A DNA stretch of 64,000 bases from Pseudonocardia autotrophica (GTDB lineage Bacteria > Actinomycetota > Actinomycetes > Mycobacteriales > Pseudonocardiaceae), in assembly GCF_000717175.1 (NCBI RefSeq), contig NZ_JNYD01000013.1, positions 62,001 to 126,000 on the forward strand, written 5' to 3'. Numbering within the stretch: the first letter of the stretch is position 1; each line of letters begins with the position of its first letter. Both the position numbers and the translations under genes were made by a program. This document shows positions 1-64,000 of the stretch, piece after piece. The notes beneath the pieces are model-generated. The model ran no database searches. It saw only the letters and a program-made list of their open reading frames with translations, and was not told where the DNA came from.

Positions 1-2
1 CG

Positions 3-332
3 TGGACGAAGCAGGGCGTGCTGCTGCTCAACAGGTGCCTCACGGTCGAGCCCGGCTCGCCCGGCTCGCACCGCGACAAGGGCTGGGAGGCGGTCACCGA
101 GCAGGCGATCCGCGCGCTGGTCGAGCGGGACGCGGAGCCGCTGGTGGCGATCCTGTGGGGGCGGGACGCGCGCAACCTCGCGCCGCTGCTCGTCGACGTC
201 CCGATCATCGAGTCGGCCCACCCGAGCCCGATGTCGGCGGACCGCGGTTTCTTCGGCTCGCGGCCCTTCAGCCGGGCCAACGACCTGCTCGAGGAGATCG
301 GCGGGGACCCCGTCGACTGGCGCCTGCCGTAA
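3..332 (+). CDS. ung: Uracil-DNA glycosylase, C-terminal part (truncated by window edge)
   Basis: The reading frame is open from the first bases and gives about 109 C-terminal residues of family-1 uracil-DNA glycosylase, which removes uracil from DNA and starts base-excision repair. The segment [10 protein letters not shown], the SHRDKGWE stretch, the HPSP motif carrying the active-site histidine, [13 protein letters not shown] and the final PVDWRLP ending are all typical of the family. The N-terminal half with the water-activating Asp lies outside the window. The position near a DAK2 gene and recG matches the mycobacterial gene order. The identification is firm; only the start is missing. 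Confidence 0.95.
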
Positions 333-491
333 CCCGGGCGCGTGTGTCCTGGATCACAATCTTCGCGGGGTGCGCGAGGTTTGCCCGGATCGCGCCGCAC
401 GTCGCCCGGGCTTCTGAAGCGGGCCTCACCCGCGATGAGGCAAGCCTGGATCCGGTGGCGGCCCGCGCAGGGCGGCGCCAGGCTCGACGCC

Positions 492-782
492 ATGACCACC
501 ACCCAGGACATGCCCCAGGTGCAGGCCTGTTCCGTCGGTTCCTGTTCCTACAACCAGGACTCCGACTGCCACGCCGGGGCGATCACCATCGCCGGCGACC
601 ACGCGCACTGCGGCACCTTCGTCGAGATCTCGTTCCGCGGCGGGCTCGGCCGCAACGGCATGGTCGGCGCCTGCCACCGCTCCGAGTGCCGGCACAACGA
701 GAACCTCGAGTGCACCGCCCCGTCCGTCGAAATCGGGAAGGACCAGGACGTCGCGGACTGCCTGACCTACGAGGCCAGGTAG
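492..782 (+). CDS. DUF1540 cysteine-rich protein
   Basis: A 96-residue protein starting MTTTQDMPQVQAC. It has eight cysteines in two blocks (CSVGSCSYNQDSDC with C...CGTF, then CHRSECRHNENLEC followed by a late C), the pattern of duplicated DUF1540 modules that probably bind metal. No enzyme role is known for the family. I chose the ATG at 492 because the upstream part of the open frame is low-complexity and has no cysteine motif. The gene converges on the ABC-ATPase-like gene on the other strand and their ends overlap by 16 bp. That neighbour lies behind an iron box, so a metal-related role is possible but unproven. Confidence 0.8.
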   Translation: MTTTQDMPQVQACSVGSCSYNQDSDCHAGAITIAGDHAHCGTFVEISFRGGLGRNGMVGACHRSECRHNENLECTAPSVEIGKDQDVADCLTYEAR

Positions 783-1192
783 TCGACCGCGTCGATCGGC
801 TCCGCCGCGACGGCGCCCTGCCGGTCGGTGCGCAGCGCGCCGTCCGCCAGCGCCAGCGCCGCCACCGGGTCGGCGTCCTCCACCAGCACCGCACGGTCCG
901 GCCGGGCGAGCCGCCGGGCCGCGCGCAGCACCAGCCGCCGCTGCGGGGCGTCCAGGCCGTCCGTGAGGCGGTCGACCAGCACGAGCGCGGCATCGGAGGC
1001 GGCGGCGCGCTCGATCATGGCCATGCGCTCCGCCAGCGGATCCGCCACGCGGGCCGTGAGGCGCAGGGCGCCGGTCTCGTGCCCGTCGGCACACCGGGCC
1101 CGGTCCTCGTCCAGCGCGTACATGAGCCGGCGCCGGGCCACGGCCGGGCCCAGGATCACCGTCACCTCGCCGAGCGGCAGTCGCAGCCCCAC
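767..1192 (-). CDS. Degenerate ABC-ATPase-like protein
   Basis: A 141-residue product with a GTG start. The order of elements recalls an ABC nucleotide-binding domain: GEVTVILGP where Walker A should be, ALVLVDRLTDGLDAPQRR resembling Walker B and D-loop, and ADGALRTDRQG resembling the final strand. The P-loop Lys-Ser/Thr is absent (GPAVARRR) and no LSGGQ signature is seen, so ATP hydrolysis is unlikely. At 141 residues it is also much shorter than a normal ABC ATPase. It may be a decayed or repurposed domain. A sequence close to the DtxR/IdeR iron box lies 30-48 bp upstream, so iron-repressed expression is plausible. It overlaps the end of the convergent DUF1540 gene. Confidence 0.6.
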   Translation of the reverse strand: MGLRLPLGEVTVILGPAVARRRLMYALDEDRARCADGHETGALRLTARVADPLAERMAMIERAAASDAALVLVDRLTDGLDAPQRRLVLRAARRLARPDRAVLVEDADPVAALALADGALRTDRQGAVAAEPIDAVDYLAS

Positions 1193-1221
1193 CGGCAGGC
1201 CTCCCTCAGGTCGACGTCGAC

Positions 1222-1240
1222 TGAGGTGAGGCTAACCCTC
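1222..1240 (-). promoter_or_regulatory. Putative IdeR/DtxR iron box
   Basis: The 19-bp plus-strand sequence TGAGGTGAGGCTAACCCTC matches the actinobacterial iron-box consensus TTAGGTTAGGCTAACCTAA at 14 of 19 positions, including the whole central AGGCTAACC block. It lies 30-48 bp before the GTG of the ABC-ATPase-like gene, a normal operator position. Binding by an IdeR homologue is inferred. Confidence 0.6.
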
Positions 1241-1290
1241 CTACCCGGTCCGGGTCGAGGTCTCCTCGGCCACACCCGGGGCGCACGACG

Positions 1291-1326
1291 ACGGGGCGGC
1301 CTCCTCGGTGGAGGAGGCCGCCCCGT
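1291..1326 (-). terminator. Strong hairpin terminator downstream of rpmB
   Basis: A 16-bp perfect inverted repeat (1291-1306 and 1311-1326) closes a 4-nt loop. It lies 24 bp after the rpmB stop codon. There is no long U tract, as is usual for actinobacterial terminators. Because it is symmetric it could also stop transcription from the other side. Confidence 0.75.
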
Positions 1327-1350
1327 TCGTGTCTCGCGGGTCGCTCGCCG

Positions 1351-1542
1351 TCAGGCGCGCGCGACCTTGCCCGCCTTGAGGCAGGAGGTGCACACGTTCA
1401 GGCGCTGACGGTTGCCACCGTCGACCTTGGCGCGCACGGTCTGGATGTTCGGGTTCCAGCGACGGTGGGTACGGCGGTGCGAGTGCGAGACGGACATGCC
1501 GAAGCCCGGACCCTTGCCGCAGACGTCGCAGACGGCAGCCAC
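1351..1542 (-). CDS. rpmB: 50S ribosomal protein L28
   Basis: A 63-residue L28 with the typical [13 protein letters not shown] start and [14 protein letters not shown] block. It keeps both CxxC pairs (near the N-terminus and CTSC near the C-terminus), so it is the zinc-binding form, expected to depend on zinc. I placed the start at the GTG at 1542. A good GAGGAG ribosome-binding site ends about 8 nt before it, whereas the in-frame GTG nine bases upstream overlaps that site. The gene diverges from the DAK2 gene and is followed by a strong hairpin. Confidence 0.95.
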
Positions 1543-1688
1543 GTCGGACACTCCTCGGGGTAGACAGACAACGATGCGAGGCCCGGGTCGCCCCGGGCAC
1601 GTGTCGTCCAGGGTAACCGCCCGTCCGGCGGCCCTCCCACCGGCCCCCCGCCCGCGACGGACCGCGATCGCCCGACGCGCCCGCTCGC

Positions 1689-1694
1689 TAGGGT
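1689..1694 (+). promoter_or_regulatory. -10 element of a leaderless promoter (TAGGGT)
   Basis: TAGGGT lies 6 nt before the GTG start at 1701, so transcription would begin at or next to the start codon. No Shine-Dalgarno sequence precedes the start. The same arrangement recurs before six other genes in the window. Confidence 0.55.
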
Positions 1695-1700
1695 GAACGC

Positions 1701-3266
1701 GTGCCCCCGACGCTCGACGCCGCCCTGCTCCGGCGCTGGGCCGCCGCCGCCGTGGCGGGGCTCGACCGGCACCGCGGCGAGCTCGACGGGATCAACGTCT
1801 TCCCGGTCGCCGACGCGGACACCGGCACCAACATGCTCCTCACCATGCGGGCCGGCGCCGACGCCGTCGACCAGGGGTCCGGCGACGCCGCGGAGATCGC
1901 CGCGGCGCTGGCCAAGGGCGCGCTGCGCGGCGCCCGCGGGAACTCCGGGACCATCCTCTCCCAGCTGCTGCGCGGGCTCGCCGAGGCGCTCGGCGCGGGC
2001 GAGGACCTCGCGGGCGCGCTGCGCCGGGCCTCCGAGCTGGCCACCGCCGCGGTCGCCGAGCCGCGCGAGGGCACCATGCTCACCGTCATCGCCGCCGCGG
2101 CCGAGGCGGCCGCCGAGCTCGGCGGGGACCCGGTCGCGGTCGCCGACGCCGCGCACGCGGCCGTCGCGCGCACCACCGGCCAGCTCGCCGAGCTGAGCCG
2201 GGCCGGGGTGGTCGACGCGGGCGGGCTCGGCGTCGCCGTGGTGCTCGACGCCCTGGTCGAGGCCTGCGCGGGCCGGGTCCCGGAGCGCTCGCGGGTGGTC
2301 GTCCGGGACCGGGCGGCGCTCACCGCGGCCCGCGAGTCCGGGTCGGAGCAGTACGACAGCGAGGTCATGTACCTCCTCGACCGGACCACGGACGACGCGG
2401 TGACCGCCCTGCGCGCCCGGCTCACCTCGCTCGGGGACTCCGTGGTCGTCGTCGGCGACGGGTCCGGGACCTGGAACGTGCACGTCCACTGCACGGACGT
2501 CGGTGCGGCGATCGAGGCCGGGATCGAGGCGGGCCGGCCGCACCGGGTCACCGTCATGCGCTTCGACGACCGCCCGCCCGAGCCCGAACGCCCCACCTTC
2601 CGGCGGTCGCGCGCGGTGCTGATGATCGCCTCGGGGGCCGGGGTGGCCGAGCTCGCCCGCGCGGCCGGGGCGGACGTGCTGGAGACCCGGCCCGGGCACA
2701 CCGTCTCCGGCAGGGAGCTGGCCGACTCCGTCGAGGCCACCGGCGCCGCGCACGTCGCCCTCATGACCTGCGACGTCGGCCTGCTCGACCTGGCCTCCCG
2801 GGTCGCCGGCGCGGCGCGGGACGAGGGCCGCGAGGTGGTCGTCGTCCCCACGACGTCCGTGCCGCAGGGCCTCGCCGCCCTCGCCGTGCACGACCTGTCC
2901 CGCAACGCCGCCGACGACGTCGTCGCCATGGCCGAGGCCGCCGCCGGCACCCGGACCGGCGGGCTCGTGGTGGCGGAGGCGGAGGCCCTCACCTGGGTCG
3001 GCCGGTGCGCACCGGGGGAGGTGCTCGGGATGAGCGAGGGCGAGGTCGTGCTGATCGCCCCCGACCTGACTGTCGGTGCCCTGTGGTTGGCTCACCGCAT
3101 GCTGACTCCGGGTGGTGAGCTCGTCACCGCGCTGTTGGGGGCGGACGCCCCCGAGGAGCTGGGCAGCGGCCTGGCCGAGGACCTGCGCCGCACCCACCCG
3201 GAGGTCGACGTCGTGGTCTACCGCGGTGGCCAGGTGGACTTCCCGCTGGTGCTGGGGGTGGAGTAG
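1701..3266 (+). CDS. DAK2-domain protein, FakA/YloV-like
   Basis: 521 residues. The N-terminal DAK2 (dihydroxyacetone-kinase-like) domain has the nucleotide/Mg-binding signature [14 protein letters not shown] and the [12 protein letters not shown] loop. The middle and C-terminal parts match the YloV/FakA layout. In Firmicutes FakA phosphorylates fatty acids bound to a DegV-type partner. That reaction is known for the family but not shown for actinobacterial members, and no DegV partner lies next door. The stop overlaps the recG start by one base, implying translational coupling. The start GTG has a -10 element just upstream and is probably leaderless. Confidence 0.88.
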
Positions 3267-5506
3267 TGGTGGCTCCCGAGAGGATCGACACGCCGAGGAT
3301 CGACATGGACACCCGGCTGATCGACGTGATCGGCAGGACCTCGGCGAACGCGCTGGGCGGCAAGCTCGAGCTGCACACCGTCGGCGACCTGGTGCGGCAC
3401 TACCCGCGCCGGTACGTCGAGCGCGGCAAGCTCACCGACATCGCCGGGCTCGCGGTGGGCGAGTACGTCACGGTGATCGCCACGGTGCAGGCGGCGACCA
3501 CCCGTCCGATGCGCACCCGGCGCGGGAAGCTGATGAACTGCACGATCCGGGACGCCAAGGGCGCCACCCTGTCGTGCACCTTCTTCAACGCGCAGAAGGT
3601 GCAGTCCTTCATCCAGGTCGGGCGCACGCTGATGTTCTCCGGCACGGTCTCGGTCTTCCGCACCGGCCGGCAGACCACGCTGCAGCTCACCCACCCGGAG
3701 TTCGAGGAGCTGGAGGAGGACGCCGAGGACCGGCCGTACATCTCCATCTACCCGGCCACCAAGGGCGTCCGGTCCCAGGCCATCGCCCGCAGCGTCCGCC
3801 AGGTGCTCGCGCTGCTCGACGACCCGACCGACCCGCTGCCCGAGGACCTGCGGCACGAGCACGAGCTCATGCCGCTGGGCGCCGCGCTGCGCAAGATCCA
3901 CGTGCCGCAGTCCGAGGCGGACCGGCACGCGGCGAAGGGCCGGCTGGTGTGGGACGAGGCGTTCGGCGTCCAGCTCGCACTGTCACTGCAGCGGGAGCGG
4001 GCGATGCACCGGCCCGCGGCGCCGTCGCCGCGCAAGGCGGGCGGGCTGCTCGAGGCGTTCGACGCGAACCTGCCGTTCCCGCTCACCGCCGGGCAGAAGT
4101 CGGTGGGCGAGGAGATCGCCGAGGACCTCGGCCGGCCACTGCCGATGAACCGGCTCGTGCAGGGGGACGTCGGCGCGGGCAAGACCGTCGTCGCGCTGCG
4201 GGCGATGCTGCAGGTCGTCGACAACGGCCGGCAGGCCGCCATGCTGGCGCCCACGGAGGTGCTGGCCACCCAGCACGCGCGGTCGCTGCGGGCGATGCTC
4301 GGGCCGCTCGGCAACGGCGGCGAGCTCGGCTCGTCGGACGGGGCCACGAGGATCACGCTGCTCACCGGCTCGATGTCCACGGCGGAGCGGCGGCAGGCGC
4401 TGCTGGACATCCAGTCCGGGGCCGCGGGGATCGTCGTCGGGACGCACGCGATCATCGAGGACACGGTGGGCTTCGCCGAGCTCGGCCTCGTGGTGGTCGA
4501 CGAGCAGCACCGCTTCGGCGTCGAGCAGCGGGACGCACTGCGGGGCCGCGGCGAGCGCACCCCGCACCTGCTGGTCATGACGGCCACGCCGATCCCGCGG
4601 ACCGTCGCCATGACGGTGTACGGCGACCTGGAGGTCTCGGCGCTCACCGAGCTGCCCAAGGGCCGGTCACCGATCAGGACCACGGTCGTGCCGGCCGGGG
4701 AGAAGCCGAGCTGGCTGGAGCGGGTCTGGGCGCGCATCCGCGAGGAGGTCGCGGCGGGCCACCAGTGCTACGTCGTGTTCCCGCGGGTGGGCGGGGAGTA
4801 CGCCACGGCGTCGAAGAAGAAGGGCCGGGACCCGGAGGACGCCGACGATCCGGACGACGCCGGGGCGGACGGGGACGACGGCGAGCGCCGCCCACCGCTG
4901 GCGGTGCTCGACATCGGGCCCAAGCTGGCCGAGGGACCGCTGGCGGGGCTGCGGATCGGGATCCTGCACGGCAAGCTGCCGGCGGACGAGAAGGACGCGG
5001 TCATGCGCGCGTTCGACGCCGCCGAGCTCGACGTCCTCATGGCCACCACGGTGATCGAGGTGGGCGTCGACGTCCCCAACGCCACCGGGATGATCATCAT
5101 GGATGCGGACCGGTTCGGGCTCTCCCAGCTGCACCAGCTCCGCGGCCGCGTCGGTCGTGGCTCGGCGCCCGGGGTGTGCCTGCTGGTCACGGACATGCCG
5201 GGCGGCACCACGGCCCGCGAGCGGCTCGACGCCATCGCCTCCACCACGGACGGGTTCGAGCTCGCGCGGCTGGACCTGGAGCTGCGCCGGGAGGGCGACA
5301 TCCTCGGCTCCTCGCAGTCCGGGCGGCGCTCGGGGCTCAAGCTGCTGTCGCTGCTGCGGCACGAGAAGGTCATCTCCGCGGCGCGGCTCTCCGCGACCCG
5401 GCTCGTCGCCTCCGACCCCGGCCTCGGGAACCACCCCGGCCTCCGCGCCCTCGTCGCCGAGACGGTGGGGGACGAGGAGGCCGCCGCCTACCTCGACAAG
5501 GTGTAG
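3266..5506 (+). CDS. recG: ATP-dependent DNA helicase RecG
   Basis: 746 residues. RecG remodels stalled replication forks and branch-migrates Holliday junctions. The N-terminal wedge/OB region is present. Walker A GDVGAGKT lies at residues 300-307 and the DEQH box at 412-415, followed by RFGVEQR. The helicase C-terminal motifs VGVDVPNATGMII and QLRGRVGRG are intact. A highly acidic insert (GRDPEDADDPDDAGADGDDG) lies around residues 518-538, between motifs of the second helicase lobe; it is lineage-specific decoration. The GTG start overlaps the stop of the DAK2 gene by one base. A 22-bp repeat array begins 14 bp after the stop. Confidence 0.97.
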   Translation: MVAPERIDTPRIDMDTRLIDVIGRTSANALGGKLELHTVGDLVRHYPRRYVERGKLTDIAGLAVGEYVTVIATVQAATTRPMRTRRGKLMNCTIRDAKGATLSCTFFNAQKVQSFIQVGRTLMFSGTVSVFRTGRQTTLQLTHPEFEELEEDAEDRPYISIYPATKGVRSQAIARSVRQVLALLDDPTDPLPEDLRHEHELMPLGAALRKIHVPQSEADRHAAKGRLVWDEAFGVQLALSLQRERAMHRPAAPSPRKAGGLLEAFDANLPFPLTAGQKSVGEEIAEDLGRPLPMNRLVQGDVGAGKTVVALRAMLQVVDNGRQAAMLAPTEVLATQHARSLRAMLGPLGNGGELGSSDGATRITLLTGSMSTAERRQALLDIQSGAAGIVVGTHAIIEDTVGFAELGLVVVDEQHRFGVEQRDALRGRGERTPHLLVMTATPIPRTVAMTVYGDLEVSALTELPKGRSPIRTTVVPAGEKPSWLERVWARIREEVAAGHQCYVVFPRVGGEYATASKKKGRDPEDADDPDDAGADGDDGERRPPLAVLDIGPKLAEGPLAGLRIGILHGKLPADEKDAVMRAFDAAELDVLMATTVIEVGVDVPNATGMIIMDADRFGLSQLHQLRGRVGRGSAPGVCLLVTDMPGGTTARERLDAIASTTDGFELARLDLELRREGDILGSSQSGRRSGLKLLSLLRHEKVISAARLSATRLVASDPGLGNHPGLRALVAETVGDEEAAAYLDKV

Positions 5507-5520
5507 CCCGCCGGACCCCC

Positions 5521-5716
5521 CGCGAGTCGCGAGTTCGTGCACCGCGAGTCGGGAGTTCCGGCAGCGCGAGTCGGGAGTTCCGGCAGCGCGAGTCGGGAGT
5601 TCCGGCAGCGCGAGTCGGGAGTTCCGGCAGCGCGAGTCGGGAGTTCCAGCAGCGCGAGTCGGGAGTTCCTGCACCGCGAGTCGGCAGTTCTCGGTGCCCC
5701 GGACCGCCGACTCGCG
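5521..5716. repeat. 22-bp repeat array, cluster 1 (eight direct copies plus one inverted)
   Basis: Eight copies of a 22-bp unit (CGCGAGTCGGGAGTTCCGGC plus two bases) start at 5521, 5543, 5565, 5587, 5609, 5631, 5653 and 5675, exactly 22 bp apart. The core CGCGAGTC is invariant and the rest varies slightly. An inverted copy of the core at 5705-5716 can pair with the last direct copy to form a hairpin. The array fills the gap between recG and the convergent membrane-protein gene. The unit is not a multiple of three, so it is not coding. Confidence 0.9.
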
Positions 5717-5719
5717 CGG

Positions 5720-6583
5720 CTACGCGCTGAGTTGGCCCCGGCCCTCGTTCTCCAGTGCGGCCACGGCGGCGCGCGGCAGGTGCACCACACCCGCCTTCTC
5801 GAGCCGGGCCAGCTCGGACCGGGCCATCGCGTACGCGGCGAGCCGCTCGGCGTCGTTGTCCGAGTCCCGTGCGGTGGTGAGCAGCTTGATCGCCCGCTCC
5901 ACCGACGCGCGCTCCGAGGCCGACAGCGAGGAGTGCCGGATCCGCTCGGCCGCGTCGCGCGCGGCCTCCCACGCCCGCACCGCCCGGTCGACGGCCGCGA
6001 CGAACATCTCCGCGTGGTGGCGGTCCGCGGGCCGGTGGTCGGTGTCGAGCGCCTGGGCCTCGGCGAACGCCTCGACGAACCGCCCGGTGCTGGGCACCGA
6101 GACGTCCGCGAGGGCGGGCAGCCGCAGCACGGCCATCGGGTCGCACTCGTAGGCCGTGTACTCCTCGCGCAACAGGTCGAACCGCGCCCGGGCCTGCGCC
6201 CACGGCGGCGCCGGCGGGGCCTGCGGGCGGGGCGCCGCGGCCGGCGGCGGCGGGATCGGACGGCGCCGCCCGGCCCGGTGTGCGGTGATCGCGACGACGG
6301 CGAGCAGGAACAGGGGGGAGAAGGACACCGCGGCGAAGGCGGTCGCGGCCGCGGCGCTGCCCACCAGCCCCACGAGCAGGATGATCAGCGGGAGCGCGAT
6401 CCACGGCGACGGCACGGCCATCCCGGGGCGGTACGGACCGTGGTGCCGGTGCGGCGGTCCCGACGCCATCCGGCGCACGCGTCGCGCGGTCCGCTCACCC
6501 GGATTCTCCCAGCGGGAACCGTGCCCCCGGCCGTAGCCGCCGGGCCCGCCGAAGCCGCCCGGGTGATGCGGACGCCGTGTCAT
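5720..6583 (-). CDS. Membrane protein of unknown function
   Basis: About 287 residues from the ATG at 6583. The N-terminal 50 residues are rich in Gly, His, Pro and Arg (MTRRPHHPGGFGGPGG). Two adjacent hydrophobic segments follow (WIALPLIILLVGLVGSAAAA and FSPLFLLAVVAITAH), then a proline-rich spacer and an alpha-helical, charged C-terminal domain of about 170 residues. I do not recognise a family. An AGGAGG sequence lies immediately before this ATG, with unusually short spacing, so the true start may be further downstream. The gene converges on recG across a repeat array and diverges from pyc. Confidence 0.65.
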   Translation of the reverse strand: MTRRPHHPGGFGGPGGYGRGHGSRWENPGERTARRVRRMASGPPHRHHGPYRPGMAVPSPWIALPLIILLVGLVGSAAAATAFAAVSFSPLFLLAVVAITAHRAGRRRPIPPPPAAAPRPQAPPAPPWAQARARFDLLREEYTAYECDPMAVLRLPALADVSVPSTGRFVEAFAEAQALDTDHRPADRHHAEMFVAAVDRAVRAWEAARDAAERIRHSSLSASERASVERAIKLLTTARDSDNDAERLAAYAMARSELARLEKAGVVHLPRAAVAALENEGRGQLSA

Positions 6584-6842
6584 TCCTCCTTGGTACCCGA
6601 ACGGGTGGTGACGTGCATCGACCCTGCGGGGGAATGCCCCGGTCGGCCGCATTCGCCGCCCCGGCCGGTCTCAGCGACGTCTCAGCCCTCCCGCCGCGGA
6701 CGGGCCGGTTGCGCACTCCGCGCACCCTGTCCCATCTGGTGGTTCTGCGGTCGACGGGTGTTCGGGCCGCGTGCCACGATTCCCCGTCCCCGCCGCCACC
6801 GCGGCGCGGACGCGCGTCACGTCCGACGGACCAGGGAGCCGG

Positions 6843-9800
6843 ATGTTCTCGAAAGTGCTGGTGGCCAACCGTGGCGAGATCGCGATCCGGGCGTTCCGGG
6901 CCGCCTTCGAGCTGGGGATCTCGACGGTGGCGGTGTTTCCCTACGAGGACCGCAACTCGCTGCACCGGGCGAAGGCCGACGAGTCGTACCTGATCGGCGA
7001 GCGCGGCCACCCCGTCCGCGCCTACCTGTCGGTCGAGGAGATCATCAAGGCGGCGAAGAAGGCCGGGGCCGACGCCGTCTACCCCGGCTACGGCTTCCTG
7101 TCCGAGAACCCCGATCTCGCCGCCGCCTGCCACGACGCCGGCATCACCTTCGTCGGGCCCCCGTCGGAGGTCCTGCACCTGACCGGCAACAAGTCCCGCG
7201 CGGTCGCGGCCGCGCGCGAGGCCGGGGTGCCGGTGCTGAAGTCGTCGGAACCCTCGGACGACGTGGAGACCCTGCTCGCCGCGGCCGACGACGTCGGGTT
7301 CCCGATCTTCGTCAAGGCGGTCGCCGGTGGCGGCGGCCGCGGCATGCGGCGGGTGGAGAAGCCGGGCGACCTGCGCGACGCCGTCGAGGCGGCCTCGCGC
7401 GAGGCCGAGTCGGCCTTCGGCGACGGGACCGTGTTCCTCGAGCAGGCGGTGGTGAACCCCCGCCACATCGAGGTGCAGATCCTGGCCGACGGCGAGGGCG
7501 ACGTCGTGCACCTGTTCGAGCGGGACTGCTCGGTGCAGCGGCGCCACCAGAAGGTCGTCGAGATCGCACCGGCGCCGAACCTCGACCCCGAGCTGCGCGA
7601 GCGCATCTGCGCCGACGCCGTGAACTTCGCCCGGCACATCGGCTACCGCAACGCGGGCACCGTCGAGTTCCTCGTCGACGAGCGCGGCAACCACGTCTTC
7701 ATCGAGATGAACCCGCGCATCCAGGTCGAGCACACGGTGACCGAGCAGGTCACCGACCGCGACCTGGTGATCGCCCAGCTGCGCATCGCCTCGGGGATGA
7801 CGCTGCCGGAGCTGCACCTGACCCAGGACGAGGTCACCCTCTCCGGTGCGGCGCTGCAGTGCCGCGTGACCACCGAGGACCCGGCCAACGGGTTCCGCCC
7901 CGACACCGGCGTGATCAGCGCCTACCGCTCGCCCGGCGGCCCCGGCGTGCGGCTCGACGGCGGCACGGTGCACACCGGCGCCGAGGTCTCCGCGCACTTC
8001 GACTCGATGCTGGTCAAGCTGACCTGCCACGGCCACGACTTCGCCAACGCCGTGCGGCGCGCCCGCCGGGCGATCGCGGAGTTCCGGATCCGCGGCGTCT
8101 CCACGAACCTGCCGTTCCTCGCCGCGGTCCTCGACGACCCGGACTTCGCCGCCGGGCGCATCACCACCAGCTTCATCGAGGACCGGCCGGAGCTGCTCAA
8201 GGCGCGCCCGTCCGCCGACCGCGGCTCGCGGATGCTGGCCTACCTCGCCGACGTCACGGTGAACCGGCCGAACGGTCCGCGCCCCGAGGTCGTCGAGCCC
8301 GTCGACAAGCTGCCTCCGGTCGACCTGAACGCCGAGCCGCCCGCCGGGTCCGCCCAGCTGCTGCGCGAGCTCGGGCCGGAGAAGTTCGCGCAACGGCTCC
8401 GCGACCAGAAGGCCGTGGCGGTCACCGACACCACGTTCCGGGACGCCCACCAGTCCCTGCTGGCCACCCGGATCCGGACGCGGGACCTGCTCGCGGTGGC
8501 CCCGCACGTCGCGCGGATGGCGCCGGAGCTGCTCAGCCTGGAGTGCTGGGGCGGCGCGACCTACGACGTCGCGCTGCGGTTCCTCGCCGAGGACCCGTGG
8601 GAGCGACTGGCGGCGCTGAAGGAGGCCGTGCCGAACATCTGCACGCAGATGCTGCTGCGCGGCCGCAACACCGTCGGCTACACGCCGTACCCGACCGAGG
8701 TCACGGACGCGTTCGTCGCCGAGGCCGCGAAGACCGGCATGGACATCTTCCGGATCTTCGACGCGCTCAACGACATCTCGCAGATGCGCCCGGCCATCGA
8801 GGCGGTCCGCGAGACCGGGACCGCGGTCGCGGAGGTGGCGCTCTGCTACACCGCGGACCTGTCGAACCCCGGCGAGAAGCTCTACACCCTCGACTACTAC
8901 CTGCGCCTGGCCGAGCAGATCGTCGAGGCCGGCGCGCACGTCCTGGCGATCAAGGACATGGCCGGGCTGCTGCGCCCGCCCGCCGCGCGCACGCTCGTCG
9001 AGGCGCTGCGTAGCCGGTTCGACCTGCCGGTGCACCTGCACACCCACGACACCGCGGGCGGCCAGCTGGCCACGCTGATCACGGCGATCGACGCCGGTGT
9101 CGACGCCGTCGACGGAGCGGTCGCCTCGATGGCCGGCACCACCAGCCAGCCCTCGCTGTCGGCACTGGTCGCGACGACCGACCACACCGAGCGGGCGTCG
9201 GGGCTGTCGCTGCAGTCGGTCTCGGACCTGGAGCCGTACTGGGAGGCGGTGCGGAAGGTCTACGCGCCGTTCGAGTCCGGGCTCGCCTCGCCGACCGGCC
9301 GCGTGTACACCCACGAGATCCCGGGCGGGCAGCTGTCCAACCTGCGCCAGCAGGCGATCGCGCTCGGGCTGGGGGACCGGTTCGAGCTGATCGAGGACTG
9401 CTACGCCGCCGCGGACCGGATGCTGGGCCGGCTGGTCAAGGTCACGCCGTCGTCCAAGGTCGTCGGTGACCTGGCCCTGCACCTGGTCGGCGCGGGGGTC
9501 ACGGCCGACGACTTCGAGTCCGACCCGGGCAAGTTCGACGTCCCGGACTCGGTGATCGGGTTCCTGCGCGGCGAGCTGGGCGACCCGCCCGGCGGCTGGC
9601 CGGAGCCGTTCCGGACCCGGGCGCTGGAGGGCCGCTCGCCGGAGGCCGAGCACCCCGAGCTGAGCATCGAGGACCGGCGCGGGTTGCGCGACGAGCGCCG
9701 CCGGACGTTGAACCGGCTGCTGTTCCCCGCCCCGACCAAGGAGTTCGACGCCCACCGGGAGCACTACGGCGACACCAGCGTGCTGTCGACGAAGGACTTC

Positions 9801-10220
9801 TTCTACGGCCTCGAGCCGGACATCGAGCACACGGTCACCCTCGAGCAGGGCGTGACGCTGCTCATCGAGCTCGAGGCGATCTCCGAGCCCGACGAGCGGG
9901 GCTACCGGACCGTGCTGACCACGCTCAACGGGCAGCTGCGGCCGGTGTCGGTGCGCGACCAGTCGATCCAGACGGACGTCAAGGTCGCGGAGAAGGCCGA
10001 GCGGGGCAACGACCACCACGTCGCCGCGCCGTTCGGCGGCGTCGTCACGCTGCAGGTGGGCGAGGGCGACGCGGTGTCCGCCGGCCAGACCGTCGCCACC
10101 ATCGAGGCGATGAAGATGGAGGCCAGCATCTCCGCCCAGCGCGGCGGCACGGTCTCCCGGCTCGCCATCGGCAAGGTCCAGCAGGTGGAGGGCGGCGACC
10201 TGCTGCTGGAGATCGAGTAG
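6843..10220 (+). CDS. pyc: Pyruvate carboxylase
   Basis: 1125 residues, the normal length of the single-chain enzyme. It carboxylates pyruvate to oxaloacetate to refill the TCA cycle. The order is biotin carboxylase (FSKVLVANRGEIAIR, the glycine-rich GGGGRGM ATP-grasp loop, EMNPRIQVEHTVTE), carboxyltransferase (TDTTFRDAHQS, ECWGGATYD, HLHTHDTAGG metal-site histidines), the PYC/OADA tetramerisation region, and a C-terminal biotinyl domain with EAMKMEA, biotin on Lys1091. I chose the ATG at 6843 because AGGGAG precedes it and homologues begin at this point; the open frame extends further upstream. A hairpin follows the stop. Confidence 0.98.
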   Translation: MFSKVLVANRGEIAIRAFRAAFELGISTVAVFPYEDRNSLHRAKADESYLIGERGHPVRAYLSVEEIIKAAKKAGADAVYPGYGFLSENPDLAAACHDAGITFVGPPSEVLHLTGNKSRAVAAAREAGVPVLKSSEPSDDVETLLAAADDVGFPIFVKAVAGGGGRGMRRVEKPGDLRDAVEAASREAESAFGDGTVFLEQAVVNPRHIEVQILADGEGDVVHLFERDCSVQRRHQKVVEIAPAPNLDPELRERICADAVNFARHIGYRNAGTVEFLVDERGNHVFIEMNPRIQVEHTVTEQVTDRDLVIAQLRIASGMTLPELHLTQDEVTLSGAALQCRVTTEDPANGFRPDTGVISAYRSPGGPGVRLDGGTVHTGAEVSAHFDSMLVKLTCHGHDFANAVRRARRAIAEFRIRGVSTNLPFLAAVLDDPDFAAGRITTSFIEDRPELLKARPSADRGSRMLAYLADVTVNRPNGPRPEVVEPVDKLPPVDLNAEPPAGSAQLLRELGPEKFAQRLRDQKAVAVTDTTFRDAHQSLLATRIRTRDLLAVAPHVARMAPELLSLECWGGATYDVALRFLAEDPWERLAALKEAVPNICTQMLLRGRNTVGYTPYPTEVTDAFVAEAAKTGMDIFRIFDALNDISQMRPAIEAVRETGTAVAEVALCYTADLSNPGEKLYTLDYYLRLAEQIVEAGAHVLAIKDMAGLLRPPAARTLVEALRSRFDLPVHLHTHDTAGGQLATLITAIDAGVDAVDGAVASMAGTTSQPSLSALVATTDHTERASGLSLQSVSDLEPYWEAVRKVYAPFESGLASPTGRVYTHEIPGGQLSNLRQQAIALGLGDRFELIEDCYAAADRMLGRLVKVTPSSKVVGDLALHLVGAGVTADDFESDPGKFDVPDSVIGFLRGELGDPPGGWPEPFRTRALEGRSPEAEHPELSIEDRRGLRDERRRTLNRLLFPAPTKEFDAHREHYGDTSVLSTKDFFYGLEPDIEHTVTLEQGVTLLIELEAISEPDERGYRTVLTTLNGQLRPVSVRDQSIQTDVKVAEKAERGNDHHVAAPFGGVVTLQVGEGDAVSAGQTVATIEAMKMEASISAQRGGTVSRLAIGKVQQVEGGDLLLEIE

Positions 10221-10231
10221 CCGACCCGGCG

Positions 10232-10282
10232 GCACGAACGGCGCTCTCGTGCGCTAGGACTGCACGAGAGTGCCGTTCGTGC
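10232..10282. terminator. Large hairpin between pyc and rsmD
   Basis: A 21-bp inverted repeat (10232-10252 and 10262-10282) with one G-U-compatible mismatch and a 9-nt loop. It begins 12 bp after the pyc stop and ends 17 bp before the rsmD start. It probably terminates pyc transcription in a symmetric, U-poor manner. The arm GCACGAACGG...CTCGTGC may also be a dispersed repeat. Confidence 0.65.
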
Positions 10283-10299
10283 GATCGGAGGTGGGCGCG

Positions 10300-10893
10300 G
10301 TGACCAGGATCATCGCGGGGCGCGCCCGTGGGCGGCGGCTCGCGGTGCCGGGTTCGGGCACCCGCCCCACCTCGGACCGGGTGCGCGAGGCGCTGTTCTC
10401 CGCGCTCGACCACGACCCGGGCCTCGAGGGCGCCGCGGTGCTCGACCTCTGCGCGGGCACCGGGGCCCTCGGGCTCGAGGCCCTCTCCCGCGGGGCCGCG
10501 CACGCCCTGTTCGTCGAGTCCGACCGGAAGGCGGCGGGGGTGCTGCGGCGCAACCTCGCGACCGTCGGGCTGGGCGGGGAGGTCCGGCTCGGCCCGGCAG
10601 GGACGGTCCTCGCGGGGCCCGCGCCCCGGCCGTTCGACCTCGTGCTGGTCGACCCGCCCTACGCCGTGACCGACGACGAGGTCGCCGCCTGGCTGCACGC
10701 GGCCGCCACACACGGCTGGCTGGCCGACGACGCCGTGGTGATCGTCGAGCGGGGCCGGTCAGGGGGAACCCGCGCCGCCGGTTTCCCCTGGCCGGAACCG
10801 CTCGAAGGCGTGCGTGAGCGTCGTTACGGGGACACCGTGATCCACGTCGGCGGCTGTTACGGTCCGGCCATGCCAGCTGAGGCGCAGCGATGA
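10300..10893 (+). CDS. rsmD: 16S rRNA (guanine966-N2)-methyltransferase RsmD
   Basis: About 197 residues with the RsmD layout. [14 protein letters not shown] is followed by [15 protein letters not shown], then the SAM-binding segment [20 protein letters not shown] and the catalytic DPPY motif (Asp118). The enzyme methylates G966 of 16S rRNA. I placed the start at the GTG at 10300: GGAGG lies about 9 nt upstream and the next residues match the family N-terminus. It overlaps coaD by four bases (ATGA), a pairing conserved in many bacteria. Confidence 0.93.
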
Positions 10894-11372
10894 GGCGCGC
10901 GGTCTGTCCCGGCTCGTTCGACCCCGTGACGCTCGGCCATCTCGACGTCATCTCGCGGGCCGCCGGCCTGTTCGACGAGGTCGTCGTCGCCGTGCTGATC
11001 AACAAGAAGAAGCAGGGGCTGTTCTCCGTCGAGGAGCGCATCGCGATGCTCGAGGAGACCACGGCCGACCTCCCGAACGTCCGCGCGGACTCCTTCCACG
11101 GCCTGCTCGTGGACTACTGCCGTGCCCACGACATCAAGGCCATCGTCAAGGGCCTGCGCGCCGTCACCGACTTCGACTACGAGCTGCAGATGGCGCAGAT
11201 GAACCAGCGCCTCTCGGGCGTCGACACGCTGTTCATGTCGACCAACCCCGAGTTCAGCTTCCTGTCCAGCTCGCTGGTCAAGGAGGTCGCGACCTACGGC
11301 GGCGACGTCGCGCACCTGCTCCCGCCCTCGGTGCACCGCCAGCTCCTCGACCGGATCGCCGAGCGCAGCTGA
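10890..11372 (+). CDS. coaD: Phosphopantetheine adenylyltransferase
   Basis: 160 residues. The enzyme transfers AMP from ATP to 4-phosphopantetheine, the fourth step of coenzyme A synthesis. The nucleotidyltransferase motif [12 protein letters not shown], the [19 protein letters not shown] block and the SSSLVKEVA motif are all present. Translation is coupled to rsmD through an ATGA overlap. Confidence 0.97.
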
Positions 11373-11424
11373 CGCCCGTACCCGGGTGTCGCGCGGTCTA
11401 TGCCGGCGATCACCCGGTCGGAAC

Positions 11425-11453
11425 TTGACACGCCCTGGCGTCGCGAATACGGG
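11425..11453 (+). promoter_or_regulatory. Putative sigma-A promoter for sepIVA
   Basis: A perfect TTGACA (11425-11430) is followed after 17 bp by TACGGG (11448-11453), a weak -10. It lies 34 bp before the GTG of sepIVA and after the coaD stop, so sepIVA likely has its own promoter. Confidence 0.5.
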
Positions 11454-11486
11454 GATCCCGGGCGGGCCGGTGAGAGGATCGCGGCC

Positions 11487-12233
11487 GTGTACAGGGTCTT
11501 CGAGTCGCTCGACGCACTGGTGACGGTGGTGGAGGAGGCGCGGGGCGTCCCCATGACCGCCAACTGCGTGGTGCCGCGCGGCGACGTCCTCGACCTGCTC
11601 GACGACCTGCGCGAGGCCGTCCCGGGCGAGCTCGACGACGCCCAGGACGTCCTCGACCGGCGCGACGAGATCGTCGGCGAGGCCGAGCGGGAGGCCGAGG
11701 AGACCCGGACCGCCGCGTCGACCGAGGCCGAGGAGATGCTCGCCGAGGCCCGCGCCGAGGCCGAACGGCTGGTGGCCGAGGCCCGCGAGGAGGCCGAACG
11801 CACCCTCGCCGACGCCCGGCACGAGGCGGACACGATGATCGCCGACGGCCGGCAGGAGTACGAGGAACTCACCGAGCGGGCCCGGCACGACGCCGACCGG
11901 CTCGCCGAGGCCGGCCGCACCACGCACGACCGGTACGTCGCCGACGGGCAGGCCGAACAGGCCCGGCTCGTGGCCGGCACCGAGGTCGTCCGGGCGGCGC
12001 ACACCGAGGCGGCCCGGATCGTCGACACCGCCGACGGCGAGGCCGACCGGCTGCGCCGCGAGTGCGACGGCTACGTCGACGCCAAGCTCGCCGAGTTCGA
12101 GGACACCCTCACCAAAGCGCTGCGCACCGTCAGCCGGGGGCGCAGCCAGCTGTGGAAGGGTGGCTCGCCCAACGGCACCCCCGCCACCGCCCTGCACGGG
12201 CGCACGGGGACGGGGATGGACCTGATCGACTGA
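11487..12233 (+). CDS. sepIVA: DivIVA-like septation protein SepIVA
   Basis: 248 residues, mostly one long coiled coil. The N-terminal block VYRVFESLDALVTVVEEARGVPMTANCVVPRGDVLDLLDD is almost the same as mycobacterial SepIVA, written here only as its key segments: YRVFE, EEARGVPMTA, VVPRGDVL, PGELDDAQDVLD. The C-terminal LRRECDGYVDAKLAEFE also matches. In mycobacteria SepIVA is essential for septation and regulates peptidoglycan precursor synthesis at the membrane. The start GTG follows GAGAGGA at good spacing. The middle is a run of Glu/Ala/Arg heptads (AEEMLAEARAEAERLVAEAR). Confidence 0.88.
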   Translation: MYRVFESLDALVTVVEEARGVPMTANCVVPRGDVLDLLDDLREAVPGELDDAQDVLDRRDEIVGEAEREAEETRTAASTEAEEMLAEARAEAERLVAEAREEAERTLADARHEADTMIADGRQEYEELTERARHDADRLAEAGRTTHDRYVADGQAEQARLVAGTEVVRAAHTEAARIVDTADGEADRLRRECDGYVDAKLAEFEDTLTKALRTVSRGRSQLWKGGSPNGTPATALHGRTGTGMDLID

Positions 12234-12309
12234 GCGCCGCGCGCGTTCGTCGAGCTGGGTCGGCGCGCTTGTCGGCGGTGATCGTCGGTTGTGTGCGCCG
12301 AGGGTTGTG

Positions 12310-12968
12310 TGGAGCGCCGTGGGTGCACGGCGTCGCTGATCTTGGGGTGGCCGTCGCCGGGCAAGATCGCCGTTCAGGTGCAGCGAGGCTGGGCTCGGCT
12401 GCCTTGAGCGCACGATTCGACCAATCATTGGGCGACGTTGCCGTGATCGTTGTGGTCCTGCAGGGGGGCGACCCCGGCTGCCCTGAGCGCACGGCAACAC
12501 TGATCAGGTCGGGTACTTGGCGGTCATGATCGTCTTCGTTGTGCAGGGAAGGTGGGGCGCGCAGCCCTGAGTGCACCAGATCAGCGATCTTCCGAGCCGG
12601 TATCGAGACGTCTCCGGGCTCGGCCGACTCAGCTGCCCTGAGCGCACGGCTTCGCCGGCCGCCGGAAGGCGCGGTCATGATCGTTGTTGAAGTGCACCGT
12701 GTGTGGGCGAGCCTGCCCTGAATGCACCGCAACACTGATCGCGCGGTGCGCTGAGCGGTCGTGATCGTCTTTGTCGTGCAGGGATGGTGGGCCGCGCAGC
12801 CCCGAGGGCAAGGAACCGGCGATCAGTCGAGCCGACGCCGAGACGCTCCCAGCGCGGTGGGCCGGGGGGCTTGAGCGCAGGGCATCGCCGATCACGGTCG
12901 ATCATGATCGCATCGTTTAGTGCACTGATGGTGAGCTTCGCTGCCCTGAGTTCACGGGGCCAGGGACC
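12310..12968. repeat. Degenerate repeat array left of the DUF559 gene
   Basis: The 819-bp gap between sepIVA and the DUF559 gene has no credible gene. It holds at least five related 62-63-bp units starting TGATCG at 12444, 12527, 12678, 12762 and 12905. Each has TGATCG, then GTGCA (often GTGCAGGG), then CCCTGAgTGCAC or a variant, then CGATC or TGATC, a nested inverted repeat. Unit starts pair up as 12444/12678 and 12527/12762, so the array is a degenerate tandem duplication of about 234 bp. Further partial copies lie at 12320-12443. The last 84 bp before the gene show no clear unit. Confidence 0.75.
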
Positions 12969-13052
12969 TCTTGAGGCCCTTCCGGGCGCGGTGGGCGGTG
13001 CCGGATTCGAGAGCCGCGGAACCGGCGCGATCGCGCTGCCGTCCGAGCGCGC

Positions 13053-13895
13053 ATGGATCTCTCCCTCCCCTTCCTCGGCTCGGAGGCGACGGCCACCGGC
13101 TCGCTCACCCGGGGCGCGCTGCGCGGGCCGCGCTTCCGCAGACTCCTGCCCGACGTCTACGTGCCCGCAGACCTGCCCGTCGACCTCGCAGTGCGTGCCC
13201 GGGCGGCCGCGGTGTGGGCGGGGAAGGGCGCCGTCGTTGCCGGCTGGGCCGCCGCGGAGCTGCTCGGTGCGTCGTGCGGGCCCCGGGACGCGCCCGTCGA
13301 CCTGATCATCCGCGGCGGAACGACGAGGTCGCCGGCGGGTGTCCTGCTCCGGCGGACCAGGCTGTGGAGCGACGAGACCACGCACCGGGCCGGGGTGGAG
13401 GTCACGACGCCGGCTCGGACGGCCTTCGACGTGGCCAGGTGGGCTCCGGACCTCGTCGAACAAGTCGCGGGTGTGGACGCGGTGGCCCACGTCTGGCAGC
13501 TCGAGGTCGACCGGATCCGCTCGCTGTGGCGACGGCACCTCGGCGCACACGGCAGCGCAGACCTGGCGGAGGTTCTCCGGCTCGTCGACACGCGGGCGGA
13601 GTCGCCCATGGAGTCGCGGATCCGCGTCGCGCTGCACCTGGCCGGGCTCCCACGTCCGCGGGTGCAGCACCGGGTGGGTCCGCACCGGCTGGACCTCGCG
13701 TATCCGGAGGCGCTGCTCGGCGTCGAGCACGACGGCCCGCACCACCGCGAGGCCGAGCAGGCGCGGCGGGACCTGGAACGAGAGGCGTTCCTCGCCTGCG
13801 CAGGCTGGCGGGTGGTTCGGTTCGCCTCGTGGACGGTGCTGCACGAGCCGGATCGGATCGCGCGGGAGGTCGGAGCGCTCCTCGCGGCGTCGTGA
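13053..13895 (+). CDS. AbiEi-like N-terminal / DUF559 (Vsr-like) endonuclease-domain protein
   Basis: 280 residues. Residues 1-70 resemble the AbiEi_4 winged-helix region common in actinobacteria (RFRRLLPDVYVP, AGWAAAELLGA). The C-terminal 90 residues form a DUF559/Vsr-type PD-(D/E)XK-like domain: HRLDLAYPEALLGVEHDG keeps the Asp and Glu-x-Asp expected for catalysis, and GWRVVRFASWTVL is the family ending. The substrate is unknown. It is not paired with a recognisable toxin or antitoxin gene. Instead it is embedded between two arrays of related degenerate palindromic repeats, and its TGA stop forms the first bases of the first right-hand unit. It interrupts the usual sepIVA - DUF177 neighbourhood, suggesting insertion. 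Confidence 0.82.
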   Translation: MDLSLPFLGSEATATGSLTRGALRGPRFRRLLPDVYVPADLPVDLAVRARAAAVWAGKGAVVAGWAAAELLGASCGPRDAPVDLIIRGGTTRSPAGVLLRRTRLWSDETTHRAGVEVTTPARTAFDVARWAPDLVEQVAGVDAVAHVWQLEVDRIRSLWRRHLGAHGSADLAEVLRLVDTRAESPMESRIRVALHLAGLPRPRVQHRVGPHRLDLAYPEALLGVEHDGPHHREAEQARRDLEREAFLACAGWRVVRFASWTVLHEPDRIAREVGALLAAS

Positions 13896-14344
13896 TCGAC
13901 GATCGCGTGCATTTACGGCGGCGTCGAGGACCGCGACTGCACCGAACTAGCGATCATGTCGAAGGGGTGGGCGGGTCGCGGCTGGTGATCGCCAGTCCCG
14001 TGCAGTGGCGGCAGCCCGAACGACCACTGCTGCACCACGTCAACGATCATGGCCGACCAGCCCACGCGCTGCTCGTGGCGTCATGATCGGCGATCGCGTG
14101 CACCCATGGCGGCGGCCGTGACCGTGGCTGCACCGAGCCGACGATCATGGTCGGGTTGCTGGTGGCGCGGGCTGCCGCCAGGCGTGATCGCTAGTTCCGT
14201 GCGCTGATGGCGGAGTCGACGGCCATCGCTGCACCGAGTCGACGATCATGGCTGCGGCGACCGGCCTCAGGCCTCGTGATCGGCCTTCGCGTGCATCGGC
14301 GGCGGTATCAGCGCCCCTCATCGCAAAGGACCGACGATCATGGT
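13893..14344. repeat. Degenerate palindromic repeat array right of the DUF559 gene
   Basis: Five units of about 65-67 bp start at 13893, 13986, 14084, 14185 and 14278 (period 93-101 bp), separated by 25-34-bp variable spacers. Each begins TGATCG and ends CGATCATG, so the ends are inverted repeats. Most also contain an inner GTGCA...TGCAC pair. This is the same architecture as the left array. The 534-bp stretch to the ParA-like gene holds no credible gene. Confidence 0.8.
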
Positions 14345-14417
14345 CGATGGCGGGCGGGATCGGCGCCCAGTCGATCACTATCCGGTCAACCGTCTCAACA
14401 CGCTGTGCCGGACGGAC

Positions 14418-14423
14418 TACTCT
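14418..14423 (+). promoter_or_regulatory. -10 element of a leaderless promoter (TACTCT)
   Basis: TACTCT lies 6 nt before the ATG at 14430. No ribosome-binding site is seen, and this supports choosing that ATG over the open frame upstream. Confidence 0.5.
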
Positions 14424-14429
14424 GCGCGC

Positions 14430-15596
14430 ATGGCCCGCCACGACGAGCCGGATCCGGCGACCTGGTGGGAGCGGTACGGCCACCGCCTGCACGGCGAGCC
14501 GACGGGGTCCGGCGAGAGGGAGACGACGGTGGCGGAGGACAGGGCGGCCGACGACGGGCGCGAGCCGCCCCGCATGGCCTACCCGCAGCGGCAGGGCGGC
14601 GAGGCCGGGGCGTGGTTCACCGATCCCTCCGGGCTGCCCGCGGTCGGCGCGGAGCCGCGGCGCGCCGCCGGACCGGCGCACCTGCGGTCGTTCGACCCGG
14701 ACTCGCTGGTCCGGGCGCGCGGCCCGGTGCCCGACCGCGGCTGGCGCAAGATCCTGCACACCGCGACGCTCGGCCGGATCGACCCCGGCCCCAGTGCGGC
14801 GCAGCTCGCCGCCCAGGACCGACTGGCGCGGGTGCGGAGCCACCTCGCCGGGACACACCGGGTCGCGGTGACCTCGCTGAAGGGCGGCGTCGGCAAGACG
14901 ACCGTGACCGCGTGCCTCGGCCTCGCGCTCGCCGAGTACCGCGGCGACCGCATCCTCGCGCTCGACGCCAACCCCGACGCCGGCACGCTCGCCGACCGGC
15001 TGACCGGGCACAGCGACCGGACCGTCCGCGACCTGCTCGACGACCTCGGCGCCGTCGACTCCTGGACCGCCGTCTCGCGCTACACGAGCCTCGCCGGGCG
15101 GCTGCAGGTCCTCGCCTCCGAGCAGGACCCCGCGGCGGGGGAGGCGTTCACCCGCGACGAGTACCTGCGGGTCGACGAGGCGCTCGCCCGCTACTTCAGC
15201 GTGATGATCACCGACTCCGGGACCGGCATGGTCCACTCGGCGATGGCAGGGACGCTCGACGTGGCCGACTCGCTCGTCGTCGTCGGCGCGCCGACGGTCG
15301 ACGGGGCCGGCCGGGCCAGCAAGACCCTCGACTGGCTCGTCGCGCACGGGCACGAGGAGCTCGTCGGCGACGCGGTCGTGGTGCTGGTCGGGCGTGCGGG
15401 CCGTGAGATCGACGCCCCGGCGCTGCGCGAGCACTTCGGCGGTCGCTGCCGCGTGGTGGTGGAGGTGCCGCACGACCCGCACCTCGCGACGGGCGGGCGG
15501 ATCGACCAGGGTCGGCTGCGCCCGGCCACGCGGGACGCCTTCCTGGAGCTCGCCGCCGCCGTCGCCGAGGCCTTCCCCGCGCACGTGCGCCGCTGA
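14430..15596 (+). CDS. MinD/ParA-like ATPase (EspI-like)
   Basis: 388 residues. A polar N-terminal region of about 135 residues (MARHDEPDPATWWERYGHRL) precedes a MinD/ParA-type ATPase with the deviant Walker A KGGVGKTT and the ALDANPDAGTLADRL segment. The stretch RGWRKILHTATLGRIDPGPS before the P-loop is typical of actinobacterial MinD-like proteins associated with ESX/type VII secretion loci, but no ESX genes are here. Such ATPases act on the membrane or nucleoid; the client is unknown. A TACTCT -10 lies 6 nt before the ATG, suggesting a leaderless mRNA. A 22-bp repeat array follows the stop. Confidence 0.85.
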   Translation: MARHDEPDPATWWERYGHRLHGEPTGSGERETTVAEDRAADDGREPPRMAYPQRQGGEAGAWFTDPSGLPAVGAEPRRAAGPAHLRSFDPDSLVRARGPVPDRGWRKILHTATLGRIDPGPSAAQLAAQDRLARVRSHLAGTHRVAVTSLKGGVGKTTVTACLGLALAEYRGDRILALDANPDAGTLADRLTGHSDRTVRDLLDDLGAVDSWTAVSRYTSLAGRLQVLASEQDPAAGEAFTRDEYLRVDEALARYFSVMITDSGTGMVHSAMAGTLDVADSLVVVGAPTVDGAGRASKTLDWLVAHGHEELVGDAVVVLVGRAGREIDAPALREHFGGRCRVVVEVPHDPHLATGGRIDQGRLRPATRDAFLELAAAVAEAFPAHVRR

Positions 15597-15641
15597 GCGG
15601 AGGGCGGCGCCCGTCTCCGCGGATCGCCGTTCCGGTGTCCC

Positions 15642-15768
15642 GAAAGTGCCGACTCGCGCTACCGGAACTGCCGACTCGCGGTGCGGGAACTGCCGACTCG
15701 CGCTGCCGGAACTGCCGACTCGCGCTGCCGGAAGTCGCGACTCGCGCTGCCGGAGCTGCCGGCTCGCG
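15642..15768. repeat. 22-bp repeat array, cluster 2 (six copies, reverse orientation)
   Basis: Six copies of the 22-bp unit in reverse orientation, with the core GACTCGCG at 15651, 15673, 15695, 15717 and 15739 and a variant GGCTCGCG at 15761. It is the reverse complement of the cluster-1 unit. It begins about 45 bp after the ParA-like gene and ends about 60 bp before the DUF177 gene. Confidence 0.9.
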
Positions 15769-15829
15769 GGGGTGGGGTGCGGCTGGTGTGGACGGCGGGT
15801 CGTGGACTGCGCGTATCCTCGCGCGAGTC

Positions 15830-16414
15830 ATGAGCACGAACCGCGCCCCCGAACCCCGCCCCGAGACCAGCCCCTGGGTGTTCTCCACCCGTGAGATGGG
15901 CCGTCGTCCGGGCACCATGCGCACCGTCACCCGGTCCGTCCCCGGACCGGGCGCGGAGCGTGCCGACGAGGCGATCGGCCTGGTCGGTGTCCTCGCCGTG
16001 CCGCCGGGCAGCCCCGTCGAGCTGGACCTGCGCCTGGAGTCGGTGAGCGAGGGCGTCTACGTGTCGGGGACCGCTTCCGCGCAGCTGGCGGGCGAGTGCT
16101 CCCGGTGCCTCGACGAGCTGGACGAGGACCTCGAGGTGCGCATCGAGGAGCTCTTCGCCTACCCGGACAGCGTCACCGAGGAGACGACCGACGAGGACGA
16201 GATCCCGCGGGTCGTCGACGAGCACGTGGACCTCGAGCAGACGGTGCGGGACGCGATCGTCCTGGAGCTCCCGCTCGCGCCGCTGTGCCGGGACGACTGC
16301 CCAGGTCTGTGCCCCGAGTGCGGCGGACGACGGGCCGATCTCGGGCCCGACCACCGGCATGAGACACTGGATCCCCGGTGGGCCGCTCTGCGTGAGCGCC
16401 TGCCTTCCGATTGA
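15830..16414 (+). CDS. DUF177 / YceD-family protein
   Basis: 194 residues. The N-terminal SPWVFSTREMGRRPGTM and the CSRCLDELDEDLEV segment identify the YceD/DUF177 family. The C-terminus carries CRDDCPGLCPECGG, a probable zinc-binding cluster. YceD is generally encoded just before rpmF (L32), as here, and is linked to 23S rRNA/50S assembly. The exact role in actinobacteria is unknown. I chose the ATG at 15830; the open frame upstream reads through the 22-bp repeats. TATCCT at 15814-15819 is a possible -10. Confidence 0.9.
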   Translation: MSTNRAPEPRPETSPWVFSTREMGRRPGTMRTVTRSVPGPGAERADEAIGLVGVLAVPPGSPVELDLRLESVSEGVYVSGTASAQLAGECSRCLDELDEDLEVRIEELFAYPDSVTEETTDEDEIPRVVDEHVDLEQTVRDAIVLELPLAPLCRDDCPGLCPECGGRRADLGPDHRHETLDPRWAALRERLPSD

Positions 16415-16465
16415 AGACGTTTCGATGTCGTAAGACCTCTCGAGCACAACCGTAGGAGATCTGCC

Positions 16466-16648
16466 GTGGCCGTACCCAAGCGCCGGATGTCGCGGTCCAA
16501 CACGCGCTCTCGTCGGGCGCAGTGGAAGGCCACCGCGCCGACCCTCGTCGCCTGCAACAACCGCGCCTGTGGCGAGCTGAAGCCGCCGCACGTCGCCTGC
16601 CCCGTCTGCGGGCAGTACGACGGTCGTCAGGTCGTCCGTCCGGCCTGA
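16466..16648 (+). CDS. rpmF: 50S ribosomal protein L32
   Basis: 60 residues with the L32 start [20 protein letters not shown]. Zinc-ribbon cysteines are present (CNNRAC and CPVC), so this is the zinc-binding form. The GTG start follows TAGGAGAT. The gene lies between DUF177 and rnc, the conserved order, with rnc starting almost at its stop. Confidence 0.96.
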
Positions 16649-16655
16649 TTTGCCG

Positions 16656-17399
16656 GTGGGCGACAAGAGCGTCACGGGGCCCCGCGAGGACCGCACCCCG
16701 CTGCTGGAGGCACTCGGCGTCGAGATCGGCGCCGAGTTGCTCACCCTCGCCCTCACGCACCGCTCGTACGCCTACGAGCACGGTGGCCTGCCGACCAACG
16801 AGCGGCTGGAGTTCCTGGGCGACTCGGTGCTCGGCATCATCGTCACCGAGCGGCTCTACCGGGACCACCCGGAGCTGCCCGAGGGGCAGCTCGCCAAGCT
16901 GCGGGCGAGCGTGGTCAACATGCACGCGCTCGCGGGCGTGGCGGCGACGTTGTCCGAGCACGGGCTGGGCGCCTACATCTACCTCGGCCGTGGTGAGGAA
17001 CTCACCGGCGGCCGGGACAAGGCGAGCATCCTGGCCGACGCCACCGAGGCCCTGATCGGCGCGGTCTACCTGGACCACGGGCTGGAGACGGCCCGGTCGC
17101 TGGTGCACCGGCTCTTCGGCGACCTGCTGCAGGGCGCCCCGCTGCTCGGGGCCGGCCTGGACTGGAAGACCAGCCTCCAGGAGCTCACGGCCTCGGAGGG
17201 GCTCGGCGTGCCGGAGTACCGGATCGCCGAGGAGGGCCCCGACCACCTCAAGACCTTCACCGCGACCGCGGTCGTCGGGGGTCGCGAGCTGGGCTCCGGG
17301 GACGGGCGCACCAAGAAGGAGGCCGAGCAGAAGGCCGCCGCGCTCGCCTGGCGCACCATCACGGACGAGACGCAGAAGTCGGCCCGGGCCCAGAGTTGA
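16656..17399 (+). CDS. rnc: Ribonuclease III
   Basis: About 247 residues. RNase III cleaves double-stranded RNA in rRNA maturation and mRNA decay. The signature [13 protein letters not shown] carries catalytic acidic residues, and [14 protein letters not shown] supplies the others. A C-terminal dsRNA-binding domain ends [19 protein letters not shown] took the GTG at 16656; a TTG at 16650 in the same frame is an alternative. Neither has a clear ribosome-binding site, so translation is probably coupled to rpmF. Confidence 0.96.
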
Positions 17400-17414
17400 C
17401 GGCCCGGAGCTGAC

Positions 17415-18293
17415 GTGCCCGAGCTTCCCGAGGTCGAGGTGGTCCGGCGCGGTCTCGCCGACCACGTCCTCGACCGCACGATCGCCGAGGTCACCGTCGC
17501 GCACCCGCGCGCGGTGCGCCGGCACGTCGCCGGCGGGGAGGACTTCGCCGCGCGGCTGAAGGGCCGCACGATCAGCGCGGCCCGCCGCCGCGGCAAGTAC
17601 CTCTGGCTCGAGCTGGACAGCGCCGGGCCGGGGGACGACGCGATCCTCGCCCACCTGGGCATGAGCGGCCAGATGCTCGTCGCCACCCCGGACCGGCCGG
17701 ACGAGAAGCACCTCCGGATCCGTCTGCGGTTCGACGACGAGGGCCCCGAGCTGCGGTTCGTCGACCAACGGACCTTCGGCGGCCTGTCGGTCCACCCGCT
17801 CACCGAGGGGGCGGGCGGCGGGCTGCTGCCCCAGCCCGTCGCGCACATCGGGCGGGATCCGATGGACCCGCTGTTCTCGCTCGACGACGCGGTGGCCGGC
17901 ATGCGCCGCCGCCGCACCGAGATCAAGCGGGCGCTGCTCGACCAGACGGTGGTGTCCGGGATCGGCAACATCTACGCCGACGAGGCGCTCTGGCGCGCAC
18001 GGCTGCACGGGGCGCGACCGACCGAGAAGCTCACGCGCAAGCAGGGCGTCGCAGTGCTCGAGGCCGCCTCCGAGGTGATGGCGGAGGCCCTCGACCAGGG
18101 CGGCACGTCGTTCGACGCCTTGTACGTCAACGTGAACGGCGCCTCGGGCTACTTCGACCGCTCACTGGCGGTCTACGGCCGCACGGACGAGCCGTGCCGC
18201 CGCTGCGGCACCCCGATCCGCCGCGAGGCGTTCATGAACCGCAGCTCCTTCTCCTGCCCGCGCTGCCAACCGCGCCCTCGCGCCGTCCGCTGA
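17415..18293 (+). CDS. mutM: Formamidopyrimidine-DNA glycosylase
   Basis: 292 residues. MutM excises oxidised purines such as 8-oxoguanine and cuts the abasic site. The N-terminal PELPEVE carries the catalytic Pro and Glu, the conserved Lys is in [22 protein letters not shown] is the helix-two-turn-helix, and the C-terminal zinc finger is CRRCGTPI...CPRCQ. All key residues are intact. The gene lies 15 bp after rnc and is probably co-transcribed with it. Confidence 0.96.
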
Positions 18294-18371
18294 TCCCGGA
18301 CGAGCCCTTGACCGGGCCCCCAGGTGCGGCGAAGTGTGGACGATTTCTCCGGGTAACGAGGAGGTCGTCCC

Positions 18372-19781
18372 ATGTCGCAGCCGGTCACCGACCCGACGTT
18401 CTACCGCTCCGCCGCCGAGGCCGCGGCCGCACCCCCCGAGCGCCTGGCGTACGTCGCCGCGTTCGACCGCTCCGCGGAACGGCCGGACGCGATGGCCGTG
18501 GTCGACGTCGACCCGGACGCCGAGACCTACGGCCGGGTCGTCGGCTGGACGGACATGCCCGGCACCGGCGACGAGCTGCACCACTTCGGCTGGAACGCCT
18601 GCTCGTCCGCCCTCGCCCACGCCGGCCACGACACGAACGGCCTCGCGCGACGGTTCCTGCTGGTCCCGGGCCTGCGGTCGTCGAACATCCACGTCCTCGA
18701 CACCGTGCCCGACCCGCGCGCCCCGCGGGTGGTCCGCACGGTCACGGCCAAGGACCTGTCCGAGGCGGCCGGGTACTCGCGGCCGCACACCATGCACTGC
18801 GGGCCCGACGGCGTGTTCCTCACCTGCATCGGCGGCCCGCAGGGGAACGACGACGGGCCCGGCGGGATCGCACTGCTCGACCACACGACGTTCGAGGTGG
18901 TCCGGGCGTGGGAGACGGACCGCGGCCCGCAGGAGCTGGCCTACGACGCCTGGTGGCACCTGAACCGCAACGTCCTGATCTCCAGCGAGTGGGGCCACCC
19001 GTCGATGATCGAGGACGGCGTGGTGCCCGAGCTCCTGCTCGGCAACGAGTACGGGCACGCCATCCACGTCTGGGACCTGGCCGAGGGCCGCCACCTGCAG
19101 CGCCTCGACCTGGGCGCGCAGCACCAGATGGCGCTCGAGGTGCGGCCCAGCCACGATCCCGAGGCGACCTGGGGGTTCGTGGGTGTGGTGATCTCGACCG
19201 AGGACCTGTCGGGGTCGATCTGGCGGTGGTTCCTCGACGGCGACGAGTGGCGGGTCGAGAAGGTGATCACGGTCCCGGCCGAGCCCGCCGATCCCGACCT
19301 GCTGCCGCCCGCCCTGAAGCCGTTCTCCGCGGTGCCGCCGCTGATCACCGACATCGACCTCTCGGTCGACGACCGGTTCCTCTGCGTCTCCTGCTGGGGC
19401 ACCGGCGAGCTCAAGCAGTACGACGTCGGCGACCCGGCCCACCCGCGCGAGGTGGGCTCGGTCCGGCTCGGCGGGATCGTCGGCCGCGTTCCGCACCCGG
19501 CCGCCCCCGACCTGCCGCTGGCAGGCGGGCCGCAGATGGTCGAGGTCAGCCGGGACGGCCGCCGCGTCTACTTCACGAACTCCCTCTACGGCGCGTGGGA
19601 CGACCAGTTCTACCCCGACGGCGTGGGCGCGTGGATGGCGAAGGCGGACGTCGGGCCGGACGGCGGGATGACCCTCGACCAGCGCTTCTTCCCCCGCGGC
19701 GACGAGTTCCGGGGCCTGCGGGTGCACCAGGTCCGGCTGCAGGGCGGGGACGCCTCGTCGGACAGCTACTGCTACCGCTGA
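18372..19781 (+). CDS. Selenium-binding protein family (SBP56/methanethiol oxidase-like)
   Basis: 469 residues matching the SBP56 family from end to end. Family motifs include DELHHFGWNACSS, RPHTMHCGPDGVFL, SSEWGHPSMIEDG, the HQMALEVRPSHDP block and SCWGTGELKQYDV. Mammalian SBP1 and bacterial MtoX oxidise methanethiol to H2S, formaldehyde and peroxide using copper; here that activity is an inference. The histidines in HHFGW and SRPHTMHC are candidate metal ligands. There is no in-frame UGA, so it is not a selenoprotein. GAGGAGG precedes the ATG at good spacing and a TTGACC lies upstream. This gene is not part of the standard block. Confidence 0.9.
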   Translation: MSQPVTDPTFYRSAAEAAAAPPERLAYVAAFDRSAERPDAMAVVDVDPDAETYGRVVGWTDMPGTGDELHHFGWNACSSALAHAGHDTNGLARRFLLVPGLRSSNIHVLDTVPDPRAPRVVRTVTAKDLSEAAGYSRPHTMHCGPDGVFLTCIGGPQGNDDGPGGIALLDHTTFEVVRAWETDRGPQELAYDAWWHLNRNVLISSEWGHPSMIEDGVVPELLLGNEYGHAIHVWDLAEGRHLQRLDLGAQHQMALEVRPSHDPEATWGFVGVVISTEDLSGSIWRWFLDGDEWRVEKVITVPAEPADPDLLPPALKPFSAVPPLITDIDLSVDDRFLCVSCWGTGELKQYDVGDPAHPREVGSVRLGGIVGRVPHPAAPDLPLAGGPQMVEVSRDGRRVYFTNSLYGAWDDQFYPDGVGAWMAKADVGPDGGMTLDQRFFPRGDEFRGLRVHQVRLQGGDASSDSYCYR

Positions 19782-19788
19782 GATCTGG

Positions 19789-20271
19789 TCACCCCGCGGT
19801 CAGTCGCAGGACGGCCGCGGCTGCGCTCGCCTCTCGGACGTCGAGCGCCAGGTCGTTCACGGCGACCTCGGCGCCGGCTCCTGCGGTGAGCCGGACCGAG
19901 GAGGTGCCGCCGGAGGTCGTGGTGCGCATGCCCGTGCAGGCGCCGGAGCAGCGGGTGCTCACCTGCCCATCGGGCACGACCGCGACGAGCTCGACCGTGC
20001 CGGCGTCGACCGCCACGAACCGGATCTCCGCGACGCCGGTGCCCGCCGGGAGCGGGATCGTCGCAGGTCCGCCGACCCGGATCTCGCAGGAACCCTGCGC
20101 GCAGGCCGCCGGATCGTCGTCCGCGAGCGGGGCCGCCGTCGGCACGGGCCGAGCAGGCTGAGCGGCCGGGGCGGCCGGGGCGGCCGGTGCGGGTGGCGAG
20201 GCCGTCGGCGTGGGCGCGGTGCAGGCCACGGCAAGAGACAGCGCGAGGGACAGCGCCAGAGCCAGCAACAC
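19789..20271 (-). CDS. Small secreted or lipoprotein of unknown function
   Basis: About 160 residues. A leucine-rich hydrophobic N-terminus (LLALALSLALSLAVACTAP) ends in a lipobox-like AVAC, then comes a Pro/Ala-rich spacer. The rest is a small beta-rich domain with four cysteines (CAQGSC and CSGAC), perhaps two disulfides. I do not recognise the fold. The chosen GTG start gives no positively charged n-region, and the real start may be upstream. It converges with the selenium-binding-protein gene, 7 bp apart. Confidence 0.6.
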   Translation of the reverse strand: MLLALALSLALSLAVACTAPTPTASPPAPAAPAAPAAQPARPVPTAAPLADDDPAACAQGSCEIRVGGPATIPLPAGTGVAEIRFVAVDAGTVELVAVVPDGQVSTRCSGACTGMRTTTSGGTSSVRLTAGAGAEVAVNDLALDVREASAAAAVLRLTAG

Positions 20272-20439
20272 GACCGGCGCCCTCCGGCCGCGCGGGAACG
20301 AGAGTGTGTGCAGCCAGTGCCGCCTCGGGCGCGTGGCCGCCTCCGCGCGCTTGGTCCACTACTCGCTGCGAGCACCCGGGACGTTTCGTCCCCGGAGCAG
20401 CGAAAAAGTGCTCCTGACCTGGGGAAGATCGCATCCGGT

Positions 20440-21483
20440 CTAGAGCCAGCCGCGGCGCTTGAAGCCCAGGTAGAGCAGGAGGCCGAGCAATACCATCAAC
20501 CCGATGGCGAACGGATAGCCGAACTGCCACTCCAGCTCCGGCATGTGCGCGAAGTTCATCCCGTAGACACCGGCGACGAGGCTCGGGGCGAAGGCGATCG
20601 CCGCCCAGGACGACACCTTCTTCATCTGCTCGTTCTGCACGTACCCGGCCTCGGTCAACCGGGTCATCTCCTCGTTCTGCCGCTGGGCGACGAGCGTGGA
20701 GTTGACCGTGAGGATGTTCGCGAGCATGTCGCGCAGGCCCTGCGTGCGCTCGCGGACGCGGGTGGCGTGGTCCTGGACGTCGCGCACGAGCCGGCGCAGC
20801 TCGAGGTCCGGCGTGGTGCTCTGCTTGCCGAAGCGGGTGCGCAGCTCCTCGAAGATCTCGGCGAGCGGGTCGACCGCGCGCTGGAACTCGAGGACCTCGC
20901 GGGAGAGCTGGTAGATGCGCCGCGACACCGCGGGATCGCCGCTCCAGACCTGGCTCTCGATCTGGTCGACGTCGTCCTGCAGGCCGTCGAGCACCGGGCC
21001 GTAGTCGTCGACGACCTTGTCGAGCACGGCGTAGAACACCGCGAACGGGCCGTGCGCCATCAGCGCCGGGTCGTGCTCGAGGCGTCGCCGCACCTCGGCA
21101 AGGTCGGGCTCCTCGGCGTGTCGCACCGTGACCACGAAGTCCGGGCCGAGGAACAGGTGGATCTCGCCGAGCTCGACCTCCTCCTGCTCATCGACGTAGC
21201 GGGCCGGGCGGAGCACGGCGAACTCGGTGTGGCCGTAGCGCTCCAGCTTGGGACGCTGGTGGCCGTGCAGGGTGTCCTCGACGGCGAGCTCGTGCAGCCC
21301 GAACTCGTCCTCGATCGCCTTGATGTCGTCCGGGCCCGGGCGCAGCAGCCCGATCCAGCAGAAGGTCTCCTTGCCGTCGCCGCAGCGCCGGAGGGTCTCG
21401 ACCGTCCGGTCGAGAGAATCGGGCTCCTCGGCCCGATGGCCCTCGACGTACACCGCGTTGTCCACGACGGACAATACGGACAC
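20440..21483 (-). CDS. corA: CorA-type magnesium/cobalt transporter
   Basis: About 347 residues. The large soluble N-terminal funnel domain is followed by two C-terminal membrane helices. The pore signature YGMNF lies at the end of the first helix and the protein ends in a positively charged tail (GFKRRGWL). It forms pentameric channels for Mg2+ or Co2+ uptake. The start is uncertain: I give the GTG at 21483, but a TTG at 21474 has better spacing from GGGGAGG, and the frame also runs upstream into the CAP gene. It lies downstream of the CAP-domain gene on the same strand. Confidence 0.92.
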   Translation of the reverse strand: MSVLSVVDNAVYVEGHRAEEPDSLDRTVETLRRCGDGKETFCWIGLLRPGPDDIKAIEDEFGLHELAVEDTLHGHQRPKLERYGHTEFAVLRPARYVDEQEEVELGEIHLFLGPDFVVTVRHAEEPDLAEVRRRLEHDPALMAHGPFAVFYAVLDKVVDDYGPVLDGLQDDVDQIESQVWSGDPAVSRRIYQLSREVLEFQRAVDPLAEIFEELRTRFGKQSTTPDLELRRLVRDVQDHATRVRERTQGLRDMLANILTVNSTLVAQRQNEEMTRLTEAGYVQNEQMKKVSSWAAIAFAPSLVAGVYGMNFAHMPELEWQFGYPFAIGLMVLLGLLLYLGFKRRGWL

Positions 21484-21520
21484 CTCCCCACCTGCGACTC
21501 CGCACCGGAGCGTACGTGGG

Positions 21521-22216
21521 TCAGCGGCCGAAGTCCTGCGTCCAGTAGTACCCGTCGATCGCGAGCCCGACACCGATGGTCGTGAGCGAGCAGTCCTCGA
21601 TGTTGCGGCGGTGACCGGGTGAGTTCAGCCAGGCCTCGACCACCGCCGCCGGGGTGCGCTGGCCCATCGCGATGTTCTCGGCGCCGGGGGAGGGGTAGCC
21701 GGCGGCGGCGATGCGGTCCGCGAAGCCGCGTCCGTCGGGGCTGTCGTGGTCGAAGTAGTCCTGGGCCGCCATGTCGTCGCTGTGTCCCTGGGCGGCGCGG
21801 GTGATCCGGGCGTCGGGCGTGAGGGCGCCGCAGCCGGCGGCGGCGCGGGCCCGGTTGGTCAGCGCGACGACGTCGGCGACCGGACCGGCGGCGACGGGGC
21901 GCGGCGCGGTGGTCGGCGCGAGCCGGGTGGTGGTCGGCGTCGGCCGCGGGATCGTGGTGGTCGGCGCGGGCGTCGTGGTCGGCGGCGCCGTCGTGGTGGT
22001 CGACGCCGGCGCGGCGGCCGGGAGGCGCGAGGTCGTGGTCGGCGGGGCCGGTCCGGTGGTGACCGCGGTCGTCGGCTCGGGGGAGGCGGCCCCGGCGAGC
22101 GCGACGGACCAGGCGTCGGGCACGAGGGCCGTGACGCCGAGGGCCGCGAGCGGCGCCCCGAGGGCGAGCCCGGCCAGGAGGGGGAGCGCCCGTGTGCGGG
22201 GCACCGGACCGGTCAC
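21521..22216 (-). CDS. Secreted CAP-domain (SCP/PR-1) protein
   Basis: About 231 residues. An N-terminal hydrophobic segment (LPLLAGLALGAPLAALG) is a signal peptide or anchor. A Thr/Pro-rich linker follows (repeats such as TTTTAPPTTTP), then a CAP domain starting ALTNRARAAAGCG with the HSDDMAAQDYFDH and GENIAMGQ motifs and WLNSPGHRRNI. CAP proteins are extracellular and of varied, mostly unknown, function. I used the GTG at 22216, which has a TACGTT -10 8 nt upstream; a longer start at 22273 would overlap the divergent acyP gene. Confidence 0.85.
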   Translation of the reverse strand: MTGPVPRTRALPLLAGLALGAPLAALGVTALVPDAWSVALAGAASPEPTTAVTTGPAPPTTTSRLPAAAPASTTTTAPPTTTPAPTTTIPRPTPTTTRLAPTTAPRPVAAGPVADVVALTNRARAAAGCGALTPDARITRAAQGHSDDMAAQDYFDHDSPDGRGFADRIAAAGYPSPGAENIAMGQRTPAAVVEAWLNSPGHRRNIEDCSLTTIGVGLAIDGYYWTQDFGR

Positions 22217-22223
22217 GGCCCGG

Positions 22224-22230
22224 TAACGTA
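22224..22230. promoter_or_regulatory. Overlapping divergent -10 elements (TAACGTA)
   Basis: TAACGTA contains TAACGT on the plus strand and TACGTT on the minus strand, both fitting TAnnnT. They lie 9 nt before the acyP ATG and 8 nt before the CAP-gene GTG. One near-palindromic element may serve both directions and give very short leaders. Confidence 0.5.
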
Positions 22231-22238
22231 GCAAGGCG

Positions 22239-22529
22239 ATGAGCAGCAACGACGATTCGACCGTTCGGCTCACCGCGTGGGTGCGGGGCCGCGTGCAGGG
22301 CGTGGGTTTCCGCTGGTGGACGCGGTCCCGGGCGCTGGAGCTGGGGCTCGTCGGGCAGGCCCGGAACCTCGACGACGGCCGGGTCGCGGTGGTCGCGGAG
22401 GGTGACCGGGAGCGGTGCGAGCGGCTGCTCGCCCTGCTGCGCGGCGGGGAGGCGCCGGGGTGGGTCGACGAGGTCGTCGAGCAGTGGGGCGATCCGAAGG
22501 GCGGGTTCGACGGGTTCGTCGAGGCCTGA
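22239..22529 (+). CDS. acyP: Acylphosphatase
   Basis: 96 residues. It hydrolyses acyl phosphates. The catalytic arginine is in [13 protein letters not shown] and the catalytic asparagine in [15 protein letters not shown], both intact. The position upstream of smc matches the mycobacterial order. Only a short leader with AAGG precedes the ATG. Confidence 0.95.
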
Positions 22530-22587
22530 GGTCCTGTCGGTGCCCGGGTCTACGGTGCGATCCACACCACTCGACAGGGAGCACCGC

Positions 22588-22998
22588 ATGGCCGTCACGC
22601 TGAACCCCTACCTGCACTTCGACACCGAGGCCCGCGCCGCGATGGAGTTCTACCGCGCCGTCCTCGGCGGCGACCTGCAGATCAGCACCTTCGGGGACAT
22701 GGGGGCCGAGGGGCCCGTCCCGCCGCCGGAGGGCGTCATGCACGCGCAGCTCACCACGCCGGACGGGTTCGTGCTCATGGCCTCGGACGGCGACCCCGAG
22801 CGCGCCGCCGGCCGCACCGCGGTCTCGGTCAGCCTCTCCGGGGACGAGGAGGCCAAGCTCGAGGGCTGGTTCACCGGCCTCGCCGAGGGCGGCACGGTGG
22901 AGGTGCCCTTCGAGAAGCAGATGTGGGGCGACCTGTTCGGCATGGTGACGGACCGGTTCGGCGTGCGCTGGCTGGTCAACGCCGCGACCACCTCCTGA
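22588..22998 (+). CDS. VOC-family (PhnB/glyoxalase-like) protein
   Basis: 136 residues with the PhnB-type VOC fold. YLHFDTEARAAMEFYRAVLGG at the N-terminus, HAQLTTPDGFVLMASD in the middle, and FEKQMWGDLFGMVTDRFGVRW at the C-terminus are the two beta-alpha-beta-beta-beta repeats. Such proteins bind metals or small ligands; the substrate is unknown. The start ATG follows GGGAGC. It sits as an extra gene between acyP and smc. Confidence 0.85.
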   Translation: MAVTLNPYLHFDTEARAAMEFYRAVLGGDLQISTFGDMGAEGPVPPPEGVMHAQLTTPDGFVLMASDGDPERAAGRTAVSVSLSGDEEAKLEGWFTGLAEGGTVEVPFEKQMWGDLFGMVTDRFGVRWLVNAATTS

Positions 22999-23091
22999 CC
23001 CGTCCGGGGCCCGTGCCCGCGCGGGCCCCGGGACCGTCGGTGCAGGCCGGTACGCTCCGCTCACCCCCGAGACACCCCGGAGACCGCCGCC

Positions 23092-26000
23092 GTGCACCTC
23101 AAGAGCCTGACGCTGAAGGGCTTCAAGTCCTTCGCCTCGGCCACGACGCTGCGCCTGGAACCGGGGATCACGTGCGTGGTGGGGCCCAACGGCTCGGGCA
23201 AGTCCAACGTCGTCGACGCGATCTCCTGGGTGCTCGGCGAGCAGGGGGCCAAGGCGCTGCGCGGCGGGAAGATGGAGGACGTGATCTTCGCCGGCACGTC
23301 CGGCCGGCAGCCGCTCGGGCGCGCCGAGGTCACGCTCACCATCGACAACTCCGACGGCGCCCTGCCGATCGAGTACTCCGAGGTCTCGATCACCCGCCGG
23401 ATGTTCCGCGACGGCGCCGGCGAGTACGAGATCAACGGCAGCTCCTGCCGGCTGCTCGACATCCAGGAGCTGCTCTCGGACTCCGGTATCGGCCGGGAGA
23501 TGCACGTCGTGGTGGGGCAGGGCCAGCTCGACGCGATCCTGCGGTCCAAGCCGGAGGAGCGGCGCGCCTACATCGAGGAGGCCGCGGGCGTCCTCAAGCA
23601 CCGCAAGCGCAAGGAGAAGGCGCTCCGCAAGCTCGACGCGATGCAGGCCAACCTCACGCGGCTCACGGACCTCACCGCGGAGCTGCGCCGCCAGCTCAAG
23701 CCGCTGGGCCGCCAGGCGGAGATCGCGCGCAAGGCGCAGCAGGTGCAGGCCGAGCTGCGGGACGCGCGGATCCGGCTCGCGGCGGACGACATCGTCACCC
23801 TGCGGGACGCGCTGGCCCGCGAGGAGGCGGACGAGCAGCAGGCCCGCGAGCGCCGGGCCGAGGTGTCCGAGCAGCTCGACGTGGCGCGCGCGCGGCAGGG
23901 GGAGCTGGAGGAGGCCCTGGCCGCGGACGCGCCGCGGCTGCAGCGCGCGCAGGACACCTGGTACTCGCTGTCGTCGCTGGCCGAGCGGCTGCGCGGCACC
24001 GTGCGGCTGGCCGAGGAGCGCGCCCGGCACCTGGCCTCCGCGGAGTCCGGGCGCACGCCGGGGCGGGACCCGGACGAGCTCGAGGCCGAGGCCGACCTGG
24101 TCGCCGAGCAGGAGGAGGAGCTGGTCGCGGCCGTCGTCGAGGCCCGGCAGCGGCTCGCCGAGATGCTCGAGGAGCGCGCCGAGCACGAGCGCACCCTGCA
24201 GGCCGCCGAGCGCGCACACATGGCCGCGGTCCGGGCGATCGCCGACCGCAGGGCCGGCCTCGCGACGCTCGCGGGCAAGGCCGAGGCCTTGCGCAGCGGC
24301 GCGGCCGCCACCGCCGAGGAGATCGAGCGGCTGTCCGAGGCGCTCGGCGAGGCCGAGGCCCGGATCGTCACCGCGGCCGAGGAGCTGGAGGCCGCGCGCG
24401 AGCAGCTCGGTGTCCTCGACGAGGCGGACTCGGGGGAGCTGGCCGCGCTCGTGGAGTCCGCCGTCGAGGCGCAGGAGTCCGCGGCGGCCCGGGTCCGCGA
24501 GCTCGTCGCGCAGGAGCGGGAGCTGGAGCAGCGGCGGGCGCACTGGCGGGCGCGGGTCGACGCGCTGTCGGTCGGGCTCGCACGCAAGGACGGCAGCGGG
24601 GCGCTGCTGTCCGGCGAGCGGGTGGGGGTCGTCGGCGCCGTCGCCGAGCTGCTGGAGGTCGAGCCCGCGGCCCGGACCGCGGTCGCGGCCGTGCTCGGCG
24701 AGCTGGCCGAGGGGGTCGCGGTGGAGTCCGCGGGCGCGGCGGTCGACGCGCTGCGCGAGCTGCGGTCGGGGGACCACGGGTCGGCCACGCTGTTGGTGGG
24801 CGGGGACGGTGCGGCTCCGGTGGCGGGGCTCGTCGATCTCCGTCCTCCCGCCGCCGGGGCCGCGCCGGTCGGGCGCTGGGCCGCGGACGTCGTGCGCGCT
24901 CCGGCGCGGCTGGCGCCCGCCGTCGCGTCCCTGCTGGACCGCGTCGTGCTGGTCGACTCCCTCGACGAGGCACGGACCGTGGCGGAGGCGGGGCTCGTCG
25001 CCGTCACGTCCGAGGGGGACGTGCTGGAGGCGTTCCGGGCCCGCGGCGGGTCGGGCGGCGGTTCGAGCGCGCTCGAGGTGCAGGCCGCGGTCGACGAGGC
25101 CGTCGCCGCCCGGGACACGAACGACGCCGAGCTGACCCGGCTCCGCCCCGCCCTCGACGGCGCACGGGCGGAGGAGGCCGCGCGGAAGGCGGACGTCGAG
25201 GCGGCCGCGGCCGAGCGCCGGGCCGCCGAGCAGCGGCGCGCGGCGGCGGGCAGCCAGCTCGGCCGGCTGGAACAGGTCGTCCGGTCCGCGGAGCAGGAGG
25301 CGCAGCGGCTGCGCCAGCGGCGGGACGCGGTGGAGGCCCGGCGGTCGGAGTCGTTGCTGGCGCTGGAGGCGGCCGAGCAGCAGCTCCTGGTCGCGGAGGG
25401 CGAGCCGGTCGACGACGAGCCGGACACCGAGGTCCGGGACACCGCCGCGGAGAAGCTGGCCGAGGCCCGGTCCGAGGAGGTGGAGTGCCGGCTCGCGCTG
25501 CGCACCGCCGAGGAGCGCGCCCGCGCGATCGCCGGCAAGGCGGACTCGCTGCGGCGGCAGGCGTCGTCGGAGCGGCAGGCCCGGGCCCGCGCGGAGGCCG
25601 CGCGGCGCGAGCGGGAGCGCAGCGCCGCCGTCGCCGACCTCGTGGTCGGGGCCGGTGCCCGGGCGCTGGAGCGGATCGAGGTGTCCCTGGGCTCCGCGGC
25701 GGCCGAGCGGGACGAGGTCGCCGCCGCCCGGGCCGAGCGGGAGGCCGCGCTGACCGAGGCCCGCGCCACTACCGGGCGGCTGTCCGCGCTGCTCGACAAG
25801 CTGGTCGACGCCGTGCACCGGGACGAGGTGGCCCGCGCGCAGTCCCGGCTGCGGCTCGAGCAGCTCACCGAGAAGGCGCTGGCCGACCACGGCATCGCCG
25901 TCGACGACCTGGTCGCCGAGTACGGGCCGTCGGTCGGGGTGCCGCCGTCGCCGGCCGAGGTCGCGGAGTACGAGGCGGCGAAGGAGCGCGGCGAGGACGT

Positions 26001-26682
26001 CGTGGCCCCGCCCGCCATGCCCTACGACCGGGCCGCGCAGGAGCGCCGGGCCAAGCGCGCCGAGAAGGACCTGGCGCTGCTCGGCAAGGTCAACCCGCTC
26101 GCGCTGGAGGAGTTCGCGGCCCTCGAGGAGCGCTACACCTTCCTCTCCACGCAGCTCGAGGACCTCAAGAACACCCGCCGCGACCTGCTCACCGTGGTCC
26201 GCGAGGTCGACGACAAGATCCTCGAGGTCTTCACGCAGGCGTACGAGGACGTGGCGCGGGAGTTCGAGACGGTCTTCGCCACGCTCTTCCCGGGCGGCGA
26301 CGGCCGGCTGGTGCTCACCGACCCCTCGGACATGCTGACCACCGGCATCGAGGTGGAGGCCCGCCCGCCGGGCAAGAAGGTCAAGCGGCTGTCGCTGCTC
26401 TCCGGCGGGGAGCGCTCGCTCACCGCGATGGCGCTGCTGGTCGCGATCTTCCGGGCCCGCCCCTCACCCTTCTACGTGCTCGACGAGATCGAGGCCGCCC
26501 TCGACGACGCCAACCTCCGCCGGCTCATCTCGCTGATGGAGGAGCTGCGCGCCACCTCGCAGCTCATCGTCATCACCCACCAGAAACCGACCATGGAGGT
26601 CGCCGACGCCCTCTACGGCGTCTCGATGCGGGGCGACGGCATCACGACCGTCATCTCCCAGCGGCTGCGGCCGGCCTCCTGA
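23092..26682 (+). CDS. smc: Chromosome segregation protein SMC
   Basis: 1196 residues. SMC organises the chromosome with ScpA/ScpB. Walker A GPNGSGKSN lies at residues 31-39. Long coiled coils flank a hinge around residues 500-670. Near residue 1100 are the ABC signature LLSGGERSL and Walker B FYVLDEIEAALDD. ScpA/B genes are not in the window. A TACGCT at 23051-23056 suggests a promoter with a leader of about 30 nt before the GTG start. The coiled-coil arms are extremely Ala/Glu/Arg-rich, explaining the many long overlapping open frames here. Confidence 0.97.
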   Translation: MHLKSLTLKGFKSFASATTLRLEPGITCVVGPNGSGKSNVVDAISWVLGEQGAKALRGGKMEDVIFAGTSGRQPLGRAEVTLTIDNSDGALPIEYSEVSITRRMFRDGAGEYEINGSSCRLLDIQELLSDSGIGREMHVVVGQGQLDAILRSKPEERRAYIEEAAGVLKHRKRKEKALRKLDAMQANLTRLTDLTAELRRQLKPLGRQAEIARKAQQVQAELRDARIRLAADDIVTLRDALAREEADEQQARERRAEVSEQLDVARARQGELEEALAADAPRLQRAQDTWYSLSSLAERLRGTVRLAEERARHLASAESGRTPGRDPDELEAEADLVAEQEEELVAAVVEARQRLAEMLEERAEHERTLQAAERAHMAAVRAIADRRAGLATLAGKAEALRSGAAATAEEIERLSEALGEAEARIVTAAEELEAAREQLGVLDEADSGELAALVESAVEAQESAAARVRELVAQERELEQRRAHWRARVDALSVGLARKDGSGALLSGERVGVVGAVAELLEVEPAARTAVAAVLGELAEGVAVESAGAAVDALRELRSGDHGSATLLVGGDGAAPVAGLVDLRPPAAGAAPVGRWAADVVRAPARLAPAVASLLDRVVLVDSLDEARTVAEAGLVAVTSEGDVLEAFRARGGSGGGSSALEVQAAVDEAVAARDTNDAELTRLRPALDGARAEEAARKADVEAAAAERRAAEQRRAAAGSQLGRLEQVVRSAEQEAQRLRQRRDAVEARRSESLLALEAAEQQLLVAEGEPVDDEPDTEVRDTAAEKLAEARSEEVECRLALRTAEERARAIAGKADSLRRQASSERQARARAEAARRERERSAAVADLVVGAGARALERIEVSLGSAAAERDEVAAARAEREAALTEARATTGRLSALLDKLVDAVHRDEVARAQSRLRLEQLTEKALADHGIAVDDLVAEYGPSVGVPPSPAEVAEYEAAKERGEDVVAPPAMPYDRAAQERRAKRAEKDLALLGKVNPLALEEFAALEERYTFLSTQLEDLKNTRRDLLTVVREVDDKILEVFTQAYEDVAREFETVFATLFPGGDGRLVLTDPSDMLTTGIEVEARPPGKKVKRLSLLSGGERSLTAMALLVAIFRARPSPFYVLDEIEAALDDANLRRLISLMEELRATSQLIVITHQKPTMEVADALYGVSMRGDGITTVISQRLRPAS

Positions 26683-26749
26683 GCGCCGCCGCCGGGCGGT
26701 TCGGCGACCGCGGCCGGTGGGGTCGTGCGGGGCGTGCAAGGCTGGGGGT

Positions 26750-28873
26750 GTGACGACGCAGACCCTCTGGATCATCGTGGTCGTGGTCGCGGTGGTCGTG
26801 CTGATCGCCCTGGTCGCCGGCCTCACGATCAGCCGCAGGCGCAGGATCAGCCTGCGCGAGCCCGAGGAGCTCGAGACCCCGGCCGCCGAGGAGAAGCCCA
26901 GGCAGGGCAACACCTACAGGGCCAGCGGGGGCTTCGACTTCTCCGCCGGCAGTGGGGGCGGGACCGGCAGTGGGGGCGGGACCGGCACGCCGACGCTGCC
27001 GCCGCGCACGGAGCCCGGCCCCGACCTGCTTGCGCCCCCGCGGGAGAAGGAGCCGGAGCCGCGCCGACGGGGCGGCGCCGCGGCCGCCGGAGCGGCGGCC
27101 GCCGCCGGGGCTGCCGCTGCCGCGTCCGCCGCGCCGGCACCGGAGAAGGTCCCCGAGCGTGCGCCGGAGAAGGCACCCGAGCGCGGGACGCCCGGGGACG
27201 GGACGACCGCGGCACCGACCGCCCCCGACGAGGCCCAGCAGGTGGCGCCCGAGACCACCGCCCCGGACACGACCGGGACCGCTGCGCCGACCGAGCCCAC
27301 GGCGCCCACCGCGCCGACCGACGGCGCGGCGCCCGCCGCTCCGCCCGCCGAGGACCTGCCGGTGCCCTCGGGCGCGACCCCGATCCCGCGGCCCGCTGAC
27401 ACCGCGCCGCCGACCGAGGCGCCCCCTGCGCCGGAGCGCCCCGCGGGCGACGAGCTCACCGGCACCGCCGACGACGTCCGCACGCCGCCTCGCGGCCTGC
27501 CCACGGGCGGCACCGCGACCGAGGCCCGCACCCCGCCCGACGGCATCCCGGCCGTCCGCACCCCGGACACCGTCACTCCGCCGCAGGGCATCCCGGCCGC
27601 GTCGGCCCCCGCCCCCGCGGCACCCGGGACCGCCGTTCCGGAGGCGCCGGACACCGCTGGGCCCGAGGCTCCGGCCGCCGGAACCCCCGCCACCGAGGCT
27701 CCGGCCGCCCCCGAGGCCCCGCCGGCCGCCGCTGCGGCCGCGGCAACGGCTGCGTCCGCCGCGCCCGCAGCGCCCCCTGCCGAGCGTGCCCCCGAGGCCC
27801 CGCCGGCCGAGCGTGCCCCCGAGGCCCCGCCGGCCGAGCGTGCCCCCGAGGCCCCGCCCGTCGAACGCCCGACCCCGGTCCCGCCCGCGGAGACCACCGC
27901 GCCGCCGGCCGCGCCCGCACCCACGGCCCCGCCGGCCCCCACCGAGGAGATCGCCCCCGCGGAGGGGCGCCTCGAGCGGCTGCGCGGCAACCTCTCCCGC
28001 TCGCGCTCCGCGTTCGGCCAGAGCCTGCTCGGCCTGCTCGGGGGCGGTGAGCTCGACGAGGAGTCGTGGGAGGACGTCGAGGCCACCCTCCTGCAGGCCG
28101 ACCTGGGCCCCGAGATGACCGCCGAGCTCGTCGAGATCCTGCGCGACGAGCTGGCCCGCCGTGCCGTCCGCACCCCGGACCAGGCCCGCCAGCTGCTCCG
28201 CGAGGTCCTCACCGAGGCGCTCGAGACCGAGGCGAACCGCTCGATCCGCGCGCTGCCGCACGACGGTCGTCCGGGCGTCCTGCTCGTCGTCGGCGTCAAC
28301 GGCACGGGCAAGACGACCACCACCGGCAAGCTCGCCCGCGTGCTGGTCGCGAGTGGCCGGCACGTCGTCCTGGGTGCGGCCGACACCTTCCGTGCCGCCG
28401 CGGCCGAGCAGCTCGCGACGTGGGGCGAGCGGGCCGGCGCCGCCGTCGTCCGCGGTCCCGAGGGGGCCGACCCGGCCGCCGTCGCGTTCGACGCCGTCAA
28501 GCGCGGCACCGCCGACGGCGCCGACGCGGTCATTCTCGACACGGCCGGCCGGCTGCACACCAAGACCGGCCTGATGGACGAGCTGGGCAAGGTCAAGCGC
28601 GTCGTCGAGCGGCAGTCCGAGGTCGACGAGGTGATCCTCGTCCTCGACGCCACGACCGGCCAGAACGGGCTGATCCAGGCCCGCGTCTTCGGCGAGGTCG
28701 TGAAGGTCACCGGCATCGCCCTGACGAAGCTCGACGGCACGGCGAAGGGCGGCATCGTCTTCCGCGTGCAGCGCGAGCTCGGCGTCCCGGTGAAGCTCGT
28801 GGGCCTCGGCGAGGGCCCGGACGACCTGGCCCCGTTCGAGCCGAAGGCCTTCGTCGACGCCCTGCTGGGCTGA
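26750..28873 (+). CDS. ftsY: Signal recognition particle receptor FtsY with a very long Ala/Pro linker
   Basis: About 707 residues, long for FtsY. An N-terminal membrane helix (LWIIVVVVAVVVLIALVAGL), as in other actinobacterial FtsY proteins, is followed by a basic patch and about 340 residues of low-complexity Ala/Pro/Glu/Thr sequence. This includes three 10-residue ERAPEAPPA repeats near 27780-27870. The NG GTPase domain begins near residue 406. It has GVNGTGKTTTTGK (from residue 515), DTFRAAAAEQL, DTAGRLHTK and TKLDGTAKGG. It receives ribosomes bound by Ffh at the membrane; ffh is 8 kb downstream. The GTG start after GGGGGTG gives the membrane helix straight away. Confidence 0.95.
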   Translation: MTTQTLWIIVVVVAVVVLIALVAGLTISRRRRISLREPEELETPAAEEKPRQGNTYRASGGFDFSAGSGGGTGSGGGTGTPTLPPRTEPGPDLLAPPREKEPEPRRRGGAAAAGAAAAAGAAAAASAAPAPEKVPERAPEKAPERGTPGDGTTAAPTAPDEAQQVAPETTAPDTTGTAAPTEPTAPTAPTDGAAPAAPPAEDLPVPSGATPIPRPADTAPPTEAPPAPERPAGDELTGTADDVRTPPRGLPTGGTATEARTPPDGIPAVRTPDTVTPPQGIPAASAPAPAAPGTAVPEAPDTAGPEAPAAGTPATEAPAAPEAPPAAAAAAATAASAAPAAPPAERAPEAPPAERAPEAPPAERAPEAPPVERPTPVPPAETTAPPAAPAPTAPPAPTEEIAPAEGRLERLRGNLSRSRSAFGQSLLGLLGGGELDEESWEDVEATLLQADLGPEMTAELVEILRDELARRAVRTPDQARQLLREVLTEALETEANRSIRALPHDGRPGVLLVVGVNGTGKTTTTGKLARVLVASGRHVVLGAADTFRAAAAEQLATWGERAGAAVVRGPEGADPAAVAFDAVKRGTADGADAVILDTAGRLHTKTGLMDELGKVKRVVERQSEVDEVILVLDATTGQNGLIQARVFGEVVKVTGIALTKLDGTAKGGIVFRVQRELGVPVKLVGLGEGPDDLAPFEPKAFVDALLG

Positions 28874-28994
28874 GCTCCCGTACGGTCCGGCCGCTGCCGG
28901 GGATGATCACCGATCGTGACGTCCCCGGCGCAAGGGCACGAAACGGTCACATTTCCCGTCACGCTGTGCGCACGAGCCGCCACGGCCGGGAGGG

Positions 28995-29064
28995 GAAACC
29001 TGGATGTAACCCGCCGGGGGACGGGGTTCATCCCCCGGAAACATAGTGCGATCTTCCCGGAAAC
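28995..29064 (+). promoter_or_regulatory. Putative GlnR-binding region upstream of amt
   Basis: GAAAC (28995-28999) and GTAAC (29006-29010) are 11 bp apart, the spacing of GlnR half-sites. Two further GGAAACAT motifs have GAAAC at 29038 and 29060, exactly 22 bp apart. This lies 66-135 bp before the amt start. Nitrogen control by GlnR is known for actinobacterial amt operons; here it is inferred from motif spacing. Confidence 0.5.
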
Positions 29065-29129
29065 ATCCCGCTTCGATTATTCCGGCACCTGCCGCACCGA
29101 GGGTGCGGACACGATCGGGAGGGAGATCC

Positions 29130-30521
29130 GTGGACGCGTTCAACAGCGGCGATACCGCGTGGATGCTCACCAGTACCGCGCTGGTGCTGTTCATGACGCC
29201 TGGGCTCGCGTTCTTCTACGGCGGCATGGTCCGTAGCAAGAGCGTGCTCAACATGATGATGATGAGCCTGTCGTCGATGGGGCTCGTCGGCGTCCTGTGG
29301 GTGCTCTACGGCTACTCGATGGCCTTCGGCAACGACGTCGGCGGCGGCCTGCTCGGCAGCCCGACCGAACACTGGGGCCTGAAGGGCCTGTTCGTCGGCA
29401 ACTACGTCGCCACCGACGCGGCGCCCGACGTGAGCTTCCCGCTCGTCGGCTCGATCCCGGCGCTCGTGTTCGTCGGCTTCCAGGCCACGTTCGCGATCAT
29501 CACCGTCGCCCTGATCTCGGGTGCGGTGGCCGACCGCATGAAGTTCGGCGCCTGGCTGCTCTTCGCCGGCATCTGGGCGACCGTCGTGTACTTCCCGGTC
29601 GCGCACTGGGTCTTCTCGTTCGACGGCGTGACCGCCGAGACCGGCGGCTGGATCGCCAACCAGCTCAAGGCGATCGACTTCGCGGGTGGTACCGCGGTCC
29701 ACATCAACGCCGGTGTCGCCGCGCTGGCGCTGGCGATCGTCGTGGGCAAGCGCCGCGGCTGGCCGCGCGAGCCGATGCGCCCGCACAACCTGACGCTGGT
29801 CATGCTCGGGGCCGGCATCCTGTGGTTCGGCTGGTTCGGCTTCAACGCCGGTTCGGCCGTCGGCTCCTCGGGCCTCGCCGCCTACGCCATGATCAACACG
29901 ATCATCGCCACCTGCGCCGCGATGCTCGCCTGGCTGCTCGTCGAGCGGATCCGCGACGGCAAGGCCACCAGCCTCGGCGCCGCGTCCGGTGTCGTCGCCG
30001 GTCTGGTCGCGATCACCCCGGCCTGTTCCTCGGTCTCGCCGATGGGCGCGATCGCGGTCGGTGCCATCGCCTCGGCGCTGTGCGCCCTGGCCGTCGGCCT
30101 GAAGTTCCGCTTCGGCTACGACGACTCGCTCGACGTCGTCGGCGTTCACCTCGTCGGTGGTCTCGCCGGCACCGTGCTCATCGGCTTCTTCGCCGACCCG
30201 GGCTCGGGCGCGGCGGTGGCCGGCCTGTTCTACGGCGGCGGCGTCGACCAGCTCTGGCGCCAGGTCGTCGGCGCGCTGGCGGTGCTCCTCTACTCGGGCA
30301 TCCTGACCTTCGTCATCGCGCTGATCGTCAAGGCGATCTTCGGCGGCAAGATCCGGATCAGCCCGGAGGACGAGGCGACCGGCATCGACGAGACCGAGCA
30401 CGCCGAGACCAGCTACGACTTCTCGAGCCACCGCGGGCTGGCCGGGACCGCGGGCACCCCGCGCCCGGACGCCGCCACCCCGCAGGCGGCCGCGCACGTC
30501 GCCGCAGGCAAGGAGAGCTGA
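29130..30521 (+). CDS. amt: Ammonium channel Amt (canonical)
   Basis: 463 residues, polytopic. Family features are [20 protein letters not shown], the first pore histidine His191 in [21 protein letters not shown], and the second pore histidine His340 in DDSLDVVGVHLVGG. Both members of the twin-His pair are therefore present. The C-terminal tail (GIDETEHAETSYDF) is the region that contacts PII. It conducts ammonium across the membrane and is blocked by the GlnK/GlnB partner encoded 3 bp downstream. The GTG start follows GGGAGGGAG. Confidence 0.96.
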   Translation: MDAFNSGDTAWMLTSTALVLFMTPGLAFFYGGMVRSKSVLNMMMMSLSSMGLVGVLWVLYGYSMAFGNDVGGGLLGSPTEHWGLKGLFVGNYVATDAAPDVSFPLVGSIPALVFVGFQATFAIITVALISGAVADRMKFGAWLLFAGIWATVVYFPVAHWVFSFDGVTAETGGWIANQLKAIDFAGGTAVHINAGVAALALAIVVGKRRGWPREPMRPHNLTLVMLGAGILWFGWFGFNAGSAVGSSGLAAYAMINTIIATCAAMLAWLLVERIRDGKATSLGAASGVVAGLVAITPACSSVSPMGAIAVGAIASALCALAVGLKFRFGYDDSLDVVGVHLVGGLAGTVLIGFFADPGSGAAVAGLFYGGGVDQLWRQVVGALAVLLYSGILTFVIALIVKAIFGGKIRISPEDEATGIDETEHAETSYDFSSHRGLAGTAGTPRPDAATPQAAAHVAAGKES

Positions 30522-31368
<847 letters not shown>

Positions 31369-31471
31369 GGCTCGTGGCGGTGACAGCCGTGGCGGTCGTG
31401 CCGGGGTCGGGGACGCCCACGGCGGGGTGGAGCGGAGCCGGCCGCGGGCCGGCAGTAACGAGGGCGAGTCG

Positions 31472-33895
31472 GTGACGGCAGTGGGATCGGGTCCGGGGTC
31501 TGGGTCGGGGGCGGGACCGGCGTCGGGTTCGGCGGAGGATCTCGTCCGCGCGAAGGCCGTGCTGCTGGACCGCCAGAACGGCCGGCGGCGGCTCGCCCCG
31601 GACGCGCTGCGGACCGCGCTGGTCGACCTGCACGACTTCTGGCTGTCGTCGCGGTGCGCGTCGATCGGGATCTCGGACCGCGCGGCGCTGGTCGCAGTCG
31701 GGGCGCTGGGGCGGCGCGAGCTGGCCCCGTACTCGGACCTCGACCTCGTGCTGCTGCACGACGGGCGCAAGGACGTCGACCGGCTCGCCGACCAGCTCTG
31801 GTACCCGCTGTGGGACGCCGGCATCGGGCTGGACCACTCGGTCCGCACCCCTGGCCAGGCGGTCCAAGTGGCGGCCACCGACCTGCGGGCCGCCTACGGT
31901 CTGCTCGAGCTGCGGCACATCGCGGGCGACCCGGCGCTCTCGGAGAAGGTCAAGCAGGCCGTCCGGCAGGCGTGGCGCGCCGGCATCCGCAACCGCTTCG
32001 ACGACATCGCCGACTCCGCCCGGGACCGCTGGGCCAAGGTCGGCGACGTCGCCCACCGCATCGAGCCCGACCTCAAGTCCGGACACGGCGGGCTGCGGGA
32101 CGTCCAGCTCCTCGACCACCTCGCCGCCGCGCAGCTGGTCGACCGGCCCTCCGGCGAGGTCACCGAGGCCCGGACGCTGCTGCTCGACGTGCGCACCGAG
32201 CTGCACCGGATCGCCGGCCGCGCGCGGGACGTGCTGCGCGCCCAGGACGCCGACGAGATCGCCTCGACCCTCGAGCTCGGCGACCGCTTCGACCTGGCCC
32301 GGGCGATCTCCGGGGCCGCGCGGGCCGTCGCCTTCTCCGCCGAGGTCGGGCTGCGGGCCGCCAAGGCCGCGCTGCCGCGCCGCGGGCTCTCCGCGCTGCG
32401 CCGCGCGCCCGTCCGGCGGCCGCTGGACTCCGGGGTCGTCGAGCACGCCGGCGAGGTCACCCTCGCCCGCGACGCCGCCGCCAACCGCGATCCCGCCCTC
32501 GTGCTGCGCGTCGCCGCGACCGCCGCGCGCACCGGGCTGCCGGTCGCCGCCGGCACCCTGCACCGGCTGGCCGAGACCGCCCCCGAGCTGCGCGAACCCT
32601 GGCCGCGGGCCGCCCTCGGCGAGCTGCTCTCCCTGCTCGGCACGGGGGAGGGCATGGTCGACGTGATCGAGGCGCTCGACCGGACCGGGCTGTGGGGACG
32701 GCTGTTCCCCGAGTGGGGCGCGGTGCGGGACCTGCCGCCGAGGGACCGGGCGCACATGTGGACCGTCGACCGGCACCTCGTCGAGACCTGCGCGCAGGCC
32801 GCCACGCTGACCACCCGCGTCTCGCGTCCGGACCTGCTGCTGGTCGGGGCGCTGCTGCACGACATCGGCAAGGGTCGCGGCGGCGACCACTCGGAGGTGG
32901 GGGAGTCGCTCGCGCTGCAGATCGGCCGGCGGCTCGGGTTCGGCGAGCGGGACGTCGAGACGCTCGGCGCGATGGTCCGCCACCACCTGCTCCTGCCGCA
33001 CACCGCCACCCGCCGCGACCTCGACGACACGGCCACGCTCAGCCGGATCGTCGAGACCCTCGGCGGGAACCCGCTACTGCTCGACCTGCTCGACGCCCTG
33101 GCCGAGGCCGACTCGCTGGCCACCGGGCCGGGTGTGTGGAGCCCGTGGAAGCGGGCGCTGATCCGGGACCTCAGCGGCCGGGTCCGCGCGCTGATGATCG
33201 GCGAGCCGCCGCCCGGGCCCGTCCGGATCGCCGACACGGCCGAACAGGCCGCGGCCGAGGTCGTCGCGGGCGTGGAGAAGGAGGGCAGGCCGCAGCTGCG
33301 GCTCATCTCGGACCAGGACCTCGCGACGGTCGTGATCGGCACGCCGGACCGGCCCGGGGCGCTGTCCGCCGCGGCCGGGGTCCTCGCGTTGCACTCGCTC
33401 GAGGTGCACGCGGCCTCGGTCACGACCGAGGGCGAGGTGGCGGTGGCGAGCTTCGCCGTGTCGCCGCGGTTCGGAGGGCTGCCCGACCCGGCCGTCGTGC
33501 GGCACGACCTGGGCCGGGTCCTCGACGGCACCCTCGGGCTCGCCGAGGCGCTGGCCCGCAAGGAACGCGACTACGCGCCGACCACCGAGGCGGTGGAGCG
33601 GACCGCCCCGCCCCGCGTGCTCTGGTTCGACGACGAGGCGACCGGCGCCGTCGTCGTCGAGCTGCGGGGGCAGGACCGGATCGGGCTGCTGCACCGGGTC
33701 GCCGCCGCGCTCGAGGACTCGGGGCTCGACATCCGGTGGGCCCGCGTGGCCACCCTCGGCGCGTCGGTCGTCGACTCGTTCGGGGTGTCCGGCCCCGGTC
33801 CCGACGGACAGGTGCCCCGGACCGACCGCCGGCGCATCGAGCAGGCGGTCCTCGCCGCGACGGGGAAGGTGCGCGCAACCTCCGCGAAACGCTGA
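31472..33895 (+). CDS. glnD: PII nucleotidyltransferase GlnD
   Basis: 807 residues. GlnD modifies PII on the T-loop tyrosine (adenylylation in actinobacteria) and reverses it. The order is a Gly/Ser-rich N-terminus, a nucleotidyltransferase domain (GALGRRELAPYSDLDLVLL near residue 85), an HD phosphohydrolase domain (LLHDIGKGRGGDHSEVG near residue 463) and two C-terminal ACT domains (DRPGALSAAAGVLA and DRIGLLHRVAAALE) that sense glutamine. I used the GTG at 31472; the frame is open further upstream but reads through the end of the second PII gene. Confidence 0.95.
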   Translation: MTAVGSGPGSGSGAGPASGSAEDLVRAKAVLLDRQNGRRRLAPDALRTALVDLHDFWLSSRCASIGISDRAALVAVGALGRRELAPYSDLDLVLLHDGRKDVDRLADQLWYPLWDAGIGLDHSVRTPGQAVQVAATDLRAAYGLLELRHIAGDPALSEKVKQAVRQAWRAGIRNRFDDIADSARDRWAKVGDVAHRIEPDLKSGHGGLRDVQLLDHLAAAQLVDRPSGEVTEARTLLLDVRTELHRIAGRARDVLRAQDADEIASTLELGDRFDLARAISGAARAVAFSAEVGLRAAKAALPRRGLSALRRAPVRRPLDSGVVEHAGEVTLARDAAANRDPALVLRVAATAARTGLPVAAGTLHRLAETAPELREPWPRAALGELLSLLGTGEGMVDVIEALDRTGLWGRLFPEWGAVRDLPPRDRAHMWTVDRHLVETCAQAATLTTRVSRPDLLLVGALLHDIGKGRGGDHSEVGESLALQIGRRLGFGERDVETLGAMVRHHLLLPHTATRRDLDDTATLSRIVETLGGNPLLLDLLDALAEADSLATGPGVWSPWKRALIRDLSGRVRALMIGEPPPGPVRIADTAEQAAAEVVAGVEKEGRPQLRLISDQDLATVVIGTPDRPGALSAAAGVLALHSLEVHAASVTTEGEVAVASFAVSPRFGGLPDPAVVRHDLGRVLDGTLGLAEALARKERDYAPTTEAVERTAPPRVLWFDDEATGAVVVELRGQDRIGLLHRVAAALEDSGLDIRWARVATLGASVVDSFGVSGPGPDGQVPRTDRRRIEQAVLAATGKVRATSAKR

Positions 33896-33917
33896 GCCCG
33901 AGCCGTTTCATGCGGTC

Positions 33918-35598
<1,681 letters not shown>

Positions 35599-35611
35599 GT
35601 CCCCGCGTTCC

Positions 35612-35715
35612 CGCGAGTCGCGCTGTGGCCCCCGCGAGTCGGGAGTTCCGGCACCGCGAGTCGGGACTTCCGGCACCGCGAGTCGGGAGTTCCGGCACCG
35701 CGAGTCGGCACTTCA
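35612..35715. repeat. 22-bp repeat array, cluster 3 (five direct copies)
   Basis: Five copies of GCGAGTC-type units at 35613, 35634, 35656, 35678 and 35700, in the same orientation as cluster 1, just after the third PII gene. The first unit is one base short and most divergent. With cluster 4 it brackets the ATPase gene in opposite orientation. Confidence 0.88.
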
Positions 35716-35821
35716 CGTGACCGAAGGCGCGATCCCGGGAGGTCGCGGGCCGGTAGCTGTGGCCACGCTGTGCGGAACCGGGTGGGCGGAACGAACCGGC
35801 GGAACCGGACGTTGGGTGCCC

Positions 35822-36445
35822 ATGACCCTCGCGACCGTGCCCGGCGACACTCCGCCCCGCCCGCTGCCCCTCCCGCTGGGGCCCGGGCCCGCCGGAGGTG
35901 CCGCGGCGCCGGTGCGGCTGTCGGTGCCGGGCCGCGCGCTGGTGCTGGTCGCGGGCGTGCCCGGCGCCGGCAAGAGCACGCTACTGCGTCGCATGCCGCA
36001 GCGGCCCGGGCTGCGGGTGCTCGACTCCGAGACCCAGCGTGACCTGCTGACGCGCGTCCTGCCCGGGGTGCCGTACCCGCGGATCCGGGCGCTGGTGCAT
36101 TTCCTGCACCGGGTCGCCGCGGTGCTGGCCGCAACGGGGTCCGCCCGCGTCGTCGTCGTGCACCTGCCGGCGACGTCCACGCGGCTCCGGCGCCTGGTCC
36201 GCGGCCTGGCCCGGCTCACCGGCCGCGCGGCGTACCTCGTCTGGATCGACGCGGCGCCCGAGGAGGCGTTGCGCGGGCAGGCCGATCGCGGCCGCATGAT
36301 CCAGAGCCGGTCCTTCGCCCGGCACGTGAGCCGGGCCGACGGCGTCGCGGCCCGGATCGCCGGGGGCAACCTGGGCGAGCCGTGGGCACGCGCGATCTCC
36401 CTCGACCGCCCCACGGCCGCCCGCGGTCTCGCCGTCACTTCCTGA
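35822..36445 (+). CDS. Small P-loop ATPase/kinase-like protein
   Basis: About 207 residues from the ATG at 35822 (the frame is open from 35717). After a proline-rich N-terminus comes a P-loop, LVLVAGVPGAGKSTLLRRM, followed by LRVLDSETQRDLL and a short alpha/beta domain with ARVVVVHLPATSTRLRRLV. It resembles AAA-type or zeta/chloramphenicol-kinase-like small P-loop proteins, with a likely nucleotide-binding role; the substrate is unknown. It lies between two inverted 22-bp repeat arrays and just before ffh. The start is uncertain, as no ribosome-binding site is evident. Confidence 0.7.
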   Translation: MTLATVPGDTPPRPLPLPLGPGPAGGAAAPVRLSVPGRALVLVAGVPGAGKSTLLRRMPQRPGLRVLDSETQRDLLTRVLPGVPYPRIRALVHFLHRVAAVLAATGSARVVVVHLPATSTRLRRLVRGLARLTGRAAYLVWIDAAPEEALRGQADRGRMIQSRSFARHVSRADGVAARIAGGNLGEPWARAISLDRPTAARGLAVTS

Positions 36446-36464
36446 ATCGCACACTCGGTCGCCC

Positions 36465-36595
36465 GGAACTGCCGACTCGCGCTGCCGAAGCTCCCGACTC
36501 GCGCTGCCGAAGCTCCCGACTCGCGCTGCCGGAGCTCCCGACTCGCGCTGCCGGAGCTCCCGACTCGCGGTGCCGAAGCTCCCGACTCGCGGGGT
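36465..36595. repeat. 22-bp repeat array, cluster 4 (six copies, reverse orientation)
   Basis: Six copies with GACTCGC at 36473, 36495, 36517, 36539, 36561 and 36583, exactly 22 bp apart, the reverse complement of clusters 1 and 3. It starts about 20 bp after the ATPase gene and ends about 45 bp before the ffh promoter. Confidence 0.9.
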
Positions 36596-36639
36596 GCGGG
36601 GACGGGAGCAGGGGTCTGCGTCCCGGGGGCGGGGCCACG

Positions 36640-36645
36640 TAGACT
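36640..36645 (+). promoter_or_regulatory. -10 element of a leaderless ffh promoter (TAGACT)
   Basis: TAGACT lies 7 nt before the GTG of ffh; no ribosome-binding site is present. The mRNA probably begins at the start codon. Confidence 0.6.
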
Positions 36646-36652
36646 CGCTGGG

Positions 36653-38191
36653 GTGTTCGACACCCTGAGCGACCGCCTGTCCGGAGCGCTGCGCGACCTG
36701 CGCGGCAAGGGCCGGTTGTCCGACGCCGACATCGACACCACGGCGCGCGAGATCCGCATCGCGCTGCTCGAGGCCGACGTCGCGCTGCCGGTGGTGCGGT
36801 CCTTCATCGCTCGGATCAAGGAGCGGGCGAAGGGTGCCGAGGTCTCGCAGGCGCTGAACCCGGCGCAGCAGGTCGTCAAGATCGTCAACGAGGAGCTCAT
36901 CGGCATCCTCGGCGGCGAGACCCGCCGGATCGCGCTGGCCAAGGAGCCGCCGAGCGTCGTCATGCTCGCGGGTCTGCAGGGTTCCGGTAAGACGACGCTG
37001 GCCGGCAAGCTGGCCCGCCACCTCAAGGACCAGGGCCACACGCCCCTCCTGGTCGCCTGCGACCTCCAGCGGCCCAACGCCGTGAACCAGCTGCAGATCG
37101 TCGGCGAGCGCGCCGGGGTGCCGACCTTCGCGCCGGAACCGGGCAACGGCGTCGGCGACCCGGTCGACGTCGCGCGCCGCGGTGTCGCGTTCGCCCGCGA
37201 GAAGCAGTACGACATCGTCATCGTCGACACCGCGGGCCGCCTGGGTGTCGACGCCGAGCTGATGCAGCAGGCCAGCGAGATCAAGGCCGCGGTCCGGCCG
37301 GACGAGACGCTGTTCGTCGTCGACGCCATGATCGGTCAGGACGCGGTGGCCACGGCCGAGGCGTTCCGGGACGGTGTCGGCTTCTCCGGCGTCGTGCTCA
37401 CCAAGCTCGACGGCGACGCCCGCGGTGGTGCCGCGCTGTCCGTCCGCGAGGTCACCGGCCAGCCGATCCTCTTCGCGTCGAACGGCGAGAAGCTCGAGGA
37501 CTTCGACGTCTTCCACCCGGACCGGATGGCCAGCCGGATCCTGGGCATGGGCGACCTGCTCACCCTCATCGAGCAGGCCGAGCGGGTCTTCGACGAGGAG
37601 CAGTCGCAGAAGGCCGCGCAGAAGATCTCCACGGGCGAGCTCACCCTGGAGGACTTCCTCGAGCAGATGCTCGCCATCCGCAAGATGGGCCCGATCGGGA
37701 ACATCCTCAACATGCTCCCGGGCGCCAACTCCGCGCAGATGAAGGAGGCGCTCGCCCAGGTCGACGACCGGCAGCTGGACAAGCTGCAGGCGATCATCCG
37801 CGGCATGACGCCGGCCGAGCGCGCCGACCCGAAGATCATCAACGGCTCCCGGCGGCTGCGCATCGCGAACGGCTCGGGCGTCACCGTCTCGGACGTGAAC
37901 GACCTGGTCAACCGCTTCTTCGAGGCCCGCAAGCAGATGAAGATGATGGCGGGCCAGTTCGGGTTCGGCGGCGGCCGCTCGGCCACCCGCAAGCAGGCGA
38001 AGAACAAGCGCAAGGCCAAGCAGGCGAAGAAGGGCGGCCGGCCGAACCGGGCGCCCGCCGCAGCGAACCCCTTCGGCGCCGACCTCTCGCAGATGCCGCC
38101 CAGCCTGCAGCAGCTGCCGCCCGGCCTCGACCAGCTCCCGCCCGGCTTCGACCCGTCGAAGCTGAACTTCGGGAACAAGAAGGGCAAGTAG
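36653..38191 (+). CDS. ffh: Signal recognition particle protein Ffh
   Basis: 512 residues. Ffh binds 4.5S RNA and signal sequences and docks on FtsY. The N domain starts FDTLSDRLSGALRDLRGKGRL. The G domain has GLQGSGKTTLAGK from residue 107, DTAGRLGVD and TKLDGDARGG. The M domain has LEQMLAIRKMGPIGNILNMLPG and RIANGSGV for RNA binding. The C-terminus is a Pro/Gly/Gln-rich tail (QQLPPGLDQLPPGFDPSKL), a lineage extension. The RNA partner gene was not found in the window. The stop overlaps the amidohydrolase start by one base. Confidence 0.97.
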   Translation: MFDTLSDRLSGALRDLRGKGRLSDADIDTTAREIRIALLEADVALPVVRSFIARIKERAKGAEVSQALNPAQQVVKIVNEELIGILGGETRRIALAKEPPSVVMLAGLQGSGKTTLAGKLARHLKDQGHTPLLVACDLQRPNAVNQLQIVGERAGVPTFAPEPGNGVGDPVDVARRGVAFAREKQYDIVIVDTAGRLGVDAELMQQASEIKAAVRPDETLFVVDAMIGQDAVATAEAFRDGVGFSGVVLTKLDGDARGGAALSVREVTGQPILFASNGEKLEDFDVFHPDRMASRILGMGDLLTLIEQAERVFDEEQSQKAAQKISTGELTLEDFLEQMLAIRKMGPIGNILNMLPGANSAQMKEALAQVDDRQLDKLQAIIRGMTPAERADPKIINGSRRLRIANGSGVTVSDVNDLVNRFFEARKQMKMMAGQFGFGGGRSATRKQAKNKRKAKQAKKGGRPNRAPAAANPFGADLSQMPPSLQQLPPGLDQLPPGFDPSKLNFGNKKGK

Positions 38192-39258
38192 TGCTGCACC
38201 TGCGCGGCACCGTCCTCCCGGACGGTGGCACGGACCTGTACGTCGACGACGCCGGCCGGGTCAGCGCGGAGCCCCTGCCCGGCGCCGAGGTCGTCGACGC
38301 GCCGTTCATCCTCCCCGGGCTGGTCGACGCCCACTGCCACGTCGGCATCGCGACCGGCGGCGCGCCCGCCGACCTGGCGGAGTGCGAGGAGCAGGCGGTC
38401 GTCGAGCGCAACGCGGGCGCGCTGCTGCTGCGCGACTGCGGCTCGCCCACGGACACCTCGCCGCTGCGCGGCCGCGAGGACCTCCCGGAGATCATCCGGG
38501 CGGCCCGGCACCTGGCCCGGCCCAAGCGGTACATCTCCGGCCTGTCGATCGACCTCGACGACCCGGCCCTGCTGCCCGACGCCGTCGCCGAGCAGGCCGC
38601 CGCGGGCGACGGCTGGGTGAAGCTCGTCGGGGACTGGATCGACCGGGGAATGGGCGCCGACGCCGACCTGGCCCCGCTCTGGCCGGACGACGTGCTGAAG
38701 GCCGCCATCGACGCCGCGCACGCGGCCGGGGCCCGGGTGACCGCGCACGTCTTCGGCACCGAGGCCCTGCACGGGCTGATCGGCGCCGGGATCGACTGCA
38801 TCGAGCACGGCACCGGACTCACGGACGAGCTCATCGCCGAGATGGCCGAGCGCGGGACCGCGCTGGTGCCCACGCTGATCAACGTCGACACGTTCCCGGG
38901 GATCGCCGACAAGGCCGGCAAGTACCCCGCCTACGCCGAGCACATGCGGGAGCTGCACCGCACCGCCCGGGACACGGTCGGGCGGGCGATCGACGCCGGC
39001 GTCCCCGTCTTCGCCGGCACGGACGCCGGCGGCGGCATCCGGCACGGCCGGATCGCCGACGAGATCGAGGCGCTGCGGCAGGCCGGCCACCCCGACGCCG
39101 TGGGTGCCGCCTCCTGGACCGCCCGCCGTTGGCTCGGACGGCCGGGCCTCGAGCCGGGCACGTCCGCGGACCTGGTCGCGTACCGGGAGGACCCGCGCCG
39201 GAACCCGGCGGTCCTGCGCGACCCGGCGCTCGTCCTGCTCCGCGGCCGCCGGTACTGA
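38191..39258 (+). CDS. Amidohydrolase-family protein
   Basis: 355 residues of the metal-dependent amidohydrolase superfamily. The metal-binding HCH motif is in LPGLVDAHCHVGIA; other ligands are probably His in VTAHVFGTEAL and IEHGTGL, and Asp in FAGTDAGGG. The substrate is unknown. It matches the gene that follows ffh in mycobacteria. The GTG start overlaps the ffh stop, so translation is coupled to it. The C-terminal GTSADLVAYREDPR is typical of the small beta domain. Confidence 0.88.
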   Translation: MLHLRGTVLPDGGTDLYVDDAGRVSAEPLPGAEVVDAPFILPGLVDAHCHVGIATGGAPADLAECEEQAVVERNAGALLLRDCGSPTDTSPLRGREDLPEIIRAARHLARPKRYISGLSIDLDDPALLPDAVAEQAAAGDGWVKLVGDWIDRGMGADADLAPLWPDDVLKAAIDAAHAAGARVTAHVFGTEALHGLIGAGIDCIEHGTGLTDELIAEMAERGTALVPTLINVDTFPGIADKAGKYPAYAEHMRELHRTARDTVGRAIDAGVPVFAGTDAGGGIRHGRIADEIEALRQAGHPDAVGAASWTARRWLGRPGLEPGTSADLVAYREDPRRNPAVLRDPALVLLRGRRY

Positions 39259-39299
39259 ACCCGGCGCCCGGCGGGGGCGCCGTGCGCGCCCGCGCCCGG

Positions 39300-39305
39300 T
39301 AGCGT
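39300..39305 (+). promoter_or_regulatory. -10 element of a leaderless promoter (TAGCGT)
   Basis: TAGCGT ends 7 nt before the GTG at 39313 and only 1 nt before the in-frame GTG at 39307. This favours 39313 as the real start of the CPBP protease. Confidence 0.5.
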
Positions 39306-39312
39306 CGTGATC

Positions 39313-40155
39313 GTGGGCCAGCCCGACCCGATCCCGGACCCGCCGTCCGCGCCGCCGCCGACCGGCCCGTTCCCGTCCGCCCCACCGCAGGACCCGCCGC
39401 CGTACCCGCCGCAGCAGGCCCCGGCCGGTGCGCCGGAGCCGCCGGCCTCGGAGGACCCGCCCCCGCACCGCTGGGGGATCGGGGCGTACGTGCTGGTCGA
39501 GATCCTCTTCCTCGGATCGTCGTTCCTGATCGCCGCGCTGCTGGCCGATCCCGAGGGGCCGTCGGTCGCCGCCGTGATCCTCGGGCTGTCCGTGCCGACG
39601 GTGCTGGCGGCGGCGACGGCGCTGCTGATCACCCGGGTCCGCGGCAACGGCCCGCGGATCGACCTGGGCCTGACGTGGACCGCCCGGGACGTCGCCGCCG
39701 GCCTGCTGTGGGGCCTCGGCGGCCTCGTCGTGAGCGTCCCGGCGTCCCTGGTCTACGTGGCGGTCGTCGGACCGGACAACGCGACCACGGCCGTCGGGCA
39801 GGCGTTCGACGGCATCCGGGTCGGCTGGCCGGTCGCGCTCGGGGTGTTCGTGCTGGTCGCGTTCGTGGCGCCGCTCTGTGAGGAGATCGTCTACCGCGGG
39901 CTGCTGTGGGGGGCGGTCACCAAGCACGGGGCGAACCGGTGGGTGGCCTTCGCCATCACCACGCTGCTGTTCGCGATGGCCCACTTCGAGCTGACCCGCA
40001 CCCCGTTGCTCCTGGTCGTGGCGCTGCCGATCGGGTTGGCGCGGGTGTTCACCGGGCGGCTGCCGGCGAGCATCGTGGCGCACCAGGTCAACAACCTGCT
40101 GCCGGCGCTCGGACTGGCGCTCGCGCTGACCGGAGGGGTGCCCGCGTCCCTGTAG
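39313..40155 (+). CDS. CPBP-family intramembrane glutamic protease
   Basis: About 280 residues. A cytosolic Pro-rich N-terminus of about 55 residues (DPPSAPPPTGPFPSAPP) is followed by about eight membrane segments. The CPBP (Abi) active-site motifs are CEEIVYRG (EExxxR), FAMAHFE (FxxxH) and HQVNN (HxxxN), all intact. Such proteases include CAAX-processing and bacteriocin-immunity proteins; the target here is unknown. The start follows from the -10 position. It precedes the rpsP promoter. Confidence 0.87.
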   Translation: MGQPDPIPDPPSAPPPTGPFPSAPPQDPPPYPPQQAPAGAPEPPASEDPPPHRWGIGAYVLVEILFLGSSFLIAALLADPEGPSVAAVILGLSVPTVLAAATALLITRVRGNGPRIDLGLTWTARDVAAGLLWGLGGLVVSVPASLVYVAVVGPDNATTAVGQAFDGIRVGWPVALGVFVLVAFVAPLCEEIVYRGLLWGAVTKHGANRWVAFAITTLLFAMAHFELTRTPLLLVVALPIGLARVFTGRLPASIVAHQVNNLLPALGLALALTGGVPASL

Positions 40156-40163
40156 GCGTCTGG

Positions 40164-40302
40164 CAGAATGGTGCGTCGGGTCCGTGGCCGGCCCTCTACC
40201 GATGCCGCGGCCGGGAGCAGTCGAGTGAGCGAGCCGTACCCCCACGCGGTCCTGCGCTGACTCACGAGCAGCACACACGATCCGCGAGGAGCACCGAGAA
40301 GC
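40164..40302 (+). promoter_or_regulatory. Probable promoter and leader of rpsP
   Basis: CAGAAT (40164-40169) is a plausible -10 just after the CPBP gene, giving an untranslated leader of about 125 nt before rpsP. The leader ends with GAGGAGCACCGAGAA. I see no known riboswitch or ribosomal-protein-binding structure. Confidence 0.35.
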
Positions 40303-40752
40303 GTGGCCGTCAAGATCAAGCTGATGCGTCTGGGCAAGATCCGTCAGCCGTACTACCGCGTCGTCGTCGCCGACTCGCGCACCCGCCGCAGCGGGCGCGC
40401 CATCGAGACGATCGGCAAGTACCACCCGAAGAGCGAGCCGAGCCTGATCGAGATCGACTCGGAGCGCGCGCAGTACTGGCTGGGCGTCGGCGCGCTGCCG
40501 ACCGAGCCGGTGCAGCACCTGCTCGAGATCACCGGCGACTGGCAGAAGTTCAAGGGCCTGCCGGGCGCCGAGGGCACCCTCAAGCCGCAGCCGGAGAAGG
40601 TCGACAAGCTGGCGCGCTTCAACGCCGCGCTGGCCGCCGCGGGCGAGGAGCCGACCACCGAGGCCACCACGCCGAAGAAGAGGGCCGCCAAGGCCGAGAA
40701 GTCCGACGAGGCCCCCAAGGCTGACGAGGCGGCGGAGTCGACCGAGTCGTGA
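40303..40752 (+). CDS. rpsP: 30S ribosomal protein S16
   Basis: 149 residues. [26 protein letters not shown] and [10 protein letters not shown] are S16 hallmarks. The C-terminal 60 residues form an actinobacterial extension rich in Lys/Glu/Ala ([20 protein letters not shown]). It overlaps khpA by four bases (GTGA), the usual rpsP-khpA-rimM operon. Confidence 0.97.
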
Positions 40753-40988
40753 GCGTTCTGGCGGACGCCCTGGAGCACCTGGTCCGGGGCATCGTCGACC
40801 ACCCGGACGAGGTCCGGGTGGACCTCGTCACGAACCGCCGGGGCCGCACGCTCGAGGTCCGGGTGCACCCCGAGGACCTGGGCAAGGTCATCGGTCGCGG
40901 CGGGCGGACCGCCACCGCGCTGCGCACCGTGATGGGGGGCATCGGCGGACGGGGTGTGCGGGTCGATGTCGTCGACACCGACCGGTAG
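40749..40988 (+). CDS. khpA: KH-domain RNA-binding protein KhpA
   Basis: 79 residues with a single KH domain; the GRGG loop lies in [19 protein letters not shown]. KhpA binds RNA broadly, often with KhpB. It starts within the rpsP stop codon and overlaps the start of rimM. Confidence 0.93.
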
Positions 40989-41601
40989 GACGCCCGCGGG
41001 AGCCCGGCGGCGGGCGTCGGCGGGCATCCGGAGGCCGGCCGCGCCGGCCCCTCGGGCCACGGCCGGTCCCGGGAGCGGGGACGTCCTCGTCGGGATCGTC
41101 GCGAAGGTCCACGGCCTGCGCGGCGAGCTGGCCGTCGAGGTGCGCACGGACTCACCGGAGGAGCGCTTCGCCGCGGGCTCCGTGCTGCGGGCCCGGCGGC
41201 GGGACGCCCCGGACGCGACGCTGACCGTGGAGAGCAGCCGGCCCCACTCCGGGCGGCTGCTCGTCCGCTTCCGCGAGGCGCCGGACCGCACGAAGGCGGA
41301 GGAGCTGCGCGGTGCGCAGCTGCTGGTGCCGACGGCCGAGCTGGCGCCGCCGGAGGACCCGGAGGAGTTCCACGTCCACCAGCTCGAGGGCCTGCGCGCC
41401 GAGCTGCCCGACGGCATCGTGCTCGGGACCGTGCGCGAGGTGGTCCTCGGTCCGGGCGGCGACCTGTTGGCCGTCGCCCGCGAGGGCCGGCCCGACGCGC
41501 TGGTCCCGTTCGTCACCGAGATCGTGCCGACGATCGACCTCGAGGGCGGGCGCGTGGTCGTCGACCCGCCCGAGGGCCTGCTGAACCTCGACACCCCCTG
41601 A
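40966..41601 (+). CDS. rimM: 16S rRNA processing protein RimM
   Basis: About 211 residues. RimM assists assembly of the 30S head. VGIVAKVHGLRGELAVEV opens the RimM domain, and EEFHVHQLEGL with VPFVTEIVPTIDLEGGRVVVDPPEGLL forms the PRC-barrel. An Arg/Ala-rich N-terminal tail of about 35 residues precedes the domain. I took the ATG at 40966, which overlaps khpA by 23 bp; a GTG at 40954 is also possible. A terminator lies 22 bp after the stop, so trmD is not in the same transcript. Confidence 0.92.
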   Translation: MSSTPTGRTPAGARRRASAGIRRPAAPAPRATAGPGSGDVLVGIVAKVHGLRGELAVEVRTDSPEERFAAGSVLRARRRDAPDATLTVESSRPHSGRLLVRFREAPDRTKAEELRGAQLLVPTAELAPPEDPEEFHVHQLEGLRAELPDGIVLGTVREVVLGPGGDLLAVAREGRPDALVPFVTEIVPTIDLEGGRVVVDPPEGLLNLDTP

Positions 41602-41623
41602 CCTGCACCTGATCTGTACCGAG

Positions 41624-41653
41624 AGGCCCCGTCGCACCGCGGCGGGGCCTTTC
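41624..41653 (+). terminator. Intrinsic terminator after rimM
   Basis: AGGCCCCG (41624-41631) pairs with CGGGGCCT (41643-41650) and is followed by TTTCTC. It ends the rpsP operon. Confidence 0.75.
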
Positions 41654-41666
41654 TCGTGCCGTCGTC

Positions 41667-41709
41667 GTCAACCAAGGTTGACGGCTCGGCGTCGTCAACG
41701 TAGGTTGAC
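41667..41709 (+). promoter_or_regulatory. Twin palindromic operators of the HTH/ClpN pair
   Basis: GTCAACCAAGGTTGAC (41667-41682) and GTCAACGTAGGTTGAC (41694-41709) share 14 of 16 bases and the same palindromic arms, with starts 27 bp apart. The second ends 3 bp before the ATG of the HTH gene, so binding there would block expression. The likely binder is the HTH protein itself. Confidence 0.7.
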
Positions 41710-41712
41710 GGC

Positions 41713-41928
41713 ATGACAGATGCGACGGCGGTGGCCGCGGCGGCGTCCAGCAAGGACCCGCACGTCGGCCTGGCGGCGGTGGCGGCGCTGCGCGCGCTGC
41801 AGGAGTCGCTCGAGGAGCTGCAGGTGGGCAACGCGCGGGCACAGGGCTGGTCCTGGGCGCAGATCGCGGGCGTGCTGCAGGTGAGCAAGCAGGCGGTGCA
41901 CAAGAAGTACCGGCGGCTCGGGTACTAG
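41713..41928 (+). CDS. Small helix-turn-helix protein, probable autoregulator
   Basis: 71 residues. The C-terminal half contains a helix-turn-helix (GWSWAQIAGVLQVSKQAVHKKY), and the N-terminal half is an Ala-rich helix (ALRALQESLEELQVGNAR). Two palindromes lie immediately upstream. It is 11 bp before the ClpN-domain gene and surely co-transcribed with it. HTH plus ClpN pairs recur in actinobacteria, but their trigger is not established. Confidence 0.85.
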   Translation: MTDATAVAAAASSKDPHVGLAAVAALRALQESLEELQVGNARAQGWSWAQIAGVLQVSKQAVHKKYRRLGY

Positions 41929-41939
41929 GGGGAGACGCG

Positions 41940-42506
41940 ATGTTCGAGAGGTTCACGCTGGCGGCCCGCACCGCGGTGGTGCACGCGCAGGAGGACGCCC
42001 GCGAGCGCAGGCAGGCGCAGATCCGGACCGAGAACCTGCTCCTCGGCCTGTACGACGCCCCGGCGACGCCGGAGTCGACGGCCGCCGCGCTCCTGCGCCG
42101 CGCGGGCGTCGAGCGGGCCGACGTCGAGGCGGAGATCGCGCGGCTCGCGCGGGCCGAGGCGGCGCCCGACGCCGAGAAGCTGGCCCTGCTGGGCATCGAC
42201 CTGGACGAGGTGCGCCGGCAGGCGGAGGAGACGTTCGGGCCGGGCGCGCTCGACCGGACGCGGGCCGGCAAGCAGCGCCGGATGTTCGGGCACATCCCGT
42301 TCGACGCCGCCTCGAAGAAGGCGCTCGAGCTCTCGCTGCGCGAGGCGCTGCGGCTCAAGCACTCCGAGATCGGCAGCGAGCACGTCCTCCTCGGCCTGCT
42401 GCACGCCGAGGGCGGCGCGCGGGACCTGCTGGCGGCCCGCGGCGTCACGCTCGACGGCATGCGCTCCGCGGTCGAGGGGCTCGGCCACGGCGAGGCGAGC
42501 GGCTGA
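41940..42506 (+). CDS. Clp N-terminal (ClpR repeat) domain protein without ATPase
   Basis: 188 residues holding two Clp-N repeats: FERFTLAARTAVVHAQEDAR...TENLLLGLY, and HIPFDAASKKALELSLREAL...IGSEHVLLGLLHAEGG. The AAA+ modules of ClpA/ClpC are absent. Such stand-alone N-domains could act as adaptors or decoys for ClpC, or as ligand sensors; this is inference. It follows the HTH gene and starts right after a GGGGGAGA ribosome-binding site. Confidence 0.85.
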   Translation: MFERFTLAARTAVVHAQEDARERRQAQIRTENLLLGLYDAPATPESTAAALLRRAGVERADVEAEIARLARAEAAPDAEKLALLGIDLDEVRRQAEETFGPGALDRTRAGKQRRMFGHIPFDAASKKALELSLREALRLKHSEIGSEHVLLGLLHAEGGARDLLAARGVTLDGMRSAVEGLGHGEASG

Positions 42507-43050
42507 TCACTCCTCCACGTCGAAGGCGTCCTCGTGCCCCGTGCGGGCGGAGCGGACGCCCTCGACCTCGGCGAGCTCGCTCGCCAGCGCGGTGAGATCG
42601 CCCCGGCCCGCGAGCCGGAGGGGGACGGCGGCGACCCCGGCGCCGTCGTCGCTCACGCTCTCCCGCGCGATCGCGAGGTCCTGCACCGCCCACCCCCGCC
42701 GGGTGCACAGCTGCGGGACCGTGCGGAGGATGCCGCTGCCGCCGGCGTAGCGGAGCCGCAGCACCGGGCCCGCCGCCGATGAACCCGATGCCCGAGACGA
42801 TCTGAACGCCGATCCGGAACGGGGCGAGCGCGACGTGTTCCGTGCCGAGCAGGTCGCCGAACCCGTACTTCGACACCAGCATGAACACCGCCGCGCCCAC
42901 CTCGACGAGCGTGTGCGTACGCAGGCCCGCGCTCTTCGCGCCCGCCTCGCGCTCCAGCCCGATCACCGTGGTCAGGACCAGCGCGAGCAGCACCGGGAGC
43001 ACGAGGGACCACTGCCCGCCGGAGGACCACAGCGAGGACAGGCCGAGGGC
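42507..43050 (-). pseudogene. Decayed mgtC/sapB-family membrane protein gene
   Basis: The 5' part encodes the MgtC N-terminal membrane region ([33 protein letters not shown], then VSGIGFIGGG). Directly after GIGFIGGG the frame shifts. The other frame (42507-42764) encodes an MgtC-like C-terminal domain starting VLRLRYAGGSG and running to EDAFDVEE. About 45 residues of the membrane core (the usual RRGDSVRGLTTAA segment) are missing at the joint near 42,775. No good start is seen, as the 5' end abuts trmD. It is a gene broken by an internal out-of-frame deletion. Confidence 0.8.
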
Positions 43051-43084
43051 ACCTCGCCACCTCCTCTTTGGCAGGATCCGCCCG

Positions 43085-43837
43085 GTGCGGATCGACGTCG
43101 TGACCATCTTCCCGGGCTACCTCGCCCCGTTGCGCGAGGCGCTGCTGGGTCGGGCGGTCGAGAAGGGACTCATCGACGTCCGGGTGCACGACCTGCGGCA
43201 CTGGACGCACGACGTCCACCAGGCCGTCGACGACGCCCCCTACGGCGGCGGGCCGGGCATGGTGATGAAGCCCCAGGTGTGGGGCGAGGCGCTCGACGAG
43301 GTGCTGGCGGACGGGCCCGCGCGGCTCGTCGTGCCGACCCCCGCCGGGCGGCCGTTCACGCAGGCCGCCGCGCGGGCCTGGGCGGGGGAGGAGCGGCTGG
43401 TCTTCGCCTGCGGCCGCTACGAGGGCATCGACCAGCGCGTGGTCGACCACTTCGCCGCCCGGATGCCCGTCGACGAGGTGAGCATCGGCGACTACGTGCT
43501 GGTCGGCGGCGAGGTGGCGGTGCTGGTCATGGTCGAGGCCGTCGCCCGGCTGCTGCCCGGCGTGCTCGGCAACCCGCGCTCGGCGGCCGAGGACTCCTTC
43601 TCCGACGGCCTGCTCGAAGGGCCCTCCTACACCCGGCCCGAGGTGTGGCGGGACCTGCCGGTGCCGGCCGTGCTGCGCAGCGGCAACCACGCCGCCGTCG
43701 ACCGCTGGCGGCGCGACAGAGCCCTCGAGCGGACGGCCGAGCGGCGCCCCGATCTCCTCGCCGCGCTGCCCGAGGGGGCCCTGGACGCGGCCGACCGCGC
43801 GGTGCTCGATACCCTGGGGGCAGCGGAGCGGGGCTGA
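43085..43837 (+). CDS. trmD: tRNA (guanine37-N1)-methyltransferase TrmD
   Basis: 250 residues. TrmD methylates G37 of tRNAs next to the anticodon. The N-terminal [15 protein letters not shown], the trefoil-knot SAM-site segments [15 protein letters not shown] and [11 protein letters not shown], and [16 protein letters not shown] are all intact. A CAGGAT -10 lies 7 nt before the GTG, with no ribosome-binding site, so the mRNA is probably leaderless. In mycobacteria it follows rimM; here the HTH/ClpN pair and mgtC remnant lie between them. Confidence 0.97.
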
Positions 43838-43876
43838 CCGGCCCCCACCGGTGTCACCCGCCCGGAACCCGTCTGG

Positions 43877-44002
43877 CACTATGGACGGGTTGCCACGGGC
43901 CGACGAACGTGTGTCGGCGCCTCCCATCGGGGATGGGTGCCCCTGCCCGAGCCCCGGCACACACGCTTGCACGACGAACATTGGACGAGGACGGACCGCG
44001 CG
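43877..44002 (+). promoter_or_regulatory. Probable rplS promoter and leader
   Basis: CACTAT (43877-43882) is a plausible -10, giving a leader of about 115 nt before rplS. The leader has short inverted repeats (for example around 43917-43934), but I cannot assign it to a known L19 leader class. Confidence 0.35.
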
Positions 44003-44362
44003 ATGAACACCCTGGACGACCTGGACGCACAGATCCTGCGCTCCGACATCCCCAGCTTCCGGCCGGGTGACACGCTCAAGGTGCACGTGAAGGTCATCGA
44101 GGGCAACCGCTCCCGGGTCCAGGTGTTCCAGGGCGTCGTCATCCGGCGTCAGGGCGCCGGCGCCCGCGAGACCTTCACGGTCCGCAAGGTGTCGTTCGGC
44201 GTGGGCGTCGAGCGCACCTTCCCGGTGCACACCCCGAACATCGAGAAGATCGAGGTCGCGACGCGGGGTGACGTGCGTCGCGCCAAGCTCTACTACCTCC
44301 GTGACCTGCGCGGCAAGGCCGCCAAGATCAAGGAGAAGCGCGAGACCCCGACCGCGTCCTGA
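44003..44362 (+). CDS. rplS: 50S ribosomal protein L19
   Basis: 119 residues. [33 protein letters not shown] is represented by its key parts [10 protein letters not shown] and FQGVVI, and [37 protein letters not shown] are L19 hallmarks. It follows trmD, as in most bacteria, but has its own leader. Confidence 0.97.
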
Positions 44363-44405
44363 GCCGTCACCCCTTCGAGACGCGGCCCTGACGTAGCCTC
44401 ACCAC

Positions 44406-46040
44406 GTGGCGTCACCCGAGCTCCCCGACGACCGCCGCGCCCCGTCGCGGCGGTACGGGCCCACGGACCCGTCCGACCCCCGGTCGGGCGGTGGCGCTCC
44501 CGTCGGTGAGGTGCCCGCGCGGCACGTCCCCGGCACCGGACCCGCCGGCGCGCCCTTCCCGGGGCCGCAGGGCGGGTTCGACGGGCGCGGGCCGGGCGGG
44601 AACGGTCAGCCCCCGTCGAGCGGGTATGTGCCGTCGAACGGCTACCCCCCGCAGAACGGGTACGGACCGGAGTCCGCGCAGGCCCCGCAGAACGGGAACG
44701 GGCTCCGGAACGGGCAGGCGCCGCCGAACGGGCCGGCCCCGCAGTTCCCGGGCCCGGCGCCGTCGGCGCAGTACGGCGTCCCGCAGAACGGGCGGCCCCC
44801 GTCGAACGGCCTCCCGCAGAACGGGCGGCCCCCGTCGAACGGCCTCCCGCAGAACGGTGAGCAGCCCTTCCGGCCCGCCGGCCCGCCGCCCGCGCACAGC
44901 AGCCCCGGTTTCCGGCCGGTCGGTGCCCCGCTGGGCGGCCCGCCGGACCCCCGCCGCGGCTCGCCCCGGCGCCCCCTCGACGACGACCGCCCCACGGACG
45001 TCGTCGGCATGCCGCCCGTGCCCGCGGAGGCGGACGCGGAGGTCACCGAGGAGACCGCGCCGGCCGACTCGACCGTCGAGCCCCAGCGCCGGGTCGACCC
45101 CTCCGCCGCCGAGTCCGACGGCGTCCCCGGCCGGCACCGCCGCCGCGCGGGTGCCACGTCCGGCAGCCACCCCGCGTCGGACTACGTGCCGAAGCGCGGT
45201 CCCGGCGGCAAGAAGCCCCGCTCGGGGCGGCGCCGGCGCAACACCTTCTGGAAGGAGCTTCCGCTCCTCGTCGGTGTGGCGCTGGTCCTCACCATCCTCA
45301 TCCAGGCCTTCCTGGCCAAGGTGTACGTGATCCCGTCGGGCTCGATGGAGACCACGCTGCACGGCTGCACCGGCTGCAACAACGACCGCGTGCTCGTCGA
45401 CAAGGTCACCTACCGGTTCGGCGATCCGCAGCCCGGGGACGTCGTCGTGTTCCGCGGGCCGGACTCCTGGGTCAACACCGAGTTCACGGTCGACGAGCCC
45501 ACCAGCACGTTCGGCGAGGTCGTCCAGCAGTTCCTGTCCCTGATCGGGCTCGCGCCGCCGGACGAGAAGGACTTCGTCAAGCGCGTGATCGCCGTCGGCG
45601 GACAGACGGTGTCGTGCTGCGACTCCCGCAACCGGGTCATGGTCGACAACCAGCCGCTCGACGAGCCCTACATCTACTACCTGCCCGAGGCCGGGCCGGC
45701 GCGGCAGATCCCGTTCGGCCCGATCACGGTGCCGCAGGGCGAGCTGTGGGTGATGGGCGACAGCCGCAACAACTCGTCGGACTCCCGCATCGACGGCCAC
45801 GGGCCCATCCCGGTCGACAACGTCATCGGCAAGGCCCGCATGAAGGTGCTGCCGGTCAGCCGGTTCGGCTTCATCGACAGCACGAACCCGCAGCAGTCGC
45901 AGGCGACCGCCCTCGGGGTCGCCGGGGACGGCGCACCGCTCGCCCTGGGGGTGCTCGGCGTGGTGCCGTTCTGGCTGCTCCGCAGGAGATCCCTGCTGGC
46001 GGCCGAGGAGGAGTTCCTGCCCCGCCGACGTCGAACCTGA
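44406..46040 (+). CDS. lepB: Signal peptidase I with a very long low-complexity N-terminus
   Basis: 544 residues, nearly twice the usual length. About 285 residues of Pro/Gly/Asn-rich cytosolic sequence come first, including repeats of [11 protein letters not shown] near 44780-44860. A basic patch and membrane helix follow ([20 protein letters not shown]). The catalytic site is complete: Ser313 in [10 protein letters not shown] and Lys392 in [10 protein letters not shown], plus [13 protein letters not shown] second hydrophobic stretch near the C-terminus ([17 protein letters not shown]) suggests another membrane segment. It cleaves signal peptides of exported proteins. TAGCCT lies 6 nt before the GTG, so it is probably leaderless. 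Confidence 0.94.
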
Positions 46041-46041
46041 G

Positions 46042-46902
46042 GTGGCTGCACCCGTCCAGCGGCCCGCCCGCCGCCCCCGCCGGAAGCGTCCCGCCGAGCT
46101 CCTGCCCCCGGGGTGGAAGCCCGGCCGGGCGACCGTGCGCGCATCCGCCGGCACGTGGACCCTGCAGAGCACGCTGCAACGGCACGGCCTCGGCCCCGTC
46201 GCGGGCGTCGACGAGGCCGGCCGCGGGGCCTGCGCCGGTCCGCTCGTGGTCGCGGCGTGTGTGCTGCGCCCCGGCGACGCCAAGCGGCTCGAGGGCCTGA
46301 CCGACTCCAAGATGCTCACGCACACCGTGCGCGAGGAGTTCTACTACCGGATCCTGCGCCGCGCCGAGGACTTCTCGGTGATCGTGATCCCGCCCGCCGA
46401 GGTGGACCGGCGGGGCGTGCACGTCGCCAACATCGAGGGCATGCGCCGCGCCGTCGCGGGCCTGAGCCACCCACCCGGCTACGTCCTCACGGACGGCTTC
46501 CCCGTCCGCGGGTTCGGCAGGCCGACCCTCGCGGTGCCCAAGGGCGACCTCACGGCGGCCTGCGTGGCGGCGGCGTCGGTGCTGGCCAAGGTGACCAGGG
46601 ACCGGCTGATGGTCGAGCTGGACGGGCGGTACCCGCAGTACCGCTTCGCCGAGCACAAGGGCTACTGCACGCCGGTGCACGATGCCGCCCTCGCCGAGCA
46701 CGGCCCCTGCCCCGAGCACCGGTTCTCGTTCGTGAACGTCGCCTCGGTGGCCCGCGTCGGCGATCGCGTGGCGTTGGTCCAGAATGGGGCGTCCGGCGAG
46801 GAGACCGGGGACATCGAGGACGCGGAGTTCGCCGCGGACGACGAGGCGCTCCTCGTCGGGGACGCGGGCGAGGACAGGGTCGCAGGGGGAGTGGAGTCGT
46901 GA
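46042..46902 (+). CDS. rnhB: Ribonuclease HII
   Basis: 286 residues. It cuts RNA in RNA-DNA hybrids and single ribonucleotides in [11 protein letters not shown] with Asp57-Glu58, LTDSKML, and the [18 protein letters not shown] and HKGYCTPVH segments are present. A basic N-terminal tail of about 50 residues and an acidic C-terminal tail of about 45 residues flank the domain. The GTG start is 2 nt after the lepB stop and the end overlaps DUF2469 by four bases. Confidence 0.95.
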
Positions 46903-47222
46903 GCGCCGAGGATCTCGAGAAGTACGAGACCGAGATGGAGCTCACGCTCTACAAGGAGTACCGCGACATCGTCTCCCAGTTCTCGTACGTCGTGGAGACG
47001 GAGCGGCGCTTCTACCTGGCCAACTCCGTCGACGTCGCACCCCGCAACGCGGACGGCGAGGTCTACTTCGAGGTCCGGATGTCCGACGCGTGGGTCTGGG
47101 ACATGTACCGGCCGGCGCGGTTCGTGAAGAACGTCCGGGTGGTGACGTTCAAGGACGTCAACATCGAGGAGCTCGACAAGCCGGACCTGCGGTTGCCCGA
47201 GGGCGACCAGTTCGGCCACTAG
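46899..47222 (+). CDS. DUF2469 protein
   Basis: 107 residues, the actinobacteria-specific DUF2469 family ([20 protein letters not shown], then [15 protein letters not shown] and [22 protein letters not shown]). No function is known. Its position between rnhB and yraN is conserved in mycobacteria. The GTG start overlaps the rnhB stop (GTGA). Confidence 0.93.
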
Positions 47223-47357
47223 GCCCCTAGCACCTCCCCCCGACGGTTCCGGTCCTCCCGGCCGTCGACACCGGCGGTTGTCCACCGTCCGCGGCTCCTG
47301 TGGAGCACTTTCCGAGTTCCGCCCCACGGGTCGGTGCGGGCGGAGATCGTGTCCGGC

Positions 47358-47726
47358 ATGGCAGCCAAGGACGAGCTCGGACGCCGCGGCGAGGACGTCG
47401 CGGTCGAGTACCTCGAACGCAAGGGCCTCGTCGTGCTGTCCCGGAACTGGCGGTGCCGGGAGGGCGAGATCGACGTGGTGGCCACCCAGCGGGAGCGGGA
47501 CGGCACCCGCCTGGTGGTCTGCGAGATCAAGACCCGCTCCGGCACCCGGTACGGCGAGCCCGCCGAGGCCGTCACCGGGCTCAAGGCCCAGCGCATCCGG
47601 CGGGTCACCAAGGCCTGGCTCGCGGCGCACCACGTGGCGTGGTGCGAGATCCGGTTCGACGTGGTCGCGGTGCTGATGCGCCCCGGCCGGCCGGTCACCC
47701 TGGAGCACTACGAGGCGGCGTTCTGA
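47358..47726 (+). CDS. yraN: UPF0102 / YraN-family nuclease-like protein
   Basis: 122 residues. LGRRGEDVAVEYLERKGL, REGEIDVVA and VVCEIKTRSG are the YraN motifs, which form a RecB/PD-(D/E)XK-like site. The role is unproven, though the family is linked to DNA processing with ComM/DprA neighbours. I chose the ATG at 47358. Its stop overlaps the comM start by one base. The 135 bp before it hold no obvious motif. Confidence 0.92.
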   Translation: MAAKDELGRRGEDVAVEYLERKGLVVLSRNWRCREGEIDVVATQRERDGTRLVVCEIKTRSGTRYGEPAEAVTGLKAQRIRRVTKAWLAAHHVAWCEIRFDVVAVLMRPGRPVTLEHYEAAF

Positions 47727-47980
47727 TGGCGCTCGCCCGGGGCTGGTCCGTGGCGCTGCACGGCGTCGAGGGCGTGCCCGTCGAGATCGAGGCGCTCGTG
47801 GGCGGCGGGATCCCCGGCGTCCAGATCGTCGGGCTGGCCGACACCGCGCTGCAGGAGTCGGTGCACCGGATGCGGTCGGCGATCGTGAACTCGGGCCGGG
47901 AGTGGCCGTCGGTGCGGATCCTGCTCGCGCTCTCCCCGGCCACGCTGCGCAAGACGGGATCCCGCTTCGACCTGGCGATG
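47726..47980 (+). pseudogene. comM: comM (YifB-like Mg-chelatase ATPase), 5' fragment cut by prophage
   Basis: About 85 codons match the start of ComM: GWSVALHGVEGVPVEIEALVGGGIPGVQIVGLADTA is represented by the key parts VEIEALVGGGIPG and IVGLADTALQES, then the INSG-like IVNSGREWPS and LSPATLRKTGSRFDLAM. The family pattern breaks off right after RFDLAM. The remaining 400 or so residues, including the P-loop and chelatase domain, are missing. The intact gene would function as a branch-migration helicase in uptake-DNA integration. The rest of comM presumably lies beyond the right end of the prophage, outside the window. Confidence 0.88.
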
Positions 47981-48002
47981 TGTCAAGTGAGACACTACTA
48001 CG
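47960..48002. other. Probable attL junction
   Basis: comM similarity ends near 47,980 and the integrase start is at 48,003. The phage side begins with a small inverted repeat, GTGTC (47980-47984) and GACAC (47991-47995), as expected of a serine-integrase attP arm. The crossover dinucleotide cannot be set without the right end. Confidence 0.6.
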
Positions 48003-49424
48003 GTGAGTGCTCCCCGCGTGGCGATCTATGTCCGAATCTCCAAGGACCGCGAAGGCGCCGGTCTGGGCGTCGAACGCCAGGAGCGAGAGTGCCGCGAACT
48101 CGCCGAGAAGCTCAACGGCCAGGTTGTCGCCGTCCACCGGGATAACGACCTGTCCGCCTACTCAGGGAAGCCCCGACCCGGCTACCGACAGCTGCTGCAG
48201 GACATCCGAGACGGCAAGGTTGACCTCGTCCTGGCCTGGCACAGCGACAGGCTCCACCGCAGCCCGGCCGAGCTGGAGGAATGGATCGCCACCTGCGAGC
48301 CGCGCGGCGTACCCGTCCACACGGTGAAGGCCGGCCCGCTCGACCTCGCCACACCCTCGGGCAGGATGGTCGCCCGGCAGCTCGGGGCAGTCGCCCGATA
48401 CGAGGTGGACCACATGATCGAGCGGCAGAAGTCGGCGAAGGCTCAGGCCGCAGCTGCGGGGAAGTGGCGCGGCGGACGCCGGCCGTTCGGGTACGAGAGC
48501 GACGGCGTCACCGTTCGCCCTGAAGAGGCGAAGCTGGTAGCCGAAGCGACCGACCGGGTGCTGGCAGGCGAGGCCCTGTCGTCGGTCGCGCGAGACTTCG
48601 CCTCCCGCAGCATCTCGACCTCCGCCGGCACGCCGTGGGATTCCCGCAACCTCCGGAACGTCCTCCTGCGGGCCCGCAACGCAGGCATCGTCGAGCACGA
48701 AGGGACGGAGGTCGGCCCGGCTGAGTGGCCGGCCATCGTCGACCCGGCGAAGTGGCGGAACGTGCGCCGGCTCCTGACCGCAGAAGGCCGACGGGCCCCG
48801 CGCTCGTCGGACCTCGTGTACCTGGGGTCCGGGCTGTACCTGTGCGGCTACTGCGGCGACGGCACCACCATGCGGTCGGCCGCCACCCGCACCTCCCACC
48901 GGGGGAACGTCACGAAGCCGGCCTACCGCTGCCGCAACGGCTCCCACCTCACCCGCATCGCCGAGCCTCTCGACCAGTTCGTCTCCGAGGTCGCGATCGA
49001 GCGGCTGTCCCGACCGGACTCCCGGCTCCTCCTCGCCCCCGAGGACCGGCGCGTGGACCTCGAGGCACTGCACGCCCGCCGGGAGGACAACGCCAACCGG
49101 CTCAAGGAGCTGGCGGCCCTGTTCGGGAGAGGCGTCATCACGGGCGCTCAGCTGACCGAGGCGACCACGGAGCTGCGAGCCGAGAGTGAGGAGCTGGACG
49201 CGGAGATCGCGTCGCACACGGGCGTCTCACCGCTCGTCGGGATCGCGGACGCTGTCGACGTGCGGGCCGCATGGAACGCCGCAGGAGTCGGGAAGCGGAA
49301 GGCGGTCGTCCGCAGCCTGATGGACGTGACCCTCATGCCTGCCCCCAAAGGGCGGCCTCCCGGCTGGCAGCCCGGCAAGGGTTACTTCGACCCGCGTGCC
49401 GTGCGGATCGAGTGGAAGCAGTAG
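48003..49424 (+). CDS. int: Large serine recombinase (phage integrase)
   Basis: 473 residues. The N-terminal resolvase-type catalytic domain has the nucleophile Ser13 in YVRISKDREG and the arginines of ERQERECRE; LAWHSDRLHRSP is also typical. A recombinase domain follows (KWRGGRRPFGYESDG, GTPWDSRNLRNVL). A zinc ribbon then has YLCGYCGDGT with a later Cys in YRCRNG, and a coiled coil lies near residues 350-400. It integrates and, with a directionality factor, excises the phage. The gene starts directly at attL, and its start region probably overlaps the attP half site. Confidence 0.95.
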   Translation: MSAPRVAIYVRISKDREGAGLGVERQERECRELAEKLNGQVVAVHRDNDLSAYSGKPRPGYRQLLQDIRDGKVDLVLAWHSDRLHRSPAELEEWIATCEPRGVPVHTVKAGPLDLATPSGRMVARQLGAVARYEVDHMIERQKSAKAQAAAAGKWRGGRRPFGYESDGVTVRPEEAKLVAEATDRVLAGEALSSVARDFASRSISTSAGTPWDSRNLRNVLLRARNAGIVEHEGTEVGPAEWPAIVDPAKWRNVRRLLTAEGRRAPRSSDLVYLGSGLYLCGYCGDGTTMRSAATRTSHRGNVTKPAYRCRNGSHLTRIAEPLDQFVSEVAIERLSRPDSRLLLAPEDRRVDLEALHARREDNANRLKELAALFGRGVITGAQLTEATTELRAESEELDAEIASHTGVSPLVGIADAVDVRAAWNAAGVGKRKAVVRSLMDVTLMPAPKGRPPGWQPGKGYFDPRAVRIEWKQ

Positions 49425-49759
49425 GGGACGCGGGGACAGGCGGGGACAACGGGGACACTTTGTCCCAGCCGTGTCCCAGCCCCTGACCTGCGGAAACAGG
49501 GTCGGGGACAACGGGGACACTTTTGTCCCACCCCCCCTCTGTCGCTCGGCCTCGCGTGTTACGCGAGTGAAAGAAAATAGATCAAGATCATTTATATATA
49601 TACGCAGGTCAGAGGCCGAATTCGACGCCTGCTGGCAAGACCCACAACCGAGCCCGCGCCCACTCACGCGACAGGGGGGGTGGGACAAGCGTGTCCCCGA
49701 TGTCCCACCCTGTCTGACCTGCAGGAATGGGCTGGGACACGATGTCCCCGAGTGTCCCC
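49424..49759. promoter_or_regulatory. Phage regulatory region with phased GGGACA motifs and an AT-rich block
   Basis: This 350-bp gap has no gene. GGGGAC/GTCCCC motifs occur about 15 times: 49424, 49432, 49442, 49451, 49461, 49472; 49504, 49513, 49524; 49682, 49692, 49701; 49733, 49743, 49753. They form groups with 8-11-bp steps, near one helical turn. Between the groups lie a CTCGCG...CGCGAG hairpin (49551-49567) and a 35-bp AT-rich block (49569-49603) containing TTTATATATATA, very unusual here. It could be an operator array, a promoter region or an origin. Confidence 0.65.
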
Positions 49760-49763
49760 GCCA

Positions 49764-49769
49764 TAGCCT
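49764..49769 (+). promoter_or_regulatory. -10 element of a leaderless promoter for the HNH gene (TAGCCT)
   Basis: TAGCCT lies 6 nt before the GTG at 49776, the same layout as the host lepB promoter. Confidence 0.5.
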
Positions 49770-49775
49770 GATGCT

Positions 49776-50033
49776 GTGTCCAAGAGGTGGAAGAAGGGCA
49801 GCACCCGCGCATGGCGGCAGACCCGTGCCCTAGTGCTGGCCCGTGACAGCTACCGATGCCGGCTCAGCCTCAGTGGCTGCACGAGCAAGGCCGACCACGT
49901 CCACCACACCGTCGCCCGAGAGGTAGCAGGTGACGACCCGAGCCACCTGATCGCCGCATGCAGGAGCTGCAACCTCAAGGCAGGGGACCCCTCGAAAGCC
50001 GACCCGGCACCCCAGCCGCGCGCCTGGTGGTGA
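49776..50033 (+). CDS. Phage HNH endonuclease
   Basis: 85 residues. The HNH fold is clear: RDSYRCRLSLSGCTSKADHVHHTVARE, with its key DHVHH, then AACRSCNLKAGDPSK. CxxC-type cysteines support the zinc site. HNH proteins next to terminase genes often take part in DNA packaging with TerL/TerS in HK97-type phages. A promoter -10 lies just upstream and a terminator directly downstream, so it forms its own small transcript. Confidence 0.88.
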   Translation: MSKRWKKGSTRAWRQTRALVLARDSYRCRLSLSGCTSKADHVHHTVAREVAGDDPSHLIAACRSCNLKAGDPSKADPAPQPRAWW

Positions 50034-50039
50034 TTGATC

Positions 50040-50068
50040 AACCGCAGCCCGCTGACCTGCGGTTTTTT
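50040..50068 (+). terminator. Intrinsic terminator after the HNH gene
   Basis: AACCGCAG (50040-50047) pairs with CTGCGGTT (50057-50064); a run of six T covers 50063-50068. The loop contains a CTGACC motif of the local repeat family. Confidence 0.85.
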
Positions 50069-50200
50069 GGGGGCCGACAGGGGGGCCAGGACACCCGCCG
50101 CGTGTTCCTCTCTCCCTGAAGTTTCCGCAGGTCAGGGGCATGATCGTCACGTCCGGTTCAACACGCATCCGATCGTGACCCGCTCCTACGCCCGAACGGG

Positions 50201-50224
50201 TCTCACAATGTGGGATACTGGTCC
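50201..50224 (+). promoter_or_regulatory. Conserved phage motif before terminase genes
   Basis: The 24-bp sequence fits TCTCANNATGTGGGATNNNGGTCC, repeated at 54431-54454 before the capsid gene. It lies 24 bp before the TerS ATG. It may be a late promoter or an operator. Confidence 0.55.
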
Positions 50225-50247
50225 TAAAGCGTGAGAAGCGAGGTGGG

Positions 50248-50631
50248 ATGGGCGCGGACCAGGCGGACTCCGGGAAGTTGCTCCCGGAAGTCGAGGCGTC
50301 CCTTGCTGCTCTCGATCTGGATCCGCGCGACCAGGCGGCTGCCGCCCTCGCTCGCTCGTACGCCCGCCGGATTGATCAGGCTGCTGCTGCCTCGTCCGCC
50401 GCGGACCGCGTCCTCCGGGCCGTCAAGGCGGCTGAGGAGGAGACCGAGCTCGTCGAGCAGGTGTCCGCGCTCAAGGCGAAGCTCGCCGAGCAGGCCGTAC
50501 TCAAGGAGCTGGGTGCCCGGCTGGAGGCGGTGCTGGCCTCGCTGCACGCCACGTCCGCGTCACGGGTGAAGCTGCCCCCGGGCCGCCCGGCTGCGAACAG
50601 CCGGCTGACGCAGTTCCGGAGTGGTGCGTGA
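50248..50631 (+). CDS. Probable terminase small subunit
   Basis: 127 residues, mostly helical with a coiled coil (KAAEEETELVEQVSALKAKLAEQ) and a basic C-terminus (VKLPPGRPAANSRLTQFR). There is no strong family signature, but its size, helical content and four-base overlap with TerL (GTGA) support the small terminase subunit, which recognises phage DNA ends. ATG is preceded by GCGAGGTGGG. Confidence 0.7.
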   Translation: MGADQADSGKLLPEVEASLAALDLDPRDQAAAALARSYARRIDQAAAASSAADRVLRAVKAAEEETELVEQVSALKAKLAEQAVLKELGARLEAVLASLHATSASRVKLPPGRPAANSRLTQFRSGA

Positions 50632-52061
50632 CCACGACCCAGCTGGTCGGGATCCCGACGCCGCGTCTGTCGACGGAGCCGCTGCGCCCATTGACGCCGG
50701 AGACGTCGCTGGGGTTCGAGGCTGCCCGGTTCTCCCGCGAGGTGCTGGGGGTCGAGCCACTGCCGTGGCAGGAGGAGTTCCTGATCCGCGCGCTCGAGCT
50801 GCGCCCGGACGGCGGGTTCCGGTTCCGAACCGTACTGCTCCTGGTCGGGCGGCAGAACGGAAAAACCTACCTCTGCAAGCTGCTGGCGCTCTGGATGATG
50901 TTCACCGGTCGCGCTCAGCTGGTCCTCGGCTGCGCGCAGAGCCTCGACGTCGCCCGGGAGTCGTGGCAGGGCGCGGTCGACATCGTCCAGGACGACGACG
51001 ACCTCCGCGCCGAGCTGGACAACGTCCGACACGCGAACGGTGAGCAGACGCTGACCCTGACGAACGGGGCCCGCTACAAGATCTCCGCTGCGACCCGGTC
51101 GGCCGGCCGTGGCCTGTCGGTGGATCTGCTGCTGCTCGACGAGCTGCGGGAGCACCGGACCTGGGATGCGTGGGCTGCGCTGAGCAAGACGACGACCGCG
51201 AAGGCGAACGCTCTGATCCTCGGGATCAGCAACGCGGGCGAGACGGCTTCGGTCGTTTTGAACGCGCTCCGCTCCACGGCATTGAGTGGTTCGGACCCCA
51301 CGCTTGGGATCTTCGAGTGGTCGGCTCCGGAGAACTGCGAGCTCGACGACCCGCATGCGTGGGCGCAGGCGAACCCCGGGCTGGGGCACACCGTCTCCGA
51401 GGCGGCGATCCGGTCGGACATGATGACCTCGCCGGCGGCTCGGTTCAGGACGGAATCGCTCTGCTGCCGGGTTGACGCACTCGACTCCGCGGTGGACCTG
51501 GTGGCGTGGCAGGCGTCGGTCGACCACACAGCGACCCTCGCCCCCTTCCGGGACCGGGTGGCCGCGTGCGTGGACGTCGCCCCTGATGGCGCTCACGTGA
51601 CGCTGGCAGGTGCGGCGCAGCTCGACGACGGGTCGGTGCGGGTCGAGGTGTTCGCAGCGTGGGAGAGCGTGACAGCGGCCCGCCGGGAGCTGCCCGGGAT
51701 CCTCGCCCGGATCGCGCCGCGCACGGTGGCGTGGTTCCCGTCCGGCCCGGCCGCCGGCCTCGCCGCGGACCTTCGCTCCCTGGACACCGTGGAGATCAAG
51801 GGTGCAGAGGTGGCGGAGTGCTGCCAGGAGCTCGCCACTCTCGTCACTGCCCGGCAGGTGCGGCACCCCGGTGACCCACTGCTGGACGCTCACGTCGCCG
51901 GCGCGGGCAAGGCGTGGTCGGGCGACTCGTGGCGGTTCACCCGCTCTGGGGGCCACGTGGACGCCCTTTATGCGGTCGCTGGTGCGGTGCACGCCGCCCG
52001 GACCGCCCCTGTTCCCGTCCCCGTTCCGCGCTCGCGGGTGTTCTACACCGGAGAGGTCTGA
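50628..52061 (+). CDS. Terminase large subunit
   Basis: 477 residues. It is the packaging ATPase/nuclease. The P-loop-like GRQNGKT is at residues 74-80, and Walker B LLLLDELRE has Asp171-Glu172. The C-terminal nuclease region includes CVDVAPDGAHVTLAG, a probable metal-binding Asp. GHVDALYAVAGAVHAAR near the C-terminus is typical of actinophage terminases. It overlaps the TerS stop and the next ATG. Confidence 0.93.
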   Translation: MTTTQLVGIPTPRLSTEPLRPLTPETSLGFEAARFSREVLGVEPLPWQEEFLIRALELRPDGGFRFRTVLLLVGRQNGKTYLCKLLALWMMFTGRAQLVLGCAQSLDVARESWQGAVDIVQDDDDLRAELDNVRHANGEQTLTLTNGARYKISAATRSAGRGLSVDLLLLDELREHRTWDAWAALSKTTTAKANALILGISNAGETASVVLNALRSTALSGSDPTLGIFEWSAPENCELDDPHAWAQANPGLGHTVSEAAIRSDMMTSPAARFRTESLCCRVDALDSAVDLVAWQASVDHTATLAPFRDRVAACVDVAPDGAHVTLAGAAQLDDGSVRVEVFAAWESVTAARRELPGILARIAPRTVAWFPSGPAAGLAADLRSLDTVEIKGAEVAECCQELATLVTARQVRHPGDPLLDAHVAGAGKAWSGDSWRFTRSGGHVDALYAVAGAVHAARTAPVPVPVPRSRVFYTGEV

Positions 52062-52249
52062 TGACTTTCATGCAGGGCGCGGCTGTGTTCGCGCAGGCGG
52101 TCGCGGTGTTCGCGATGCTCGCCGGGCTGTGGCTGCTGCTCCCGCTCGGCTGGTTCCTCCTCGCCGGCGGTACCGCTGTGCTGGCCCTCGCGACCGGGCT
52201 CGAGCTCGTCGCGAAGCGGCGTGAGGCGGTGACCGATGGGGTTCGCTGA
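52061..52249 (+). CDS. Small phage membrane protein
   Basis: 62 residues with two closely spaced hydrophobic helices (AVFAQAVAVFAMLAGLWLLL and WFLLAGGTAVLALATGLEL) and a short basic tail. It starts in the TerL stop codon and overlaps the portal gene by 14 bp. Its role is unknown; the position among head genes argues against a classical holin. Confidence 0.7.
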   Translation: MTFMQGAAVFAQAVAVFAMLAGLWLLLPLGWFLLAGGTAVLALATGLELVAKRREAVTDGVR

Positions 52250-53672
52250 CCTGTTCACACGGGCCGTCCAGTACACGGCCACGGACACGACGACCGGGGC
52301 GTCACAGACGTTCGTGGTCGACAGCCTCAGCCCGGACTGGTCGCACGGCGCGTACTCCGGCGCGATGAGCCTGCCCGGCGCGTGGCGGGCGTCGCTGCTG
52401 ATCTCCGACCTTCTCGGGTCGCTGCCGTGGCAGGTGCTGCGGGACCGGGCCGGCGTGCAGGAGCGGCTGCCGACCCCACCGCTGCTGCTGCAGCCGTCCC
52501 CGCCGGACACCGCCGTGACGACGTTCTCCTCGGTGGTGCTGGACCTCGTGTGGCGCGGCAACGCGATCGGCCTGATCGCGTCGCGCGGGCGGGATGGCTA
52601 CCCCACATCGGTCGCGCTGGTCCCGGCGGAGAGCGTGCAGGTCCGCCGCGCGGGCCGCGGTGAGATCGGTTTCACCGAGGGCGAGGTCATCTACCAGATC
52701 GGCCAGGACCTCTACCCGGCCGACGAGGTCATCCACGTCAAGGGGCCGTCCCGCCCGGGTGCACTGCGCGGCATGTCGGTCCTCGAGGCGCACCTGTCCA
52801 AGTCGCTGCGGCTGGCGGACCAGCTCGACGAGCAGGCCCGGTCCGTCGACACCGCCGCGGTCCCGTCCGGGGTGCTCAAGTCGACCGACCCGGCGTTCGA
52901 CGAGAGCGACGCCCGCGCTGTCGCCGCCGGGTGGAAGGCGAACCAGCGGACCCGCGGGCTACAGATCATCAACTCCTCGATGGAGTACACGCCGGTGGCG
53001 TGGAACCCGACGGAGGCGCAGCTGCTGGAGGCGCGGAAGTACAGCCTCCACCAGATCGCACTGATCTTCGGGCTGTCCCCGTCGTGGCTCGGTGTCTCCT
53101 CGGGCGACTCGATGACCTACTCGAACCTGGAGTCCGAGGCGACCAACCTCGTCCGGTTCTCCCTGATTGGGCACATCTCCCGGCTTGAGCAGGCGTTCTC
53201 CACCGCCCTGCCGCGCGGTACGTGGGCGAAGCTGAACCTCGACGGGCTGCTGCGGTCGGACACGATGACCCGCTACCAGGCCCACGAGATCGGGATCCGC
53301 GCCGGCTTCCTGCTGCCGAGTGAGGCGCGCGGGCTGGAGGACCTGCCCCCGGTCGACGGGATCGACGAGAAGGCGCTGCAGTCGGCCGAGGACGACGAGG
53401 ACCCGACGCCGGAGGACGCAGCGCAGTGGGCGGCCGAGCTCGGGGAGGACCGGTCCGCGGCGGACGTGAACGCGCTGGAGCGGTACTGGAAGCACGGCGA
53501 GGGTCTGGCGAAGTGGGCGGGCAAGGCGCACCCCTGGACCGCGCTGTACCGGCAGTTGGTCAAGCACGTGGGGCCGACCCGCGCGAAGCGGATCGCCTCG
53601 CAGTGGTTTCACGATGTCTTCGGGATTTGGCCCGGAGAACGCAAGGGCACGAACCCCGTAGGGAAGGGATGA
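52236..53672 (+). CDS. HK97-family portal protein
   Basis: 478 residues. It forms the ring through which DNA enters the head. Family motifs include SDLLGSLPWQVLRDR, LVWRGNAIGLI, VIHVKGPSRPGALRGMSVLEA, SLHQIALIFGLSPSWLG and SNLESEATNLVRFSL. The last 60 residues (WKHGEGLAKWAGKAHPWTALY, then FHDVFGIWPGERKG) form an extra module after the acidic stretch DDEDPTPEDA. It overlaps the small membrane gene. Confidence 0.93.
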   Translation: MGFADLFTRAVQYTATDTTTGASQTFVVDSLSPDWSHGAYSGAMSLPGAWRASLLISDLLGSLPWQVLRDRAGVQERLPTPPLLLQPSPPDTAVTTFSSVVLDLVWRGNAIGLIASRGRDGYPTSVALVPAESVQVRRAGRGEIGFTEGEVIYQIGQDLYPADEVIHVKGPSRPGALRGMSVLEAHLSKSLRLADQLDEQARSVDTAAVPSGVLKSTDPAFDESDARAVAAGWKANQRTRGLQIINSSMEYTPVAWNPTEAQLLEARKYSLHQIALIFGLSPSWLGVSSGDSMTYSNLESEATNLVRFSLIGHISRLEQAFSTALPRGTWAKLNLDGLLRSDTMTRYQAHEIGIRAGFLLPSEARGLEDLPPVDGIDEKALQSAEDDEDPTPEDAAQWAAELGEDRSAADVNALERYWKHGEGLAKWAGKAHPWTALYRQLVKHVGPTRAKRIASQWFHDVFGIWPGERKGTNPVGKG

Positions 53673-53677
53673 TCACG

Positions 53678-53884
53678 ATGGCTGCAGCTCGTACGAAGAA
53701 GACGGACACCCGGCCGGCCGAGGCGAAGCCCGACGCCAAGCAGGGGTCCTGCAAGCTCCCCGGCTGCGTTCACGACGCTGCCCACCGTGGTCTGTGCGAG
53801 GCGCACTGGTACACCCACCGCGGCCTCGCCGACGTCGACCCCGACGCCCCGAAGAACGAGGACGAGGGAGTGACCGTCGCGTGA
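53678..53884 (+). CDS. Small phage protein with a C-x4-C-x9-C-x2-H mini zinc finger
   Basis: 68 residues. The only folded part is CKLPGCVHDAAHRGLCEAHW with Cys25, Cys30, Cys40 and His43 as likely zinc ligands, flanked by charged disordered ends. Two similar modules occur in the phage WhiB-fusion protein. It lies between portal and protease genes. I chose the ATG at 53678 for its spacing from AAGGG; 53669 is an alternative overlapping the portal stop. Confidence 0.75.
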   Translation: MAAARTKKTDTRPAEAKPDAKQGSCKLPGCVHDAAHRGLCEAHWYTHRGLADVDPDAPKNEDEGVTVA

Positions 53885-54429
53885 CTGAGGTCCTCACCCG
53901 CACCTTCGCCCCGGACATCGAGATCCGCTCGGGCGGGGACGGCCGCACGGTGCACGGCATCGCGGTCCCGTACTCCCGGCCGCAGCGGATCCACGCCGGC
54001 CTCACCGAGCAGTTCGCCCGGGGTGCGTTCGCGAAGCAGCTGACGAGTGGGCACCGGGTGCCGTTCACCCGTGACCACCAGGCGCAGGGCGGGCAGATCA
54101 TCGGGAAGGTGCTCGAGCTGCGGGACGACGCCGCCGGCCTGTACTTCGAGGCTCGGGTGGCGAAGACCGCGATGGGCAACGACACCCTCGAACTGCTCCG
54201 TGACGGCGCGCTGGACCAGGTGTCCATCGGCTTCCAGGAGGGCCAGAACCGGCGGCTGTCCGGCGGCATCGTCGAGCGGGTCACCGCCACGCTGCGGGAA
54301 CTTTCCGTGGTTCCTGAGGGCGCGTACGGCGATTTCGCGGTGGCGATGGGGGTCCGGTCCGTGCAGCCGCTGCGCCTGGACGAGGCCCGTCAGATCCTCG
54401 CCTCACTCCCGACACTGTTACCAATGTGA
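53881..54429 (+). CDS. HK97-family prohead protease
   Basis: 182 residues. It cleaves scaffold parts of the capsid precursor during maturation. The catalytic histidine is probably His66 in FTRDHQ and the serine Ser115 in DQVSIGF. FARGAFAKQL and LRELSVVPEGAYGDF are family features. The GTG start overlaps the previous stop (GTGA). A 186-bp gap with a conserved motif separates it from the capsid gene. Confidence 0.9.
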   Translation: MTEVLTRTFAPDIEIRSGGDGRTVHGIAVPYSRPQRIHAGLTEQFARGAFAKQLTSGHRVPFTRDHQAQGGQIIGKVLELRDDAAGLYFEARVAKTAMGNDTLELLRDGALDQVSIGFQEGQNRRLSGGIVERVTATLRELSVVPEGAYGDFAVAMGVRSVQPLRLDEARQILASLPTLLPM

Positions 54430-54430
54430 A

Positions 54431-54454
54431 TCTCAGTATGTGGGATCTCGGTCC
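54431..54454 (+). promoter_or_regulatory. Conserved phage motif before the capsid gene
   Basis: A second copy of the TCTCANNATGTGGGATNNNGGTCC motif. The centre TGGGATCTCGGTCCCA is partly palindromic, and GATAAT follows within 12 bp, a possible -10. It would allow separate, high expression of the capsid gene. Confidence 0.55.
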
Positions 54455-54615
54455 CACCTACTGATAATCTGATCAGGACGCGATACCGGCCCCCCGGCCG
54501 CACGGCAGGACCCCTCCGCCACTCATGGAGATGCGGACACCTCCGGTCGAGCGTGTTCACCGGCCCACCGGTCCCTCGGAGATTCCCCATTCCGTGAGAC
54601 CCGTGGAGAAACCCG

Positions 54616-55908
54616 GTGAACCCCTACCTGAAGGCGAAGCGCGACCAGTACGAGGCGCTCCGTTCCACCATCGAAGGTGTCCAGACCCGCGCTGCCAGCG
54701 AGGAGCGCGACCTCAGCGAGGACGAGCTGCGCTCCGTCAAGGAGCAGGGCGAGACCGCCAAGAAGATCGCCGACGAGATCCAGGCCCTCGTCGAGATCGA
54801 GCAGCGGTCCGCTGCTGTCGCCGAGCTCGGCTCGAAGATCGACCAGGCCGCGGAGCAGACCCGCGCCGTGTCCAACACCCAGGCTGTCGACCGCGATCCC
54901 GGGCACTACCGCTCCGAGGCCGAGGGCGGCACCCGCTCGTTCTTCGCGGACCTCATGCGGGCCAAGGAGGACGACGGCGACGCCCGGCAGCGCCTGAGCG
55001 AGCACCAGCGCGCACTGTCGACCGGCACCAACGGCTCCGGCATCCTGCCCCCGAAGTGGCTGTCGGACGAGTACGCGACCGTGGCCCGCCAGACCCGCCG
55101 GGTCGCCGACGCGGTCCGCCACGTCAACCTCGGCAACGACCCCCGGCCGATCACCCTGCCGAAGCAGACGGCCCCGACCTCGGTCGCGACCCAGTCTGCG
55201 GAGAACGCCACCACCTCGTGGACCGACGCCTACAACACCGGTGTCGACACCGTCACCCCGAGCACCGTGGTCGGCGGGCAGAAGGTGTCGCGGCAGCTGC
55301 TCGACGCCTCGTCGCCGGCGATTGACCAGCTGATTTACGGCGACCTGATCGCCGCCTACAACAGCTCGGTCGAGGCTCGCGTTGTCGCCTCGATGGTCAC
55401 CGCGGCCGGCACCGCCACCGCGACGTACGCCACCGAGTCCGCCTACAACACGGCCATCACGCAGTCCGGCGGGAACATCCCGTTCCTCAAGGACCTGGCT
55501 GGTGCTGCGGCTGCGGTGCGAAACGCCCGGAAGCTCCCGGCCGACCTGCTGATCGGCTCGGTGTCCCGCTACAGCACCTGGCTGACGATGACCGACTCGA
55601 CGGGTCGCCCGCTGATCCCGGTCGCCTCCTACGGCACGGTCAACGCCTTCGGTCAGGGCACCATCGCAAGCGACGGCAGCATCCTCGGCCTCAACGTCAT
55701 CGCCTCGGACGGCGTCACCCAGTACCCGGAGAGCATCCTGGTCGCCCGCGCCGCGGACACCGTGCTGTTCGAGTCGCAGACGCTGCGGTTCCGCTACGAG
55801 GAGCCGGACGGCCCCGAGACGATCCGCCTCGGTGTCTGGGGGTACGTCGGCGTGCTGACCCGCTACGCGGGTGCGTCGGTGAAGCGCCTGCAGATCACCG
55901 CTGCCTGA
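54616..55908 (+). CDS. HK97-family major capsid protein
   Basis: 430 residues. The first 105 or so residues form a coiled-coil delta domain (YEALRSTIEGVQTRAASEER), which acts as an internal scaffold and is removed by the protease. The capsid fold follows (GILPPKWLSDEYATVARQT, SRQLLDASSPAIDQLIYGDL, the FESQTLRFRYEEPDG strand). No separate scaffold gene is present, as expected. The GTG start follows GGAGAA. Confidence 0.93.
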   Translation: MNPYLKAKRDQYEALRSTIEGVQTRAASEERDLSEDELRSVKEQGETAKKIADEIQALVEIEQRSAAVAELGSKIDQAAEQTRAVSNTQAVDRDPGHYRSEAEGGTRSFFADLMRAKEDDGDARQRLSEHQRALSTGTNGSGILPPKWLSDEYATVARQTRRVADAVRHVNLGNDPRPITLPKQTAPTSVATQSAENATTSWTDAYNTGVDTVTPSTVVGGQKVSRQLLDASSPAIDQLIYGDLIAAYNSSVEARVVASMVTAAGTATATYATESAYNTAITQSGGNIPFLKDLAGAAAAVRNARKLPADLLIGSVSRYSTWLTMTDSTGRPLIPVASYGTVNAFGQGTIASDGSILGLNVIASDGVTQYPESILVARAADTVLFESQTLRFRYEEPDGPETIRLGVWGYVGVLTRYAGASVKRLQITAA

Positions 55909-55935
55909 TCCGCTCCCCGAGACGAGGCGGCGGAG

Positions 55936-56595
55936 ATGGCCTGGAACCCTGACTACTGCACCGTAGGCGAGCTGTGCGACTACCTGCGGGTAGGCGACAC
56001 CGCTGACGACGGTCAGATCGCCCTGGCCATCTCCGCCGCCTCACGCGCGGTGGACAACACCTGCCGCCGGCAGTTCGGGATCGACGACGTCGCGAAGCCC
56101 CGCGTCTACACGGCGCGGGTCGACGAGCACGGCCGCCACGTCGTGGACGTGGACGACACCATGTACGTCCCCGGCGACGGGACGTACCCGCCCTCGTACC
56201 CGCCGTTCTTCCCGTCGACCGGCACCGTGCCGATCGTCGTCGCGGCGGACTTCGCGGGGGACGGCGGGTTCGCCACCACGATCACGTCCTGGTCGTGGGG
56301 CCCGTCGAACGCCCCGATGTCGGGCCGGCCGTGGACGCAGCTGGTGTCCCGGCAGGCTCTGCCGCTGCGCCCGGACGCTGTCCGGATCACGTCGCGGTGG
56401 GGCTGGACGGAGTTCCCGGAGGCCATCCGGCAGGCCACGCTCATGCAGGCGGCTCGGTTCCACGCCCGGCGGGACGCCCCGTTCGGTGTGGCCGGCTCCC
56501 CGGAGACCGGCTCGGAGCTCCGCCTGCTGGCGAAGGTCGACCCGGACGTGGCGGTGCTGCTGCAGCCGTTCACGCGGAAGTGGTGGACGGCCTGA
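55936..56595 (+). CDS. Head-tail connector protein
   Basis: 219 residues. The N-terminal helices (CTVGELCDYLRVGDTADDGQIALAISAASRAVDN, key part LAISAASRAVD) resemble gp6-type connector proteins, and VRITSRWGWTEFPEAIRQATLMQAARF is typical of actinophage connectors. It likely forms a ring below the portal. It overlaps the next gene by one base. Confidence 0.78.
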   Translation: MAWNPDYCTVGELCDYLRVGDTADDGQIALAISAASRAVDNTCRRQFGIDDVAKPRVYTARVDEHGRHVVDVDDTMYVPGDGTYPPSYPPFFPSTGTVPIVVAADFAGDGGFATTITSWSWGPSNAPMSGRPWTQLVSRQALPLRPDAVRITSRWGWTEFPEAIRQATLMQAARFHARRDAPFGVAGSPETGSELRLLAKVDPDVAVLLQPFTRKWWTA

Positions 56596-57014
56596 TGCTG
56601 CTCTCGCAGGTGATGGACCAGCTCGGCGACGCTGCCGCCACCATCCCCGATCTTCGGGCCCACCCCTACTACGCGGAGAACGTCACCCCGCCGGCCGCGA
56701 TCGTCGGGTGGCCGGACGAGTACCTGTTCGACACGGGGATGCAGCGCGGTTCGGACCGCTTCACGATCCCGCTGATCGTGGTCGTCGGCCGAGCCGATGC
56801 CCGGTCCTCCCGTGACCGGCTCGCGAAGTACGCGGACGGCTCGGGCCCCGAGTCCATCAAGCAGGTCCTCGAGGGGTGGTCTCCGACCCCGCCGGCTGTG
56901 AAGGCGTGGGACTCGCTCCGCGTCGAGTCCATTGAGTTCGGCATTTCCACTATCGCGGGCAAGGCGTACCTGGCCGCGACTTTCAGCATCGATATCGAAG
57001 GAACAGGGGCCTAG
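56595..57014 (+). CDS. Probable tail terminator / tail completion protein
   Basis: 139 residues with a mixed alpha/beta pattern (SQVMDQLGDAAATIPDLRAH, DRFTIPLIVVVGRADARSS, VESIEFGISTIAGKAYLAA). It resembles tail-terminator-type proteins by size, position before the major tail gene, and the FTIPL...VVVGR strand. The sequence motif is weak, so the exact role is inferred from gene order. Confidence 0.6.
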   Translation: MLLSQVMDQLGDAAATIPDLRAHPYYAENVTPPAAIVGWPDEYLFDTGMQRGSDRFTIPLIVVVGRADARSSRDRLAKYADGSGPESIKQVLEGWSPTPPAVKAWDSLRVESIEFGISTIAGKAYLAATFSIDIEGTGA

Positions 57015-57016
57015 CT

Positions 57017-57421
57017 ATGGCGACGGTTCACGGTAAGTCCGGATCGGTCCTGCTGGCGACCAAGGATTGCTCGGCGTTCTGCAACAGCATCGAGTTCGAG
57101 CAGACCGCCGACGACCACGACGTCACGACGTTCGGCGCGACCGGTCATGTCTACGCGGGTGGTCTCACCGATGGCTCGGTGAAGCTCGCCGGAATTTATG
57201 ACAACACGGCCTTGACTGGCCCGCGTGCTGCGGTGCAGGCGGTGCTCGGCACGACGGTGGCGCTCAAGTACCGGCCTGAGGGTGTCGGCACCGGTAAGCC
57301 GGAGTCGTCCTGCCAGGTCCTGGTGAAGAGCTACAAGGAGTCCGTCCCGGTCGACGAGATGATCAGTTGGGAAGCCGAGCTCACCATCTCCGGCGCTGTC
57401 ACGGTGGGGGCCCAGGTATGA
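57017..57421 (+). CDS. Major tail (tube) protein
   Basis: 134 residues. The short beta-rich sequence (MATVHGKSGSVLLATKD, VTTFGATGHVYAGGLTDGSVKLAG) fits the tube-protein fold of long-tailed phages. It overlaps the chaperone gene by four bases (ATGA), the normal arrangement. Confidence 0.8.
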   Translation: MATVHGKSGSVLLATKDCSAFCNSIEFEQTADDHDVTTFGATGHVYAGGLTDGSVKLAGIYDNTALTGPRAAVQAVLGTTVALKYRPEGVGTGKPESSCQVLVKSYKESVPVDEMISWEAELTISGAVTVGAQV

Positions 57422-57747
57422 GCGAGGACATCAAGGCGAAGCTCCTCGCCTCCCGCGGCCTCGGCACCCGCCGGGTCGAGGTCGACGGCGTCGGGAAGGT
57501 CGAGGTCCGTGGCCTCACCCGGGCCGAGGCTCTGTCGATCCAGTCTCGCAGCGACCTGGACGCCGTCGGGATGGAGCGGGTGCTGCTCGCCACCGCGATG
57601 GTCGACCCGGCCCTCACCGAGGACGAGGTCGCGCAGTGGCAGCAGGCCGCGCCGGCGGGGGGGCTCGAGCCGATCCAGGCCGTGATCCTCGAGCTGTCCG
57701 GGATGAAGGTCCGCGCGGTCGGCACCGAGATGGCCCGATTTCAGTAG
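57418..57747 (+). CDS. Tail assembly chaperone, short form (G-like)
   Basis: 109 residues (RVEVDGVGKVEVRGLTRAEAL). It lies between the tube and tape-measure genes, where lambda-like phages encode G and GT chaperones. The end EMARFQ* overlaps a +1 open frame that continues for 55 codons, and TTT C before the stop is a candidate slippage site. Confidence 0.82.
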   Translation: MSEDIKAKLLASRGLGTRRVEVDGVGKVEVRGLTRAEALSIQSRSDLDAVGMERVLLATAMVDPALTEDEVAQWQQAAPAGGLEPIQAVILELSGMKVRAVGTEMARFQ

Positions 57748-57907
57748 CGGCGCAGACGACTCGGATTTCGAGTTCTTCCTAGCCGACCGGCTCCGGATGC
57801 CGGTGTGGGAAATGCGGGAGCGCATGCCGAACGCCGAATACGTGCAGTGGGTCGCCTGGCATTCGCTGCGCCGGCAGCGCGAGGAATTGGCAGCGAAGGG
57901 GAGGTGA
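57743..57907 (+). CDS. Tail assembly chaperone, frameshift extension (T-like)
   Basis: This frame is +1 relative to the short chaperone. It has no good start of its own and encodes SSGADDSDFEFFLADRLRM, then PVWEMRERMPNAEYVQWVAW, ending at a TGA at 57905. ADRLxMPVxEM...P..E...W is the classical T-part of actinophage GT chaperones. It is probably made by a +1 (or -2) ribosomal shift near 57739-57742 (TTTC), fusing 57418-57741 to this piece. Confidence 0.75.
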   Translation, partial: SSGADDSDFEFFLADRLRMPVWEMRERMPNAEYVQWVAWHSLRRQREELAAKGR

Positions 57908-57908
57908 C

Positions 57909-58331
57909 GTGTCCGAGGTCAAGGTGACCGGGCTCCGCGAGTTCCGGCGCGGTCTCAAGCAGCTCGACGGCTCGCTGCCGAAGGGGGTCCGCACCGCCGG
58001 TAACAAGGCGGCGGAGATCGTCGTGGCGGCTGCGAAGCCGCGGGTTCCGATTGGTCCCGGGCGCGGTGGGCACGCCTCCTCGTCGATACGGAAGGCGTCC
58101 ACCCAGTCGGCGGTGAGGGTGTCAGAGGGTTCCGCCAGGTTCCCCTATCTCCCGTGGCTCGACTTCGGCGGCACGATCAACAAGCACACCGCGAACCCGA
58201 CGACCAGGTCGTTCATCAAGAAGGGCCGGTACATCTGGGCCGCGTTCGATGAGCACAAGGACCAGGTCCTCGACACCTACCAGGACGAGCTGAAGAACCT
58301 CGCCCGGTCCGCCGGTCTGGACCCCCGCTGA
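57909..58331 (+). CDS. HK97 gp10-like tail-completion family protein
   Basis: 140 residues. VTGLREFRRGLKQLDGSLPK, then RVPIGPGRGGHASSSIR and YLPWLDFGGTI are HK97 gp10-type motifs. In most phages this gene lies before the major tail protein; here it lies between the chaperones and tape measure. The GTG start is 1 nt after the chaperone stop, and it overlaps the tape-measure gene by one base. Confidence 0.8.
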   Translation: MSEVKVTGLREFRRGLKQLDGSLPKGVRTAGNKAAEIVVAAAKPRVPIGPGRGGHASSSIRKASTQSAVRVSEGSARFPYLPWLDFGGTINKHTANPTTRSFIKKGRYIWAAFDEHKDQVLDTYQDELKNLARSAGLDPR

Positions 58332-60208
58332 TGGCCGGCAACAAGGTCACTCTCACCTTCGTCGGCGACACCAAGGACCTCAATCAGAAGGTCCAAGAAA
58401 CCGAGTCCCGGCTGGCTGGGCTCGGTGGGGCGCTCAAGACATCGACGTTCGCCCTCGGCGGGCTGTCGGTAGCGGGTGGTGCTGCAGGTGTCGCGATCGG
58501 TGGCGCGCTCGGCGCGGTCCCGCTCCTGTTCGGTGGCATCGCCGCAGCGGCGCTCAAGTCGAACGCGCAGGTGTCGGCGGCGTTCACCGGGCTCAAGGAC
58601 CACGTCGTCAAGCAGACGCAGCAGCTGGCCGCGCCGCTGGTCCCGGTGTTCACGAACATCGCCACCCAGCTGCGGACCACGTTCGACCAGCTCGCCCCCG
58701 CGTTGGGGCAGGCGTTCCAGGCGGTCGGGCCGCTGCTGACCACCCTCACCGAGGGCGTCACCGGGTTCGCCGTCCAGGCGATGCCCGGCATGCTCACCGC
58801 GCTGCAGTCCGCCGGCCCCGTGATGGACGGGCTCGCTGACCTGCTGGCCAGCCTCGGTGGTGGCCTGTCCGACTTCTTCATGGCGATCTCCACCGCGGCC
58901 GGCCCGGCCGGCGCGGTGCTGTCCACCCTCGGCACCACGCTGCAGGGGCTCCTCGGCCCGATCGGCGGGCTGCTCGCCTCGCTCGTGACGGGGCTGGGGC
59001 CGGCGTTCAACGCGCTCATGCCGTTCGTCGTCAGCCTGGTCGACATCCTCGGGCAGGGCCTGTCGCAGGCGTTCCTCACCCTCGGCCCGCCGATCACCTC
59101 GATCATCCAGGCGCTGGTGTCGGGGCTGTCCCCGATCCTGCCGGTGATCGCGACACTGATCGAGACCCTCGCCGCAGCGATCGCCCCGCTGCTCGGGGCG
59201 CTGGCCCCGCTGATCTCCTCGCTGCTCGGGCAGATGCTGCCGGTGATCCAGCAGCTCGCGCCGATGCTCGGCGAGATGGCGATGCAGCTCGGCGGGGCGC
59301 TGACTCAGGCCATCACGATCCTGTCGCCGGTGATCGGGGTGCTGGTCGGTGCGGCGATGACGCTGCTGCAGGCGCTGATGCCGCTGCTCCCGCCGATCAT
59401 GCAGCTGATCACGGCGCTGCTCCCGCCGCTGGCCTCGATCATCGCGGGCGTCGTCGTGCCGGTGGTGCAGCTCCTGGCCTCGATCTTCTCCGGGGTCCTG
59501 GCCCCGGTCATCACCGGCCTCGTCGTCCCCGCGATCCAGCTCATCTCAAGCGTCGTGTCCTCGGTGTTCTCGTTCATCGCCTCGTTCATCACGGGGGCGG
59601 TCAACACCGTGAAGGGGATCATCTCCTGGTTCGGCAACCTGCCCGGGATGATCTCGGGCTGGTTCAACGGGGCGAAGGACGGGGCGGTCAACGCCTTCAC
59701 CAGCATGGTCGGGTGGATCCGCGGCATCCCGGGGATGATCCTGGGCGCGCTCGGGAACCTCGGCGGGCTGCTGGTGAACGCGGGCCGATCGTTGCTCGAG
59801 GGCCTGTGGAACGGCATCTCGAGCATGGTCGGCTGGCTGACCAGCAAGGTGTCGGGGGTCCTCTCCTCGATCCGCAACTTGTTCCCGTTCTCGCCGGCGA
59901 AGGAAGGCCCGTTCTCCGGGTCCGGCTACACCGACAACTCGGGTCGCGCCCTCGCCACCGACTTCGGGCAGGGCATCCTCGCCGGCGTCCCGTCCGTCAG
60001 AAGCGCTGTGGACGGCATGATGTCCGCCGCCCAGGGACAGTTCAACGGCTCGGTCAACGTCGCAGGAGGCTTCTCAAGCGGCCCTGTATCGCCCGCTGCG
60101 GGCACGAACCAAGGGGGCGTGACCGTCCAGGTGGTCGGAAACGGAGACTCCGCGGTCGCGACCATGATTCAGAAGCTCATCCGCACCGGCGTCCTGCAGG
60201 TGGCCTGA
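58331..60208 (+). CDS. Tail tape measure protein
   Basis: 625 residues. Tape measure proteins set tail length; at about 1.5 angstrom per residue the tail would be about 94 nm. The central region (residues 40-430) is a long run of hydrophobic helices rich in Leu, Pro and Gly (LLPPIMQLITALLPPLASII). The C-terminal part (SMVGWIRGIPGMILGALGNLG, FPFSPAKEGPFSGSG) is typical of actinophage tape measures. Confidence 0.93.
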   Translation: MAGNKVTLTFVGDTKDLNQKVQETESRLAGLGGALKTSTFALGGLSVAGGAAGVAIGGALGAVPLLFGGIAAAALKSNAQVSAAFTGLKDHVVKQTQQLAAPLVPVFTNIATQLRTTFDQLAPALGQAFQAVGPLLTTLTEGVTGFAVQAMPGMLTALQSAGPVMDGLADLLASLGGGLSDFFMAISTAAGPAGAVLSTLGTTLQGLLGPIGGLLASLVTGLGPAFNALMPFVVSLVDILGQGLSQAFLTLGPPITSIIQALVSGLSPILPVIATLIETLAAAIAPLLGALAPLISSLLGQMLPVIQQLAPMLGEMAMQLGGALTQAITILSPVIGVLVGAAMTLLQALMPLLPPIMQLITALLPPLASIIAGVVVPVVQLLASIFSGVLAPVITGLVVPAIQLISSVVSSVFSFIASFITGAVNTVKGIISWFGNLPGMISGWFNGAKDGAVNAFTSMVGWIRGIPGMILGALGNLGGLLVNAGRSLLEGLWNGISSMVGWLTSKVSGVLSSIRNLFPFSPAKEGPFSGSGYTDNSGRALATDFGQGILAGVPSVRSAVDGMMSAAQGQFNGSVNVAGGFSSGPVSPAAGTNQGGVTVQVVGNGDSAVATMIQKLIRTGVLQVA

Positions 60209-60209
60209 C

Positions 60210-62396
60210 ATGGCGTGGACGATCCCGTGGTCGAGCAGCTACAGCCTCGCCGTCGAGGTCGCCTGGGGTGCCGACCTCACCGACTCCGCCGGCTCGGGCT
60301 GGACGTGGACGGACATCACCTCCGACGTCCGCACCGAGGCCGGTATCGAGATCCAGAACGGACGGCAGGACGAGCAGTCCGTCTCCGGTCCCGCCTCCTG
60401 CCAGGTGGTGCTGTCCAACCCTGACGGCCGATACCTCACCGGGCCCGGCCCGAACTACCCGAACGTCCGCCGCAACGTGCCCATGCGGGTGCGCCTCAAC
60501 TCCACGGTCCTGTTCCAGGGATACGCCACCTCGTGGACCCCGACGTTCACCCCGGGCGGGGACAACCTCACCGTGGCGCTCACCGCAAACGGGGTGCTGC
60601 GCCGGCTCAACCAGGGCAAGGGCACCGAGCGGTCCGCGATGACCCGCTACCTGCCGACCCGCTCTGACCTCGTCGAGTGGTGGCCGCTGGAGACCACCTC
60701 GTCGACGTCGGTGCTCGGCCTCTCTGGCGTTGACGGCGGGCCGGGCATGGTCTACCAGGCTGGCTCCACCGGGGCGGCGAAGGTGTCCGCCTCGGACGAT
60801 GCCCCGTCCGGTGCGGCCGGGTCCGTGGAACTCACGCAGGGCGGCGCGATGGTCGCCCCCATCCGGTACCAGTCCCTCGGCACGTCGTGGGCTGTCGGCT
60901 TCTCGATGCTGTTCGACCACGCCGTGGACGGCGACCGCTTCGTGCGGATCGACATGCTCGGGTCCGCCGGGGCCTACATCAACATCCGGCTGTTCACCCT
61001 GAACGGCGGCGACCCCGGCGCGCAGATCACCGCGTACTCCGGGAACGTGCCCGCGGGGGAGCAGTGGCTGGGGTTCCAGGGCATCGGCTACCGCGACTGG
61101 ACCGCCGGCGGTACCCGCTGGTACCACTTCATCCTCTCCACCGACGGGACGACCGTCTACTTCGGCGGGCTCCCCGACCCACTGGACACAGCCCGCACGA
61201 TCTACCTGCAGAACTACACCCTGACCGCGTCCGCGGTGCCCCGCACCAGGCCGACCGCGATCACCCTCGGCTCCATCGCCGGCAACGACGTCAAGGTGAA
61301 CTACTCGCAGGTGTACGTGACCTCGTCGTACACCTCGGCCGGGATGGGGCTGACGTACCCCCCGCAGGCCGGGTACGCGGGAGAGCCGGCGTCCGCGCGA
61401 GTGCAGCGGGTCACCGCCGAGGAGGACATCGCCGTCACGGTCATCGGCGGCACCTCCACCACCGGGTCGCCGCCGATGGGGGCGCAGCCGGTGTCGACCG
61501 CGCTGGACATCCTCCGCGAGGCCGAGCAGGTCGAGGCCGGGTTCCTGTACGACGGCCTCGGGCCCGGGCTCACGTGGGTGCCGAAGCGGGAGTTCGAGAA
61601 CACCACCGTCGACTTGACCGTGGCGGCCACGCAGGTGGTGGAGCCGTTCGGCCCGGTTGACGACGACCAGCGCCTCCGGAACCGGGTCACCGCATCGCGC
61701 CCGCAGGGCAGCGAGGTCACGTTCGAGGACGTGACCGGCCCGGCCGGGATCAACGCGGTCGGCGTGTACGACGACTCGGTGGAGGTCAACGCCCCCTCGG
61801 ACGGCGACGCGCTGGCCTACGCGCAGTGGCGCGTCTACCTGGGTACGCAGACCGGCTACCGCTGGCCGGAGATCGGGCTGGACTACCGCGCCACCCCGAC
61901 GCTGCTGGCGAACCTGCCGGCACCGCTCACCCCCGGGAACCGGATCACCATCACGAACCCCGGCGCGGTCCTGCCCGGGGTGTCGACTGGTGACCTGCTG
62001 CTCCACATCGAGGGCGTGAAGCTGACCATCACTCCGGGCAGCTGGCGGTCCGAGCTCGCCTGCTCCCCGGCCGCCCCGTGGAACGTGGCCGCGATCCCGT
62101 CTGAGACGGGCTACACGGGGACGGACGCGGCACGCGCTACGTCGGACGGCTCCACGCTCGCGACCGCCCGCACACCGGGGCAGACGAGCCTCTCGGTCAC
62201 CACCCCGTCCGGGCCCCGCTGGACCACGACCGCCGACGACTTCCCGATGTGGCTGGACGTCGGCGGCAACCCCGTCCGGGCCACCGCCTGCACCGGGACC
62301 GGCACCACGCAGACGTTCACGTGCGACGCGCTCACCGTCTCGATCCCCGCGGGTGCCGCGGTGGATCTGTGGCGGCAGGCCGTGCTGGCGCTCTAG
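60210..62396 (+). CDS. Large minor tail / tail-tip protein with LamG-like insert
   Basis: 728 residues. The N-terminal 130 residues (WTDITSDVRTEAGIEIQNGR, GYATSWTPTF) look like the Dit/minor-tail domain of actinophages. Residues about 150-345 have the pattern of a LamG/concanavalin domain (DLVEWWPLE, SWAVGFSMLFDH, WYHFILSTDGTTVYFGG), which may bind a cell-surface glycan. The following region returns to a tail-tip fold. A single protein may therefore replace separate distal-tail and tail-lysin genes. It starts 2 nt after the tape measure. Confidence 0.75.
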   Translation: MAWTIPWSSSYSLAVEVAWGADLTDSAGSGWTWTDITSDVRTEAGIEIQNGRQDEQSVSGPASCQVVLSNPDGRYLTGPGPNYPNVRRNVPMRVRLNSTVLFQGYATSWTPTFTPGGDNLTVALTANGVLRRLNQGKGTERSAMTRYLPTRSDLVEWWPLETTSSTSVLGLSGVDGGPGMVYQAGSTGAAKVSASDDAPSGAAGSVELTQGGAMVAPIRYQSLGTSWAVGFSMLFDHAVDGDRFVRIDMLGSAGAYINIRLFTLNGGDPGAQITAYSGNVPAGEQWLGFQGIGYRDWTAGGTRWYHFILSTDGTTVYFGGLPDPLDTARTIYLQNYTLTASAVPRTRPTAITLGSIAGNDVKVNYSQVYVTSSYTSAGMGLTYPPQAGYAGEPASARVQRVTAEEDIAVTVIGGTSTTGSPPMGAQPVSTALDILREAEQVEAGFLYDGLGPGLTWVPKREFENTTVDLTVAATQVVEPFGPVDDDQRLRNRVTASRPQGSEVTFEDVTGPAGINAVGVYDDSVEVNAPSDGDALAYAQWRVYLGTQTGYRWPEIGLDYRATPTLLANLPAPLTPGNRITITNPGAVLPGVSTGDLLLHIEGVKLTITPGSWRSELACSPAAPWNVAAIPSETGYTGTDAARATSDGSTLATARTPGQTSLSVTTPSGPRWTTTADDFPMWLDVGGNPVRATACTGTGTTQTFTCDALTVSIPAGAAVDLWRQAVLAL

Positions 62397-62408
62397 AAGG
62401 GATCACTC

Positions 62409-63026
62409 ATGGCCTACGCCGCGGGACAGAAGCTGCGGGCGTCGCAGCTGTCGACCTACGTCTGCACCTCCACGACGCGCCCGACGGGGCACTCGGGTCA
62501 GTGGATCCTCGAGACCGACACGCAGATGGTCGCGATCTACGACGGCTCCGCGTGGCGGTACGTCGCGGCGACCGGCTCGGTCGGGTCGGATGCCGAGTAC
62601 CAGGCCAGCGCCACGCAGTCGATCCCGAACAACGGGGACACGATCGTCGCGTTCGGGCAGGCGAACCAGACCACCCCGCTGGTCGTCCGCGGCACCACCG
62701 GGCCGGGGCACTTCTTCCGGCTGCAGCGTCCCGGCCGCTGGTTCGTCTCGACGACGGTCCGGTTCGCGTCGAACTCCACGGGAGAGCGGTACGCCCGGCT
62801 GAACGTCGCTACCGCGGGCAAGGCGTCTCAGGGCGCGCTGCTGGCCGGCACCTCCCCGATCACGCACAACCTGTCGGCGGTGTTCCGGATCAACCCGGGC
62901 GACGAGAACACGACCGCCGCGGACGTGGACGTGCGCGTGTTCCAGAACTCCGGCAGCGCCAAGGACCTCGAGGCCAACAACGGGGCCGGCTGGGGTCGGA
63001 TCAACCTCTCGTGGATCGGGCCGTGA
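62409..63026 (+). CDS. Tail fibre / receptor-binding-like protein
   Basis: 205 residues. MAYAAGQKLRASQLSTY is a common opening of actinophage fibre proteins. The remainder is beta-rich and resembles a C1q/TNF-like trimeric head (RLQRPGRWFVSTTVRFASN, VFQNSGSAKDLEANNGAGWG). Its position after the tail-tip gene supports receptor binding. GAAGGGATC precedes the ATG. It overlaps the next small gene by four bases (GTGA). Confidence 0.72.
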   Translation: MAYAAGQKLRASQLSTYVCTSTTRPTGHSGQWILETDTQMVAIYDGSAWRYVAATGSVGSDAEYQASATQSIPNNGDTIVAFGQANQTTPLVVRGTTGPGHFFRLQRPGRWFVSTTVRFASNSTGERYARLNVATAGKASQGALLAGTSPITHNLSAVFRINPGDENTTAADVDVRVFQNSGSAKDLEANNGAGWGRINLSWIGP

Positions 63027-63130
63027 CGTGGCTGGCGGAGACCGTCCCGCTGTGGGTGTGGGTAGCGGTCACGTGCGTCGAGGGCCTCGCTCTCGGGGCA
63101 CTGCTATGGCGGCAGGGTCGCCGCCGCTGA
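63023..63130 (+). CDS. Small phage membrane protein (35 residues)
   Basis: The product is one hydrophobic helix (VPLWVWVAVTCVEGLALGALL) followed by the basic end WRQGRRR, a type-I-like single-span protein. The GTG start overlaps the fibre stop (GTGA). It could be a small holin or holin accessory, but no lysin gene is visible yet. Confidence 0.6.
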   Translation: MTWLAETVPLWVWVAVTCVEGLALGALLWRQGRRR

Positions 63131-63158
63131 TGTAGGGCGACGGGCGGGGGACGGGAGC

Positions 63159-63911
63159 ATGGGCGACACGAGACTGACCTGCGGGCACGAGGATTGCCTG
63201 TCGGATGACTTGTGGGCGGACGGGCTGTGCTGGCCCCATTTCCGGCACTCCCGCGCTGGGACGAAGCCGGTCAAGGCGCGGCCCTACCGGATCAACTCGT
63301 ACCGACCCGCGAAGTGCAAGGTCGAAGGCTGCCCGTCGACAACCGTGCACGCCTACGGCTGGTGCCACACCCATTACCAGCACTGGAGCGACTTCGGGGA
63401 ACCCGGACCTGCCGAGCTCGTCTATGTGCCGCCTCCGCCTCCGAGGCAGTTGCGAGAGCTCGCGGCGATGTCGGCCCGCCCGGCGTGCACGCTGGAGTCG
63501 GCACATCTGTTCGATCCCTCCGACGACGAGCACCCCGAGGGGAAGCAGGAGCGAGCAGCTCGTCTGTGGGCAGCCGCGCAGGTGTGCGACGTGTGCCCGG
63601 TCAAGAGCGTCTGCCTCGACATGATCGATGCCGTCGCCCTGGCTGCGCCCACGACACCGGACGGTGCAGGAGTGTGGGCCGGCCACCTCGTGACGTCGTC
63701 GCGGTACCGGGCGCACCCGGCGGTGAAGGTCGAGGACCCGAACCGGGTCACCTGCTTCAAGTGCCACGAGACGAAGCCGCGCGAGGAGTTCGGGAAGGGA
63801 GTCCGCGAGTGGACGTCGACGGAGTACCTGTGCAAGAAGTGCGGGGCCGCTAAGCAGGCCGAGTGGGCGGCGCGGAAGCGAGCCGAGAAGCAGGCCCGGC
63901 GGGTGGCCTAG
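63159..63911 (+). CDS. Zinc-finger / WhiB / CxxC fusion protein
   Basis: 250 residues in four metal-binding blocks. Two C-x4-C-x10-C-x2-H modules come first (Cys8, Cys13, Cys24, His27 and Cys53, Cys58, Cys69, His72). A WhiB-like iron-sulfur domain follows, with Cys110, then C-x2-C-x5-C at 143, 146 and 152 and the GVWAG turn (171-175). The C-terminal module has CFKC (199, 202) and CKKC (225, 228) and ends in a basic helix. WhiB proteins bind 4Fe-4S and the sigma factor to regulate transcription, and phage WhiB homologues are known. This order with added fingers is unusual. It may switch late or lysogenic transcription. Confidence 0.83.
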   Translation: MGDTRLTCGHEDCLSDDLWADGLCWPHFRHSRAGTKPVKARPYRINSYRPAKCKVEGCPSTTVHAYGWCHTHYQHWSDFGEPGPAELVYVPPPPPRQLRELAAMSARPACTLESAHLFDPSDDEHPEGKQERAARLWAAAQVCDVCPVKSVCLDMIDAVALAAPTTPDGAGVWAGHLVTSSRYRAHPAVKVEDPNRVTCFKCHETKPREEFGKGVREWTSTEYLCKKCGAAKQAEWAARKRAEKQARRVA

Positions 63912-63967
63912 GATTGGCCGGCCCGCTTCCCCCGGGTGCCCGGTCCGTACGACCCCCTGGGGGAGCC

Positions 63968-64000
63968 ATGCACGAACGCGACGTCTGGCAGCAGCTGTCC
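63968..64000 (+). CDS. Start of a further phage gene (truncated by window edge)
   Basis: An ATG at 63968 follows GGGGGAG at good spacing and opens MHERDVWQQLS, then runs off the window. Function cannot be assigned from 11 codons. A lysin would be a natural gene at this place, but nothing here shows it. Confidence 0.5.
   Translation, partial: MHERDVWQQLS

Follow-up and report, generated by a model that had tools for sequence, protein, structure and literature searches.

Introduction

A gene for a DUF559 protein lies between two arrays of palindromic repeats, next to sepIVA, in a stretch of 64,000 nucleotides from Pseudonocardia autotrophica (contig NZ_JNYD01000013.1, positions 62,001 to 126,000; this whole stretch is called the window). 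This raises the question whether the protein and the repeats belong together and, if so, how such a partnership might work. The original prediction was a mobile or defence unit made of a nuclease and its repeats, reminiscent of REP/RAYT systems.

The island between sepIVA and parA

Between the end of sepIVA at 12233 and the start of a ParA-like gene at about 14430, the island comprises two palindrome arrays with the DUF559 gene (13053-13895) between them. The encoded protein matches DUF559 (PF04480, 2.8e-10) and gives AbiEi-type matches in PADLOC, and units are present on both flanks, so that a DUF559/AbiEi-type nuclease gene with repeats on either side, as predicted, was borne out. The two predicted arrays of related repeats were also recovered; they belong to a single 64-bp family, and the upstream array begins at 12279 rather than at 12310. 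The expected interruption of a sepIVA-DUF177 neighbourhood is correct at one end, where the island adjoins the SepIVA-like (DivIVA-like) gene, but the other border is the ParA-like gene and DUF177 comes only thereafter.

Weight-matrix scoring of the island gave ten 64-bp units, one 63-bp unit and three weak remnants, about ten of the units scoring above 35 bits. In the window, 74 matches to the half-site pattern were found with at most two mismatches, compared with 17.5 +/- 4.3 in shuffled sequence (0 of 100 shuffles reached 74). The stop codon TGA of the DUF559 gene is formed by the first three bases of the unit at 13893. The features are as follows (palindromic units are listed without strand):

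12279-12342, no strand, first 64-bp palindromic unit of the upstream array (51 bits)
12364-12427, no strand, 64-bp unit with degenerate right end (27 bits, matched part 12365-12414)
12444-12506, no strand, 63-bp unit (25 bits)
12527-12590, no strand, 64-bp unit (43 bits)
12621-12657, no strand, unit remnant (14.7 bits, weak)
12678-12741, no strand, 64-bp unit (32 bits)
12762-12825, no strand, 64-bp unit (43 bits)
12856-12894, no strand, right half of a unit (12.5 bits, weak)
12916-12961, no strand, unit remnant (13 bits, weak)
13018-13023, + strand, GGAACC motif in the leader, 35 nt ahead of the ATG
13053-13895, + strand, DUF559 gene, 280 aa, predicted AbiEi-like part and Vsr/I-Bth0305I-like nuclease
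13893-13956, no strand, 64-bp unit, first three bases are the stop TGA of the gene (48.5 bits)
13986-14049, no strand, 64-bp unit (46 bits)
14084-14147, no strand, 64-bp unit (50 bits)
14185-14248, no strand, 64-bp unit (51 bits)
14277-14340, no strand, 64-bp unit (38 bits)

Fold prediction for the 280-aa protein suggests an N-terminal AbiEi-like part followed by a nuclease domain like those of Vsr and I-Bth0305I. E187, D214, E225, H231 and D240 are invariant in 72 of 72 proteins and are candidate catalytic residues. Searches of NCBIfam returned weak matches only, no relative was detected in 50,697 phage records, and the seven plasmid matches were distant and covered at most 65% of the protein. 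DUF559 genes are present in 56 of 79 sampled genomes of this bacterial class; where source annotations name the related proteins, they read endonuclease, DUF559 or very-short-patch-repair.

A dispersed 64-bp palindrome

The unit of this first family is an exact 64-bp palindrome, TGATCR-N8-GTGCR-N5-GGY followed by a 10-base middle and the mirror image. With at most three mismatches to the 22 box positions, 62 copies were found in the window genome (none with a reversed-pattern control), most of them far from the DUF559 gene of the window. The weight matrix detected 67 units in 21 regions, 65 of them above 35 bits (none in reversed sequences), and all 67 are located outside called genes when an overlap of 6 bp is allowed, with genes called by a custom codon-usage script. 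Pseudonocardia terrae harbors about 60 units (116 strand-matches among 150 candidates scored). Across the genus, at least 20 strand-matches were obtained in 11 of 60 genomes, with counts of at least 88 in four of them, and none in 35. Outside the genus, the strict pattern was matched in 12 of 40 genomes, never more than once in each.

The first-family symmetry appears to be of DNA level. In 65 units, an excess of pairing between mirrored positions over shuffled halves is not consistent, and the RNA folding energy is somewhat low (mean z -2.1). No direct repeats of the kind that classical IS elements or MITEs leave by target duplication were noticed by eye at unit edges, and no recent empty site was seen at base resolution. 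Array size varies at one and the same place among close relatives, for example one unit versus seven (one of these weak). In another cluster (C22 of G000, L089 7678-8296), seven units recur regularly every 102-104 bp, which suggests array growth by tandem duplication. Mosaic intergenic repeats were seen in G033 (L103-L109), where at most of the seven places the 64-bp unit is succeeded by another, similarly long palindrome and by GC-rich blocks that align over 250 bp.

The sepIVA-parA gap in relatives

Twenty sepIVA loci from other genomes were inspected; two had no parA on the contig, which left 18 readable gaps. Gene and units occur together in two of them (a conspecific genome and P. terrae), 15 have neither, one has a unit without the gene, and a gene without units was found in none of the 18. 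In P. terrae (SepIVA 96% identical), the gap holds 12 units and a DUF559 gene that is 90% identical, and the nearest relative, P. kujensis (SepIVA 96% identical), has a gap of 159 bp with neither. The exception is the 927-bp gap of G029, which contains one clear unit (29 bits, L202 10830-10890) and no nuclease gene; a second unit-like stretch is seen by eye just after the first. Thus, units can occur at this place in the absence of the gene, and the idea that arrays at sepIVA are tied to the gene agrees with 15 of the 16 gene-less relatives, whose gaps are free of units, but not with G029. In G022 and G033, units lie upstream of sepIVA at a distance of a few hundred bases (L206 9346-9407 and L203 9249-9309), and the sepIVA-parA gap has no nuclease gene. 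In P. oroxyli, the 178-bp gap (L193) has no unit of this family and, by eye, seems to contain a different palindrome of about 63 bp (TGATCCACTG...GTGGATCA).

Association of DUF559 genes with palindromes

Contrary to what had been anticipated, the first-family units do not cluster around DUF559 genes genome-wide: most copies lie far from any such gene, none of the 20 other unit clusters examined in the window genome has a DUF559 neighbour, and its seven other DUF559 genes have no first-family unit within 7-10 kb. A scattered repeat that has a single cognate gene would be expected to give such a distribution as well. Because the seven other genes had no units, a mere coincidence of gene and units was favoured at first. 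This reading was dropped, and the link revived, because other DUF559 genes proved to carry palindromes of their own. At many loci the palindromes differ in sequence from the first family; they often stand at both ends of the gene, and the 3' one often begins with the stop codon. At least one of the seven other genes in the window genome (C18) is accompanied by a unit of a second family. First-family units themselves flank or adjoin DUF559 genes with other neighbours in G022, in G004, and in G047 and G006 (same neighbour by eye), and were recognised by partial matches at a DUF559 locus of G024.

For a statistical comparison, 91 loci were reduced to 84 distinct proteins, of which 83 were kept after flanks shorter than 60 nt had been dropped; these 83 represent part of the DUF559 genes of the 60 genomes and are not independent (79 of 3,326 pairs are syntenic). 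At 31 of the 83 loci, compared with three of 318 control genes, the 5' flank matches the 3' flank with a score of at least 36; this control is conservative because it includes regions with DUF559 genes or units. At 18 loci (five controls), a palindrome begins no more than two bases from the stop codon, and at 11 loci (two controls) the stop marks the start of a TGATC...GATCA palindrome whose length is exactly 64 bp. The GGAACC motif is located 20-45 nt before the start codon at 38 of the 83 loci and at eight of the 318 controls. At these thresholds the other loci lack such signs, and the flank-match scores of the window locus itself and of P. terrae are 32 and 21, respectively. Palindromes at DUF559 loci are mostly 64 bp long, others about 56 or 46 bp, and start with TGATC, TGAG or TAGAC. 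Beyond the genus, flank palindromes gave weak hints only (29 loci, of which 28 had a recognisable gene and 26 could be scored on both flanks).

Within the genus, palindromes differ between nuclease lineages, and nucleases that are close relatives tend to have one repeat type in common even where their loci are unrelated. In a tree of 76 DUF559 proteins, several sister pairs bear one common unit type. A near-flank repeat (score of at least 26) is shared by 40% of 30 non-syntenic pairs at 70% protein identity or above, by 6% of 207 pairs at 60-70% identity, and by about none below 50%. The second 64-bp family (TGATCGTTCCGA-N40-TCGGAACGATCA) is represented by 106 copies in G029, 72 in G011 and 39 in G004, with no control match in all 60 genomes, and in P. 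kujensis and G048 it borders DUF559 genes on either side. Its units end sharply at 64 bp, with information near zero beyond; of 15 distances between neighbouring units, eight equal 72 bp, and a small pairing excess was detected at some inner positions (position 15, for example, 58% versus 36%).

We are highly confident that a link between nuclease and repeats exists, the pairing itself being established statistically. For the link that had been predicted, flank matching, stop-anchored palindromes and shared types provide support, while dimeric binding, cleavage and mobility through repair are inferred.

Two further types of locus were noticed. Unit-flanked DUF559 genes look interrupted or truncated in G004 (L372/L389) and G022 (L368/L388), and are perhaps decaying copies. 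In G043 (L405), a DUF559 gene follows an array built from a different kind of repeat (GAGGGGCAC...GATCATG...ACCCCTCG).

Comparison with known systems

REPtrons combine REP palindromes with a TnpA-REP/RAYT protein (PMC8266576), and the Pseudonocardia system resembles them in its dispersed intergenic palindromes, its arrays, the cognate gene flanked by these repeats and the existence of several types. However, the window genome has no match to a HUH/Y1 transposase (PF01797): none was found in G000, G100, G004, G028 and G030, and any match was obtained in only five of the 60 genomes of the genus. The REPtron palindrome is short (20-50 nt) and is preceded by a GTAG-type tag, whereas the Pseudonocardia unit is 64 bp long with TGATC ends, and no GTAG tag was seen in the unit flanks inspected. 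The system behaves like a REPtron without being one, as the defining transposase and tag are absent; the proposed analogy to REP/RAYT thus applies to the architecture and not to the enzyme. A hairpin/REP reading of the units was not adopted because mirror positions lack consistent covariation and there is no Y1 transposase match.

The predicted fold of the catalytic domain resembles that of the EDxHD homing endonuclease I-Bth0305I. From that enzyme (PMC3943268), the Pseudonocardia protein differs in its predicted AbiEi-like part, its lack of a match in the phage collection and its candidate target, a dispersed palindrome family. The predicted N-terminal part is similar to AbiEi antitoxins of type IV toxin-antitoxin systems; unlike in AbiE systems (PMC7319586), this part appears fused to a nuclease, and no AbiEii toxin gene is adjacent in the window. 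Compared with the Vsr mismatch endonuclease, the Pseudonocardia protein has the extra AbiEi-like part and linked palindromes.

Discussion

On balance, we lean towards the view that the system in the window is a cognate nuclease-palindrome pair with a homing-like mechanism. Most likely, the DUF559 protein would bind the 64-bp palindrome as a dimer, the AbiEi-like part reading the half-site boxes and the Vsr/EDxHD-type nuclease domain cutting or nicking at the palindrome. The break may then be repaired from another unit or from a unit-flanked gene copy as template. Such repair could spread solo units in intergenic DNA and place the gene between units, which would amount to homing at dispersed palindromic landing pads.

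Alternatively, the units may be operators: the AbiEi-like part would act as a repressor on inverted repeats, the dispersed units would be regulatory or chromosome-organising and kept by selection, and the nuclease would act elsewhere. The promoters of AbiEi antitoxins contain inverted repeats to which these proteins bind (PMC7319586), and consistent hairpin covariation is missing. Moreover, the box positions of aligned arrays of G000 and P. terrae are 81% identical, possibly inflated by aligner bias, whereas the other unit positions (58%) and the outside DNA (59%) are less conserved. However, units tend to lie at gene ends: of the 20 other loci examined in the window genome, none is found between divergent genes, compared with 70 of 244 background gaps (p = 0.001), and nine lie between convergent genes (35 of 244 gaps). 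In addition, copy number ranges from 0 to about 60 or 100 among congeners, and the 3' unit can begin at the stop codon and not in a promoter. We regard an operator role as unlikely. The units might also be non-autonomous elements of some other, unrecognised transposase, with DUF559 genes as frequent passengers or neighbours. Varying array sizes among close relatives, the 20 other own clusters with no DUF559 gene alongside and the gene-less unit of G029 fit this idea; the tendency of closely related DUF559 proteins to have the same palindrome type, at non-syntenic loci too, and a stop codon that can belong to the unit do not, and we hold it to be rather improbable.

It is very improbable, in our opinion, that DUF559 genes and repeats pile up in tolerant intergenic gaps as functionally unlinked residents of hot spots. 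The position of all 67 own units outside called genes is in line with such hot spots, but these predict neither the match of 5' and 3' flanks (31/83 versus 3/318) nor a common palindrome of related nucleases nor a palindrome at the stop codon. A defence unit, with the nuclease breaking down foreign DNA and the units serving as decoys, memory or protected sites, appears equally far-fetched. The PADLOC AbiEi matches and the nuclease fold speak for it; against it, the neighbours in the window are the SepIVA-like and ParA-like genes, with no modification enzyme or toxin, and the 50,697 phage records gave no match. No support was found for the defence role that had been put forward.

Returning to the homing-like pair, it is tempting to speculate that Pseudonocardia carries diversified selfish elements, each with a homing-endonuclease-like protein and a palindrome specific to its lineage (64 bp long in the types studied best) that would be bound as a dimer and seeded intergenically. 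The palindrome could be target, homology arm and stop-carrying part of the gene at once, and successive lineages would have evolved new specificities. This broader proposal is tentative, and we would slightly sooner doubt it than assert it. The data suggest an undescribed kind of selfish nuclease-repeat partnership; literature searches, in which subscription journals are thinly covered and which are no proof of novelty, returned no title or abstract start tying DUF559 or AbiEi-type nucleases to palindromic repeats among the matches listed. If true, a repeat-based role would explain the DUF559 genes of Pseudonocardia, and the REP/RAYT arrangement would have been invented independently with an unrelated enzyme. 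Potentially, nuclease specificity could then be read from the genome, each gene coming with its own candidate target and with natural specificity variants.

Other repeats in the window

Apart from the palindromes, the window contains a 22-bp tandem repeat (CCGACTCGCGSTGCCGGAACT-like) in four arrays (5521-5690, 15640-15768, 35632-35708 and 36472-36591). It is also dispersed, with 20 matches to a 20-base pattern compared with 0.07 expected.
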